A DNA stretch of 47,955 nucleotides from Chitinophaga pinensis (GTDB taxonomy: Bacteria > Bacteroidota > Bacteroidia > 2-12-FULL-35-15): positions 1 through 47,955 of the forward strand of contig CAMCYR010000001.1 of NCBI GenBank assembly GCA_945885475.1, in the 5' to 3' direction. The stretch's first letter is position 1; each line of letters begins with the position of its first letter. The notes below the pieces were generated by a model. It searched no databases. It was not told where the DNA came from and saw nothing but the letters and a program-made list of their open reading frames with translations. The position numbers and the translations under genes are program-made. This document shows positions 1-47,955 of this stretch, piece after piece.

Positions 1-14
1 GGAGATTTTAGGCA

Positions 15-57
15 ACAAAAAAACCGTAAACACCTTTAAATTAAAGGGTTACGGTTC
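15..57 (-). terminator. Rho-independent terminator of tRNA-Leu
   Basis: An interrupted stem (AACCGTAA then CCTTT on one side, AAAGG then TTACGGTT on the other, bases 22-56) is followed on the minus strand by a run of seven T. It lies just downstream of the tRNA-Leu gene and fits as its transcript end. Confidence 0.75.
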
Positions 58-65
58 TATTTTGT

Positions 66-146
66 GCGGATGAAGGGACTCGAACCCCCACGCCTTGCGG
101 CACCAGATCCTAAGTCTGGCGCGGCTGCCAATTACGCCACATCCGC
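66..146 (-). tRNA. tRNA-Leu (anticodon UAG)
   Basis: Read on the minus strand, 81 bases fold into a cloverleaf. The acceptor stem pairs GCGGATG with its complement at the 3' end. The D arm contains TAATTGGCAG, the anticodon loop CTTAGGA lies in the stem CCAGA/TCTGG, a variable arm follows (TGCCGCAAGGCGT), and the T arm is GGGGGTTCGAGTCCC. The long variable arm and the UAG anticodon identify a leucine tRNA reading CUA-family codons. No 3' CCA is encoded. The first bases of the gene also occur as an upstream duplicate at 225-232. Confidence 0.95.
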
Positions 147-310
147 ATATTTATTTTCAATAAAAAAGGTAATCTAAACTTTAATTGTCGCATCTGCGGT
201 TTTTGCTACATCGCAAAAAATGCAACATCCGCATATTTATTTTCAATAAAAAAGGTAATCTATTCTTTATCTGTCACGGTTGCTGTTTTTGCTACAACGC
301 GAAAAATAGA
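139..310. repeat. 86-bp tandem duplication including the tRNA-Leu 5' end
   Basis: Two adjacent 86-base units (139-224 and 225-310). The first 38 bases of each (139-176 and 225-262) are identical. The remaining 48 bases match at about 35 positions by hand alignment. In minus-strand terms each unit holds the tRNA upstream region and the first eight bases of the tRNA acceptor stem. A third copy is not present: only ACATC recurs at 311. From there to the next gene (about 311-556) I see no gene, only AT-rich sequence with one promoter-like box. Confidence 0.85.
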
Positions 311-532
311 ACATCAACCTTTAATAATCAATCGGACGGCAAAGATATGATTTTTATTAAAATGGCGCATTGTTTTTTATATTTTTTAAAAATCATTCTA
401 AACCAAAGCTTTAAATCAAGAAGAAAACCTAAAACAGATGGGAAACGGATTGATTGATGAAAGCAAATTAAAATCAGGCTAACATATCAACAACCGTTGA
501 TAACATAATTAGCGAGCATTTAAATAATGTTT

Positions 533-540
533 TATTTTTG
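533..540 (+). promoter_or_regulatory. Bacteroidota -7 box (TATTTTTG)
   Basis: TATTTTTG fits TAnnTTTG exactly, and transcription would start near 545-548. No clear TTTG lies 19-22 bases upstream, so this is a half-supported promoter. A start here excludes the possible upstream ATG at 527 and supports the ATG at 557 for the flavin reductase gene. Confidence 0.4.
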
Positions 541-556
541 TTGTAGAATATATATT

Positions 557-1456
557 ATGCTGACGATCGACCCAAAAGAAGTTTCAATACCTGTTTTACA
601 CAGCTACCTGCTGGGTGCCGTTGCCCCACGCCCTATTGCATTTGCCAGCACAATTGATAAAAATGGAAATCCGAATTTAGCTCCTTTTAGTTTCTTCAAT
701 GTTTTTAGCGCCAATCCTCCTATTGCAATATTTTCTCCCGCAAGAAGCGGAAGAACGGGAATTACAAAACATACCTACAATAACGTAAAAGAAGTTCCTG
801 AAGTAGTTATAAACATGGTAAGTTACGATATGGTGCAGCAGATGAGCCTTGCAAGTACCGAGTACCCTGAAGGAACAAATGAGTTTACCAAAGCGGGATT
901 TACTCAACTTGCATCAGAAAGAATAAAACCATTCAGGGTAAAAGAGTCACCTGCACAGCTCGAATGCATTGTAAAAGAAGTGATTGAACTAGGAGACAAA
1001 GGTGGTGCGGGAAACCTGATCATCTGCGAGGTAGTATTAATGCATATCAGCGAAAACGTGCTTGACGCAAATAAACAAATCGACCCGAATAAAATAGATC
1101 TGGTAGCCAGAATGGGTGGAAACTGGTACAGCAGATCAAACGGAAGCGCCTTGTTTGAAGTTGCAAAACCACTCTTAAATTTAGGGATTGGTGTAGATCA
1201 ATTACCTGATTTTATTCGCAACTCAGCCGTTTTGACGGGAAACAATTTAGGACAACTCGGTAATATCGAGAAAATACCTTCCGAAATGGATGTGATTTCT
1301 TACAAAAATTCAGGTGCAATCAATGAGGCTTTTAAAGTATATGGCAAAAACCTAGATCGCCCAGACGATCAGTTGCACCATATTGCAAAAGAATTATTAG
1401 ACAATAATAAAGTGGAAGAAGCTTGGAAGGTTTTACTATCTTTCCAACATCAATAA
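557..1456 (+). CDS. Flavin reductase-like (FMN-binding split barrel) protein
   Basis: A 299-residue protein of the flavin reductase-like family, probably binding FMN in the cytoplasm. It starts MLTIDPKEV and carries the family's early signature GAVAPRPIAFAST (about residues 19-31), followed by GNPNLAPFSFFNVFSANPP, the stretch around the flavin phosphate in this family. Members either reduce free flavin for a partner oxygenase or act as stand-alone flavoproteins; nothing here names the substrate. The C-terminal 90 or so residues extend beyond the basic barrel and end in a short helical tail. I chose the ATG at 557 over an in-frame ATG at 527 because a TAnnTTTG box lies between them and the 10 added residues look unlike this family. 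The gene is followed 38 bases later by the DUF3127 gene and may share its transcript. Confidence 0.85.
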   Translation: MLTIDPKEVSIPVLHSYLLGAVAPRPIAFASTIDKNGNPNLAPFSFFNVFSANPPIAIFSPARSGRTGITKHTYNNVKEVPEVVINMVSYDMVQQMSLASTEYPEGTNEFTKAGFTQLASERIKPFRVKESPAQLECIVKEVIELGDKGGAGNLIICEVVLMHISENVLDANKQIDPNKIDLVARMGGNWYSRSNGSALFEVAKPLLNLGIGVDQLPDFIRNSAVLTGNNLGQLGNIEKIPSEMDVISYKNSGAINEAFKVYGKNLDRPDDQLHHIAKELLDNNKVEEAWKVLLSFQHQ

Positions 1457-1494
1457 GAATCAATTAAAGTAATAACTATATAAACAAAAGCAAA

Positions 1495-1860
1495 ATGGAC
1501 ATCACAGGGATCTTAAAAGTAAAAAGCGAAACGCAACAAGTATCTGAAAAATTCAAAAAAAGAGAATTTGTTTTAACAGACAATTCTTCTCAATATCCGC
1601 AACACATTTCGTTTGCACTAACGCAGGATAAATGCAACTTAATTGACAACTACGCTGTTGGAGCTGAAATTAAAGTTCATTTTAATTTACGTGGTCGCGA
1701 ATGGACGAGCCCGAAGAATGAAGTAAAATATTTCAATACGCTAGAAGCATGGAGAATTGAAGGAAGCACAGCTGGTGTAAGTAACGCACCTTCTAACGAC
1801 ATGAGTGGTGTTGCTGAAACATTTACTGCTGCTACACAAGAAGACGATCTTCCTTTTTAA
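1495..1860 (+). CDS. DUF3127 protein with SSB-like acidic C-terminal tip
   Basis: A 121-residue protein of the DUF3127 family, common in Bacteroidota. Residues 1-90 form a compact domain (MDITGILKVKSETQQVSEKF, then KREFVLTDNSSQYPQ and EIKVHFNLRGREW) with the strand pattern of an OB fold. The last 30 residues are low-complexity (Ser, Ala, Thr, Asn) and end EDDLPF. An acidic linker ending in Asp-Asp-x-Pro-Phe is the tail by which single-stranded DNA-binding protein recruits repair enzymes, so an SSB-like role in DNA metabolism is a reasonable inference. No function is established for the family to my knowledge. Only 38 bases separate it from the upstream flavin reductase gene. A strong hairpin ends it. 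Confidence 0.85.
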   Translation: MDITGILKVKSETQQVSEKFKKREFVLTDNSSQYPQHISFALTQDKCNLIDNYAVGAEIKVHFNLRGREWTSPKNEVKYFNTLEAWRIEGSTAGVSNAPSNDMSGVAETFTAATQEDDLPF

Positions 1861-1874
1861 GAAAAAAGAGTAAA

Positions 1875-1918
1875 AAAGAAAGCGTCATACAAAAATTGTA
1901 TGACGCTTTCTTTTTTTT
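1875..1918. terminator. Bidirectional terminator between convergent genes
   Basis: A long perfect stem (AAGAAAGCGTCATACAA paired with TTGTATGACGCTTTCTT) around a short loop, with A and T runs on the two sides. It separates the DUF3127 gene on the plus strand from the ABC permease gene on the minus strand and can serve both. Confidence 0.9.
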
Positions 1919-1932
1919 AAATGACCAATATA

Positions 1933-3180
1933 TTAATACATGATCTGATCATCATCCACGGATTTTGTATCCAATGAATCGCGCAAACCATTACCCAAAA
2001 GAACGAATGCTAATACCATCAACATAATTGCCATGCCGGGAAGGAAAGCAAGGTAAGGAGCATCTCCAATAATATATCCGCGATGTGCATTGATCATTGC
2101 ACCCCAGGACGCAGTGGGCGGCTGTGCTCCGATTCCAAGAAAACTCAATCCTGCTTCAATTAAAATAGCAGAAGCAAAGTTAGCGGCAGAAATAACAATC
2201 ACTGGTCCCATTACATTCGGTAAAACATGTCGCATGATAATCCTGTAATTTGTAAATCCGAGTGCCCGTCCTGCTTCAATAAATTCTTTTTCACGCAAAC
2301 TCATAACTTGTCCGCGAATTACACGCGCTACTTCAACCCACATTGTTAAACCAACGGCAACAAAAACCTGCCAAAAACCCTTACCTAATGCAAGCGTAAT
2401 AGCAATTACCAGTAATAATGTAGGTATTGACCAAACTACGTTAATGATCCAAATGATCACATCATCCACTCTTCCTCTATAAAATCCCGCCAAAGCACCC
2501 ATTAAAAGCCCAATCACTACCGAAATAAAAACAGAAATAAATCCAACAGAAAATGAAACGCGGGTTCCGATAATCAACCTGCTCAATAAATCTCTCCCGG
2601 CAGGATCGGTACCTAAAATATAGTTGCGGGTAACAATGTAATTCTTCTCAACTTCTGCGCGTAATTCAACTACTGTTTTTCTGATTTTGGTATCGCTGCC
2701 AAACTCATAGAACTCGGTATACCCTTCTTCTAAATTATTAACGATGGGAGTATTATAATCAATGGCATAAACTGCATCCGCCAAGTTGTAATTAATATCT
2801 GTACCTCGCCGTTTTTCATCACCGGTATATTCCCGGACAACAATATCATTTCCCTCAAAATGATAATCGGAAAATGGAATCGATCTAAAATCACTCACTT
2901 CACCGTAGATCATTTTAGTGAAAAAACTTACAGCATGTGTTGGCTCATTTTTACGGGTGCGCAACATTTTGATTTCAAATCCGGGTGGCTTTTTAGAAAG
3001 TTCCAGCAATTGATCGTTAGCATCAGGAGTAGAATCAGGAGTAATAGCAAACCCAAGAATGGCCATGATCATACATAAAATAATCACAATCAAACCGAAC
3101 ATCGACAGCTTATTCTTTTTCAAGCGCTGCCAGGCGAAGTAGGAAAGGGAGTGAGAATATGAATCATCTTTTTTAGCCAT
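1933..3180 (-). CDS. OppC/DppC-type ABC transporter permease, enlarged
   Basis: A 415-residue inner-membrane permease of the peptide/nickel ABC importer type. It has an N-terminal cytoplasmic leader, TM1 at about residues 23-46, a large extracytoplasmic segment, and then the permease core opening with GTDPAGRDLLSRLIIGTRVS. The EAA loop that contacts the ATPase is EAGRALGFTNYRIIMRHVLP. Typical DppC proteins are near 300 residues; the excess lies between TM1 and the core, roughly residues 50-185. Its usual partners (second permease, ATPases, binding protein) are not in this window, so the substrate is unknown. It is the last gene of a minus-strand operon, starting three bases after the glycosyltransferase stop codon. 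Confidence 0.9.
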   Translation of the reverse strand: MAKKDDSYSHSLSYFAWQRLKKNKLSMFGLIVIILCMIMAILGFAITPDSTPDANDQLLELSKKPPGFEIKMLRTRKNEPTHAVSFFTKMIYGEVSDFRSIPFSDYHFEGNDIVVREYTGDEKRRGTDINYNLADAVYAIDYNTPIVNNLEEGYTEFYEFGSDTKIRKTVVELRAEVEKNYIVTRNYILGTDPAGRDLLSRLIIGTRVSFSVGFISVFISVVIGLLMGALAGFYRGRVDDVIIWIINVVWSIPTLLLVIAITLALGKGFWQVFVAVGLTMWVEVARVIRGQVMSLREKEFIEAGRALGFTNYRIIMRHVLPNVMGPVIVISAANFASAILIEAGLSFLGIGAQPPTASWGAMINAHRGYIIGDAPYLAFLPGMAIMLMVLAFVLLGNGLRDSLDTKSVDDDQIMY

Positions 3181-3183
3181 TCG

Positions 3184-4338
3184 TTAATTTGTTTTGCGAC
3201 CTTTCCACTCATATTTTCCTACTGAACCAATAAAACCAAACAAAACAACATAAATCATATAAATGATTTGCTCGGGTATGAATAAAAGTAGAAAACGTTT
3301 CTTATCAAAGAAAGAAGCAGATAAAAATAATAACAAAAAGTCAATAAAGCATTTTATTCCGAAAAGAATAAGACATATTTCTATATACACTGGATAAACG
3401 GCACTGTTTTTAAAGCAAATACTACCAAAAAGTGGAGCAAAGAGAAGATAAAAGTTGAAAAGATAAATAAGTAGTGCCACAGCTTTCGTTTCCGTATTTA
3501 AGACTAAAAAACCTTTGGAAGCCCATCTTTTACGCTGCTGAAAAAAAGCTTCAATTGTGTTTACAGCTTTTGTATAAACGATCGCCTCTTTGCTTTTCAA
3601 AAAAAGTACTCCTTGTGGATAACTCTTTTTAATCTTATACATCAACAAAACATCATCACCGGAGGCTTTTTCGTCAGTTATTGAATAACCACCCACCTCA
3701 TTAAAAACCTCTTTTTGATAACACAGATTTGCACCATTACACATTATTGCCTTCGAATAATACAGAGATGCGCCGCCACAAGCCATCAATGCCATAAACT
3801 CCAGACTTTGCATTTTCTCAAATAAACTATTTTCCTTCCTGAAAGCTACTGGTGCGACAATCATCTTCGCATTTGTTTTAACATAAAATGAAACAAAAGA
3901 GGCCAGCCAGTTTGTTTCCATTTGACAATCAGCATCCGTTGTAACGATCAGTTTTCCTCTTGCAATCGATATAGCATGCGTGACAGCCTGTTTTTTTCCA
4001 ATGAAATCCGCTTGTAATTGTACACATTTTATTTGATGGAATTTCTTAGCATATTCTGTAGCAATTTTGAACGTTGAATCTTCCGAATGATCGTCAACAA
4101 TTATCAGTTCAAACATTTCAGATGGATAATTTTGTGCTAGAACCGCATCGATACAGCGCGCAATATTTTCCTCTTCGTTTCGGGCTGCAACAATTACACT
4201 CACAAAAACTGGCACATCTGAAATCAATCTTTCTTCTTTCATTTTTATCCAGGCAAAGCAATAGCTTGCTATCAAAAGAAGATAGAGTGAACACAGAAGG
4301 ATACCAATCAATAAAACAAGTGTCAACAAAAATTCCAT
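3184..4338 (-). CDS. Membrane glycosyltransferase family 2
   Basis: A 384-residue GT-A fold glycosyltransferase with an N-terminal membrane helix (about residues 4-30) and two or three C-terminal helices after residue 285. Family motifs are all visible: VSVIVAARNEEENI (46-59), VDDHSEDST (81-89), the metal-binding DAD (135-137), GDD (227-229) and the QQRKRW acceptor/processive-type motif (267-272). It should transfer a sugar from a nucleotide or lipid-linked donor at the cytoplasmic membrane face. The product is not identifiable. It begins one base after the stop of the flippase-like gene, so the two are surely co-transcribed and probably work on the same membrane lipid or glycan. Confidence 0.9.
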   Translation of the reverse strand: MEFLLTLVLLIGILLCSLYLLLIASYCFAWIKMKEERLISDVPVFVSVIVAARNEEENIARCIDAVLAQNYPSEMFELIIVDDHSEDSTFKIATEYAKKFHQIKCVQLQADFIGKKQAVTHAISIARGKLIVTTDADCQMETNWLASFVSFYVKTNAKMIVAPVAFRKENSLFEKMQSLEFMALMACGGASLYYSKAIMCNGANLCYQKEVFNEVGGYSITDEKASGDDVLLMYKIKKSYPQGVLFLKSKEAIVYTKAVNTIEAFFQQRKRWASKGFLVLNTETKAVALLIYLFNFYLLFAPLFGSICFKNSAVYPVYIEICLILFGIKCFIDFLLLFLSASFFDKKRFLLLFIPEQIIYMIYVVLFGFIGSVGKYEWKGRKTN

Positions 4339-4339
4339 T

Positions 4340-5299
4340 TTATCTATTAAAAAATCTCAACTGCCAAATAAAAGGTGAACCGAACAGCGCAGGAACCGCA
4401 AGGTTAATGATCCATAAAAAAAGTGATGCGGCCAAAATAGAGGAGTTTGCTGAAGAAATCGTCCCAAAAAAACAGACAGCAACCCCAGCTCTCACAGCAA
4501 TTTCAGTAAGTGCAAAGGTTGGAATTGCAGATGTAACTAAAAAAGTAAGTGCAATTAATGAAAACAGCACTACCGGACCTCCGTTGATTCCGAAGAGCCT
4601 GAGTGCAAAATAATATTGAAATGAAAAAACAATATACCGAATGATGGATAAACAAAATACCGCATTCAATTCATTTAGTGTATAGCGTTTGAATGTCTCC
4701 ATGTATTTAGCAATTGTCAGATAGAAGATCTTTCTTTTTATAATAACAAAAGCGATGATAACAACAACAGCGACTAAAACTACCAGAAGAAGAAAAAAAT
4801 AATCTTCAGAAAAAAATTGTTGCATATCAAAAAAATCAAAATACTTTTTTTCCAAAATAAAAAAGCCAAGAATACCAGCTAGAATCGTGACAAAGAGTTG
4901 TATAAAACTACCAATCAAACTTCTTATTGTTGCTTGAATTTTATCCGCCTTTTCTAAAAAAAAAACCCGGCCAACAAACTCACCTACTCTATTCGGAGTA
5001 TAAATACTAACAGTAACTCCAGAAAAAACAGCCTTGAGAGAAGCAGAAAAAGTAATCTTCTCCAGCGGTGCGATCAGCAGTTTCCATTTTATTGCCTCCA
5101 AACTCCAATTTAAAAACATGAAGACAATTATTGCAATTGTAAAAAACCTGTTTTCTGCTGAAAACAAAACCGGTAAGTCAAAATCCACAGGAGTATCTTT
5201 GAGCCTTTTCCAGATAAAATAAAATGAAAAAAATAAAATAGCACTCTTTATAAAAAGACTTATAACTTTGTAAAAAGGCTTATTTTCAGGTACGGTCAT
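4340..5299 (-). CDS. Flippase-like (LPG synthase TM region/UPF0104) membrane protein
   Basis: A 319-residue polytopic protein with about eight hydrophobic helices. It resembles the membrane half of lysylphosphatidylglycerol synthase (the 'flippase-like' or UPF0104 family). The conserved segment TPNRVGEFVGRVFFLEK at about residues 105-121 is typical. Related proteins move lipids or lipid-linked sugars across the membrane, but none of that is proven for stand-alone bacterial members. It is the first gene of the minus-strand operon with the glycosyltransferase and permease. It contains a T10 run (plus-strand A10 at 4956-4965) in its coding sequence, a potential slippage or sequencing-error site, though the frame is intact. 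Confidence 0.8.
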   Translation of the reverse strand: MTVPENKPFYKVISLFIKSAILFFSFYFIWKRLKDTPVDFDLPVLFSAENRFFTIAIIVFMFLNWSLEAIKWKLLIAPLEKITFSASLKAVFSGVTVSIYTPNRVGEFVGRVFFLEKADKIQATIRSLIGSFIQLFVTILAGILGFFILEKKYFDFFDMQQFFSEDYFFLLLVVLVAVVVIIAFVIIKRKIFYLTIAKYMETFKRYTLNELNAVFCLSIIRYIVFSFQYYFALRLFGINGGPVVLFSLIALTFLVTSAIPTFALTEIAVRAGVAVCFFGTISSANSSILAASLFLWIINLAVPALFGSPFIWQLRFFNR

Positions 5300-5379
5300 T
5301 CTTCAACAATATTAGCAAAAAGAGTGCTTACTATCACCAATGAAATACGAATCTTAGACAAAAATACGAATTAGCAATC

Positions 5380-5934
5380 GTGAACACAGCCGACAAAATA
5401 ATACTGGGAATCGATCCGGGAACTAATATCCTGGGATACGGACTTATTCACGTGAAGGGCACGAAGATGGAACTTATTGTAATGGGTGTATTGCGGCTTG
5501 AAAAAATAAAAGATCCTGCATTAAAACTGAAAAAAATTTTTGAACGGGTTGTTTCTTTGATCGAAGAATATAAACCGGAAGAGTTGGCGATCGAAGCACC
5601 ATTTTTCGGTAAAAATGTGCAATCTATGCTAAAGCTTGGCAGAGCTCAAGGCGTAGCAATTGCAGGCGCTTTATCAAGAGATTTGACAGTAAACGAATAT
5701 TCTCCCAAAAAGATAAAGCAGTCCATTACGGGAAGCGGAAATGCCTCAAAAGAGCAGGTAGCTGCAATGCTGAAGACATTATTAAATTTTAAAGAAACTC
5801 CGGAATTTCTAGATGCCACTGATGGACTGGCAGCTGCTGTTTGTCATCATTTCCAACGAAAACCCGGCACCGCAACAAAATCCTATACAGGCTGGAAGGC
5901 TTTCCTCGCAGAGAACCCTGATAAAAAAGGTTAA
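5380..5934 (+). CDS. ruvC: Holliday junction resolvase RuvC
   Basis: A 184-residue crossover-junction endodeoxyribonuclease that cuts four-way junctions made by RecA and moved by RuvAB. The RNase H-like fold and all four acidic catalytic residues are visible: Asp12 in GIDPGT, Glu72 in IEAPFFGKN, and Asp145 and Asp148 in [12 protein letters not shown]. The glycine-rich [10 protein letters not shown] stretch (118-127) is also typical. The start is GTG at 5380, the only reasonable start before GIDPGT. It lies divergent from the flippase operon, with about 80 bases between them, and is convergent with the HIT gene, whose stop codon lies three bases after its own. No ruvA or ruvB is next to it. 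Confidence 0.97.
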
Positions 5935-5937
5935 AAA

Positions 5938-6330
5938 TTACAGCTTCGCTTTAATCTTTTCAGCAACAGCGCTTAACTCTTCTGGGCTCGGTTTTATTTT
6001 CGGCTGAGTAAAATTCACATCGTTAGCAGTGTTCATTGGTACCAAATGAATATGCGCATGTGGAACTTCCAACCCAATCACAGCAAGCCCGATGCGCTTA
6101 CAAACAATTGCTGCCTTTTGAGCTTTTGCAATTTTTTTTGCAAACAGCATCATTGCGGAAAGTTCAGCATCTTCTATGTCAAAAATGTAATCTATTTCTT
6201 TCTTCGGAACCACTAGAACGTGTCCGTGTACAAGCGGAAAAACATCCAAAAAAGCTAAAAACTGATCTGTTTCAGCAATTTTGTAACAAGGGATTTCTCC
6301 GGTAATTATTTTAGTAAAAATACTTGACAT
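5938..6330 (-). CDS. HIT family hydrolase
   Basis: A 130-residue histidine-triad protein starting MSSIFTKIITGEIP, with the catalytic triad HAHIHLVPM at residues 91-99. HIT proteins of this length (HinT-like) hydrolyse or transfer nucleoside monophosphates from nucleotide conjugates. An in-frame ATG 30 bases upstream would overlap greA and add residues not found in the family, so I use the ATG at 6328-6330. It follows greA on the same strand with four bases between stop and start, which suggests one transcript. Confidence 0.92.
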   Translation of the reverse strand: MSSIFTKIITGEIPCYKIAETDQFLAFLDVFPLVHGHVLVVPKKEIDYIFDIEDAELSAMMLFAKKIAKAQKAAIVCKRIGLAVIGLEVPHAHIHLVPMNTANDVNFTQPKIKPSPEELSAVAEKIKAKL

Positions 6331-6334
6331 GATT

Positions 6335-6805
6335 TTAGCGGGAAAGTTCAATAATTTCAAACTTCATTACTCCGGAAGGGACGGTTATATCGGCCATATC
6401 GCCCACTTTTTTTCCTAAAAGTCCTTTACCAATAGGAGAATCTACAGAAATTTTTCCAGCTTTGAGATCAGCTTCATTCTCTGCTACAAGGGTATATGTC
6501 ATTGTTGATCCAGTTACCACATTTTTAATTTTCACTTTCGAAAGAATAAGTACTTTCGTCATATCCAATGTAGATTCATCAATTAAGCGTGCATTACTCA
6601 ACACCTCTTCCATTTTAGAGATCTTAAGTTCTAATAATCCTTGCGCTTCCTTCGCTGCGTCATATTCAGCATTTTCAGAAAGATCGCCTTTATCTCTTGC
6701 TTCCGCTATCTGTTTCGAAATATAAGAACGATCATGCACCTTTAATTGGTGTAATTCTTCCTTTAGTTTCTTTAATCCTTCTTCAGTAAAATAAGAAATT
6801 GACAT
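6335..6805 (-). CDS. greA: Transcription elongation factor GreA
   Basis: A 156-residue GreA/GreB-family factor. The N-terminal half is a coiled coil (residues 8-75) with the GDLSENAEYDAAKEAQ signature whose acidic tip enters the RNA polymerase secondary channel to stimulate cleavage of backtracked RNA. The C-terminal FKBP-like domain contains SPIGKGLLGKKVGD, where Ser-Pro-Ile-Gly is the family hallmark. Length matches E. coli GreA (158). It lies upstream of the HIT gene and probably shares its mRNA. Confidence 0.96.
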   Translation of the reverse strand: MSISYFTEEGLKKLKEELHQLKVHDRSYISKQIAEARDKGDLSENAEYDAAKEAQGLLELKISKMEEVLSNARLIDESTLDMTKVLILSKVKIKNVVTGSTMTYTLVAENEADLKAGKISVDSPIGKGLLGKKVGDMADITVPSGVMKFEIIELSR

Positions 6806-6825
6806 GGTTAAATGTGTTGGTTAAA

Positions 6826-6863
6826 ATAAAAAAGAATCCCGCATTGCTGCGGGACTCTTTTAT
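6826..6863 (-). terminator. Terminator of the PorV-like gene
   Basis: On the minus strand the stem AAAGAGTCCCGC...GCGGGATTCTTT is followed by a T-rich run. It lies after the PorV-like gene and before greA, closing the 15.9-6.9 kb module. Confidence 0.85.
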
Positions 6864-6886
6864 AATACAAATATAATAAAATTTCT

Positions 6887-7966
6887 TTACAAGTTGATAC
6901 GTGCTCCGATTGAGTGAGTTCCTTGGAAAGGATCAGTCGCTCTGTAAGAATAATCTAAACCAAAAGTTGATTTGTTTTTACCGAAAGGAATTTCAACAGT
7001 AAAACCTGCACTTGGTCCGGTGAAAACAGTTGTTCTTTCATCCTTATTTCTAATATCTTTCTCATGGCAATAACCAACGCGAACCATCAACATGTTTCTC
7101 CAAGCATACTCCAAACCAATTTTCAAGTGATTTTTCTCAAAAGAGTTAGACGTAAAAGCACCCATTGCAGTGATTCTATGAGTCTTCATTGAAACACTGT
7201 CTTTCTTTAAATAGAAATCGTATCCACCACCAATATTTAACAAAGAGGGTAATTCGAACTGAGCGGTTCTGTTTTCAACAGTATAAGTTGTTCCAACAGT
7301 ACTTCCCGGAATCGTCGCTTTCATAGATAAACCATCACCGCTGAATTTCATGCGGGGTCCAACATTTTTCAAAGAGATACCAAATTTAATTTGGTTGTAT
7401 TTCCCTGAAACGTATTGAATACCTGCATCAAAAGCAATACCTCTTGCACTAACGTTCGCTGTTTTTTCAGAAATAACTCTTAAGGTTAAGCCACCATAGA
7501 TATTATCAGAGAATCCTTTTGCATAAGACAAGCCGATATTAACAAACTGAGGTGAAAAAGTACCAATACCACCTTCAGGGTTTTCAACTGTTGTGATTTC
7601 GATATCACCAAAATCCATAGACATGATTGACAAACCAATAGCACCTGTTTCACCAACACGCTGAGTTAAACCAAATGAATTGATGTTGATATCAGTCCCT
7701 TTTAACCAATTTGTGCGTGCAAACATCAACTCTGTTTTTTTAGTGAAGGCAGTACCTGCTACATTCAAAAACATTGCTTCCAAACCTTTTGCACCGGCAA
7801 TATTTGCACCAGCCCATCCGGTGCTCCGTGCCCAAGGGTTAATCAACAATTCGGTTGCCCCTGCCTGACCAGCACGATCAGGATTACCTGCTAAAACTTG
7901 ATCTGTTGGAGCTAAAAACAAGCCTATTATGGCAAGAGGTGCTACTATTTTACTATATTTTTTCAT
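6887..7966 (-). CDS. PorV/PorQ family outer-membrane protein
   Basis: A 359-residue predicted beta-barrel protein. A signal peptide (KIVAPLAIIGLFLA, ending near VLAG, residue 27) is followed by AGATELLINPWARSTGWAGA and EAMFLNVAGTAF, the conserved N-terminal region of the PorV/PorQ (UPF0164-like) family. The rest alternates short amphipathic strands and ends in a strand (HSIGARINL) typical of outer-membrane barrels. PorV proper shuttles T9SS cargo to the attachment complex. This copy sits with a T9SS-type cargo protein and a TonB-dependent receptor rather than with T9SS core genes, so I regard it as a dedicated paralogue. It is the last gene of the three-gene module. Confidence 0.85.
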   Translation of the reverse strand: MKKYSKIVAPLAIIGLFLAPTDQVLAGNPDRAGQAGATELLINPWARSTGWAGANIAGAKGLEAMFLNVAGTAFTKKTELMFARTNWLKGTDININSFGLTQRVGETGAIGLSIMSMDFGDIEITTVENPEGGIGTFSPQFVNIGLSYAKGFSDNIYGGLTLRVISEKTANVSARGIAFDAGIQYVSGKYNQIKFGISLKNVGPRMKFSGDGLSMKATIPGSTVGTTYTVENRTAQFELPSLLNIGGGYDFYLKKDSVSMKTHRITAMGAFTSNSFEKNHLKIGLEYAWRNMLMVRVGYCHEKDIRNKDERTTVFTGPSAGFTVEIPFGKNKSTFGLDYSYRATDPFQGTHSIGARINL

Positions 7967-8012
7967 ATCTAAATATTTATGAACTTTGTTCTAATACAAT
8001 TTATTTTTCAGA

Positions 8013-11000
8013 CTAATAGGAATCCAAATCCGTAGGACGTAATACACCGAACCATTTCAATGTTTTTTCTCCTACATCAGGCACATTCACATAAATGATG
8101 TACATACCACTTGCAATTGGAATTCTAGCTTGATTTTTCAAATCCCAATCCAAGGACGTTTTAGTATCGTCTTTACTGAATTTTCTGATCAATGTTCCAT
8201 TCAATGTATAAATTGATATGTTACATTTTACAGGAAGATTTGTAATCTTCACGATGTTCTCCAACGCTTTTTTCTCATATGCAGAATATGCGTAGTACGG
8301 ATTCGGAACCACATTGATCAGATCAAGCGCGTTTTCAGCACTTACAGCATCATTTTTATGCGTTTCGATATCTGCTGTATTGAATGTATACATTGGCAAG
8401 TTAGCATTCTGAGGAGTCAAAGAAGTATCCGCAGTTGTTGCTGAAGTAGTTGTATAACCCTTTTGGTAAGACTTCGCAACTCTGATTCTGAATTTTACAG
8501 TAGACTCGAACAATGCATGTCCGGGAGCAAGTAAAGGAATGTTCACCCACATTGCATCTGTAAATACCTCCCGTTTATAAGCATCACTTGTTCCTCCAGG
8601 AGTAGAAGCACCTGCAGTAAGGGCAGCTGCATTCAACAATTTATAAAGCGCAACACCTTTATCATAACGAGGAATATCTCTTAATTCAGAAGGCAATTGA
8701 GCGTCTGTCGCAGGATAAAGTGCATCTCCATTGTGACCGAATATATAAATATAGTGCTTTCCACCAAATCTAGGATCACCTGTTGCTGAGTTTCCGGAAC
8801 CAGTTGGATTCCATTTCATGTCATTACCATTATCAGTAACCAACCAAGAATCTTCACCAAATGCCATGTTTAAACGCTCACCGGTTTCAATATTAATTGC
8901 ATAACCCGGGAACCAACCCATACCTTCAGAAAAATCATTGTTATCAGTTGACGGGAAATTTGCAACACCGTTTTTATCAACGGAAGCTTGTTTACGCATG
9001 AACAATTTTCTTGCACCACCCACTGCTAATAATTTGTCGTCACATTCTTCCAAAACAGGACAGCGCGTCCATAAAGACTTATCAGCCGTAACAACAACAT
9101 CAACAGATGCCAAGTTTGCAATTTTGTTCAATGAAATATTAGTAGGCCAAGCAGGAGCTCCTTTTGCATAGATAGAGGCAGCAACAGGATCTGTAGCAAT
9201 ACCAGTAGCACAAACACGGTAAGGTGCCCATGTTTTTCCTATCATATTTTCATAATCTTGGTTTGGATCGGTACCTGAACCTGCTGCGTCATTATAAACC
9301 ACCTCTTCAGAGGCAGTAAATACTGCAGATCCTGAACGTATCCAGTTTGCATTTGTAGGACCTTCCTGATCAGCTAAACCACTTAACCATTGCTTCGTAT
9401 CATCAGAAAATGCTACAGTGGCTTCAAGGAAACCATTTTTTACAGCTGCAACTCCAGGATCATTCGTAAATGAAACATTTACTGAAATACCCCAAGATGG
9501 AATAGCATTATTTAGTCCTGTTAAACCACTAGGTTGTCCATTGATCAATTGCTCATTTGCAATTGCGATGGTTTTGTCAGAGAAAACAGTATCGTTTGTG
9601 GTTAAGTTAATTAATTCCCACTTAGCAGCAGAAGTAATGCCTACCAATTTGAACTCAAAACTATTTTCAACCGGCACATTCAAGGGATCTACAACTTTAA
9701 TAGTAACAGGTCCGCGACTAGTTTCATACGTTGGATTAATAGAGCGTGATGTAGAACCTAAAATTTCTGAAATAGTTGACGCTGTTAAATCCAATACATT
9801 TCCGCCATTTCCATGCCCTTCAATACGTGTTAATTTCGGACCAGTTCCATAAGCAGAATGAACTTCCGTTCCATAAGATTCGGGAGAAGTGATATGAGGA
9901 ATAGCAGAATGACTAAAAAAGCCATCAGCAGATTTATTACCAGCAATAAACGGGAAATAATCTTTTGGAATTGCAAAATCAGGATTTACCAATGTAGGTG
10001 AATAACCATAAGCAATCACTGCAAAATAATAGGTTTTGTGATTAATCAATGTTGTATTTCCAATCGCAAATTTATCTTCTGTAACAGAAATAGAATGAAC
10101 AATTCCAAGGTCGCTACCGTTTACCATTTCCTGAGGAACAAGCGCTTGTAAAGCCACATCGTTAGAAAAGTTTACGATTTGCTTGATGTTATCTGTTTTA
10201 TCACACTGAAGAACAATACGTGCTTTATCAACATTATACAAATCAGCAGCAGTAACCGTTTCATCTTTTAACTGATACACAATATACCCTTGAAAACGGT
10301 ATAGTGAATCGCTACCACTTGATTTATCATAATCCTCAGTATACGCTTCATTGTAGTTATTTGATGTTTTTGGATTTGACCAAGTTAAAATAACTTCGTT
10401 CGCTAATTCCTGAACAACTAAATTAGGAGCATCAGGTCCACTTAATAAAGCAAAACAATTGTTAAAAAGTTCTTGCGCTTTAGCATCCGCACCTTTCATT
10501 AAAGTAACAGACGCTAAATTTCCACCTTGCGTTGCGCGCGCCCAAACCAAACCAGTTGTGATCGTATTTACGGCACCTGGTTGCAATGTAAAGGGACCAG
10601 CACTTTGTAAGAAACGTCTGTCATCAGGAACATTACCAACAGTAACCTCATCCCAAGGAGCTTGCGATGTACCGTTTGTACCAAATCCGGTTGGATCAGA
10701 AGCACCAGGGAACATATAATCACAAGCAGCACCAGTTAAATGACCAGTTCCGCCATAAGTGATGGTTGTTGCATCTCTCCACTCACCAGCTAGGTAATTA
10801 TAAAAATCAACCGCTCCGGAAGGATTACCCGTTACAGATGCATCATTATTGTAATAAACGAATTTAGACATACCGATACGCTCGTTGTCAACAATTCCAT
10901 CACCGTAGTTTACATAACTTGCTGGAACGGCTGATGCTAAATCATCTGCGCCGTTTGGATCAGCATAAGGACCTTCGAAGAAATCACAACCAATAGCAGG

Positions 11001-12044
11001 CGGATTTACTCCGTAAGGAATTTGTCCGGCAGGTGGATTATCATCTACCAAGTCACCATTATAACAATATCCTAAACCTAAACCAACATCGCAACCAACA
11101 AAGTCATCAGAAGCAGAACCTAAATCTGGATCAGCCCAAACACCAAAATAAGTACTATCCAAACGGAAAGAAGATTTATTGATAATATTATAATGATAGA
11201 ACGTCATGTTATTGATCACATCATTTGTTTGAAAAGCGAAAGCCTGAGCTTGAATTTCTAAACCAATAGAAGCGCCACCTGATTCAGAGTGAACGTTACC
11301 TTTATCATTGAACACCCAGAACAATACCTGATCACCAAATAATTCAGCATCACATGGATCAGCAGGAACACCAGGAGTAGGATCAGGACGAGAACCCGTT
11401 CCTAACCAGAAATCAGGATAATCACCTGCATAGGGATCATAAACTCCGTTACCATTCGCATCGTAATAGGGAGCCATAGGCTGACCTTCAGGTCCGATAG
11501 CAGGCCAGTTCAAAATCGCATCCATAGCATTTGCACCAGTAGGATTTGCACCAACACTTCCACCGTTGAACCAATTGATGTAAGTAGCAACATCTTTTTT
11601 GTCCACTTTAAAAAACTTATCCCATGTTAAACAAGTCGTAGCTTCAGTAGTAGCGGAGGAAGTTAAAGGACCTGGCCAAAAATCGTTACCAGTTTGACGA
11701 TACGTCATTGCAGCAACCTTTAATGTATTACTTGCATCAAAACCACCAATCCAAAGAGAGCCGGCAAACAATGCAGTTGGACCATTTAATCCAGCAGCTG
11801 GTTTTGGCACCAAATACTTTCCGTTCACAAGATCCCACCACATATCACCACCGGTTAAAATAGTAGCTCTAACATTATTAATATCCAAATCCTCTTTGGC
11901 AGCAGCTGGAGCGCATAATGCCATAACAGATTTTAATTGACTTTGGGATGTTGCAATACTCCTTCCTACATTCTCTCTCGCTTGGGAAGCAATAGAGAAG
12001 GTAAAAACAGATGCAGTTAGAATTAATTTGAAACGATTCTTCAT
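8013..12044 (-). CDS. Large secreted protein with T9SS type A-like C-terminal domain
   Basis: A 1343-residue exported protein. The signal peptide begins MKNRFKLILTASVFTFS and ends near SQA; I prefer this start to an ATG 21 bases upstream because it places the positive charges at the N terminus. The early region has NNVRATILTGGDMWWDLVNG, ALFAGSLWIGG and DANGNGVYDPYAGDYPD, the last resembling a calcium-binding loop. A fibronectin-like stretch lies around VVQELANEVILTWSNPKT. The C-terminal 90 residues (VVPNPYYA, ISIYTLNGTLIRKF, IASGMYIIYV) have the pattern of a type A T9SS sorting domain, so the protein probably reaches the cell surface. Its biochemical role is unknown. It sits 25-50 bases after the TonB-dependent receptor and before the PorV-like gene. 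Confidence 0.8.
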   Translation of the reverse strand: MKNRFKLILTASVFTFSIASQARENVGRSIATSQSQLKSVMALCAPAAAKEDLDINNVRATILTGGDMWWDLVNGKYLVPKPAAGLNGPTALFAGSLWIGGFDASNTLKVAAMTYRQTGNDFWPGPLTSSATTEATTCLTWDKFFKVDKKDVATYINWFNGGSVGANPTGANAMDAILNWPAIGPEGQPMAPYYDANGNGVYDPYAGDYPDFWLGTGSRPDPTPGVPADPCDAELFGDQVLFWVFNDKGNVHSESGGASIGLEIQAQAFAFQTNDVINNMTFYHYNIINKSSFRLDSTYFGVWADPDLGSASDDFVGCDVGLGLGYCYNGDLVDDNPPAGQIPYGVNPPAIGCDFFEGPYADPNGADDLASAVPASYVNYGDGIVDNERIGMSKFVYYNNDASVTGNPSGAVDFYNYLAGEWRDATTITYGGTGHLTGAACDYMFPGASDPTGFGTNGTSQAPWDEVTVGNVPDDRRFLQSAGPFTLQPGAVNTITTGLVWARATQGGNLASVTLMKGADAKAQELFNNCFALLSGPDAPNLVVQELANEVILTWSNPKTSNNYNEAYTEDYDKSSGSDSLYRFQGYIVYQLKDETVTAADLYNVDKARIVLQCDKTDNIKQIVNFSNDVALQALVPQEMVNGSDLGIVHSISVTEDKFAIGNTTLINHKTYYFAVIAYGYSPTLVNPDFAIPKDYFPFIAGNKSADGFFSHSAIPHITSPESYGTEVHSAYGTGPKLTRIEGHGNGGNVLDLTASTISEILGSTSRSINPTYETSRGPVTIKVVDPLNVPVENSFEFKLVGITSAAKWELINLTTNDTVFSDKTIAIANEQLINGQPSGLTGLNNAIPSWGISVNVSFTNDPGVAAVKNGFLEATVAFSDDTKQWLSGLADQEGPTNANWIRSGSAVFTASEEVVYNDAAGSGTDPNQDYENMIGKTWAPYRVCATGIATDPVAASIYAKGAPAWPTNISLNKIANLASVDVVVTADKSLWTRCPVLEECDDKLLAVGGARKLFMRKQASVDKNGVANFPSTDNNDFSEGMGWFPGYAINIETGERLNMAFGEDSWLVTDNGNDMKWNPTGSGNSATGDPRFGGKHYIYIFGHNGDALYPATDAQLPSELRDIPRYDKGVALYKLLNAAALTAGASTPGGTSDAYKREVFTDAMWVNIPLLAPGHALFESTVKFRIRVAKSYQKGYTTTSATTADTSLTPQNANLPMYTFNTADIETHKNDAVSAENALDLINVVPNPYYAYSAYEKKALENIVKITNLPVKCNISIYTLNGTLIRKFSKDDTKTSLDWDLKNQARIPIASGMYIIYVNVPDVGEKTLKWFGVLRPTDLDSY

Positions 12045-12090
12045 ATTGTAATTATTAAGTAGCATTAAAAATTCTTTTTATAGACTAAAA

Positions 12091-15000
12091 TTAAAAATCA
12101 AGTAATAAACCCAAACGAATAACACGTGGTCGGCTATAATAGCTTGGGTCGTTAATTTTAACTGAATATAAATCTCTGAATGATTGCGGATCATTCTGAT
12201 TCGAAATTATTGTCTGAGCGGCAGCTGAGCTCAAATAACCATCATCATCAGGGTTACCGGTAGCTTTATAAACGTTCAATACATTTTTAGTATTTAATAA
12301 GTTTAACACCTGCAAGTAGATAGTTAGGTTAGCTGTTTTATTTTCAGAACCTTCTTTTTTACCTTTCCAGTTCAATTCAACTTGCTTGTCAATTCTTAAG
12401 TCCATTTTGTATGACCAAGGCAAATTTGAACCATTGATCTGTCCGTCAAGTGCAGTATTTCCACCACCAAGACCAAACTGACCTTCGCGGGTAAAGTTCG
12501 CTTGTTTACTATATGGAGTTCCCGATCCAGCTCTAAAAACAATGTTAGCTCCCACATTTTCCAACAAAGTCATCACTTTCTCGTTTTCTTTACCTTTTCT
12601 TAATTTTAAACGAGGACCACGGTAATCTTTACCTGCACCAAAACGGTAATCCACATTTAAAGTAATAGTATGACGTTGGTCAAAATCTAAAGGATGCGTT
12701 GTTCTTAAATTTGGAACACCAGAAGAAACAAGGTTTTGTCCATCAGTCGTACTTGAACCTGTTCCATCTGCAAATTGCAATGTATAGTTAGCTGTTAAAG
12801 AAACACCAGTAGCTGTTCTTCTTAAATCGTAAGCAATTGACAAACCTTTTACGGTACCAAAATCCACGTTTGAAAAAGACTTGTAAGAAGTAGGGTAAGC
12901 CTGAACGACATTTGTTGTTTGAACTAAATCTTTAAGTTCACGATAGAACAAGGATAACTGAAGAGATGAATTTTTCTTTTCATTTAACACTTGTTGGTAT
13001 CCTAATTCGTAATCTGTTGTTCTTTCCGATTTCAAATCTGGGTTATTCACATAATCAGACTGATTATTAATAACACCTAAGTATTGCAATGGATCTAAAC
13101 GATTACGTTCTGGCGGACGTTGAGATAACACGTCATAGTGAGCGTAAAAATTCGCTACGTCAGAAATAGGGAATGAAAATGCGATACGAGGCAATATGTT
13201 CACTTGAGGAACGTAATCCTTAAATACTTTTGATGTTAATCCGTCTTTTTTACTTGGATCAACCAAATAAGGCTGAACTTGTCCAGCACCCTGTCCTAAA
13301 GCTGCACTTGGGTCATTCACCTCTGTTCCGCTTGCATTGTACCACGTATCTCCATCACGATAACCTACAACTTGGTTAACACTAGGATTTGCGCCATCTT
13401 CAACATAAACGACAAAATCATCACCAATATTTGCTGGGCGACCAGCAATATCAAGTTCCCCTGCCGTTTTTGCTTCATATAATAAATACTTATCTTTCAA
13501 CACTTTTTGATTTGCATCAAAACGATCGATACGAACCCCCACATTAAATTTCAAATCTTTAAAATCAAAGCGATCCTGGATATAACCTGCAACATATATT
13601 GGGCGGTATGCTCCGATCTCACGAGTTAAATATCCATCATCTCCTTTTTTAGTGAAGAAATCGTCTAAACTAGGGTTACCCGAAGTTTTCTTTCCAGTAT
13701 GATCATAACCAAAATAAGAAACAACGCCTGTACCACCAATATTCAATAAATCATCCGCACTGAACATGTCCAAACTGTACATGTCTTTATCATAAGAATC
13801 AATATCTAACCAATCCACACCATTTACATTGTAACCCAATGCTTCTCTTAAACTTTTACTAAATAAGGTCTGGTTTTCGGATTCATTCTTACGATTAAAA
13901 TCATAATATGCATAAGGACTAACAGAACCATCAGGTAGATATTGTACATCTGTATTTAAGATCGCATCATTGATTCCATCATCCTCTAACTGTGTGATGT
14001 GATAATTTGCCAATTCGCGCATTCTAGTCCACAATCCGATTGGATTAAGAGAGTAAGAACTTTGGACACGTTGTTCGTATTCAAATCCTAATTGAATCGC
14101 GTGCCTTTTTATATCTGCTGAGAAATTTGCAAACACACGGAACTGTGTTCTGTCTGAAGTACTGTAGCCATTAAATTGACGACCTGTATTGTACCAGGCA
14201 GAATAAACGTTTCGTGGTCTGTCGCCATTTGCCAAACCTAAACCTGATTGAACATCAAAGATGTTTACTACATTTTGAGCACCATAAAACTCATAAAACT
14301 GATTTGTATAAGGAGTACCTGTAGGATTTACGTCACCAGGAGTATAAGCAAGACTTACATCAGAATAACCATCAAGGAAGAAACCATTGATTGAATCGGT
14401 TAAACCATCACCATCAACATCATAGATATATTTTGTATCGGGGCTGTATGATTTTTCTTTTGTTTGCGTAAACTTTCCAATATACCCGTAATCAAAAAAG
14501 TTGTTTCTATGATTGTCATCTTGTGTTTTCTCAGTTGTTTTTTCGTAACCTGCTTGTAACGTGAAGTAAGCATTTTTAATAACCGATGAAGATTTTTCTT
14601 CTTCTTTTGCAGAAGCTGAATTAAATTTCTGAGTTAATTTGGCATAAACTCTCCACGTATTTCTTGTGATCTCTGAATTGTTAGAAGGATTAAACAATGC
14701 ATATTCGTAAGTGAAATCCTGCGACTTATTATAATCAACCGATCCACCTAATGTAATACTCATATTCGCACTCGGTTGGTATTGTAATTTACCAGTTAAG
14801 CTCAATGCTTTAGAAGATACATTATTACGAGCCTTGATTTTCTCAAGATCTTCCATCTTAACATATTCAGAATTTAATACGTAACCATTACCTTGAGGAG
14901 AAGGACGAAGTGGTGATTGTTCTAACTCTGCTAATTTAGCAGGATTAACCTGGTAAAAACCAACCGCGGATGGATCAGGATCTTTCTCTGAAACAACTTG

Positions 15001-15864
15001 TCCGGATAAACTGAAGCCTAAAACCGGTTTATTAATATTATTAACAGAATCCTTTTTCATTAATAAAGGACCATTTAAAGAGAATCCAACAAAATTGTAT
15101 CCGTACGCGTCTAACCCTCTGCTTCTACCATTTTTTTCACCGGCACCAGAAGTAATCAATTCTATACCTCCAGTATATTTACTTGCAGGACCTCTTGTCG
15201 TGATTGCGATAATACCACCTGTTGCATCACCGTATTCAGCAGGAGTTCCACCTGTAATAGAAGTAACCTGCTCGACTCCACCTTGAGGCACACCAGCACT
15301 ACCAATGACTTTTTGACCATCAACATAATATGCAGTTCCGTTTGAACGAGAACCTCTGATATTCAAATCACTTCCTTCATCTTTCTGGTAAATACCAGCA
15401 GTTGTAGAAGCTACTGAATTAATATTCTTTGAGGCCATATTCTGATACTCCTCACGCGTTACCGTTCCACCCGATTTTGTGTCCGGATCGATCAAAGGCT
15501 CAGAGTATTCAATTACCTCCACAACATCTAACTGCTGTCCGGCAGCCATATCAATGTTTAAGTATACAGTTTTACCAACAGAAACGGTAACATCTTTAAT
15601 TTCCACACTTTGATATCCAACATATGTTGCTTTAACGGTATACCGACCGGGGCTCAAAGGCTTGATTGTTACTTCACCATCGATATTAGTGGTACCAACA
15701 CCTGCTTGAATCCCACCCATAGCAACAACAACGTTCGCAAAGGGAATGGTTTCTTTATTTGCTTTATCAGTTAGTTTTACCTTAATGGCAGACTCGTTTT
15801 GTGCAAAAGTCAGTCCTACTGATAGTGCAACTAAGGACAAGGTGGTAAGTAATTTTCTTAGCAT
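12091..15864 (-). CDS. TonB-dependent receptor with carboxypeptidase-like N-terminal domain
   Basis: A 1257-residue outer-membrane receptor. A signal peptide (LLTTLSLVALSVGLTFAQ) is followed by a carboxypeptidase regulatory-like beta-sandwich (about residues 25-105: IPFANVVVAMGGIQAGVGTT, SPGRYTVKATYVGYQS). Next is a plug domain with YYVDGQKVIG and TGGTPAEYGDATGGIIAITT, then a very long beta-barrel ending in RPRVIRLGLLLDF with the terminal Phe typical of barrels. The barrel is longer than in usual siderophore receptors. No SusD-like partner is next door; instead the gene leads a module with a T9SS cargo-like protein and a PorV-like protein. The substrate cannot be read from the sequence. Confidence 0.9.
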   Translation of the reverse strand: MLRKLLTTLSLVALSVGLTFAQNESAIKVKLTDKANKETIPFANVVVAMGGIQAGVGTTNIDGEVTIKPLSPGRYTVKATYVGYQSVEIKDVTVSVGKTVYLNIDMAAGQQLDVVEVIEYSEPLIDPDTKSGGTVTREEYQNMASKNINSVASTTAGIYQKDEGSDLNIRGSRSNGTAYYVDGQKVIGSAGVPQGGVEQVTSITGGTPAEYGDATGGIIAITTRGPASKYTGGIELITSGAGEKNGRSRGLDAYGYNFVGFSLNGPLLMKKDSVNNINKPVLGFSLSGQVVSEKDPDPSAVGFYQVNPAKLAELEQSPLRPSPQGNGYVLNSEYVKMEDLEKIKARNNVSSKALSLTGKLQYQPSANMSITLGGSVDYNKSQDFTYEYALFNPSNNSEITRNTWRVYAKLTQKFNSASAKEEEKSSSVIKNAYFTLQAGYEKTTEKTQDDNHRNNFFDYGYIGKFTQTKEKSYSPDTKYIYDVDGDGLTDSINGFFLDGYSDVSLAYTPGDVNPTGTPYTNQFYEFYGAQNVVNIFDVQSGLGLANGDRPRNVYSAWYNTGRQFNGYSTSDRTQFRVFANFSADIKRHAIQLGFEYEQRVQSSYSLNPIGLWTRMRELANYHITQLEDDGINDAILNTDVQYLPDGSVSPYAYYDFNRKNESENQTLFSKSLREALGYNVNGVDWLDIDSYDKDMYSLDMFSADDLLNIGGTGVVSYFGYDHTGKKTSGNPSLDDFFTKKGDDGYLTREIGAYRPIYVAGYIQDRFDFKDLKFNVGVRIDRFDANQKVLKDKYLLYEAKTAGELDIAGRPANIGDDFVVYVEDGANPSVNQVVGYRDGDTWYNASGTEVNDPSAALGQGAGQVQPYLVDPSKKDGLTSKVFKDYVPQVNILPRIAFSFPISDVANFYAHYDVLSQRPPERNRLDPLQYLGVINNQSDYVNNPDLKSERTTDYELGYQQVLNEKKNSSLQLSLFYRELKDLVQTTNVVQAYPTSYKSFSNVDFGTVKGLSIAYDLRRTATGVSLTANYTLQFADGTGSSTTDGQNLVSSGVPNLRTTHPLDFDQRHTITLNVDYRFGAGKDYRGPRLKLRKGKENEKVMTLLENVGANIVFRAGSGTPYSKQANFTREGQFGLGGGNTALDGQINGSNLPWSYKMDLRIDKQVELNWKGKKEGSENKTANLTIYLQVLNLLNTKNVLNVYKATGNPDDDGYLSSAAAQTIISNQNDPQSFRDLYSVKINDPSYYSRPRVIRLGLLLDF

Positions 15865-15911
15865 AATCTTAATATTTATTTAAAAATAATTTTCGTGCAA
15901 ATTAAAGTGCG

Positions 15912-15944
15912 TAAATATAAGAATAATTAAATTTCTTACACAAA
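15912..15944 (-). promoter_or_regulatory. Candidate promoter of the receptor/cargo/PorV module
   Basis: On the minus strand TTTG (15941-15944) and TATATTTA (15912-15919, one base off TAnnTTTG) are separated by 21 bases. It lies about 48 bases before the receptor start codon, in an AT-rich 344-base gap (15865-16208) in which I see no gene. Confidence 0.4.
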
Positions 15945-16208
15945 CTTTTTTTAACATTTTTTTTCATTTCTTCAAACACAGCGAAAAATTGCTAAAGGGC
16001 AATAGAATCAAGTAATTGAATCAATAATACTAAAAAATAAAAACAAAATTTTGATTGGCTAATCTACAAAAATAGTATCTGTAAATAAATTGGAGGGATG
16101 TTGTTCGAATCAGTAATTAATTACAATTATACAAAATAAAAATTGAAAAGTTACATTAATTTTCCTTTTTTTTTCAAAATATTTCTAAAGCCTTTTAAAT
16201 TCGTGGAT

Positions 16209-16520
16209 TTAATGATGTCGGTTTTTAAACCATCTCACTAAAAAAAACTCTCTTTTATTTTTTCTAAGCTTCTCCCCCTTCTGCTTTTCTTTACGCATTG
16301 TTTTGCGTGTTTTCTTCTGCTGAAGGCGCTTATGGTGCTTTTTCACCGACTTTTCGTGCTGCATTTCCATCTTTCGCTGCTCTTTCCATTTTTTTTTCGC
16401 TGCCTTTTTCTGAACACGACTTGTTGCAGGTGCTTTGTCCTTTGCCTTTTCTTGGGCGATAGACATCAAGGGCAGTAAACAAATTAGAAAAAGTGATACT
16501 ATTCTAAACAGAAATTTCAT
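16209..16520 (-). CDS. Small exported lysine/arginine-rich protein
   Basis: A 103-residue protein of unknown function. Residues 1-22 form a clear signal peptide (FRIVSLFLICLLPLMSIAQ). The mature part is extraordinarily basic, with runs such as KKAAKKKWKEQRKMEM and KKHHKRLQQKKTRK, and is probably one long helix or disordered. It ends FFLVRWFKNRHH. Once exported, such a chain could bind lipopolysaccharide, nucleic acid or acidic polysaccharide, but this is a guess. An exact TAnnTTTG box (TAAATTTG) lies 17 bases ahead of the start on the minus strand (16538-16545), supporting a real, expressed gene. Confidence 0.7.
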   Translation of the reverse strand: MKFLFRIVSLFLICLLPLMSIAQEKAKDKAPATSRVQKKAAKKKWKEQRKMEMQHEKSVKKHHKRLQQKKTRKTMRKEKQKGEKLRKNKREFFLVRWFKNRHH

Positions 16521-16569
16521 GTATTTGTATTTACTTACAAATTTAAGGATTTATTACTGTTAAATTTTG

Positions 16570-16602
16570 TTTGGTCCTCTAAAAAAATAAAGATTAAATT
16601 TG
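16570..16602 (+). promoter_or_regulatory. Promoter of the small lipoprotein gene
   Basis: TTTG (16570-16573) and TAAATTTG (16595-16602) are separated by 21 bases, a full match to the Bacteroidota promoter. The start codon at 16612 is only nine bases after the box, so the predicted leader is about 3-5 bases. Confidence 0.6.
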
Positions 16603-16611
16603 TTATTGATT

Positions 16612-17046
16612 ATGAAAAGAAAAACAATTTACATTTCAGTCATTTTTTCAATCATTTTAACAATGACTGTTTTTTCCTGCAAAAAAGATGAAAACAATGG
16701 TGTGCCTATTACCCCTGTAAATATTTACTTGTATACAACCGACCCTTTATTCATAAACTTAACCGCTGTGGGAGGATGGTGTTACATTACTGGTGGAGCC
16801 AGAGGGATCTTGCTTTACAGAAAATCAATTTCTGAATTTATGGCGTATGACCGCAATTGCACTTACAACTCAAGTGATGTTTGTGCAACAGTATATGTTG
16901 ATGCTACAAATATTATTGCAAGAGACACCTGCTGCAATTCACAATTTTCTATTATTGACGGAAACGTTCTACAAGCACCAGCAGGATTGCCTTTAAAGGC
17001 ATACGCTACTTCCTATGATGGGAATGTGCTGCATATTTATAATTAA
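16612..17046 (+). CDS. Small lipoprotein of unknown function
   Basis: A 144-residue protein starting MKRKTIYISVIFSIILTMTVFSCKK. The lipobox-like TVFSC followed by charged residues marks a lipoprotein, and the Lys-Lys-Asp after the cysteine is common in Bacteroidota lipoproteins. The rest contains six more cysteines, including a CC pair in DTCCNSQFS, and motifs such as GGWCYITGGARGILLYRKS and FMAYDRNCTYN. These resemble small proteins with a Rieske-like fold found in Bacteroidota, but iron ligands are not evident, so I do not assign a function. The ATG at 16612 is preferred over one 12 bases upstream because of the promoter position. Confidence 0.75.
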   Translation: MKRKTIYISVIFSIILTMTVFSCKKDENNGVPITPVNIYLYTTDPLFINLTAVGGWCYITGGARGILLYRKSISEFMAYDRNCTYNSSDVCATVYVDATNIIARDTCCNSQFSIIDGNVLQAPAGLPLKAYATSYDGNVLHIYN

Positions 17047-17083
17047 ATAAGCCCCTCTATTTTTTTTGAACATTACTTTATTG

Positions 17084-17220
17084 TGTCTAGTCCTGAAAAA
17101 AGTTGACCTCGGAAGAAAATTCTTTCGAGGTTTTTTTCTTCCATTTCTTTAATTTTATTTTTCGTTGCAAGTGAGTCATGTTTGGTGTTAGCATGTGACA
17201 ACTTATTTCAGGACGGGACA
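17084..17220. mobile_element. 137-bp MITE-like element or insertion-sequence remnant
   Basis: The ends form imperfect terminal inverted repeats of about 24 bases. The left end reads TGTCTAGTCCTGAAAAAAGT. The right end, read on the opposite strand, is TGTCCCGTCCTGAAATAAGT. Both continue into TTG and differ at three positions over the first 23 bases. There is no coding capacity inside, and the left part holds a hairpin with a T run. I see no clear target-site duplication. Size, paired ends and lack of genes fit a miniature inverted-repeat element or the fused ends of a decayed insertion sequence. The transposase family cannot be named from this alone. Confidence 0.6.
17106..17138 (+). terminator. 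Terminator inside the MITE-like element
   Basis: The stem ACCTCGGAAGAA pairs with TTCTTTCGAGGT (one G-T pair) and is followed by seven T. It can terminate the upstream lipoprotein transcript, so the gene may now use a terminator brought in by the element. Confidence 0.75.
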
Positions 17221-17227
17221 TGAACAT

Positions 17228-17262
17228 AAAAAAAGCCTGAACATATGTTCAGGCTTTTTTCT
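17228..17262. terminator. Bidirectional terminator after ahcY
   Basis: A perfect palindrome (AAGCCTGAACAT/ATGTTCAGGCTT) with A and T runs on both flanks. It lies 17 bases beyond the ahcY stop codon. Confidence 0.9.
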
Positions 17263-17278
17263 TATTGAATAATCAAAA

Positions 17279-18598
17279 TTAGTATCTGTATTCATCCGAT
17301 TTGAATGGACCTTCAACTGGAACACCAATGTATGCTGCTTGATCTGCACTTAAAACATCTAGTTCACAGCTGATTTTCGCCAAATGTAAACGAGCTACTT
17401 TTTCATCAAGTTGTTTTGGAAGCGTATACACTCTGTTTTCATACTTATCAGTATGCAACCACAATTCTAATTGTGCCAAAGTCTGGTTTGTAAATGAACT
17501 GCTCATTACAAAAGAAGGATGGCCAGTAGCACAACCCAAATTTACTAAGCGACCTTCAGCCAACACAATAATGTCTTTATTGTCGATTGTGTATTTATCA
17601 ACCTGAGGTTTGATTTCATCTTTTGTAGAACCGTAATTTGAATTCAACCAAGCCATATCAATTTCATTATCGAAATGACCGATGTTACAAACGATCGCAT
17701 TGTTTTTCATCGCTCTGAAATGACGCTCAGAAATAATGTTTTTATTTCCTGTTGCAGTAACAATAATGTCAGCCTCTTTTACTGCTGTATCCATTTTCTG
17801 AACCTGGTAACCATCCATTGCAGCTTGCAATGCACAGATAGGATCAATTTCAGTTACAATAACACGAACACCTTGTGAACTCAATGATTCAGCAGAGCCT
17901 TTTCCAACATCACCATAACCTGCAACAACTGCAACTTTACCAGCCAACATTAAATCAGTAGCTCTGCGTATTGCATCTACTAATGATTCTCTGCAACCAT
18001 ATTTATTATCAAATTTTGATTTCGTAACAGAATCGTTTACGTTGATTGCAGGAATATGTAATGTTCCGTTTTTCATCCGTTCGTATAAACGGTGAACACC
18101 TGTAGTTGTTTCTTCAGACAATCCTTTGATATCTTTGATCAATTCAGGGAATCTATCAAATACCATATTTGTTAAATCACCACCATCATCTAAGATCATA
18201 TTCAAGGGTTTGCGATCTTCTCCAAAAAATAAAGTTTGCTCGATACACCAATCAAATTCAACTTCGTTCATTCCTTTCCAGGCATAAACTTGAAATCCTG
18301 CTTCTGCAATTGCAGCAGCAGCATGATCTTGCGTAGAGAAGATATTACATGAAGACCAAGTAACTTCAGCGCCTAACTCTTTTAATGTTTCAATCAAAAC
18401 GGCTGTTTGAATAGTCATGTGCAGACAACCTGCGATACGAGCTCCGGCCAAAGGCTGAGACTTACCATATTCAGCACGCAATGCCATTAAGCCTGGCATT
18501 TCTGCTTCAGCAAGTTTAATTTCTTTTCGTCCCCATGCAGCAAGAGACATATCCTTAACTTTGTTTTTTACGAATTTTTCCACAGTTGAATTTGACAT
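17279..18598 (-). CDS. ahcY: Adenosylhomocysteinase
   Basis: A 439-residue S-adenosyl-L-homocysteine hydrolase, the cytoplasmic enzyme that splits SAH into adenosine and homocysteine after methyl-transfer reactions. Visible signatures are [16 protein letters not shown] near residues 82-97, [20 protein letters not shown] (substrate and NAD loops), the NAD-binding [15 protein letters not shown] with Gly-x-Gly-x-x-Gly, and the C-terminal KSDEYRY with the conserved Lys and Tyr that reach the neighbouring subunit's NAD. Length is normal for the bacterial form. It is monocistronic, with terminators on both sides. Confidence 0.98.
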
Positions 18599-18619
18599 TT
18601 TTATAGTTGTTTTTTAATT

Positions 18620-18676
18620 TAAAAAAGAAGTGCGAAATTAGTTGTTATTGGAATAACAAACAAATTTCGCACTTGT
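18620..18676 (-). terminator. Terminator of the WG-repeat gene
   Basis: A long stem (AAGTGCGAAATT with AATTTCGCACTT outside, GTTGTTATT with AATAACAAAC inside). On the minus strand it is followed by CTTTTTT. It separates the WG-repeat gene from ahcY, 17 bases after the WG gene stop codon. Confidence 0.8.
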
Positions 18677-18692
18677 TTAAATGTTATTTAAA

Positions 18693-19730
18693 TTATTTGG
18701 AAGAAGGCCAAACAACTTTACCCGTTTTATCAATATAAGAAAGAACACCTGCATAACTTAAATAAGCAAGACCTTTATTAAAATCAGAAACGAAATCAGA
18801 GCCACGTCCAATTATGATCTTACCTGATTTATCAATGTATTGCCATTTTGCGTCTTTTGAAAAGCCACCTGTTAAAGGAGATGTACTAATACATGCTAAA
18901 CCGTCAAAACAAGAACTTGCCCCTGTAAAAATAGGATTAATGACCACCTTTCCGGTTTTATCAATATAGCCGAATTTTCCAGTTTTATAGTCTCCAACAC
19001 GCACACATGCTAATCCATCAGAAAAGGTATATGCTCGATCAAACTGAGGCTCGATAACTGTTTTGCCTGACTTATCAATATATCCCCACTTACCTGTTTT
19101 TTCATCACCAATTCTTACATTTGCTAATCCTTCAGAAAACTCGAATGTTTCATCGTATTTAAAATCAACAACAACTTTACCTGTCTTATCAATAAATCCC
19201 CATTTTCCATTTTTCTTCACACGTGCCAATCCTTCTTTAAAGTCCCAGCCTCCATCATACTCTGGTTTTACCACGACGGTTCCGGACTTATCGATATACG
19301 CGAATTTCAATCCGATTTGCAAGCGCGCCATTCCTTCAGAAAATTTATAAGCATGTTCGCACTTTGGACTTAAAATTACTTTTCCGCTTTTATCGATGTA
19401 AGAATATTTCGCTCCTTGTTTCACACAAGCCAATCCATCAGAAAAATAACCATCTATTTTCTGGTCGAATTGAGCGGGAATAACCATTTTACCTGTTGCA
19501 TCGATAAAACCACGTTTGCCACCCTGTTTAACAACAGCCAGCCCTTCAAAAAACTTTTCAGCATATTCATACTGTACTGGCAAAACCGTTTTTCCGCTTT
19601 TATTAATATAACCGTATTTCCCTTTTTCACTAAAAGGATACAATGTTTCCTGTGCCATAATAGCTGCCTGACCGAACAATACAACTAAAAGAATACTTAC
19701 AAATCTGATTTTGATGTGTGTAGGTTTCAT
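18693..19730 (-). CDS. Exported WG-repeat protein
   Basis: A 345-residue protein with a signal peptide (IRFVSILLVVLFGQAAIMAQ) followed by about nine WG/beta-propeller-like repeats. Each has the form K-x-G-[YF]-I-D-K-[ST]-G-K-x-V-[IV]-x-P-x-[FY], for example KWGFIDKTGKVVVDFKY and KWGYIDKSGKTVIEPQF, spaced 33-40 residues apart. The first and last copies are more diverged (KYGYINKSGKTV and VLSYIDKTGKVVW). WG-repeat proteins are widespread in Bacteroidota; their ligands are unknown. It is probably periplasmic or surface-bound. It is transcribed alone, divergent from the GGGP synthase operon. Confidence 0.88.
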   Translation of the reverse strand: MKPTHIKIRFVSILLVVLFGQAAIMAQETLYPFSEKGKYGYINKSGKTVLPVQYEYAEKFFEGLAVVKQGGKRGFIDATGKMVIPAQFDQKIDGYFSDGLACVKQGAKYSYIDKSGKVILSPKCEHAYKFSEGMARLQIGLKFAYIDKSGTVVVKPEYDGGWDFKEGLARVKKNGKWGFIDKTGKVVVDFKYDETFEFSEGLANVRIGDEKTGKWGYIDKSGKTVIEPQFDRAYTFSDGLACVRVGDYKTGKFGYIDKTGKVVINPIFTGASSCFDGLACISTSPLTGGFSKDAKWQYIDKSGKIIIGRGSDFVSDFNKGLAYLSYAGVLSYIDKTGKVVWPSSK

Positions 19731-19873
19731 AGGTTTTTTAGGTAATTTTTGGTAAATATCTAAAAAAAAAATGAAAAAGAGAAAATTTTAGTCGTCAAAT
19801 TAATTTTGACATAAATCATGCTTGCATCAAATGAATTATTTAATATTGCTTGAAAATCCATATTAGGATCTAT

Positions 19874-20614
19874 ATGCAAACATCCATTTACACTAAAATA
19901 TTCAAAAGTAAGGCAGAAGGGAAGAAACTTTTTGCTGTTTTGATTGACCCAGACAAATTCCATTCGGCTGAAATAATTTCAAAAGCGGAAAGAGCTGGAG
20001 TAGATCTTATACTGGTTGGCGGAAGTATTATTTCGGATGGGAATATCGAAAACTGTATACAGACTATAAAAAAAATCACTTCCATACCGGTTGTAATATT
20101 TCCTGGAAACCAATTACAGATCAGTAAAAATGCCGATGCAATTCTTTTGTTATCATTGATTTCAGGACGTAATCCCGAATTATTAATCGGTAAACATGTT
20201 GTTGCTGCTCCTTTATTAAAAGCGAGTGGTTTAGAAATTCTTTCAACCGGATATATGCTGATAGAAAGTGGCAAACAGACTTCCGCATCTTATATGAGCA
20301 ATACGAATCCGATACCGTATGAAAAGGATGATATTGCAGCATGTACAGCTATGGCTGGCGAACAACTTGGATTAAGATTAATATACATGGATGCAGGAAG
20401 CGGAGCGCAACAGCCTGTCAGCAAAAGTATGATCACTAAAGTTTGTAACACCATTTCAATTCCTCTACTAGTCGGAGGAGGTATAAACACATCTGAAAAA
20501 GCATTATCCGCTTGCGAATCCGGAGCGGACATTATTGTAGTGGGAAATGCCATTGAAAAGGATGCCGAACTTTTAGATGCCATTTCTGAAACAATACATT
20601 CATATAAAAAATAA
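19874..20614 (+). CDS. Geranylgeranylglyceryl phosphate synthase family protein
   Basis: A 246-residue TIM-barrel prenyltransferase of the GGGP synthase/PcrB family. Visible motifs are FAVLIDPDKFHSAE, DLILVGGSIIS, VVIFPGNQLQISKNADAILL (prenyl diphosphate side), YMDAGSGAQQPV, and the glycerol-phosphate-binding LLVGGGINTSEKA and DIIVVGNAIEKD. The enzyme joins a polyprenyl diphosphate to sn-glycerol 1-phosphate, the first step of archaeal membrane lipids. Bacteroidota carry a group II version, shown in some species to make GGGP in vitro, but the cellular product is unclear. The ATG at 19874 (MQTSIYTK) is preferred over one eight codons upstream. Its stop lies three bases from the next gene, so it heads an operon with thiamine-related genes. 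Confidence 0.92.
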   Translation: MQTSIYTKIFKSKAEGKKLFAVLIDPDKFHSAEIISKAERAGVDLILVGGSIISDGNIENCIQTIKKITSIPVVIFPGNQLQISKNADAILLLSLISGRNPELLIGKHVVAAPLLKASGLEILSTGYMLIESGKQTSASYMSNTNPIPYEKDDIAACTAMAGEQLGLRLIYMDAGSGAQQPVSKSMITKVCNTISIPLLVGGGINTSEKALSACESGADIIVVGNAIEKDAELLDAISETIHSYKK

Positions 20615-20617
20615 ACA

Positions 20618-21253
20618 ATGAAACTGATTGTCATTTCAAGTTCTGGTATAATTGAAAACGAAGCAAAGCTTATCACAGGATTATTTGAAGCGGGCTTGGA
20701 AACTTTTCATCTGCGAAAACATAAGCTTTCTACTAAAGCAACAAAAGAACTTTTGAATGCGATTCCGGAACATTTCCATAAGAGAATTATTATACATAGT
20801 CACCACAACCTTGCCTGGAGATTTAATTTGAGAGGAATCCATTTAACAAAAACCCACATTAAACGAAAATACAAGACATGGTTAACAATTAAAATAATTC
20901 AATTAAGAAACCGGGAAATCAGCATAACGAGTTCGTTTAATAATATTGGGCAACTATTTGAAAAAAATAAAAATTATTCTTTTAGCTATGTTTTTTTAAG
21001 TCCGATCTTTGATAGTCTAAACAGTAAATTTCAGGGTGGTTTTACAGAACATAGCTTAAAATCTGCCATTGAAAAAACTACAACAAAAGTGATCGCAAGA
21101 GGCGGTGTTGATATGAATGCCATTGAAAAAGCGAATACCATCGGGTTTGAAGGACTTGCTTTCCATAGCGCTATCTGGAAGAAAAAGGACCCAATTGCTG
21201 AGTTTAATAAAATTATAGAGAAATTTCAGGACTTAAAAATACCCATCGAATAA
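20618..21253 (+). CDS. Thiamine phosphate synthase/TenI-like protein, diverged
   Basis: A 211-residue TIM-barrel protein of the ThiE/TenI superfamily. Landmarks in order: FHLRKHKLSTKATKELL (ThiE: LR-x-K), RIIIHSHHNLAWRFNLRGIH (ThiE: NDRxDLA...ADGVH), VFLSPIFDSLNSK (ThiE: GPxFxTxTK) and VIARGGVDMNAI (ThiE: AIGGI). ThiE couples HMP-pyrophosphate to thiazole phosphate. Both aspartates that bind Mg in ThiE are replaced here (Asn in HHNLA, and Thr/Lys/His after GIHL), so normal activity is doubtful and a TenI-like or other role is possible. It lies in the operon between GGGP synthase and PnuC/PnuT, nine bases before the latter. Confidence 0.75.
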   Translation: MKLIVISSSGIIENEAKLITGLFEAGLETFHLRKHKLSTKATKELLNAIPEHFHKRIIIHSHHNLAWRFNLRGIHLTKTHIKRKYKTWLTIKIIQLRNREISITSSFNNIGQLFEKNKNYSFSYVFLSPIFDSLNSKFQGGFTEHSLKSAIEKTTTKVIARGGVDMNAIEKANTIGFEGLAFHSAIWKKKDPIAEFNKIIEKFQDLKIPIE

Positions 21254-21261
21254 TACAATTC

Positions 21262-21879
21262 ATGACCGCCCCTGAAATTACAAACTCGATACAAACTGCT
21301 TTCATTCACACAAGTTTTGCGGAGTGGATCATCTTCATTTCAGCTCTGATTTACATTCTTTTAATTGCAGTTGAAAACAACTGGGGATGGATCTTTGGAA
21401 TAATTGCAAGCTTAGTAAGTGTCTATTTATGTTTTACCGGCAATCTCTTTTTGGAAAGCGGATTAAATATATTTTACGTTATTATTGGATTTTACGGGTG
21501 GTACCATTGGCAATATGGATCAAAAGAAAAAAAAGAAATCCAGATCTCCCGAAACTCAAAATTAAAAAACACTTGCCTTATCCTATTGGGCTGTCTAATC
21601 TGGATTCCTTTTGCTCTAATCGCAAACAAATATTCCACTCAGGCAATGCCATATTTGGATGCTTTTATTACAGCCTTCAGTTTAATTGCCACATGGATGA
21701 CAACAAAAAAAATGATTGAGAACTGGTTATACTGGATCATTGTTGACGCTTTAGGAATAGTACTTTTCGCAAATAGGGGATTCTATTTATTAGCTTTACT
21801 AAATATCATTTATACCTCGATGGCTTTAGCCGGATATTTTTCATGGAGAAAAAAAATGACATCATCCGAATTGCTTTAA
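21262..21879 (+). CDS. pnuC: PnuC family transporter, probably thiamine (PnuT)
   Basis: A 205-residue inner-membrane protein with about seven helices. The family signature is visible as ENNWGWIFGIIASLVSVYLC and NIFYVIIGFYGWYHWQYG (Trp-rich, about residues 36-90). PnuC members carry nicotinamide riboside; PnuT members carry thiamine, and the two differ by a few residues I cannot judge by eye. The neighbours (ThiE/TenI-like gene, TPP riboswitch and TonB-dependent receptor) favour thiamine. The 3' end overlaps the next gene by 37 bases, so their translation is likely coupled. Confidence 0.85.
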   Translation: MTAPEITNSIQTAFIHTSFAEWIIFISALIYILLIAVENNWGWIFGIIASLVSVYLCFTGNLFLESGLNIFYVIIGFYGWYHWQYGSKEKKEIQISRNSKLKNTCLILLGCLIWIPFALIANKYSTQAMPYLDAFITAFSLIATWMTTKKMIENWLYWIIVDALGIVLFANRGFYLLALLNIIYTSMALAGYFSWRKKMTSSELL

Positions 21880-22373
21880 TCGGACCAGAAAGCACAGCAA
21901 AAAGTACGCTTTCGGAAGCCTTGGCTAAACACTACGATACAGTTTGGGTAAAAGAACATGCACGTGAATATCTTTCCAGATTACAATCAAAATACACATT
22001 AACTGATATTCTAACTATCGCAAAAGAACAATTAGAACTGGAAAAAAATGCACTAAAAAAAGCGAATAAAATAATTTTTGCGGATACCGAATTAATAATT
22101 TCAAAAGTATGGTGCGAAGATGTTTTTAATGTTTGTCCAGACTGGATTTCACAAAATATACAAGCACACAAATACGACCTCTATTTACTCACCTACCCCG
22201 ATCTTCTTTGGGAAGCAGATCCATTGAGAGAAAACCCTAACAGAAGAATATACTTTTACGATTTGTACGAAAAGGAATTAAAGGCAATTCAAGCTAATTA
22301 TTCAATAATAAAAGGAGAGCAAGATCAACGTGTAAAAAACTGCATTTCTTCCATCGATCTTTTTCTGTATTAA
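21843..22373 (+). CDS. NadR-like P-loop kinase/ATPase
   Basis: A 176-residue P-loop protein of the NadR-like (AAA_28) family, often encoded beside PnuC and thought to trap the imported vitamin by phosphorylation. It starts MEKKNDIIRIALIGPESTAKS. The Walker A motif reads GPESTAKST, with alanine where nearly all P-loops have glycine before the lysine. HAREYLSRL, FADTELIISKVWCE and LLTYPDLLWEADPLRENP match the kinase core of the family. The DNA-binding and nucleotidyltransferase parts of full-length NadR are absent. In this thiamine-like setting it could be a thiamine kinase rather than a nicotinamide riboside kinase; this is inference. Confidence 0.8.
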   Translation: MEKKNDIIRIALIGPESTAKSTLSEALAKHYDTVWVKEHAREYLSRLQSKYTLTDILTIAKEQLELEKNALKKANKIIFADTELIISKVWCEDVFNVCPDWISQNIQAHKYDLYLLTYPDLLWEADPLRENPNRRIYFYDLYEKELKAIQANYSIIKGEQDQRVKNCISSIDLFLY

Positions 22374-22388
22374 TCCAAAATTAATTTA

Positions 22389-22396
22389 TAGTTTTG
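22389..22396 (+). promoter_or_regulatory. -7 box in front of the TPP riboswitch (TAGTTTTG)
   Basis: TAGTTTTG is an exact TAnnTTTG. A weak TCTG at 22364-22367 could be the upstream element. The predicted start near 22402 falls just where the aptamer begins, so the two predictions support each other. Confidence 0.6.
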
Positions 22397-22402
22397 CATC
22401 AT

Positions 22403-22549
22403 CTTAAAGGGGTGCCTTTTTAAAATTGCTGAAAAAATTAAATTTTTATTCTACAATTTCTGATTGGCTGAGATTATACCCAATAAGCCTTTGTTCCAAA
22501 CGCAAGGGTTTATGCACCTGATCAGGGTTATGCCTGCGTAGGGATTGGT
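22403..22549 (+). promoter_or_regulatory. TPP (thiamine pyrophosphate) riboswitch
   Basis: The aptamer's conserved pieces occur in order: GGGGTGCC (22409-22416), GGCTGAGAT (22466-22474), ACCC (22478-22481), ACCTGATCAGGGTTATGCC (22516-22534) and TGCGTAGGGA (22535-22544). These are the THI-box signatures. The P3 arm is long (22417-22465). The segment between ACCC and ACCTGATC is 34 bases and can form an extra hairpin (22485-22493 with 22503-22511). Downstream, 22553-22597 can fold into a second hairpin that ends 18 bases before the receptor start codon, without a strong T run; a translational or antitermination-type output seems more likely than a plain terminator. It controls the TonB-dependent receptor. 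Confidence 0.95.
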
Positions 22550-22615
22550 AGTGTTAAAAAATAGTAGCTGCATGCCCTTTGCTGCTATAGGTTTAACTAA
22601 AAAAATAAATGTCAA

Positions 22616-25141
22616 ATGTTAAAAATAAAAAAAAGTTTAGCAAGCCTGCTGATCCTGTTCCCTGCTGTTTTGTCTGCACAGTTCAGTATTAAAGGAAAGG
22701 TAAGTAACAAAAGTTCACACGAAAGCATTGCAGGTGCAACGGTGAACATTCAATCTACATTTATTGCAACTCAAAGTAAAAGTGATGGAAGTTTTGAAAT
22801 CACTGCATTAAAAAAGGGGACGTATATTATTCGTACTTCATTTATTGGCTTCCTTGAGCAGTCCGACACCATCATATTAAATGAAACAAATGAAACAAAT
22901 ATTGCAATAGAATTAAAGGAGAGTCCCGTTTTGATGGATGAGATCATTGTCTCAGCAACACGCATAGATGAGCGGACGGGAGTCGCATTTTCTGAACTTT
23001 CAAAAACGCAAATTGAAGAACAAAATTTGGGGCAAGATCTCCCCTACCTTCTCAATCAATTGCCTTCTGTAGTGACAACATCTGATGCCGGAGCTGGAGT
23101 TGGATATACCGGCATCAGAATGCGCGGCGTTGATGCAACACGACTCAATGTAACCATCAATGGAATTCCTGTTAACGATGCTGAATCTCAGGGGGCATTC
23201 TGGGTAGATCTGCCTGACATTGCATCGAGTATAGACAATATTCAGGTTCAGAGGGGAGTTGGGACATCTACAAACGGAGCGGGTGCCTTTGGTGGTAGCT
23301 TAAATATACAAACAACAAAATTAAATCCTAAAGGATATGGCGAATACAATTCATCATACGGATCATTTAACACATTTAAAAATACCGTTAACGCAGGATC
23401 CGGATTAATTAATGACAAATTTTCTATTGATGCACGCCTTTCAAAAATATCTTCTAATGGATTTATTGACCGTGCAAGTTCTGATCTGAAATCCTATTAT
23501 CTGTCTGGAGCTTATTATGGAAAAAAATCCATAATCAAGTTTATAACGTTTTCGGGGTTAGAAGAAACCTATCAAGCCTGGAATGGAATCCCGGAATCAC
23601 GGTTAAAGGGTGATGTTCAGGAAATGAATAAATACATCATCAGAAACGGCTTGGCGGCGGAAGAGGCAGGCAATTTGTTGAATTCGAATAGCAGAACCTA
23701 CAATCAATTTACATATCAGAATCAGGTCGATCATTACAAACAGGATTACTACCAATTACATTTTTCTCACGAATTTAATCGGTACTGGAATATGAATCTA
23801 GCAATACATTTCACGAAAGGGAAAGGATATTATGAAGAATACAAAAGAGTACAACCTTTTAGCAGCTATGGATTACAAAATATTACAATCGGTGGTGATA
23901 CCATTTCACAGACAGATCTGGTAAGAAGAAAATGGCTTGATAATAATTTTTACGGGACCACATTTTCAACCTCATACAAGAGCAACAAAAAACTGAATGC
24001 AACGATAGGCGGTGCATGGAATAAATATGACGGCTTACACTATGGAGAAATAATTTGGGCGCAATATGCTATAAATAGTGGTCTCAACAATAATTACTAT
24101 AAAGACACAGCAACTAAAACCGATTTCAACATTTTCGCAAAAATAAATTATGCAATAACAACAAGATTTTCATTTTACGCAGATCTGCAGTACCGCATAA
24201 TAAACTATTCATTTCTTGGATATGATGACAGTTTGAGGGACATACAACAAAGGGTAACACTTGGATTCATAAATCCTAAAATCGGGTTCCACTATGAAAT
24301 AAATTCAAAAGCCAGCGTTTATTTATCCTACAGTGTTGGGCAAAAGGAACCGAGCAGAGCTGATTATACACAATCGACTCCAACCAGCAGACCAAAAGCA
24401 GAAACGCTCAATGATATTGAATTGGGATTTCGCAACAATTCAAAAATTATTAAATGGGCATTGAATGCCTATTATATGGAATATAAAAACCAGCTAGTTT
24501 TAACAGGTGAATTAAATGATGTTGGCGCATACAATAGAACGAATGTTTCTCAAAGCTATCGAAATGGCCTTGAAGCAGAATTCGGGATAAAAATATTAAA
24601 AAACGTGTCCTTGAACATGAATGCCACCTTCAGTCAAAACAAAATAAATAATTTCGTAGAATATATTGACAACTACGACAGCACAGCCCAGCGCGTAAAT
24701 AATTATTCAAAAACAGACATTGCTTTCTCTCCTAATATCATTGCAGCCGGCACACTGACATTTGAGCCTGTTAAAAATTTAAAACTTAATTTCATTTGTA
24801 AATATGTGGGTAAACAGTATATGGACAACACACACACAAGTGCTTACAATGCAGGGGTAAGTCCGAGATTTGTGGGAATACAATACAATAGTGGCGTAGA
24901 AATAGACACGCCAATGTTGGGCGCATACTTTACCGGAGACCTTCGTATAAACTACAGTATATCTACTAAATACATTCGTGAAATAGGAATTACGTTCGCA
25001 GCAAACAACATCTTTAATGAACTATACGAATCAAACGGATACACGTATGGTTACATCTACGGTGGAGAGCATGTTGTAGAAAACTTTTATTATCCTCAAG
25101 CAGGAATGAATTTTACGGCAGGATTGAGCTTTAAGTTTTAA
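22616..25141 (+). CDS. TonB-dependent receptor under TPP riboswitch, probable thiamine uptake
   Basis: An 841-residue outer-membrane receptor. A signal peptide (LASLLILFPAVLSAQ) is followed by a carboxypeptidase-like domain (FSIKGKVSNKSSHES, IAGATVNIQSTF, about residues 23-105), a plug domain (DLPYLLNQLPSVVTTSDAGA, GIRMRGVDATRLNVTING, VQRGVGTSTNGAGAFGGSLN) and a 22-strand-type barrel ending in GLSFKF with terminal Phe. The preceding TPP riboswitch makes thiamine or a thiamine precursor the likely substrate; this matches the thiamine-regulated outer-membrane receptors described for Bacteroidota by comparative genomics. A terminator follows. Confidence 0.92.
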   Translation: MLKIKKSLASLLILFPAVLSAQFSIKGKVSNKSSHESIAGATVNIQSTFIATQSKSDGSFEITALKKGTYIIRTSFIGFLEQSDTIILNETNETNIAIELKESPVLMDEIIVSATRIDERTGVAFSELSKTQIEEQNLGQDLPYLLNQLPSVVTTSDAGAGVGYTGIRMRGVDATRLNVTINGIPVNDAESQGAFWVDLPDIASSIDNIQVQRGVGTSTNGAGAFGGSLNIQTTKLNPKGYGEYNSSYGSFNTFKNTVNAGSGLINDKFSIDARLSKISSNGFIDRASSDLKSYYLSGAYYGKKSIIKFITFSGLEETYQAWNGIPESRLKGDVQEMNKYIIRNGLAAEEAGNLLNSNSRTYNQFTYQNQVDHYKQDYYQLHFSHEFNRYWNMNLAIHFTKGKGYYEEYKRVQPFSSYGLQNITIGGDTISQTDLVRRKWLDNNFYGTTFSTSYKSNKKLNATIGGAWNKYDGLHYGEIIWAQYAINSGLNNNYYKDTATKTDFNIFAKINYAITTRFSFYADLQYRIINYSFLGYDDSLRDIQQRVTLGFINPKIGFHYEINSKASVYLSYSVGQKEPSRADYTQSTPTSRPKAETLNDIELGFRNNSKIIKWALNAYYMEYKNQLVLTGELNDVGAYNRTNVSQSYRNGLEAEFGIKILKNVSLNMNATFSQNKINNFVEYIDNYDSTAQRVNNYSKTDIAFSPNIIAAGTLTFEPVKNLKLNFICKYVGKQYMDNTHTSAYNAGVSPRFVGIQYNSGVEIDTPMLGAYFTGDLRINYSISTKYIREIGITFAANNIFNELYESNGYTYGYIYGGEHVVENFYYPQAGMNFTAGLSFKF

Positions 25142-25192
25142 TTCATAACCAAAAAATCAAATCAATGCGATATAACTGAGTACATTTTTGTA

Positions 25193-25249
25193 CTATCGGT
25201 AATAATTACAAGTAAAAAAGAATCAACTAATTATTACCGATATTTTTTG
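25193..25249 (+). terminator. Terminator of the TonB-dependent receptor gene
   Basis: The stem TATCGGTAATAATTA pairs perfectly with TAATTATTACCGATA across a 19-base loop, and is followed by a T run. It lies about 50 bases after the receptor stop codon. Confidence 0.85.
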
Positions 25250-25270
25250 TAAAAAAATGTTCCGAATGCA

Positions 25271-26230
25271 TCAAGAAAAATACGTTTGTTCTGCACGAAG
25301 ATCTAAAAACGGATGCTGCGTTTGTATGGATTGAATGCGTTGAAGAAAATTATTTTTAAACTTTTTATGGGAGGTTGAATCAGCATTAAAGGGCTTGTGC
25401 TTTTTCGCCAATAAAATTTCATTTATCCTTTCAAACAAGCTATCCGTGCTTTCATCAAAAAAAGAATTTCTGAATTTATCAAAAACATATTTAACAGCCT
25501 GTTCGTTGGGATGAACCATATCTTCTTTGTAAAAACGATAATCGCGCAAGTCGTCAATTACCAATTCATATGCTGGGAAATAAAAAGCAGCATCGTTTTT
25601 CAACTGATGAACGGCATCTATTAACCGTGCTTTACTTAAATTATTTTCCACTACTCCATCCCGCACATATCTAACCGGACTGATTGTGAAAACAATTTTC
25701 AATTTGGGATTAAACTTTTTTAATTCCATCATCAAAGATGTATATGCGTCTATAATATCTGAAGGATTTAATAATTGTTTCAAGAATTCTTTTTGAGGCT
25801 GCTTATGGCAATTACTAACAAGTTTGTTGTTTTTCCGGTAAACAAATGCAGAACCGAATGTAATGAATAACCACTCCGCGTTTTTTAGTGACACATGCGC
25901 ATCGGAAATATTTTTATTTATTGCTAAAAGACAGTTTTGTTGATCAGGATTTGAAAAACGACTATGATGTTCCCATGAATTCCAACAATCGTTTGCAAAA
26001 AACAATTCGCTCTCCGTTACAAAATCACTCTTCATATATCTGCGCAAAGCTACCGCAATGCTCAATGGGTTGTATAAAATTCCATGAGGATTCACTATTG
26101 TCTTGAATTTAAATTGCTGCATTGTATCGCCAATGTTTTCGGCAAAACAAGAACCCATAAAAAAAGAGGATTGAGAATAATTCAGCTTTTCAACACAAGG
26201 AATAGTCGGAAATTGAAGATGAAAGTTCAT
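25271..26230 (-). CDS. GSCFA domain protein
   Basis: A 319-residue protein named for its motif GSCFAENIGD (residues 27-36), which corresponds to the nucleophile block of SGNH/GDSL-type esterases. Further family blocks are TFGSAFVYR, FTISPVRYVRDG and DMVHPNEQAVKYVFDKF; the last supplies the likely catalytic Asp and His (DxVHxN). GSCFA proteins are plausible carbohydrate or cell-wall esterases, but activity is not well established. No signal peptide is visible, so it seems cytoplasmic. It is the last gene of the ribF operon, nine bases after the leucine-rich repeat gene. Confidence 0.9.
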   Translation of the reverse strand: MNFHLQFPTIPCVEKLNYSQSSFFMGSCFAENIGDTMQQFKFKTIVNPHGILYNPLSIAVALRRYMKSDFVTESELFFANDCWNSWEHHSRFSNPDQQNCLLAINKNISDAHVSLKNAEWLFITFGSAFVYRKNNKLVSNCHKQPQKEFLKQLLNPSDIIDAYTSLMMELKKFNPKLKIVFTISPVRYVRDGVVENNLSKARLIDAVHQLKNDAAFYFPAYELVIDDLRDYRFYKEDMVHPNEQAVKYVFDKFRNSFFDESTDSLFERINEILLAKKHKPFNADSTSHKKFKNNFLQRIQSIQTQHPFLDLRAEQTYFS

Positions 26231-26239
26231 GCGATTTTT

Positions 26240-26869
26240 TTATTGCTGACATTTACAATAAGGAGAAAAGTAGACCTTCGTACTTGGTAACATCGCCTGA
26301 ATGCTACTCTGTTGATCGTCAGGAATAAGTATTACACGAAGATCGAAGACCAATAAACTTTTCAAATCCTTTAATTCATCAGGGAAGCGCTCAATATTAT
26401 TGCTCCACAGATCCAGATTTTTCAACTTGGTAAGCTTTCCAATTGCAGGAGGAATTGAGGTTAGTTCGTTTTGATTGGCATTCAAATAAAACAAGTTAGT
26501 AAGATCACCAATTTGTGGTGGAAACTCTTCCAGACTATTTTTTGATACTGCGAAATATTGTAAATTTTTAAGCTGGGAGATCTCAACGGGTAATTCTTTG
26601 ATATTATTTTTGCTTAAATCCAGGTATTGCAAATTTGGAAACTTCAAAATTTCCATTGGAAAAGACTTTAACTTTTGTTTCCTCAATTCCAACTTAATCA
26701 CTTTTTCAGGGTTTTTTAACGCTTCTTCCAAACTGGTATAAGAATAGACCGTGTCCAGTTTAAGTGAATCCAGCAAAACTGTTTGAGCAAGCATTTTCTG
26801 TACGAAAATAAGGAGCAAAAGAAGTGTTCCGGATTTTAAAAATTGGCGATATTTAAAACTCCATTTCAA
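26240..26869 (-). CDS. Exported leucine-rich repeat protein
   Basis: A 209-residue protein with an N-terminal hydrophobic segment (SGTLLLLLIFVQKMLAQ) that looks like a signal peptide. About five leucine-rich repeats of 23 residues follow, for example LPVEISQLKNLQYFAVSKNS and FPPQIGDLTNLFYLNANQNE. The C terminus ends YFSPYCKCQQ, with a Cys-x-Cys pair. Leucine-rich repeats bind other proteins; the partner is unknown. Its ATG overlaps the ribF stop codon (ATGA-type, four bases), so it is translated from the same mRNA, although it has no obvious link to flavin metabolism. Confidence 0.85.
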   Translation of the reverse strand: MKWSFKYRQFLKSGTLLLLLIFVQKMLAQTVLLDSLKLDTVYSYTSLEEALKNPEKVIKLELRKQKLKSFPMEILKFPNLQYLDLSKNNIKELPVEISQLKNLQYFAVSKNSLEEFPPQIGDLTNLFYLNANQNELTSIPPAIGKLTKLKNLDLWSNNIERFPDELKDLKSLLVFDLRVILIPDDQQSSIQAMLPSTKVYFSPYCKCQQ

Positions 26870-27795
26870 CGATTCAAAATTTTTAATGCGTTAATTTTAT
26901 CTCGAGCCAAAGCTGCTTTCAATTGATCTAAGCCACTGAACTTAACTTCATCTCTAAGACGCTCAATAAAATAGATAGTTGCCTCATCTCCATAAATATT
27001 CTGATCAAAATCAAAAATATTCACTTCCAGACTTCGCCCTTTTCCTTCAATTGTTGGATTATTCCCTACATTCAACATTCCCTGATACATCACACCATTA
27101 AGTTCAACCTTTACAGCATAAACGCCGTCAGCCGGGATCAGTTTATATTTGTCCTCCATTAAAATATTAGCTGTAGGGTAACCGATTGTGCGCCCCAACT
27201 GCTTCCCTTGAACCACTTTTCCACTAACCGAATAAGTATGTCCGAGGTAAGTTGCTGCAACTTCCACTTCTCCGGCTTGCAAGGCCTGACGGATCTTTGT
27301 AGAACTGATTTCAATGTGATCAATGTCTTTTGCCGGGATTTCTTCCACATCAAAACCATAAACGGGGCCGAATTCTTTCAGATGCTCAAAAGAACCTTCC
27401 CGGTTTCTTCCGAAATGATGGTTGTAGCCAATCACAAGTCGTTTTGTATGTATACTATTAACCAATATATTACGAACAAATTCAACAGAGGTCAGCCGGG
27501 AAAACTCTTTTGTAAAGGGATGGATAATCAAATGGTCGATGCCGTACTTTTCTAAAAGCCGGATCTTCTCCTGTTGGGTATTCAGTAATTTCAGTTCATT
27601 ATCATCAGGGAAAAGCACCATTCTGGGGTGCGGATAAAAGGTAAGCAAAACAGTTTCGCCTTGTTCTTCCTTTGCTACATCAATTAATCTGGAAATAATT
27701 TTCTGATGTCCTAAATGAACACCATCAAAAGTGCCGGTTGTTACAACAGGGTTTTTTATGTTCCTAAAATCCTCAATTTGGGTATAAACCTTCAT
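26866..27795 (-). CDS. ribF: Bifunctional riboflavin kinase/FAD synthetase
   Basis: A 309-residue enzyme making FMN from riboflavin and then FAD. The N-terminal nucleotidyltransferase domain shows GTFDGVHLGHQKI (residues 22-34), FYPHPRMVL, and VIGYNHHFGRNREG, with ISSTKIRQAL closing it. The C-terminal riboflavin kinase domain (after about residue 180) shows GRTIGYPTANI, GVYAVKVELNGVMYQGMLNVG and the catalytic-type LEVNIFDFDQNIYG. Length is normal. It leads a minus-strand operon with the leucine-rich repeat and GSCFA genes and is divergent from atpD across about 210 AT-rich bases. Confidence 0.97.
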   Translation of the reverse strand: MKVYTQIEDFRNIKNPVVTTGTFDGVHLGHQKIISRLIDVAKEEQGETVLLTFYPHPRMVLFPDDNELKLLNTQQEKIRLLEKYGIDHLIIHPFTKEFSRLTSVEFVRNILVNSIHTKRLVIGYNHHFGRNREGSFEHLKEFGPVYGFDVEEIPAKDIDHIEISSTKIRQALQAGEVEVAATYLGHTYSVSGKVVQGKQLGRTIGYPTANILMEDKYKLIPADGVYAVKVELNGVMYQGMLNVGNNPTIEGKGRSLEVNIFDFDQNIYGDEATIYFIERLRDEVKFSGLDQLKAALARDKINALKILNR

Positions 27796-27991
27796 TCACT
27801 CAACTGAATTATATCATACAAAATGCTAACAGGTTTCGATAATCACCTAAAAATCAAGGTTAAAATCGCTTATCTTCTCCACAAAAAATGAAGTATGATT
27901 CAAAGGATCAAATTTAATTATAAAAATATTAAAAATCGATTTTTTACCTAAATAAAATAGTGTAATTTCGCAGTCGAATTTTAAAAATTAA

Positions 27992-29515
<1,524 letters not shown>

Positions 29516-29522
29516 ATTAATC

Positions 29523-29594
29523 GATTTGGAAATTTGTCAATTTGGAAATTAAAACAATGATTTCATTTTTCAAATTGGCACATTTTCAAATTAT
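29523..29594. repeat. Imperfect inverted repeat between atpD and atpC
   Basis: The left arm (29523-29549) contains TTTGGAAATT twice. The right arm (about 29567-29594) contains CAAATTGGCACATTTTC and CAAATTA and is largely its reverse complement. The transcript can form a long imperfect, AU-rich hairpin just before the atpC start. It fills most of the 91-base gap. Confidence 0.6.
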
Positions 29595-29606
29595 CAAATT
29601 AAAAAT

Positions 29607-29846
29607 ATGCATTTAGAAATAATAACTCCTGACAAAAAAGTATTTAGCGGTGATGTGGATGCGATAAAACTTCCGGGTGCTGAAGGCTCTTTTGGAATTT
29701 TAAACAATCACGCACCAATTATTGCTTCTTTAAAGAAAGGTACAATAAAAGTAACGGACGCTAAAAAAAATATCGAAACATTTGAGATCAATGGCGGTGT
29801 TGTTGAAGTTCAGAATAATAAAGTAATTGTTTTAGCAGAAGCATAA
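29607..29846 (+). CDS. atpC: F-type ATP synthase subunit epsilon, short form
   Basis: A 79-residue protein comprising only the N-terminal beta-sandwich of epsilon: MHLEIITPDKKVFSGDVDAI, LPGAEGSFGILNNHAPIIAS and GGVVEVQNNKVIVLAEA. It stops where the two-helix C-terminal domain of the 139-residue E. coli protein would begin. That domain mediates epsilon inhibition, so this enzyme presumably lacks that brake. Short epsilon subunits are known in Bacteroidota, so this is not a truncation by frameshift. Confidence 0.93.
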   Translation: MHLEIITPDKKVFSGDVDAIKLPGAEGSFGILNNHAPIIASLKKGTIKVTDAKKNIETFEINGGVVEVQNNKVIVLAEA

Positions 29847-29861
29847 TACGTTTTTGCAAAT

Positions 29862-29902
29862 AAAAAAAATCCTGCTTCACAAATGAAGCAGGATTTTTTT
29901 AT
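29862..29902 (+). terminator. Terminator after atpC
   Basis: The stem AAAAAATCCTGCTTCA pairs with TGAAGCAGGATTTTTT across CAAA and has a T run. It closes the atpD-atpC transcript. Confidence 0.92.
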
Positions 29903-29981
29903 TTAAACTTGTCAGAAAAAAGAGCTGTCATGACTAAGCAGTTTCACTTGTTAATTTGTATTTTGAAAGAGCACATAACAC

Positions 29982-30332
29982 TTATTTACTTTTTTTTAAT
30001 CTTAACTTCTCATTTTTTTTATGTCGGCCTTTATCACGTTTCGTTTTTTTATCCATATTTTTTTCGAATGCATCGCTAAGATCAATGCCTGTTTGATTGG
30101 CCAAACAAATTAAAACAAAAAGAACATCCGCTAATTCGTCAGCCAATTTTTTATCTTTTTCCTTTTTCTTAAATGATTGTTCTCCATATGTCCGAGAAAT
30201 AATCCGAGCCACCTCTCCTACTTCTTCTGTCAGTATTGCCATATTTGTTAGTTCGGAAAAATACCGAACACCATACATTTCGATCCACTGATCAACCTTT
30301 TGTTGCGCATCTTTAATTGTCAAATAAGTCAT
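29982..30332 (-). CDS. MazG-like nucleotide pyrophosphohydrolase
   Basis: A 116-residue all-alpha NTP pyrophosphohydrolase of the MazG/iMazG type. The metal site reads EEVGEVARIISRT followed by LADELADVLFVL, which is the family pattern E-E-x-x-E then E-x-x-D. Such single-domain enzymes remove non-canonical or excess nucleotides. The C-terminal 25 residues are strongly basic (KKTKRDKGRHKKNEKLRLKK). The ATG at 30332 (MTYLTIKDAQ) is preferred over one 33 bases upstream. It lies after the terminator of the ribosomal protein operon. Confidence 0.88.
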   Translation of the reverse strand: MTYLTIKDAQQKVDQWIEMYGVRYFSELTNMAILTEEVGEVARIISRTYGEQSFKKKEKDKKLADELADVLFVLICLANQTGIDLSDAFEKNMDKKTKRDKGRHKKNEKLRLKKSK

Positions 30333-30387
30333 AACTATAATTTTTAAAAATGGAAAAAAATTCAAGAAGAAAAAGAGAAAAAAACAT

Positions 30388-30428
30388 CAAAAAAAAAGGC
30401 AATTCAAAAACATTGAATTGCCTTTTAA
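30388..30428 (-). terminator. Terminator of the rpsF-rpsR-rplI operon
   Basis: On the minus strand AAAAGGCAATTCAA pairs with TTGAATTGCCTTTT, followed by a run of T. It lies 15 bases after rplI. Confidence 0.9.
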
Positions 30429-30442
30429 AATCGGTAATAAAA

Positions 30443-30889
30443 TTACTCTTGAACTACTTCAAAAGTAACTGTTCCAACTACTTCTTTGTGAAAACGAACA
30501 TCAGCAGTATAGGTTCCAACGGTTTTAACGCCATCTTCGCTCATTGTGATATTTTTGCGATCCACATCGTAGCCTAATTTTTTAATTGCATCAGCCAATT
30601 GAACTGAAGTAACTGAACCGAAAATTTTTCCAGACTCACCAACTTTAGCACCAACCTTAATAACAAGATCTTTCAATTTAGCAGCAGTAGCTTCAGCAAC
30701 AGTTTTCACTTTCTGTTCTTTGAAAGCGCGTTGTTTTACTGTTTCTGTCAACATCTTTTTAGATGCAACAGTAGCCATTTCTGCAAGGTTATTTGGAATC
30801 AAAAAATTTCTTCCGTAACCAGGTTTTACACTTATAACGTCATCCTTGTATCCAAGGTTTTTAACGTCCTGTTTTAAAATTACTTCCAT
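30443..30889 (-). CDS. rplI: 50S ribosomal protein L9
   Basis: 148 residues. The N-terminal RNA-binding domain starts MEVILKQDVKNLGYKDDVIS and contains VKPGYGRNFLIPNNLAEMAT. A long connecting helix (about residues 40-75) and the C-terminal domain (GESGKIFGSVTSVQLADAIK) follow. Length matches the E. coli protein. It is the third gene of the operon with rpsF and rpsR, eight bases after rpsR. Confidence 0.98.
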   Translation of the reverse strand: MEVILKQDVKNLGYKDDVISVKPGYGRNFLIPNNLAEMATVASKKMLTETVKQRAFKEQKVKTVAEATAAKLKDLVIKVGAKVGESGKIFGSVTSVQLADAIKKLGYDVDRKNITMSEDGVKTVGTYTADVRFHKEVVGTVTFEVVQE

Positions 30890-30897
30890 GTCTTAAC

Positions 30898-31164
30898 TTA
30901 TTTTAACATATCAGCAACATAAGGCAATAAAGCTAAATGACGAGCACGCTTAACTGCTTTAGAAACTTTACGTTGATATTTAACTGATGTACCTGTTAAT
31001 CTGCGAGGTAAAATTTTACCTTGTTCATTAATGAACTTCAACAAAAATTGAGGGTCCTTGTAATCGATATACTTAATACCGCTTTTTTTAAAGCGACAGT
31101 ATTTCTTTTTCTTAACGTCCACTGTGGGAGGCGCAAGATATCTGATTTCTGAATTGTCTGCCAT
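30898..31164 (-). CDS. rpsR: 30S ribosomal protein S18
   Basis: 88 residues with the S18 core [20 protein letters not shown] and [20 protein letters not shown], plus a C-terminal [16 protein letters not shown]18 forms a heterodimer with S6 on the 30S platform, and the gene is 25 bases behind rpsF, the usual arrangement. Confidence 0.98.
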
Positions 31165-31189
31165 TTTTCTAATGATTTAAATGAATGAA

Positions 31190-31531
31190 TTAAGCTACTA
31201 CTTTTACTTTGTTTCTGCTTTTTAAGCTGTATGCAACCGCATGCTTATCTAAAGCAACTGTTAAGAAGCGTAACAAGCGCTCATCACGTTTGTAAGTAAC
31301 TTCAAGTTCAGCAATAAAATTAGCAGGAGCTTGAAATTCAAACAAATGGTAGAAACCAGTTGTTTTCTTTTGAATTGGATACTGCAATTTGCGCAATCCC
31401 CAAGCATTTTCGGTTACAATTTTGCAACCATTGTCTGTAAGTAACTTTTTGTACTTACTTACCGTCTCCTTTGCCTGTTCTTCAGACAAAACGGGAGTCA
31501 TAATGAAGACGGTTTCATAATGTTTTAGCAT
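31190..31531 (-). CDS. rpsF: 30S ribosomal protein S6
   Basis: 113 residues starting MLKHYETVFIMTPVLSEEQ, with WGLRKLQYPIQKKTTGFYHL and VTYKRDERLLRFLTVALDKH, the typical ferredoxin-like S6 fold. It is the first gene of the operon rpsF-rpsR-rplI. A consensus promoter lies 56 bases upstream. The leader between promoter and start can form a small hairpin (31563-31584), but I do not see the CCG bulge expected of the known S6:S18 autoregulatory element. Confidence 0.98.
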   Translation of the reverse strand: MLKHYETVFIMTPVLSEEQAKETVSKYKKLLTDNGCKIVTENAWGLRKLQYPIQKKTTGFYHLFEFQAPANFIAELEVTYKRDERLLRFLTVALDKHAVAYSLKSRNKVKVVA

Positions 31532-31586
31532 TGTTTTGTAATTTATTTGGTTAATAATTTATTGTTCCTTTTTTCTAAAAGGGACG

Positions 31587-31617
31587 CAAAGATAGCAAAT
31601 TTTGACTTTTCACCAAA
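31587..31617 (-). promoter_or_regulatory. Consensus promoter of the rpsF operon
   Basis: On the minus strand TTTG (31614-31617) and TATCTTTG (31587-31594) are separated by exactly 19 bases, a full match to the Bacteroidota housekeeping promoter. Transcription should begin near 31580, about 50 bases before rpsF. Confidence 0.75.
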
Positions 31618-31769
31618 GAAAAAGGTCAGAAAGTGATGAAATCGGACTTAAAAAAACCGGGAAGAAGAACAAAACCTTTCCTCTGATTCAAAAATCAGGC
31701 TTTCAGACTTTTAATCCGAAGGCCTCCAGACGAAATTTATCAACCAAAATACAACTTTTAAACATTTCA

Positions 31770-31798
31770 TTGAATTTACATTTTAATACTTAGTTTTG
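31770..31798 (+). promoter_or_regulatory. Promoter of dnaX
   Basis: TTG (31770-31772), 18 bases, then TAGTTTTG (31791-31798) matches the Bacteroidota promoter. The dnaX start codon at 31810 is only 11 bases after the box, so the leader should be about 5-7 bases. Confidence 0.65.
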
Positions 31799-31809
31799 TA
31801 CAATAAACT

Positions 31810-33570
31810 ATGGATAATTTTATAGTATCGGCTCGTAAATACCGCCCGGCAACCTTTAACACGGTTGTGGGTCAGGCGCATATTACCAATACATTAAAAA
31901 ATGCTATAAAAACAGAGCATTTGGCGCACGCCTTTTTGTTCTGCGGTCCGCGTGGAGTTGGAAAAACAACCTGCGCTCGTATTTTAGCAAAGACAATCAA
32001 TTGCACCAATCGCACTTCAGAAATTGAAGCATGTGACAAGTGCGACTCCTGTGAATCTTTTAACAGCGGTGCATCTTTGAATGTTTTCGAATTGGATGCA
32101 GCTTCAAACAATTCAGTTGACGATATTCGAAATCTGGTAGATCAGGTTCGTTTTGCTCCACAACTAGGAACACATAAAGTATATATTATTGATGAGGTTC
32201 ACATGCTTTCACCTGCCGCTTTTAACGCCTTTTTGAAAACATTAGAAGAACCCCCGAAACATGCGATATTTATTTTAGCGACTACAGAGAAGCATAAAAT
32301 AATCCCCACTATTCTTTCCCGCTGCCAGATTTTCGACTTCAATAGAATTCAGATTGAAGACATCGCGAATCATTTGGCATTTATCGCAAACAGTGAAAAT
32401 ATTACAGCGGAAAAAGATGCCTTACACATCATTGCTCAAAAGGCAGATGGAGCGCTGCGTGACGCATGTTCTATATTCGATCAGATTGTAAGTTTTGCAG
32501 GAAACAATCTTACATACAAAGACGTGATCGACAATTTAAACATCCTCGATTACGATTATTATTTCAAGGTTACAGACGCTATTTTAAGTCAAAATATATC
32601 TAGTTCCCTGCTTCTCTTCAACGAAATTCTAAACAATGGTTTTGATGGTCACAATTTTGTTGCGGGCATGGGAGATCACTTCAGAAATTTGTTAGTAAGC
32701 AAAGATTCCGAGACGATTCAGCTTTTGGAAGTTGGCGCAAACATCAGAGATAAATACAAAGAACAATCCGGCAACTGTTCGTTAGCACTTTTAATAAAAG
32801 GACTTGCTATACTAAACAAAACGGATATCAATTATAAGTCGAGTAAAAATCACCGACTCCAGGTCGAGTTATCACTTATGCAGCTCTGCTCGCTCAATTC
32901 CATTGGAAATGAGACTGAAAAAAAAAATGACATAAGTCAACAAATAAAATCTCCTGCGGCTAAAACTTCAACAGCGGTTAACACAGTCATCCCCGTTAAC
33001 AAATCAATTGCAGAGATCGCGACTTCTAGCCAAACTGCCCTAGTTCAAAAAACAGTTCCTACTATTGAAACATCAACGGTTGCAAAAAAGCCATTCATTA
33101 AAACGGTAAGTCCGTCGATCAATCAGCACCTCAAAAGCGAAATAAAAACAGAGAAACCACTTGAGGGAAATATCGAACAAAATTTTTCCTCTCAGCCTAA
33201 CAGTAGTTTCAGTCAACTTGAGCTTGAAGCTGCATGGAATAAATACGCAAATGAACTAAAAGAGAAAGGAAAAACAAATTTATCTAGCGCCCTCCTAAGC
33301 AAAAGACCCATTTTAAAAGATGGAGCTATCATTGAATTTTCCATTAACAACAAAGCCATCGAAGAAAGTATCAATGAGGAAAAAATGCCTTTTTTGGGCT
33401 TTTTACGCAAAGAATTAAACAACTATTCTATCCAGCTTAATCTAGTTTTATCTGCAATAGACGACAAAACCAATCTATACACTGCAACCGACCGATACAA
33501 AAGACTTGTAGAGAAAAATCCAGCAATCAACAAATTCCGCCAACGATTCGACTTAGATGTTGAATTCTAA
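31810..33570 (+). CDS. dnaX: DNA polymerase III subunit gamma/tau
   Basis: A 586-residue clamp-loader subunit. The AAA+ module shows Walker A GPRGVGKT (46-53), zinc ligands Cys65, Cys75, Cys78 and Cys81, Walker B IIDEVH (126-131) and the sensor SRC (170-172). The collar domain ends near residue 365. A low-complexity linker (about 375-470) leads to a C-terminal domain from about residue 475, as expected for the full-length tau form that holds polymerase and helicase. At codons 370-373 the message has ten consecutive A (32918-32927). A one-base backward slip reads TGA at once (32928), and a forward slip reads TAA at 32933; either gives a product of about 373-374 residues equivalent to gamma. 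Confidence 0.97.
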   Translation: MDNFIVSARKYRPATFNTVVGQAHITNTLKNAIKTEHLAHAFLFCGPRGVGKTTCARILAKTINCTNRTSEIEACDKCDSCESFNSGASLNVFELDAASNNSVDDIRNLVDQVRFAPQLGTHKVYIIDEVHMLSPAAFNAFLKTLEEPPKHAIFILATTEKHKIIPTILSRCQIFDFNRIQIEDIANHLAFIANSENITAEKDALHIIAQKADGALRDACSIFDQIVSFAGNNLTYKDVIDNLNILDYDYYFKVTDAILSQNISSSLLLFNEILNNGFDGHNFVAGMGDHFRNLLVSKDSETIQLLEVGANIRDKYKEQSGNCSLALLIKGLAILNKTDINYKSSKNHRLQVELSLMQLCSLNSIGNETEKKNDISQQIKSPAAKTSTAVNTVIPVNKSIAEIATSSQTALVQKTVPTIETSTVAKKPFIKTVSPSINQHLKSEIKTEKPLEGNIEQNFSSQPNSSFSQLELEAAWNKYANELKEKGKTNLSSALLSKRPILKDGAIIEFSINNKAIEESINEEKMPFLGFLRKELNNYSIQLNLVLSAIDDKTNLYTATDRYKRLVEKNPAINKFRQRFDLDVEF

Positions 33571-33813
33571 AACGAATTTCGTGCGGTAATTTATTGTCAA
33601 CTTAGATTTTTAATTAACTAAATAATAAAAGTCTCAACTAAAGATTAGTTGACTTAGACGCTTCATTTATTTCCATGCAACTATTTCTTTGATTTTGGCA
33701 TCTAGATAAAAAGAAAAATAATTCTTTCCAGTTCCCATAACTTTTTACAGGTTTGATTTGTATTCTTATTTTTTTTAACTTACTTCGCATAATCCAATTT
33801 TAAACATAGCAAA

Positions 33814-34197
33814 ATGAAAAAGAATAGCTTAGTAAAATACCTACTCCTTTTTTTAGGAATTACTTTTTCTGCCATATTAAATGCGCAAGAAATCCAAGGA
33901 AAAACATATGCTATTATTGGCAATGCTTCTATAACTGCCATGAGACCTTATATAGATGCATTAAATAATTCAGATATGAAATACCACCGATTAAAAAAGG
34001 ATAGAAATATTATCGAATTTAACAGCGGTGTAAAAGTAGAATTGTTTTCGGCGACAGAAATAAATGCGAATGTGCATCCTTTAAATTTATCTGATTATCC
34101 AGAAAAATTTCCTACGAACCGAGACATCCCTGAATTCACCCTAGGTCCTAATAATTTTATTATGGAAGCACACCATGTAACAGGCAAGTCACATTAA
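33814..34197 (+). CDS. Small secreted protein of unknown function
   Basis: A 127-residue protein with a clear signal peptide (VKYLLLFLGITFSAILNAQ). The mature part contains GKTYAIIGNASITAMRPYID, a short strand-rich middle (NIIEFNSGVKVELFSATEIN) and a Pro/Asn-rich end. I recognise no family. It stops 42 bases before the giant adhesin gene in the same orientation, so the two may be co-expressed and the small protein could serve the adhesin. The 243-base gap before it (33571-33813) has a small hairpin near 33630-33653 and no gene that I can support. Confidence 0.7.
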   Translation: MKKNSLVKYLLLFLGITFSAILNAQEIQGKTYAIIGNASITAMRPYIDALNNSDMKYHRLKKDRNIIEFNSGVKVELFSATEINANVHPLNLSDYPEKFPTNRDIPEFTLGPNNFIMEAHHVTGKSH

Positions 34198-34239
34198 ACA
34201 AAAGTATAAGACTCTCTTTCTCTCTAATCTCTCAACAAA

Positions 34240-37200
34240 ATGAAAAAAAATTTACTCATCCTAATGCTTTTTGTTAGCTTTTTTACCAAAGAAGCATTTG
34301 CCCAACCGGCAAATAATAACTGTGCAACTGCGCAAGCGATAGGTACACTTCCAACACCTGCTCCATGCTCAGGAACAGCTCCTTCTCTTGGTGCAGCTCT
34401 AAACGTACCTGGAACAATTGTGGGTGCCACTCCCGCTAGTCCGTATATTTACCAGCCAGGCTGTGCGGGTGGAGCCATGTCTGTTCCTGCCAATGATGTA
34501 TGGTATACGTTTACTGCAAGTAGTTACCAAGCGTCCATTACAGTTAATGCTACATTTTCAACAGTAAATATTGCGATGTATTCCGGAACGTGTGCTGCAT
34601 TGGGCGGCGGTGTTGGTGGTTGCGCTGTTGGAACAGCAGGCTCAGCAACTTTAACCGTGGAACAAATGGTACCCGGTACTACCTACTATTTGCAAGTTAG
34701 CGGTGGAACGGGTCAAACAGGTACATTCAATATGACCATCCGGAACAATAAAGATTGTGCAGATTGTTTAAATGCCTCAACTTTTACAGCAGCTCCTTTG
34801 CCTGTTGGAGGAATGTATTCGCCAGGACAAGTTGTAAACTTTTGTTATCATGTTGGTCAATACACCCAAATTAACACCAACTGGTTACATGGTGTTCAAT
34901 TAACCTTTGGTTCAGGATGGAATTTAGCCTCACTTACAACTTCACCTCCACCAACTTGCCAAACATTGCCTGCAGGTGGCACATGGGCATATTATCCTGG
35001 TGGCTGTACCTCGTCAGCTACAGGGGCTGTATTTGGTGCTGGTTTTTATTTTGACACTCCAGATGCTGGAACAAATCCAGGAAATAATTTTGGTGATAAT
35101 TGTACTGGTGTTTTGGGCGCTGGAACTTGGAATTTTTGTTTTTCAATTGCAGTTGCCGCAGGTTGCTCACCAGGTTCTAACTTAAATGTTACAGTAAATA
35201 CATCAGGAGATGGTGAGTCTGGATCATGGAGTAGTTTAGGATGTTTAGATGATCCCGCTTCTGTTTTACCTGCTGTTGGATCTTGCTGTGCTCCAACCGT
35301 ATCTTCTATTGCAGCTCCTTGCGGAGGAACAGGAAGTGCAACATCAACACCAGTAGGTGTTTCAGGGCCATATAATTATGTTTGGACGAATGCTGCAGGT
35401 ACTATTGTATCAACAGCTTCAGGAGTTGCTGGTGCAAATACAGCATCAGGATTACCTGCGGGAACATATACCGTAACGGTTACAAATACTCCCTTAGGTT
35501 GTGTCTTTACAAATACTGTAACAGTTGCCAGTGGAGTTGTACTTGCTACTCCTACAGCCGGAAGCAATAGTCCAGTCTGCGTTGGCGCTACTTTAAATTT
35601 AACAGCAGCAACTGTTGCTGGAGCAACTTACGCTTGGACTGGTCCGAGTGCTTTTGCATCTGCGCTACAAAACCCAAGTATTACAGGCGTTACCGCAAGT
35701 GCTGCAGGGACTTACACAGTAGTGGCAAGTGTTGCAGGGTGTACTGCTTCCTCTACGGTCACTGTCGTTATTAACCCAAATCCTACAGTAAACGTTCCTG
35801 GACCAATTACAGTTTGTAATGGCGGTAATGTTCCATTAACAGGATTCACGAGTGTTCCCCTTGGAGCAACGTTTTCGTGGACAAACTCCAACACGGCCAT
35901 TGGTTTAGGTGGGTCTGGTGTTGGAAGCGTCCCTGCATTCACAGCCACAAATGCAACAACTGCTGCCATAACGGGAACCATAACTGTTACACCAACTTTA
36001 GCAGGTTGTCCGGGGACACCGAACACTTATACAATCACAGTAAATCCTACTCCTACAGTTACAGTTCCGGCAAACATTACGGTTTGTAATGGCGGGAATG
36101 TTCCCGCAAGTGCTTATGTTAGTGCTCCCGCTGGTGCAACATATGCATGGACAAATACAAATGCTGCCATTGGATTAGCAGCTTCCGGAACAGGAAATAC
36201 ACCATCATTTACAGCAACCAACTTAACAGCAGCAGCAATCACCTCTACAATAACCGTTACACCAACGGTAGCTGGTTGTCCAGGAACACCGAATACGTAT
36301 ACAATCACTGTAAATCCAACCCCAACTGTTACTGTACCGGCAAACATTACTATTTGCAATGGCGGTAACATTCCGGCATCCGTATTTACAAGCGCTCCAG
36401 CAGGAGGAACATTTACATGGACTAACTCTAATCTGGCAATAGGACTTGCTGCATCCGGCGCAGGAAACACCTCAGCATTTGTAGCTACAAATTTAACAGG
36501 TGCTGCAATAACAGCAATCATTTCTGTGACACCAACTGTTGCAGGTTGTCCAGGAACACCAAACACCTATACAATCACTGTTAATCCTACACCCGCTGCT
36601 CCCACTGCTTTAGGAGCTTCTGTTTGCATAAACAACGCAACAACTTTAACTGCAAGTGCTCCAGGAGGAACATACGAATGGTTTGACGCTCCTGTTGCTG
36701 GAACATTGTTAATTACAAATGCCAGCTATACGACTCCACTTTTAACTTCAACTACAACGTACTATGTTCAAACGACAATCCTTGGTTGTACTGGCCCATT
36801 AACTCCTGTTACTGTTACTATTGCTCCTGGATTAGCTGTCAATGCTGGTCTAGATGACACACTTTGCTTTGGAGGTAATACAACTTTGAACGTCACTCCG
36901 AATGGACTGGGCTATACTTATGTTTGGACTGCTGCTGCAGGTTTAAGCAGTACAACTATTTTTAATCCAGTTGCAAGCGCTGCAACAACTACCAATTACA
37001 CCGTTACAGTTACTGATGCAAGTGGATGTGTTGGAACAGATAACGTAACAGTTTATGCTGACCCGCAAATTAATGTTGCCATTGCGGGTATTGATGTGAC
37101 TTGTTTTGGTGCTTGTAATGGACAAACAATTTGTATTCCCACAGGAGGAACTTCTGGCTATACCTATTTATGGAATTCAGGATGTATCGCTGCATCATGT

Positions 37201-38832
37201 GGCTCTCTTTGTCCGGGTAGCTATTCAGTAACCGTAACCGACTCATGGGGCTGCACAGCAACAAATGATACATCCATTATTCAACCTACGTTATTAGCGG
37301 CTTCAATAACTGCATCCTCTAATGCAAGTTGCAATGGTGTATGTGATGGAACTGCAACAGCAGGAGGAAACGGAGGAACAATTGGCGCGGCTTATGGCTA
37401 TTCTTGGAACACAGTTCCTGCTCAACTTACTGCAACAGCAACCGGACTCTGTAATGGGAACTATACCTGTACAATCACGGATGCCAATAGTTGTACCGCA
37501 ACAACTAGTGTAATAATTACGGAGCCATCAATAGTTGTAATTGCACCTATCGTTTCACCAACATTATGCTTTGGAGGCAGTACTACATTAACTGCAATTG
37601 CCAGTGGAGGAAATGGTGGACCATATACCTATTCATGGTCACCAGCAACAGGATTAAGTGCAACGAATATTGCAAATCCTACTGCTTCACCAGTTGCAAC
37701 AACGGTTTATACAGTAAATGCTTTCGATGCGAATGGTTGTCCGGCTGCTGCAGTAAACGTTACCGTTACTATAAACCCGCCAATGACTGTTGTTGCTAAC
37801 GGATCAACATCTATTTGTCCGGGAGGCTCAACTCCTATTTCTGCTTTAGCTTCATTAGGTTCAGGTGGACCATATACTTATTCATGGTTACCAGCAACAG
37901 GGCTAAGCAATGCAGGTATTGCCAATCCAACGGCCTCGCCAGTTACAACTACAACTTATACGGTAACGGCTAACGATGGTTGTTCTCCAGCTTTAACTGC
38001 AACAGTAACAGTCACTATCCTCCCTATTCCTGTCGTTGTTTTTTCAGGAGATTTACTTTCAGGATGTTCTCCAGTATGTGTTAATTTTACGGATGCATCA
38101 ACAGTTGCAGGTAGCACAATTGCAACATGGAATTGGACATTTGGAGACGGAACAACATTCGTTGGACAAAATCCTCCTGTGCATTGTTACACGAATACCG
38201 GTCAATATACTGTTGGATTAACAGTTACTTCAACATTAGGAGGTTGTGTTGCGACCGATACCTACCTAAACTACATTACGGTATTTCCAAACCCTGTTGC
38301 AGAATTTACAGCATCTCCAAACCCTGCAACGGTGACCGAACCGACTGTTAATTTTACCGATCAATCCTCTTCAATCGTTCCAATTACTTCGTGGACCTGG
38401 GATTTTGGCGATGGAAGTTTAAATGGGACGAATTCAAATCCAACACATCTTTATCCATCTATAGTTGACGGAACATATACAGTAACATTAACAGTTGTTG
38501 ACGCTAATGGTTGTACCGCCGCTGTTTCTCATCCAATCGTAATTGCACCTGAATTCACCTTCTTTATTCCAAATGCTTTTTCTCCTAACGATGATGGCAT
38601 TAACGATTTCTTTTACGGAAAAGGAGTTGGCATAACGAAATATGAATTGTTTGTATTCGACCGTTGGGGTAATTTAATTTTCTTTGCAGATGAAATAAAT
38701 AAATATTGGGATGGCAAAGCAAATCATGGAAAAGATATAGCGCAACAAGATGTTTATGTTTGGAAAGTGAAATTAACTGACGTATTCGATAAGAAACACA
38801 ATTACATCGGAACTGTTACTATTGTAAAATAG
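34240..38832 (+). CDS. Giant multi-domain surface adhesin with gliding-type C-terminal domain
   Basis: A 1530-residue protein, probably secreted by T9SS. Domains in order: signal peptide ending AFAQ (residue 22); a beta-sandwich module (PANDVWYTFTAS...YYLQVSGGTGQ) to about 170; a Cys-rich segment; three nearly identical 90-residue Ig/PKD-like repeats (nt 35781-36590); an Ig-like unit with TYEWFDAPVAG; SprB-type repeats with CNG, YSVTVTDSWGC and YTCTITDANSC (nt 37080-37540); two repeats with YSWSPATGLS and YSWLPATGLS; two PKD domains (WNWTFGDGT, WTWDFGDGS); and the CHU_C-type C-terminal domain FFIPNAFSPNDDGINDFFYG...VYVWKVKLTD (last 90 residues). That tail is the type B sorting domain of gliding-motility and adhesin proteins. 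Lysine and charged residues are rare until the tail. It probably mediates surface attachment. Confidence 0.92.
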   Translation: MKKNLLILMLFVSFFTKEAFAQPANNNCATAQAIGTLPTPAPCSGTAPSLGAALNVPGTIVGATPASPYIYQPGCAGGAMSVPANDVWYTFTASSYQASITVNATFSTVNIAMYSGTCAALGGGVGGCAVGTAGSATLTVEQMVPGTTYYLQVSGGTGQTGTFNMTIRNNKDCADCLNASTFTAAPLPVGGMYSPGQVVNFCYHVGQYTQINTNWLHGVQLTFGSGWNLASLTTSPPPTCQTLPAGGTWAYYPGGCTSSATGAVFGAGFYFDTPDAGTNPGNNFGDNCTGVLGAGTWNFCFSIAVAAGCSPGSNLNVTVNTSGDGESGSWSSLGCLDDPASVLPAVGSCCAPTVSSIAAPCGGTGSATSTPVGVSGPYNYVWTNAAGTIVSTASGVAGANTASGLPAGTYTVTVTNTPLGCVFTNTVTVASGVVLATPTAGSNSPVCVGATLNLTAATVAGATYAWTGPSAFASALQNPSITGVTASAAGTYTVVASVAGCTASSTVTVVINPNPTVNVPGPITVCNGGNVPLTGFTSVPLGATFSWTNSNTAIGLGGSGVGSVPAFTATNATTAAITGTITVTPTLAGCPGTPNTYTITVNPTPTVTVPANITVCNGGNVPASAYVSAPAGATYAWTNTNAAIGLAASGTGNTPSFTATNLTAAAITSTITVTPTVAGCPGTPNTYTITVNPTPTVTVPANITICNGGNIPASVFTSAPAGGTFTWTNSNLAIGLAASGAGNTSAFVATNLTGAAITAIISVTPTVAGCPGTPNTYTITVNPTPAAPTALGASVCINNATTLTASAPGGTYEWFDAPVAGTLLITNASYTTPLLTSTTTYYVQTTILGCTGPLTPVTVTIAPGLAVNAGLDDTLCFGGNTTLNVTPNGLGYTYVWTAAAGLSSTTIFNPVASAATTTNYTVTVTDASGCVGTDNVTVYADPQINVAIAGIDVTCFGACNGQTICIPTGGTSGYTYLWNSGCIAASCGSLCPGSYSVTVTDSWGCTATNDTSIIQPTLLAASITASSNASCNGVCDGTATAGGNGGTIGAAYGYSWNTVPAQLTATATGLCNGNYTCTITDANSCTATTSVIITEPSIVVIAPIVSPTLCFGGSTTLTAIASGGNGGPYTYSWSPATGLSATNIANPTASPVATTVYTVNAFDANGCPAAAVNVTVTINPPMTVVANGSTSICPGGSTPISALASLGSGGPYTYSWLPATGLSNAGIANPTASPVTTTTYTVTANDGCSPALTATVTVTILPIPVVVFSGDLLSGCSPVCVNFTDASTVAGSTIATWNWTFGDGTTFVGQNPPVHCYTNTGQYTVGLTVTSTLGGCVATDTYLNYITVFPNPVAEFTASPNPATVTEPTVNFTDQSSSIVPITSWTWDFGDGSLNGTNSNPTHLYPSIVDGTYTVTLTVVDANGCTAAVSHPIVIAPEFTFFIPNAFSPNDDGINDFFYGKGVGITKYELFVFDRWGNLIFFADEINKYWDGKANHGKDIAQQDVYVWKVKLTDVFDKKHNYIGTVTIVK
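35781..36590 (+). repeat. Three tandem 270-bp coding repeats in the adhesin
   Basis: Three successive units with a period of 270 bases: the marker TTTGCAATGG/TTTGTAATGG falls at about 35813, 36083 and 36353. Each encodes about 90 residues containing VCNGGN(V/I)P and ending CPGTPNTYTITVNPTP. Units 2 and 3 are closest; unit 1 lacks a Pro-Thr pair at its start. High nucleotide similarity suggests recent duplication and a site of copy-number change. Confidence 0.85.
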
Positions 38833-39040
38833 GTGATGAAGTGATGAAGTAATGAAGTAATGAAGTAATGAAGTAATGAAGTAATGAAGTAATGAAGTGA
38901 TGAAGTAATGAGGTGATGAGGTGATGAGGTGATTAAGTAATGAAGTGATGAAGTGATGAAGTGATGAGGTGATGAGGTGATGAGGTGATGAAGTAATGAA
39001 GTGATGAAGTGATGAGGTGATGAGGTGATGAGGTGATAAA
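38833..39040 (+). repeat. Octamer tandem array (GTRATGAR)
   Basis: Twenty-five consecutive octamers in perfect phase (38833-39032), then a degenerate one (GTGATAAA, 39033-39040). Units are GTGATGAA, GTAATGAA, GTGATGAG or GTAATGAG, with one GTGATTAA; there is no insertion or deletion over 200 bases. It starts immediately after the adhesin stop codon and ends at a terminator, so it is transcribed as a 3' untranslated region. Confidence 0.95.
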
Positions 39041-39086
39041 AAAAGAGTGCTGAAATTTAGATTTCAGCACTCTTTTTATTTTTTAC
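39037..39086. terminator. Bidirectional terminator between the adhesin and pdhB
   Basis: The stem GAGTGCTGAAAT pairs with ATTTCAGCACTC across TTAG, flanked by A and T runs. It can stop transcription from both convergent genes. Confidence 0.92.
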
Positions 39087-39117
39087 AGATGGAATATTTC
39101 CTTTATATCTTTACTAC

Positions 39118-39133
39118 CTTATCACTTAATCAC
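39118..39133 (-). repeat. Two octamer copies behind pdhB, opposite orientation
   Basis: Read on the minus strand: GTGATTAA then GTGATAAG, in 8-base phase, followed by the looser GTAGTAAAG. They belong to the same octamer family as the array at 38833 and start four bases after the pdhB stop codon. Confidence 0.6.
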
Positions 39134-39137
39134 CTTG

Positions 39138-40121
39138 CTATTTCTTCACATACATTACCTCTTTCACAGCTTTTATAACACGCTCAACATTTGGCAAGGA
39201 TGCTTCAATTAAAGTTGGGGCATAAGGCAACGGAACATCAGCAGTAGTAATTCGAATAACAGGAGCATCTAAGTAATCAAATGCTTCTTTTTGCACCTTA
39301 AAAGCAACTTCAGTAGCAATAGAACCTAGTGGCCAAGCCTCTTCTACAATAACAAGACGATTCGTTTTTTTTACAGAAGTAATAACTGTTGCGTAATCAA
39401 TCGGGCGAATGGTTCTTAAATCAATCACTTCAACACTGATTCCTTCTTTCTCCAATTCAACAGCAGCAGATAAAGCTTGTTTCATAATTTTACCAAAAGA
39501 AACAATTGTTACATCTTTTCCTTCGCGCTTAATATCGGCAACGCCAATAGGAATTAAATATTCACCTTCAGGCACTTCCCCTTTGTCACCATACATTTGT
39601 TCACTCTCCATAAATATAACAGGATCGTTATCACGGATAGCCGACTTTAAAAGTCCTTTGGCATCGTAAGGATTAGAAGGAACAATTACTTTTAAACCGG
39701 GACAGTTGGCATACCAATTATCAAAAGCTTGTGAATGCTGGGAACTAAGCATCCCTGCAGAAGCAGTAGCACCACGAAAAACGATAGGAACAGGAAATTG
39801 ACCGCCACTCATGCTCATCATTTTTGCAGCAGAGTTAATTATCTGATCAATAGCCACCAAAGAAAAGTTAAAGGTCATAAATTCAACAATAGGCCGAAGT
39901 CCGTTAACGGCAGAACCAATTGCAATACCGGTAAAACCAAGCTCTGCAATGGGTGTATCAATTACTCTTTTTTCACCAAACTCAGCAAGCATACCTTTAC
40001 TTACTTTATAGGCTCCATTATACTCAGCAACCTCTTCCCCCATCAAATACACTTTTTCATCTCTACGCATTTCTTCATTCATTGCTTCACGAAGTGCTTC
40101 ACGAAATTCAATTGTTCTCAT
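39138..40121 (-). CDS. pdhB: Pyruvate dehydrogenase E1 component, beta subunit
   Basis: A 327-residue thiamine-diphosphate enzyme subunit. It begins MRTIEFREALREAMNEEMRR; MGEEVAEYNGAYKVSKGM carries the glutamate that activates the cofactor, and DTPIAELGFTGIAIGSAVNG, GMLSSQHSQAFDNWYANCPG and RTIRPIDYATVITSVKKTNR are typical of E1-beta. With E1-alpha, E2 and E3 it converts pyruvate to acetyl-CoA. The partner genes are not in the window. EGKDVTIVSFGK and VEEAWPLGS favour the pyruvate over the branched-chain enzyme, but the distinction is not absolute. Confidence 0.93.
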   Translation of the reverse strand: MRTIEFREALREAMNEEMRRDEKVYLMGEEVAEYNGAYKVSKGMLAEFGEKRVIDTPIAELGFTGIAIGSAVNGLRPIVEFMTFNFSLVAIDQIINSAAKMMSMSGGQFPVPIVFRGATASAGMLSSQHSQAFDNWYANCPGLKVIVPSNPYDAKGLLKSAIRDNDPVIFMESEQMYGDKGEVPEGEYLIPIGVADIKREGKDVTIVSFGKIMKQALSAAVELEKEGISVEVIDLRTIRPIDYATVITSVKKTNRLVIVEEAWPLGSIATEVAFKVQKEAFDYLDAPVIRITTADVPLPYAPTLIEASLPNVERVIKAVKEVMYVKK

Positions 40122-40143
40122 TTTCTTATATTTTATTGAATTG

Positions 40144-40177
40144 CAAATTTAATGATTTTATGATACAGAAGATCAAA
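40144..40177 (-). promoter_or_regulatory. Promoter of pdhB
   Basis: On the minus strand TTTG (40174-40177), 22 bases, TAAATTTG (40144-40151). The exact TAnnTTTG box lies 22 bases before the start codon, giving a leader of about 17 bases. Confidence 0.55.
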
Positions 40178-40265
40178 TTTGAGAATTAAGAATCATCATA
40201 AAGGTTTCTAATACTTTATGATAAGCTACAAAGGAATTTAGTATTTTTACAAAAATTTAATATCT

Positions 40266-41486
40266 GTGGCGAACAAGCAATTTGACATCATAATAGTAGG
40301 CGGTGGAATCGTAGGATTAGCAGCGGCTTATAAGATCAATTTAAAATATCCGAGTAAAAAAATCCTTGTACTTGAGAAAGAAAAGGAAGTTGCCGCTCAT
40401 CAAACCGGACATAACTCGGGCGTAATCCATTCTGGATTATATTACAAACCGGGCTCGTACAAAGCTAAAAATTGTGTTGATGGCAGAAGAGAACTAGTAG
40501 CATTTGCAAAAGAACACAAGATCCAGCATGACGTTTGCGGCAAAATTGTAGTTGCAACCGATCCTTCTGAATTGGCTCACATGAATAAAGTGTTCAATAA
40601 TGGTTTAGCAAACGGAGTTGAAGGGGTTGAAAAAATTGATGCAAAACGAATAAAAGAAATTGAACCATATGTTGTTGGCATTGAAGGATTATGGGTTCCT
40701 TGTACAGGAATCATTGATTATGCCGATGTTTCCCGTAAATATGTTGAATTGATTCACGCGAAATTTCCACAAAGCAAAGTCCTTACTGAACAAGAAGTAA
40801 CAGCATTTGAAAAGCATGAAGGTTATACAGATGTGATTACAAAAAAAGATAAATTCATAGGGACATATATTATTACTTGTGCTGGCTTGCAAAGCGACAG
40901 AATTGCAAAAAAAGAAGGAGCGAAAATCGACACAGCCATTGTTGGTTTTCGAGGTGACTATTTTGACCTGACTGATAAAGGATTGAGTAAAGTGAAAAAT
41001 TTAATCTACCCGGTTCCTAATCCTAAATATCCATTCCTAGGCGTTCACTTCACGCGCATGATTCATGGAGGAACAGAATGTGGTCCCAATGCGGTATTCG
41101 TTTTCAAACGCGAAGGATATAGAAAAACAGATTTCTCATTTAAAGATACTGCTGAAGCTTTTGGATTTTTCGGAACGTGGAAGTTTTTTGCAAAAAACAT
41201 GAAATTTGGTTTGGATGAGTATCGTGGAGCATTTTCAAAAAGATTTTTCTTAAAACGATTACGTACATTAATTCCTTCATTGGAGATGGATGACCTAAAA
41301 CCAGGAAGAGCAGGAGTTCGTGCAATGGCTCTTGCTCCGGAAGGCGAAATGATTGACGACTTTAAAATTGAGTTGAATGGCAATGCGATTCACGTTTTAA
41401 ATGCGCCATCACCAGCTGCAACATCCTCTTTAGCCATCGGAACTGCCATACAAGAAATGGCAACTGAACACTTTAACTTGCAATAA
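40266..41486 (+). CDS. lhgO: L-2-hydroxyglutarate oxidase
   Basis: A 406-residue FAD-dependent enzyme of the DAO family. The dinucleotide-binding motif is IIVGGGIVGLAAAYKI (residues 9-24), followed by AHQTGHNSGVIHSGLYYKPG, the signature of L-2-hydroxyglutarate oxidases, and GFRGDYFDL and GRAGVRAMALAPEGEMIDDF near the C terminus. It oxidises L-2-hydroxyglutarate to 2-oxoglutarate, repairing a side product of malate dehydrogenase and similar enzymes, with electrons probably passed to the respiratory chain. The start is GTG. A near-consensus TATTTTTA box (40242-40249) precedes it. Confidence 0.93.
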   Translation: MANKQFDIIIVGGGIVGLAAAYKINLKYPSKKILVLEKEKEVAAHQTGHNSGVIHSGLYYKPGSYKAKNCVDGRRELVAFAKEHKIQHDVCGKIVVATDPSELAHMNKVFNNGLANGVEGVEKIDAKRIKEIEPYVVGIEGLWVPCTGIIDYADVSRKYVELIHAKFPQSKVLTEQEVTAFEKHEGYTDVITKKDKFIGTYIITCAGLQSDRIAKKEGAKIDTAIVGFRGDYFDLTDKGLSKVKNLIYPVPNPKYPFLGVHFTRMIHGGTECGPNAVFVFKREGYRKTDFSFKDTAEAFGFFGTWKFFAKNMKFGLDEYRGAFSKRFFLKRLRTLIPSLEMDDLKPGRAGVRAMALAPEGEMIDDFKIELNGNAIHVLNAPSPAATSSLAIGTAIQEMATEHFNLQ

Positions 41487-41489
41487 AAA

Positions 41490-41519
41490 TTGTAATTCGC
41501 CGATTATTATTTACATTTG
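41490..41519 (+). promoter_or_regulatory. Promoter overlapping the start of the STAS-like gene
   Basis: TTG (41490-41492), 19 bases, TACATTTG (41512-41519), an exact match in sequence and spacing. The GTG start codon at 41524 is four bases after the box, so transcription should begin at or next to the start codon. Confidence 0.65.
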
Positions 41520-41523
41520 AACA

Positions 41524-41931
41524 GTGAAAAAAGCGGATTCAATCGAAACAACAAATGCAATCATTTCAATAAATGAGGAGGGTATTGGTCACCAGTATTT
41601 AAAAGACAATTCAATCCTGGATATTCCCGAACAATTAGAAAATCTGGAGGCGATCATTAAGGTGACAGGCAACAAACCGACTCCATTTGTGATTTCAGCA
41701 GGAAAAAATATAATTGTTACAAAAGATGCACGTGATAGAGCACTCAGACTTGAAGCCGTTTCACCCATTAATGCAAATGCAATTGTTGTTCAAAATCTTG
41801 CATATAGATTAATTGCCGAATTTTTTGTTAAAGTTCAAAAACCAAAGATTCCGTACAAAATTTTTACGGACAAAGAAAGTGCGTATGAATGGTGCAGGCA
41901 ATTTATTAAAAAACAGATTACCGAACCCTGA
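41524..41931 (+). CDS. Small STAS/SpoIIAA-like protein
   Basis: A 135-residue cytoplasmic protein. Its pattern of alternating strands and helices (ATNAIISINEEGIGHQYLKD-like start, FVISAGKNIIVTKDARDRAL middle, NAIVVQNLAYRLIAEFFVKV and IPYKIFTDKESAYEWCRQFI end) resembles the STAS-like proteins common in Bacteroidota, where the last block fits 'F-x-D-x-x-x-A-x-x-W'. The function is unknown. The GTG start is forced: an in-frame TGA lies six bases upstream (41518-41520) and there is no other start codon nearby. It follows lhgO by 37 bases but has its own promoter. Confidence 0.78.
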   Translation: MKKADSIETTNAIISINEEGIGHQYLKDNSILDIPEQLENLEAIIKVTGNKPTPFVISAGKNIIVTKDARDRALRLEAVSPINANAIVVQNLAYRLIAEFFVKVQKPKIPYKIFTDKESAYEWCRQFIKKQITEP

Positions 41932-41997
41932 AAACGATTTAACAATAAGTACTTAAATTAATATATTTTTACATTAAACAACACCAATATTTCTCAA

Positions 41998-44916
41998 ATG
42001 AAAAAATCAATCTCAATTCAAATTTTTCGTTCACTTTTTTTACTACTCTTCTTCATCGTTTCTGTTTCAAGTGCTCAAAAAACATACAAATACGAGAACA
42101 TTACAGGCGATGCATTAAATGCCCGTATTTATAAACTAGACAATGGACTCACTGTTTATATTAGCGTATACAAAAACGCACCAAGAATTCAAACATACAT
42201 CGCAACTCGTGCCGGCAGTAAAAACGACCCTAAGGATGCAACGGGCTTAGCACACTACTTGGAACATATGCTTTTTAAAGGAACTGACAAATTCGGAAGT
42301 AAAGATTATCCGAAAGAAAAAGTAGAATTAGCTAAAATTGAAGCACTCTATGAAGTTTACCGCAAAACAAAAGATGAATCAAAACGAAAAAATATATATC
42401 ATAAAATTGACAGCATTTCAGGATACGCTTCTACATTTGCCATTGCAAATGAATACGACAAAATGCTTTCAAATTTGGGAGCAAAGGGAACAAACGCATA
42501 CACTTGGCTTGAGCAAACTGTATATGTAAATGATATTCCATCAAATCAATTAGACAAATGGACTACCATTGAATCTGAACGTTTTCGTAATCCTGTCTTG
42601 CGATTATTTCATACCGAATTGGAAGCGGTATATGAAGAAAAAAACAGAGGCTTAGACAATGATGGTGAAAAGTCATGGGAAGCATTATTTAAAGGTTTAT
42701 TTCCAAACAATACGTATGGCTCTCAGACAACAATTGGAACGATCGATCATTTAAAAAATCCATCCTTAACAGAAATAAAAAAATATTTCAATACGTATTA
42801 TGTACCAAACAATATGGCTATCTGCCTGTCGGGAGATTTAGACCCAGATGCAACAATTAAAATGATCGATGAGAAATTCGGATCTTGGAAAAGTAAACCT
42901 ATTCCTGCTTATGTGCCATTCATTGAAAAGCCTATTCTTAAGCCGGTAGTAAAAGAAGTGATAGGGCCGGATGCACAAAATGTAATGATCGGATACCGTT
43001 TCCCCGGAATTGCCAGCAAAGATGCTGACATGATAATAATGATCAATAAAATTCTATCTAACGGGAAAGCCGGATTAATTGACTTAAATTTAAATCAGGA
43101 ACAAAAAGTATTGGAAGCGGGAGCTTTCGATATGGAATTCAAAGATTACTCAGCGCACATTCTAAGCGGAAGTCCGAAAGAAGGACAAACGTTAGAACAA
43201 TTGAAAGATCTTCTTCTCGAGCAGATCGAGAAGGTAAAAAAAGGTGAATTTCCTGACTGGATACTGAGTGCAATCATCACTGACATGAGGTTGCAGCAGA
43301 CTAAAATGTACGAATACAACAGTGCCCGAGCAGATGCTTTTGTCAACTCATTCATTACAGGAAGAAGTTGGAAAGAAACGGTAAATACAATTGATCGTTT
43401 ATCAAAGATTACGAAGGAAGAGATAATGAATTTTGCGAATGCAAATTACACCAATAATTACGTACTAGTTTACAAACGAACCGGTGAAGACAAATCTGTC
43501 ATGAAAGTTGAAAAACCTTCTATTACACCTGTGAATGTAAATCGCGATGATCAAAGTAATTATTTAAAAACCGTGATCAATACCCCAATAAATAACATTG
43601 AACCTGTTTTTATCGATTACGCTGCAGACATCAAAAAAACAAATCTAAAAAACGGAATTCAGGTTTTATACAATGCGAATAAAGAGAATAAAACATTTGA
43701 CATGTATTATGTTTTTGACATGGGTTCAAATCAAAATAAAAAAACGGATGTTGCAATCAACTACTTGAGATATTTAGGAACGAAAGAATTAACTGCCGCT
43801 CAGGTTCAACAAGAGTTTTTTAAGTTGGGATGCTCCTTTGACGTTTATGTAGATGAGGATCAAACTTGGGTTAGCTTAAGCGGACTAACCGAAAACATCG
43901 AAAATGCGACAAAGCTTTTTGAAAATTTATTAGCCAATGCTCAACCAAACGAAGCCGCTCTTGAAAATTTGATTTCCGACATCCTAAAAAAACGTGAAGA
44001 TGCAAAACTAAATAAAAGTGAAATTTTATTTGGAGCCCTTACTTCTTTCGGGAAATATGGAAAAAACTCCCCTTATACAAATATTTTATCATCATCAGAA
44101 TTAAAAAACCTGAAGTCAACCGAATTAATTTCGATCATTAATAGTGTAACATCTTTTCAACACAGCGTTTTATATTATGGAGACAACGACATTGCTGACT
44201 TAACCGCAATATTGAACAAACTGCACATCACTCCAGAAAAGCTAACACCAACTCCGTTACCGGTTAAGTTCCAAGAAGTAGAAGCCAATACAAATGTATA
44301 TGCTGTTAATTATGATATGAAACAAGCAGAAGTAATTTTCATCTCCAAGGATGAGAAATACGACAAAATGAATGTTCCAAACATCAGACTGTTTAATGAA
44401 TATTTTGGTGGCGGTATGTCTTCCATTGTTTTTCAGGAAATGAGAGAATCAAAAGCCTTGGCATATTCTGTATATTCAAATTACAGTATGGCAAAAAAGA
44501 AAACTGAAAACAATTATGTATTTTCTTATATCGGTACACAAGCAGACAAATTGCCTGAAGCGATGGCTGGTATGATGGACCTTGTCAATAACATGCCAAA
44601 AGCAGAAAATAATTTTAATGCGTCAAAAGAATCAATCATTCAAGGAATACGAACAGAACGCATTACGAAAGCAAATATTTTGTTTAATTACGAAAATGCA
44701 ATTCGACTAGGTAACGATTACGATATCAGAAAAGATATATACGCTCGTGTTCCTATGATCACTTTTGATGAATTAAAATCTTTCGAAGAAAATCATGTAA
44801 AAAACAAGAAATATACAATTCTCGTAATAGGAAAAAAGGAGAGTTTAGATATTAAAACGCTTGAAAAATACGGCTCTGTAAAGTTCCTAGAATTAGAGGA
44901 AATTTTCGGATACTAA
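41998..44916 (+). CDS. M16 family zinc metallopeptidase, exported
   Basis: A 972-residue peptidase with a signal peptide (SLFLLLFFIVSVSSAQ). The N-terminal catalytic half carries the inverted zinc motif HYLEH (residues 86-90) and the distal glutamate in LEAVYEEKNRGLDN. An extra helical insert of about 45 residues follows the zinc motif. The C-terminal half contains the family's substrate-binding block FGGGMSSIVFQEMRESKALAYSVYS, including the conserved Arg-Tyr-type pair in modified form. Both halves of the clam-shell are present, so this is a complete pitrilysin/M16-type enzyme, probably degrading peptides in the periplasm. It is monocistronic with a terminator behind it. Confidence 0.95.
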   Translation: MKKSISIQIFRSLFLLLFFIVSVSSAQKTYKYENITGDALNARIYKLDNGLTVYISVYKNAPRIQTYIATRAGSKNDPKDATGLAHYLEHMLFKGTDKFGSKDYPKEKVELAKIEALYEVYRKTKDESKRKNIYHKIDSISGYASTFAIANEYDKMLSNLGAKGTNAYTWLEQTVYVNDIPSNQLDKWTTIESERFRNPVLRLFHTELEAVYEEKNRGLDNDGEKSWEALFKGLFPNNTYGSQTTIGTIDHLKNPSLTEIKKYFNTYYVPNNMAICLSGDLDPDATIKMIDEKFGSWKSKPIPAYVPFIEKPILKPVVKEVIGPDAQNVMIGYRFPGIASKDADMIIMINKILSNGKAGLIDLNLNQEQKVLEAGAFDMEFKDYSAHILSGSPKEGQTLEQLKDLLLEQIEKVKKGEFPDWILSAIITDMRLQQTKMYEYNSARADAFVNSFITGRSWKETVNTIDRLSKITKEEIMNFANANYTNNYVLVYKRTGEDKSVMKVEKPSITPVNVNRDDQSNYLKTVINTPINNIEPVFIDYAADIKKTNLKNGIQVLYNANKENKTFDMYYVFDMGSNQNKKTDVAINYLRYLGTKELTAAQVQQEFFKLGCSFDVYVDEDQTWVSLSGLTENIENATKLFENLLANAQPNEAALENLISDILKKREDAKLNKSEILFGALTSFGKYGKNSPYTNILSSSELKNLKSTELISIINSVTSFQHSVLYYGDNDIADLTAILNKLHITPEKLTPTPLPVKFQEVEANTNVYAVNYDMKQAEVIFISKDEKYDKMNVPNIRLFNEYFGGGMSSIVFQEMRESKALAYSVYSNYSMAKKKTENNYVFSYIGTQADKLPEAMAGMMDLVNNMPKAENNFNASKESIIQGIRTERITKANILFNYENAIRLGNDYDIRKDIYARVPMITFDELKSFEENHVKNKKYTILVIGKKESLDIKTLEKYGSVKFLELEEIFGY

Positions 44917-44935
44917 TCTTTACCTCAAATTAATG

Positions 44936-44982
44936 ATCTGGCAGGCTCGAAATTACTCTTCATTCCTGCTGGATTTTTTTTA
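44936..44982 (+). terminator. Terminator after the M16 peptidase gene
   Basis: ATCTGGCAGG pairs with CCTGCTGGAT (two G-T pairs) across a 19-base loop, followed by a run of T. Confidence 0.8.
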
Positions 44983-45056
44983 TTACGAATGAGAATTTAA
45001 TCCTTTAATCAAAGTGCCAAGACTTTAAATTTTCCTTCTCTTTTCATTCAAAATGT

Positions 45057-45064
45057 TATATTTG
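45057..45064 (+). promoter_or_regulatory. -7 box of icd (TATATTTG)
   Basis: An exact TAnnTTTG box 64 bases before the start codon of icd. No clear TTTG is present at the expected distance upstream. The leader would be about 57 bases. Confidence 0.5.
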
Positions 45065-45127
45065 CAACTCTTAACTAAACAGAGAACATTTAACCCTAAT
45101 TCTTTCAAATTTTAAACGATAATTAAC

Positions 45128-46360
45128 ATGAGCAAAATTAAAGTAGCAAATCCAGTAGTTGAACTTGATGGTGATGAAATGACGCGTATCATCTGGAAAT
45201 TCATAAAAGATAAATTGATCCTTCCTTATCTGGATCTTGATATTAAATACTTTGATTTAGGTGTTGAGCACCGCGATGCTACGAATGATCAAGTTACTAT
45301 TGATTCTGCTGAAGCAATTAAAAAATATAATGTTGGTATTAAATGTGCAACAATTACTCCCGATGAAGAGCGTGTTCAAGAGTTCAAATTAAAACAAATG
45401 TGGAAATCACCAAATGGAACTATCCGCAACATTTTGGATGGAACCGTTTTCCGTGAGCCCATCGTTTGTAAAAACGTTCCAAGATTAGTTCCAAACTGGA
45501 CCGCTCCTATTTGTATTGGCCGTCACGCTTTTGGCGACCAATACCGTGCAACTGATTTCGTTACAAAAGGAAAAGGAAAGTTAACTGTTAGCTTTACACC
45601 GGAAGATGGAAGTGCTGTTCAAAGTTTTGAAGTTTACAACTTTAAAGGAGATGGTGTTGCAATGGCGATGTACAATACAGATGAATCAATCAAAGGATTT
45701 GCTCATTCTTGTTTCAACACAGCGTTAGCAAAAAAATGGCCATTATACTTATCAACCAAAAACACCATCTTAAAAAAATACGATGGCCGTTTCAAAGATA
45801 TTTTCGAAGAAATTTACCAAGCTGATTACAAAGCTAAATTTGTAGCAACTGGTATTGTTTATGAGCACCGCTTAATTGACGACATGGTTGCTTCCGCATT
45901 AAAATGGAATGGAAACTTTGTGTGGGCATGTAAAAATTATGATGGTGATGTTCAATCAGATACTGTTGCACAGGGATTTGGCTCACTGGGACTAATGACT
46001 TCTGTTTTGGTTACACCGGACGGCAAGACAATGGAAGCAGAAGCAGCACATGGAACTGTAACGCGCCACTTCCGTGATCACCAAGCAGGTAAGCCTACAT
46101 CTACAAATCCGATCGCATCTATTTTTGCATGGACACGCGGTTTAGAATTTCGCGGAAAATTAGATGGCAACCAAGAATTGATCAATTTCTGTCATGCTCT
46201 TGAGCAAGTATGTGTGGAAACAGTGGAGTCTGGTAAAATGACCAAAGATTTAGCAGTTTGCATCCACGGAAACAAAGTAAGCCATGGTGAACATTATTTG
46301 TATACAGAAGAGTTTTTAACTGCTTTAGACAGCAATTTAAAAATAAAATTGGGCAAGTAA
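45128..46360 (+). CDS. icd: NADP-dependent isocitrate dehydrogenase
   Basis: A 410-residue enzyme of the eukaryote-like (type II) isocitrate dehydrogenase family, converting isocitrate to 2-oxoglutarate with NADP. Markers are [20 protein letters not shown] at the N terminus, [20 protein letters not shown] for substrate binding, [20 protein letters not shown] with metal-binding Asp, and the coenzyme segment [20 protein letters not shown]. The His-Gly-Thr-Val-Thr-Arg-His motif is typical of NADP specificity. Length matches the cytosolic eukaryotic form. Confidence 0.97.
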
Positions 46361-46381
46361 TTCATTGCATTTAATAATTAC

Positions 46382-46415
46382 AAAAAAGACGCAACTTCAC
46401 GATGCGTCTTTTTTT
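46382..46415 (+). terminator. Terminator after icd
   Basis: AAAAAAGACGCA pairs with TGCGTCTTTTTT across ACTTCACGA, followed by T. Confidence 0.88.
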
Positions 46416-46466
46416 GCTTTCATATTTATTGTATATTAGCCGTGTTTAACTTAAAAAAATATAAAA

Positions 46467-46850
46467 ATGGGAATGATGAAAGAATTTAAAGACTTTGCAA
46501 TGAAAGGCAATGTTGTTGATTTGGCAATTGGTGTTGTTATTGGTGGTGCATTTGGTAAAATCGTAAGTTCATTAATTGATGATGTAATTACACCTCTTTT
46601 ATTAAAACCGGCCTTAGAAGCAGCACATGTTTCTAACCTTGCGGAACTAACTATTTTTGGCTCTGTTAAATACGGAAGCTTCCTTTCTGCGATCATCAAC
46701 TTTATTATTGTTGCATTTGTATTATTTATGATCATAAAAGGAATAAATGCTGCAAAGAAAAAGCAAGAAGCGACAGCTACACCTGTAGCACCTGCAGGAC
46801 CTTCGCAAGAACAATTATTAACGGAGATCCGCGATTTATTAAAAAAATAA
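46467..46850 (+). CDS. mscL: Large-conductance mechanosensitive channel MscL
   Basis: A 127-residue inner-membrane channel that opens under extreme membrane tension. It begins MGMMKEFKDFAMKGNVVDLA, then has TM1 (VVDLAIGVVIGGAFGKIVSS, with the pore-lining Gly-rich stretch), a short periplasmic loop, TM2 (LSAIINFIIVAFVLFMIIKG) and the cytoplasmic helix EQLLTEIRDLLKK that forms the pentameric bundle. A Pro/Ala linker (ATPVAPAGPSQ) precedes the last helix. It ends six bases before the DUF3078 gene. Confidence 0.97.
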   Translation: MGMMKEFKDFAMKGNVVDLAIGVVIGGAFGKIVSSLIDDVITPLLLKPALEAAHVSNLAELTIFGSVKYGSFLSAIINFIIVAFVLFMIIKGINAAKKKQEATATPVAPAGPSQEQLLTEIRDLLKK

Positions 46851-46856
46851 TTATTT

Positions 46857-47810
46857 ATGAAAAAATTAATTCTATTACTTGTAACAATTACCGTTACCGC
46901 CATATCCTATTCACAAACCGTTGATACAACAAAATCAGAACCTAAGAATTGGAAAAAAGGTGGTATGACCGGTTTGAATTTCACACAATCCAGTTTCACA
47001 AATTGGGCTGCAGGTGGAGAAAATGCTTTTTCTGCTACTGCATTAGTAACCTTGTTTGCAAATTACAAGAAAGACAAATGGACTTGGGACAACAACATCG
47101 ATTTGGCTTACGGCTTATTAAAATCAGGAAATGATAAGGTTCGTAAAAATGAAGATAAAATAGATTTTACTTCCAAACTTGGTCGTTATGCATTTTATAA
47201 TCATTGGTACTATACTGCACTTATTAACTTCAAAAGTCAGTTTGATGATGGATACAACCTTCCCGATGATTCTAATATCGTTTCCCATTTTATGGCACCC
47301 GGTTATGTTATAGGTGCAATTGGACTGGATTATAAAACAAAAGACAACAGCTTTTCTGTATTCATCTCGCCGCTTACGTCAAAAACGATAATCGTGAATG
47401 ACCAAAGACTTGCTAACAATGGGGCTTATGGCGTAACAGCTGCAGAATATGATAGCGTTGGTGGAGTATATGTTATTGTAAAAAATGGTGAAATGATTAA
47501 TAGTCAGTTTGGTGGATATGTGAAAATTGCCTTCAAAAAGGATATTATGAAAAATGTTAATCTTGCCACTAAACTTGAATTATTCAGCAACTATCTAAAA
47601 GATCCACAAAACATTCAAGTGAACTGGGAGCTTTTACTTTCGATGAAGGTTAACAAATTAATCACGGCTAGCATCAGTACCAACATGATCTATGATCATA
47701 ACATTCCTGTTCCAGTTACTGAAACGGTAAATGGAGTGGTCATAACCAGAACGGGACCAAGACTTCAATTTAAAGAAGTGCTAGCAATTGGTATTTCTTA
47801 TAAATTCTAA
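46857..47810 (+). CDS. DUF3078 outer-membrane-like protein
   Basis: A 317-residue exported protein. A signal peptide (LILLLVTITVTAISYSQ) is followed by the family pattern NWKKGGMTGLNFTQSSFTNW and AAGGENAFSATALV. Alternating polar/hydrophobic strands (WTWDNNIDLAYGLLKSG, IDFTSKLGRYAFYNHWYYTA) continue to a final Phe (AIGISYKF), so it is probably an outer-membrane beta-barrel. Function is unknown; the family is restricted to Bacteroidota as far as I know. It begins six bases after mscL and may be co-transcribed with it. Confidence 0.88.
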   Translation: MKKLILLLVTITVTAISYSQTVDTTKSEPKNWKKGGMTGLNFTQSSFTNWAAGGENAFSATALVTLFANYKKDKWTWDNNIDLAYGLLKSGNDKVRKNEDKIDFTSKLGRYAFYNHWYYTALINFKSQFDDGYNLPDDSNIVSHFMAPGYVIGAIGLDYKTKDNSFSVFISPLTSKTIIVNDQRLANNGAYGVTAAEYDSVGGVYVIVKNGEMINSQFGGYVKIAFKKDIMKNVNLATKLELFSNYLKDPQNIQVNWELLLSMKVNKLITASISTNMIYDHNIPVPVTETVNGVVITRTGPRLQFKEVLAIGISYKF

Positions 47811-47828
47811 CCTAACGCTCCAACTTTT

Positions 47829-47860
47829 AGTCCTCTTCTCTTCGGAAGGGGATTTTTTTT
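47829..47860 (+). terminator. Terminator after the DUF3078 gene
   Basis: TCCTCTTC pairs with GAAGGGGA (one wobble pair) and is followed by eight T. Confidence 0.75.
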
Positions 47861-47918
47861 ACAAATCAACTGCAGTAAGCGGAATAATAAAAGCGCAAAA
47901 CTAAAGTAACAATGGTCT

Positions 47919-47926
47919 TATATTTG
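47919..47926 (+). promoter_or_regulatory. -7 box of the truncated last gene (TATATTTG)
   Basis: An exact TAnnTTTG box 14 bases before the ATG at 47941. No good upstream TTTG is seen at the expected distance. Confidence 0.45.
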
Positions 47927-47940
47927 CAGACGGAATTTAT

Positions 47941-47955
47941 ATGAAAAACATAATA
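47941..47955 (+). CDS. Start of a further gene, cut by the window end
   Basis: Five codons (MKNII) after a promoter-like box. Nothing can be said about the product. The short distance from box to ATG fits other genes in this window. Confidence 0.4.

Follow-up and report, generated by a model that had tools for sequence, protein, structure and literature searches.

Cyanobacterial STRR repeats are short tandem heptamers dispersed over the chromosome, with an unclear role, and to our knowledge no inward-only arrangement has been seen among them. The octamer arrays described here are likewise dispersed short tandem repeats, but they differ from these heptamers in the length of the unit and in forming inward-only pairs. 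The DNA uptake sequences of Neisseriaceae are also short words, which often stand as inverted pairs at terminators and whose dialects vary between species. They occur as single or paired words in very many copies rather than as tandem arrays, whereas the octamer class has few loci and long arrays.

TAACTGA direct repeats are found in Beggiatoaceae, Cyanobacteria and some Bacteroidetes, with long arrays in some of the last; in Beggiatoaceae these heptamers are mostly 'forward' and lie just upstream of start codons (MacGregor 2015, PMC4679880). The octamer arrays resemble them in being short intergenic tandem words that are dispersed, patchily distributed over distant lineages and rich in stops on one strand. 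In contrast to the fixed heptamer, the octamers (GTRATKRR or GTTYAYTR) have fixed and variable positions, and their arrays stand at both stops and starts, read away from the gene and form inward pairs. Tandem-repeat DNA is also made by DRT10, as cDNA with unit sequences that vary between systems and, in one case, a 9-nt period (PMC12632851). The octamer arrays share the short period of such DNA but are chromosomal. The nearest described relatives are the TAACTGA heptamers and the cyanobacterial STRR repeats. A literature search for the literal array sequences, with most subscription papers outside its reach, found no paper, and a search on octanucleotide repeats found nothing on this class of arrays beyond PMC4679880.

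The locus studied lies between an adhesin gene and a convergent pdhB (Table 1) in the window, that is, the whole stretch of 47,955 nucleotides that was analysed. The preliminary description of this DNA had reported an indel-free octamer array directly after the adhesin stop codon, octamers of the same family behind pdhB on the opposite strand with a terminator between the two sets, variation almost limited to A/G at positions 3 and 8, and block repeats of higher order, and all four observations were confirmed. The array has no indel and its first base is immediately 3' of the adhesin TAG; 26 octamers were counted, the exact number being uncertain because the source genome is a draft (84 contigs) and typical short reads are shorter than the array. 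GTRATGAR is matched by 24 of these units, the exceptions being GTGATTAA (38929) and the last unit, GTGATAAA (39033). Positions 1, 2, 4, 5 and 7 are invariant, while position 3 is G17/A9, position 6 G24/T1/A1 and position 8 A17/G9. The higher-order repetition is genuine: besides a period of 8 with 25.6 copies, TRF gave a 56-bp unit (3.7 copies, 91% match). The pdhB-side octamers, which lie on the minus strand, begin 4 nt past the pdhB TAG (39138-39140). Runs of three exact units are confined to three places in the 3.06-Mb draft genome, which excludes a chance origin of the array. At gathering score, an Rfam search of the window returned a tRNA only, and the array matches no family. Directly beside a tRNA gene of the window (65-146, minus strand) there is another repeat, an 86-bp unit present 2.1 times (139-315), which overlaps the tRNA end.

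Table 1. Features of the adhesin-pdhB gap and the genes that flank it (positions in the window)
Feature	Position	Strand	Description
Adhesin ORF	34240..38832	+	Large surface adhesin, 1530 aa; PKD, Ig_7, C-terminal CHU_C type IX secretion signal; stop TAG 38830-38832
Octamer array, adhesin-side arm	38833..39040	+	26 in-phase units GTRAT(G/T/A)AR; 56-bp higher-order repeat
Hairpin terminator	39040..39077	.	17-pair stem closed by a 4-nt loop; strong on either strand, with T tracts on both
pdhB-side arm	39118..39133	-	Two octamers, GTGATTAA GTGATAAG; inverted with respect to the main array
pdhB ORF	39138..40121	-	Pyruvate dehydrogenase E1 beta subunit type, 327 aa; Transket_pyr + Transketolase_C; convergent with the adhesin gene

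Pairs of units with at most one mismatch form a handful of clusters in the source genome, and a 400-kb sample of it contained no second octamer array of comparable size. Relaxed searches placed GTRATKRR in about six to seven of its gaps (C1, which is the adhesin-pdhB gap, C4, C6, C7, C22, C54 and C71). C6 and C7 have long arrays in which 7-bp words are mixed with 8-bp ones. In C4 the array adjoins a gene start (729 aa, opposite strand), and the sister genome G007 has this array there too; the C7 array sits between divergent genes. A genome-wide rule by which such arrays always follow stop codons in sense orientation, which the preliminary description had put up for checking, therefore fails. 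Contig C5 of the source genome also contains a 60-bp tandem repeat with AAATCTGAGT sub-repeats (8 copies, 96% match; L308, 18615-19099).

Beyond the source genome, the spread of the words was surveyed with one draft genome per species. GTRATKRR (family 1) was present in 7 of 36 genomes of the genus, 21 of 394 genomes of a phylum sample and 12 of 82 genomes of family f90, which belongs to another class; matches to the reversed control pattern were few in each set. GTTYAYTR (family 2) is commoner in the genus (16 of 36 genomes) and its control gave no match. A class-wide search whose pattern required the array to be followed by a base other than G was over-strict; it returned the source genome alone and is uninformative on spread. 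Arrays in the genus and in f90 combine different words, which is not expected from simple slippage of one unit. In one gap of G016 (L183) two further word types occur, GTGATTGG being mixed with GGAAATGG and followed by an array resembling ATTCGTAGATTCGTTATTCGTAG. Family-2 arrays (L350-L370 and other loci of the genus) are often followed by recurring tails, for example ACCCGTTCTGTGTG or GCTGTGTG. An inward GTTYAYTR pair in G014 (L387, 2466-2560) lies just upstream of an RNase P RNA-like sequence (GAGGAAAGTCCGGGC). At least three GTRATKAR units were also found in each of 15 IMG/VR contigs classed as viral (L255-L269).

Placement relative to gene edges was measured on arrays collected with their flanks, distances to ORF ends being taken in the orientation of the array. 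Among the 90 genus arrays with both flanks, the gene edge was nearer to the 5' end in 75 and to the 3' end in 14 (p = 3e-11, with arrays treated as independent and a few orthologous arrays counted more than once). A gene edge lay within 20 nt of the 5' end 50 times and of the 3' end 8 times. Stops taken separately gave 31 versus 5 and starts 19 versus 3, start-side distances being approximate as ORF starts were called mechanically; this is unlike the forward, upstream placement of TAACTGA. Family f90 repeats the 5'-end rule (15 versus 1). Among 31 sense arrays there are 12 in which the TAG stop takes its last base from the opening G of the array. ATG is part of the reverse complement of the family-2 word, and several genes have their called start within the first word.

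Most gaps with arrays contain a single one. Where runs on opposite strands share a gap they point inward, with 25 such pairs in about 20 distinct gaps and no outward pair. Between tandem genes the whole class shows no bias towards the sense orientation (25 sense, 31 antisense), and the sense-after-stop rule was rejected for it; the bias holds in family 1 alone (15 versus 2), family 2 giving 10 versus 29. That rule is replaced by a broader one, in which the words read from the gene edge, whether stop or start, into the gap. The class consists of 8-bp, sometimes 7-bp, intergenic minisatellites at gap edges, the G/T-rich strand of which mostly reads away from the edge.

The region behind pdhB was fetched from genomes of the genus for comparison. 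GTRATKRR flanks the terminator on either side in G000, G007 and G003. At this locus the array of the sister species G007 is longer and irregular, and both arms of G003 consist of GTGATAAG GTGATTGG GTGATAA(A/G), a likeness equalled by none of 35 arms at other loci. GTTYAYTR occupies both sides in G035 and G011, and the more distant G026 has, by eye, yet other words on both sides. In G017 a 25-bp repeat follows pdhB, the gap sequence being the same as record JAHEYB010000009.1. The gap is short and contains the terminator only in G024, G031, G028, G019 and G010. Gap length is 67-105 in terminator-only cases and 124-400 in array-bearing ones. Across these orthologous gaps the place is kept, and length, order and even word family change. 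The clear array-bearing cases have one repeat family on both sides, in agreement with the earlier proposal that the repeat spread to both genes.

Alignment of the G035 gap with that of G011 scored 107 inverted and 40 direct, and the tails beside the arrays match across sides, swapped (p about 0.002 and 0.004). From the alignment, the gap may have been inverted in this sister pair. Taken with the switch of family in both arms, the inverted alignment indicates that the arms change together and that the gap may have flipped, both of which are expected from exchange between inverted arms. Shared word order within the arm pairs of a gap exceeded that of other loci only in L272 and L198 (2 of 7 pairs); since most pairs show no such excess, copying between arms is not supported as a general rule.

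We consider it fairly likely that this locus belongs to a dispersed class of unstable minisatellites, which grow at gap edges and reach the opposite edge as inverted arms. As in minisatellites (VNTR), the units of the array are arranged head to tail with higher-order duplication (TRF periods 8 and 56), and length differs at the same locus between G000 and G007, both in the adhesin-pdhB gap and at the other places common to the two genomes. Of the interpretations in the preliminary description, the best fit, the longer irregular array of G007 included, is a minisatellite prone to slippage that reached both genes; a role as a 3' UTR element in stability or termination is not supported. Units would multiply by replication slippage and unequal exchange. 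Sequence would cross to the opposite gap edge by inverted exchange, through recombination of the inverted arms with each other or a template switch across the terminator hairpin, and such exchange would give both arms the same words and could flip the gap. Coding sequence would be a barrier to this spread, so that arrays would tend to begin exactly at a stop or start codon. Slippage alone leaves unexplained the presence of the same words at many loci and in another class, the position-limited variation and the absence of outward pairs.

The inverted arms could instead be kept because their pairing lengthens the central hairpin, making the gap an extended bidirectional terminator that blocks convergent read-through or protects 3' ends. 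Folding of the whole-gap RNA beats shuffles (z = -4.9); in the predicted structure the pdhB-side octamers pair, around the terminator, with units from the 3' part of the array. Both the joint switching of the arms between species and the finding of inward pairs only are in keeping with this. However, the core hairpin is already very stable alone (predicted -22.5 and -21.7 kcal/mol for the two strands), and with two units facing 26 most of the array has no partner. Many relatives lack arms, most array-bearing gaps have one array only and many arrays adjoin gene starts. In addition, any inverted pair can form a stem, and pairing does not require the G/T strand to read inward. An extended terminator is therefore unlikely. 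Nor is a function in termination or mRNA stability supported: about half of the arrays between tandem genes are antisense and adjoin gene starts, many relatives retain the convergent gap and its terminator without an array, and the adhesin-side array by itself shows no structure in RNA folding. Judged from the folding, pairing between the array and the pdhB side is physically possible in read-through RNA, and a minor effect on termination is possible.

It is also conceivable, but unlikely, that a phylum-wide strand-specific process or recognition system writes degenerate octamers outward from gene edges into gaps, with dialects that differ between species and a geometry that is kept.

Constraint on the unit was measured on the free middle unit between two exact units, which avoids search bias. 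Family 1 keeps G1, T2, A4 and T5 (≥ 92%) and family 2 keeps G1, T2, T3, A5 and T7 (≥ 95%), the remaining positions being mixed in both. This pattern reflects either recognition or the reshuffling of a shared pool of old word variants. In the former case the words would be sites for a DNA- or RNA-binding protein or for a complementary RNA that tolerates G-U pairs, fixed positions being contacts and variable ones tolerated purine or pyrimidine swaps. Such position-locked degeneracy in units of both families that the search left unconstrained, and the same words in another class, speak for recognition. The sporadic occurrence of the words among close relatives and their few loci per genome speak against it, the fixed A in family 1 (position 4) and in family 2 (position 5) is at odds with simple G-U tolerance, and loci drawing on an ancestral pool of variants would give the same pattern; a recognition array is thus quite unlikely. 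A reading of the class as stop-codon arrays was rejected. Every unit of the window array contains two stops, but the second is kept in only 61% of all family-1 units, position 1 is fixed though irrelevant to stops, and many arrays are antisense at starts.

An inserted mobile element of the MITE or REP type, with octamers as its terminal inverted repeats, would account for inverted, inward arms and for the tails ACCCGTTCTGTGTG and GCTGTGTG that recur next to family-2 arrays in G035 and G032. Inward arms are present in about 20 gaps; the cores between them differ, apart from some tails that recur in family 2. Such an element is nevertheless improbable. Array-free relatives have the terminator at the place where it stands here between the arms, and this speaks against its arrival with an insertion; most gaps contain one array, and array edges fall on stop or start codons and not on a fixed target sequence. 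Y1_Tnp genes occur in genomes with and without arrays; a link to RAYT/Y1 transposases was rejected, as Y1_Tnp was present in 29 of 36 genomes and none was found in the array-bearing G011. Telomerase-like fill-in, in which an octamer-adding enzyme lengthens the 3' ends of broken gene edges before these are joined, matches the array geometry, and bacterial reverse transcriptases that make tandem-repeat DNA exist (DRT10, PMC12632851), but it is most improbable: array-free relatives also have the terminator that lies between the arms, so that simple refilling does not describe the gap, and fill-in is largely refuted for known reverse transcriptase families, RVT_1 being present in several array-free genomes and not found in the array-bearing G000 (99% complete), G003, G035, G032, G011 and G015.

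As one locus of the minisatellite class, the array, for all its unusual regularity, is probably a mutational product and not a control element of the adhesin gene. For adhesin and pdhB it is most likely a near-neutral tail before the hairpin that ends both transcripts, and this hairpin alone should end them. The arms may lengthen the hairpin in read-through RNA; selection for such lengthening is not required.

Intergenic tandem repeats in bacteria are usually dismissed as slippage noise. Here, about a hundred arrays of two word families in two classes obey one geometric rule, which any mechanism must reproduce, and an orthologous gap that exchanges its word family on both sides together is part of this countable pattern. 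Such arrays should not be taken for 3' UTR regulators of the preceding gene. The class is a natural test bed for the origin and spread of inverted arms around terminators.
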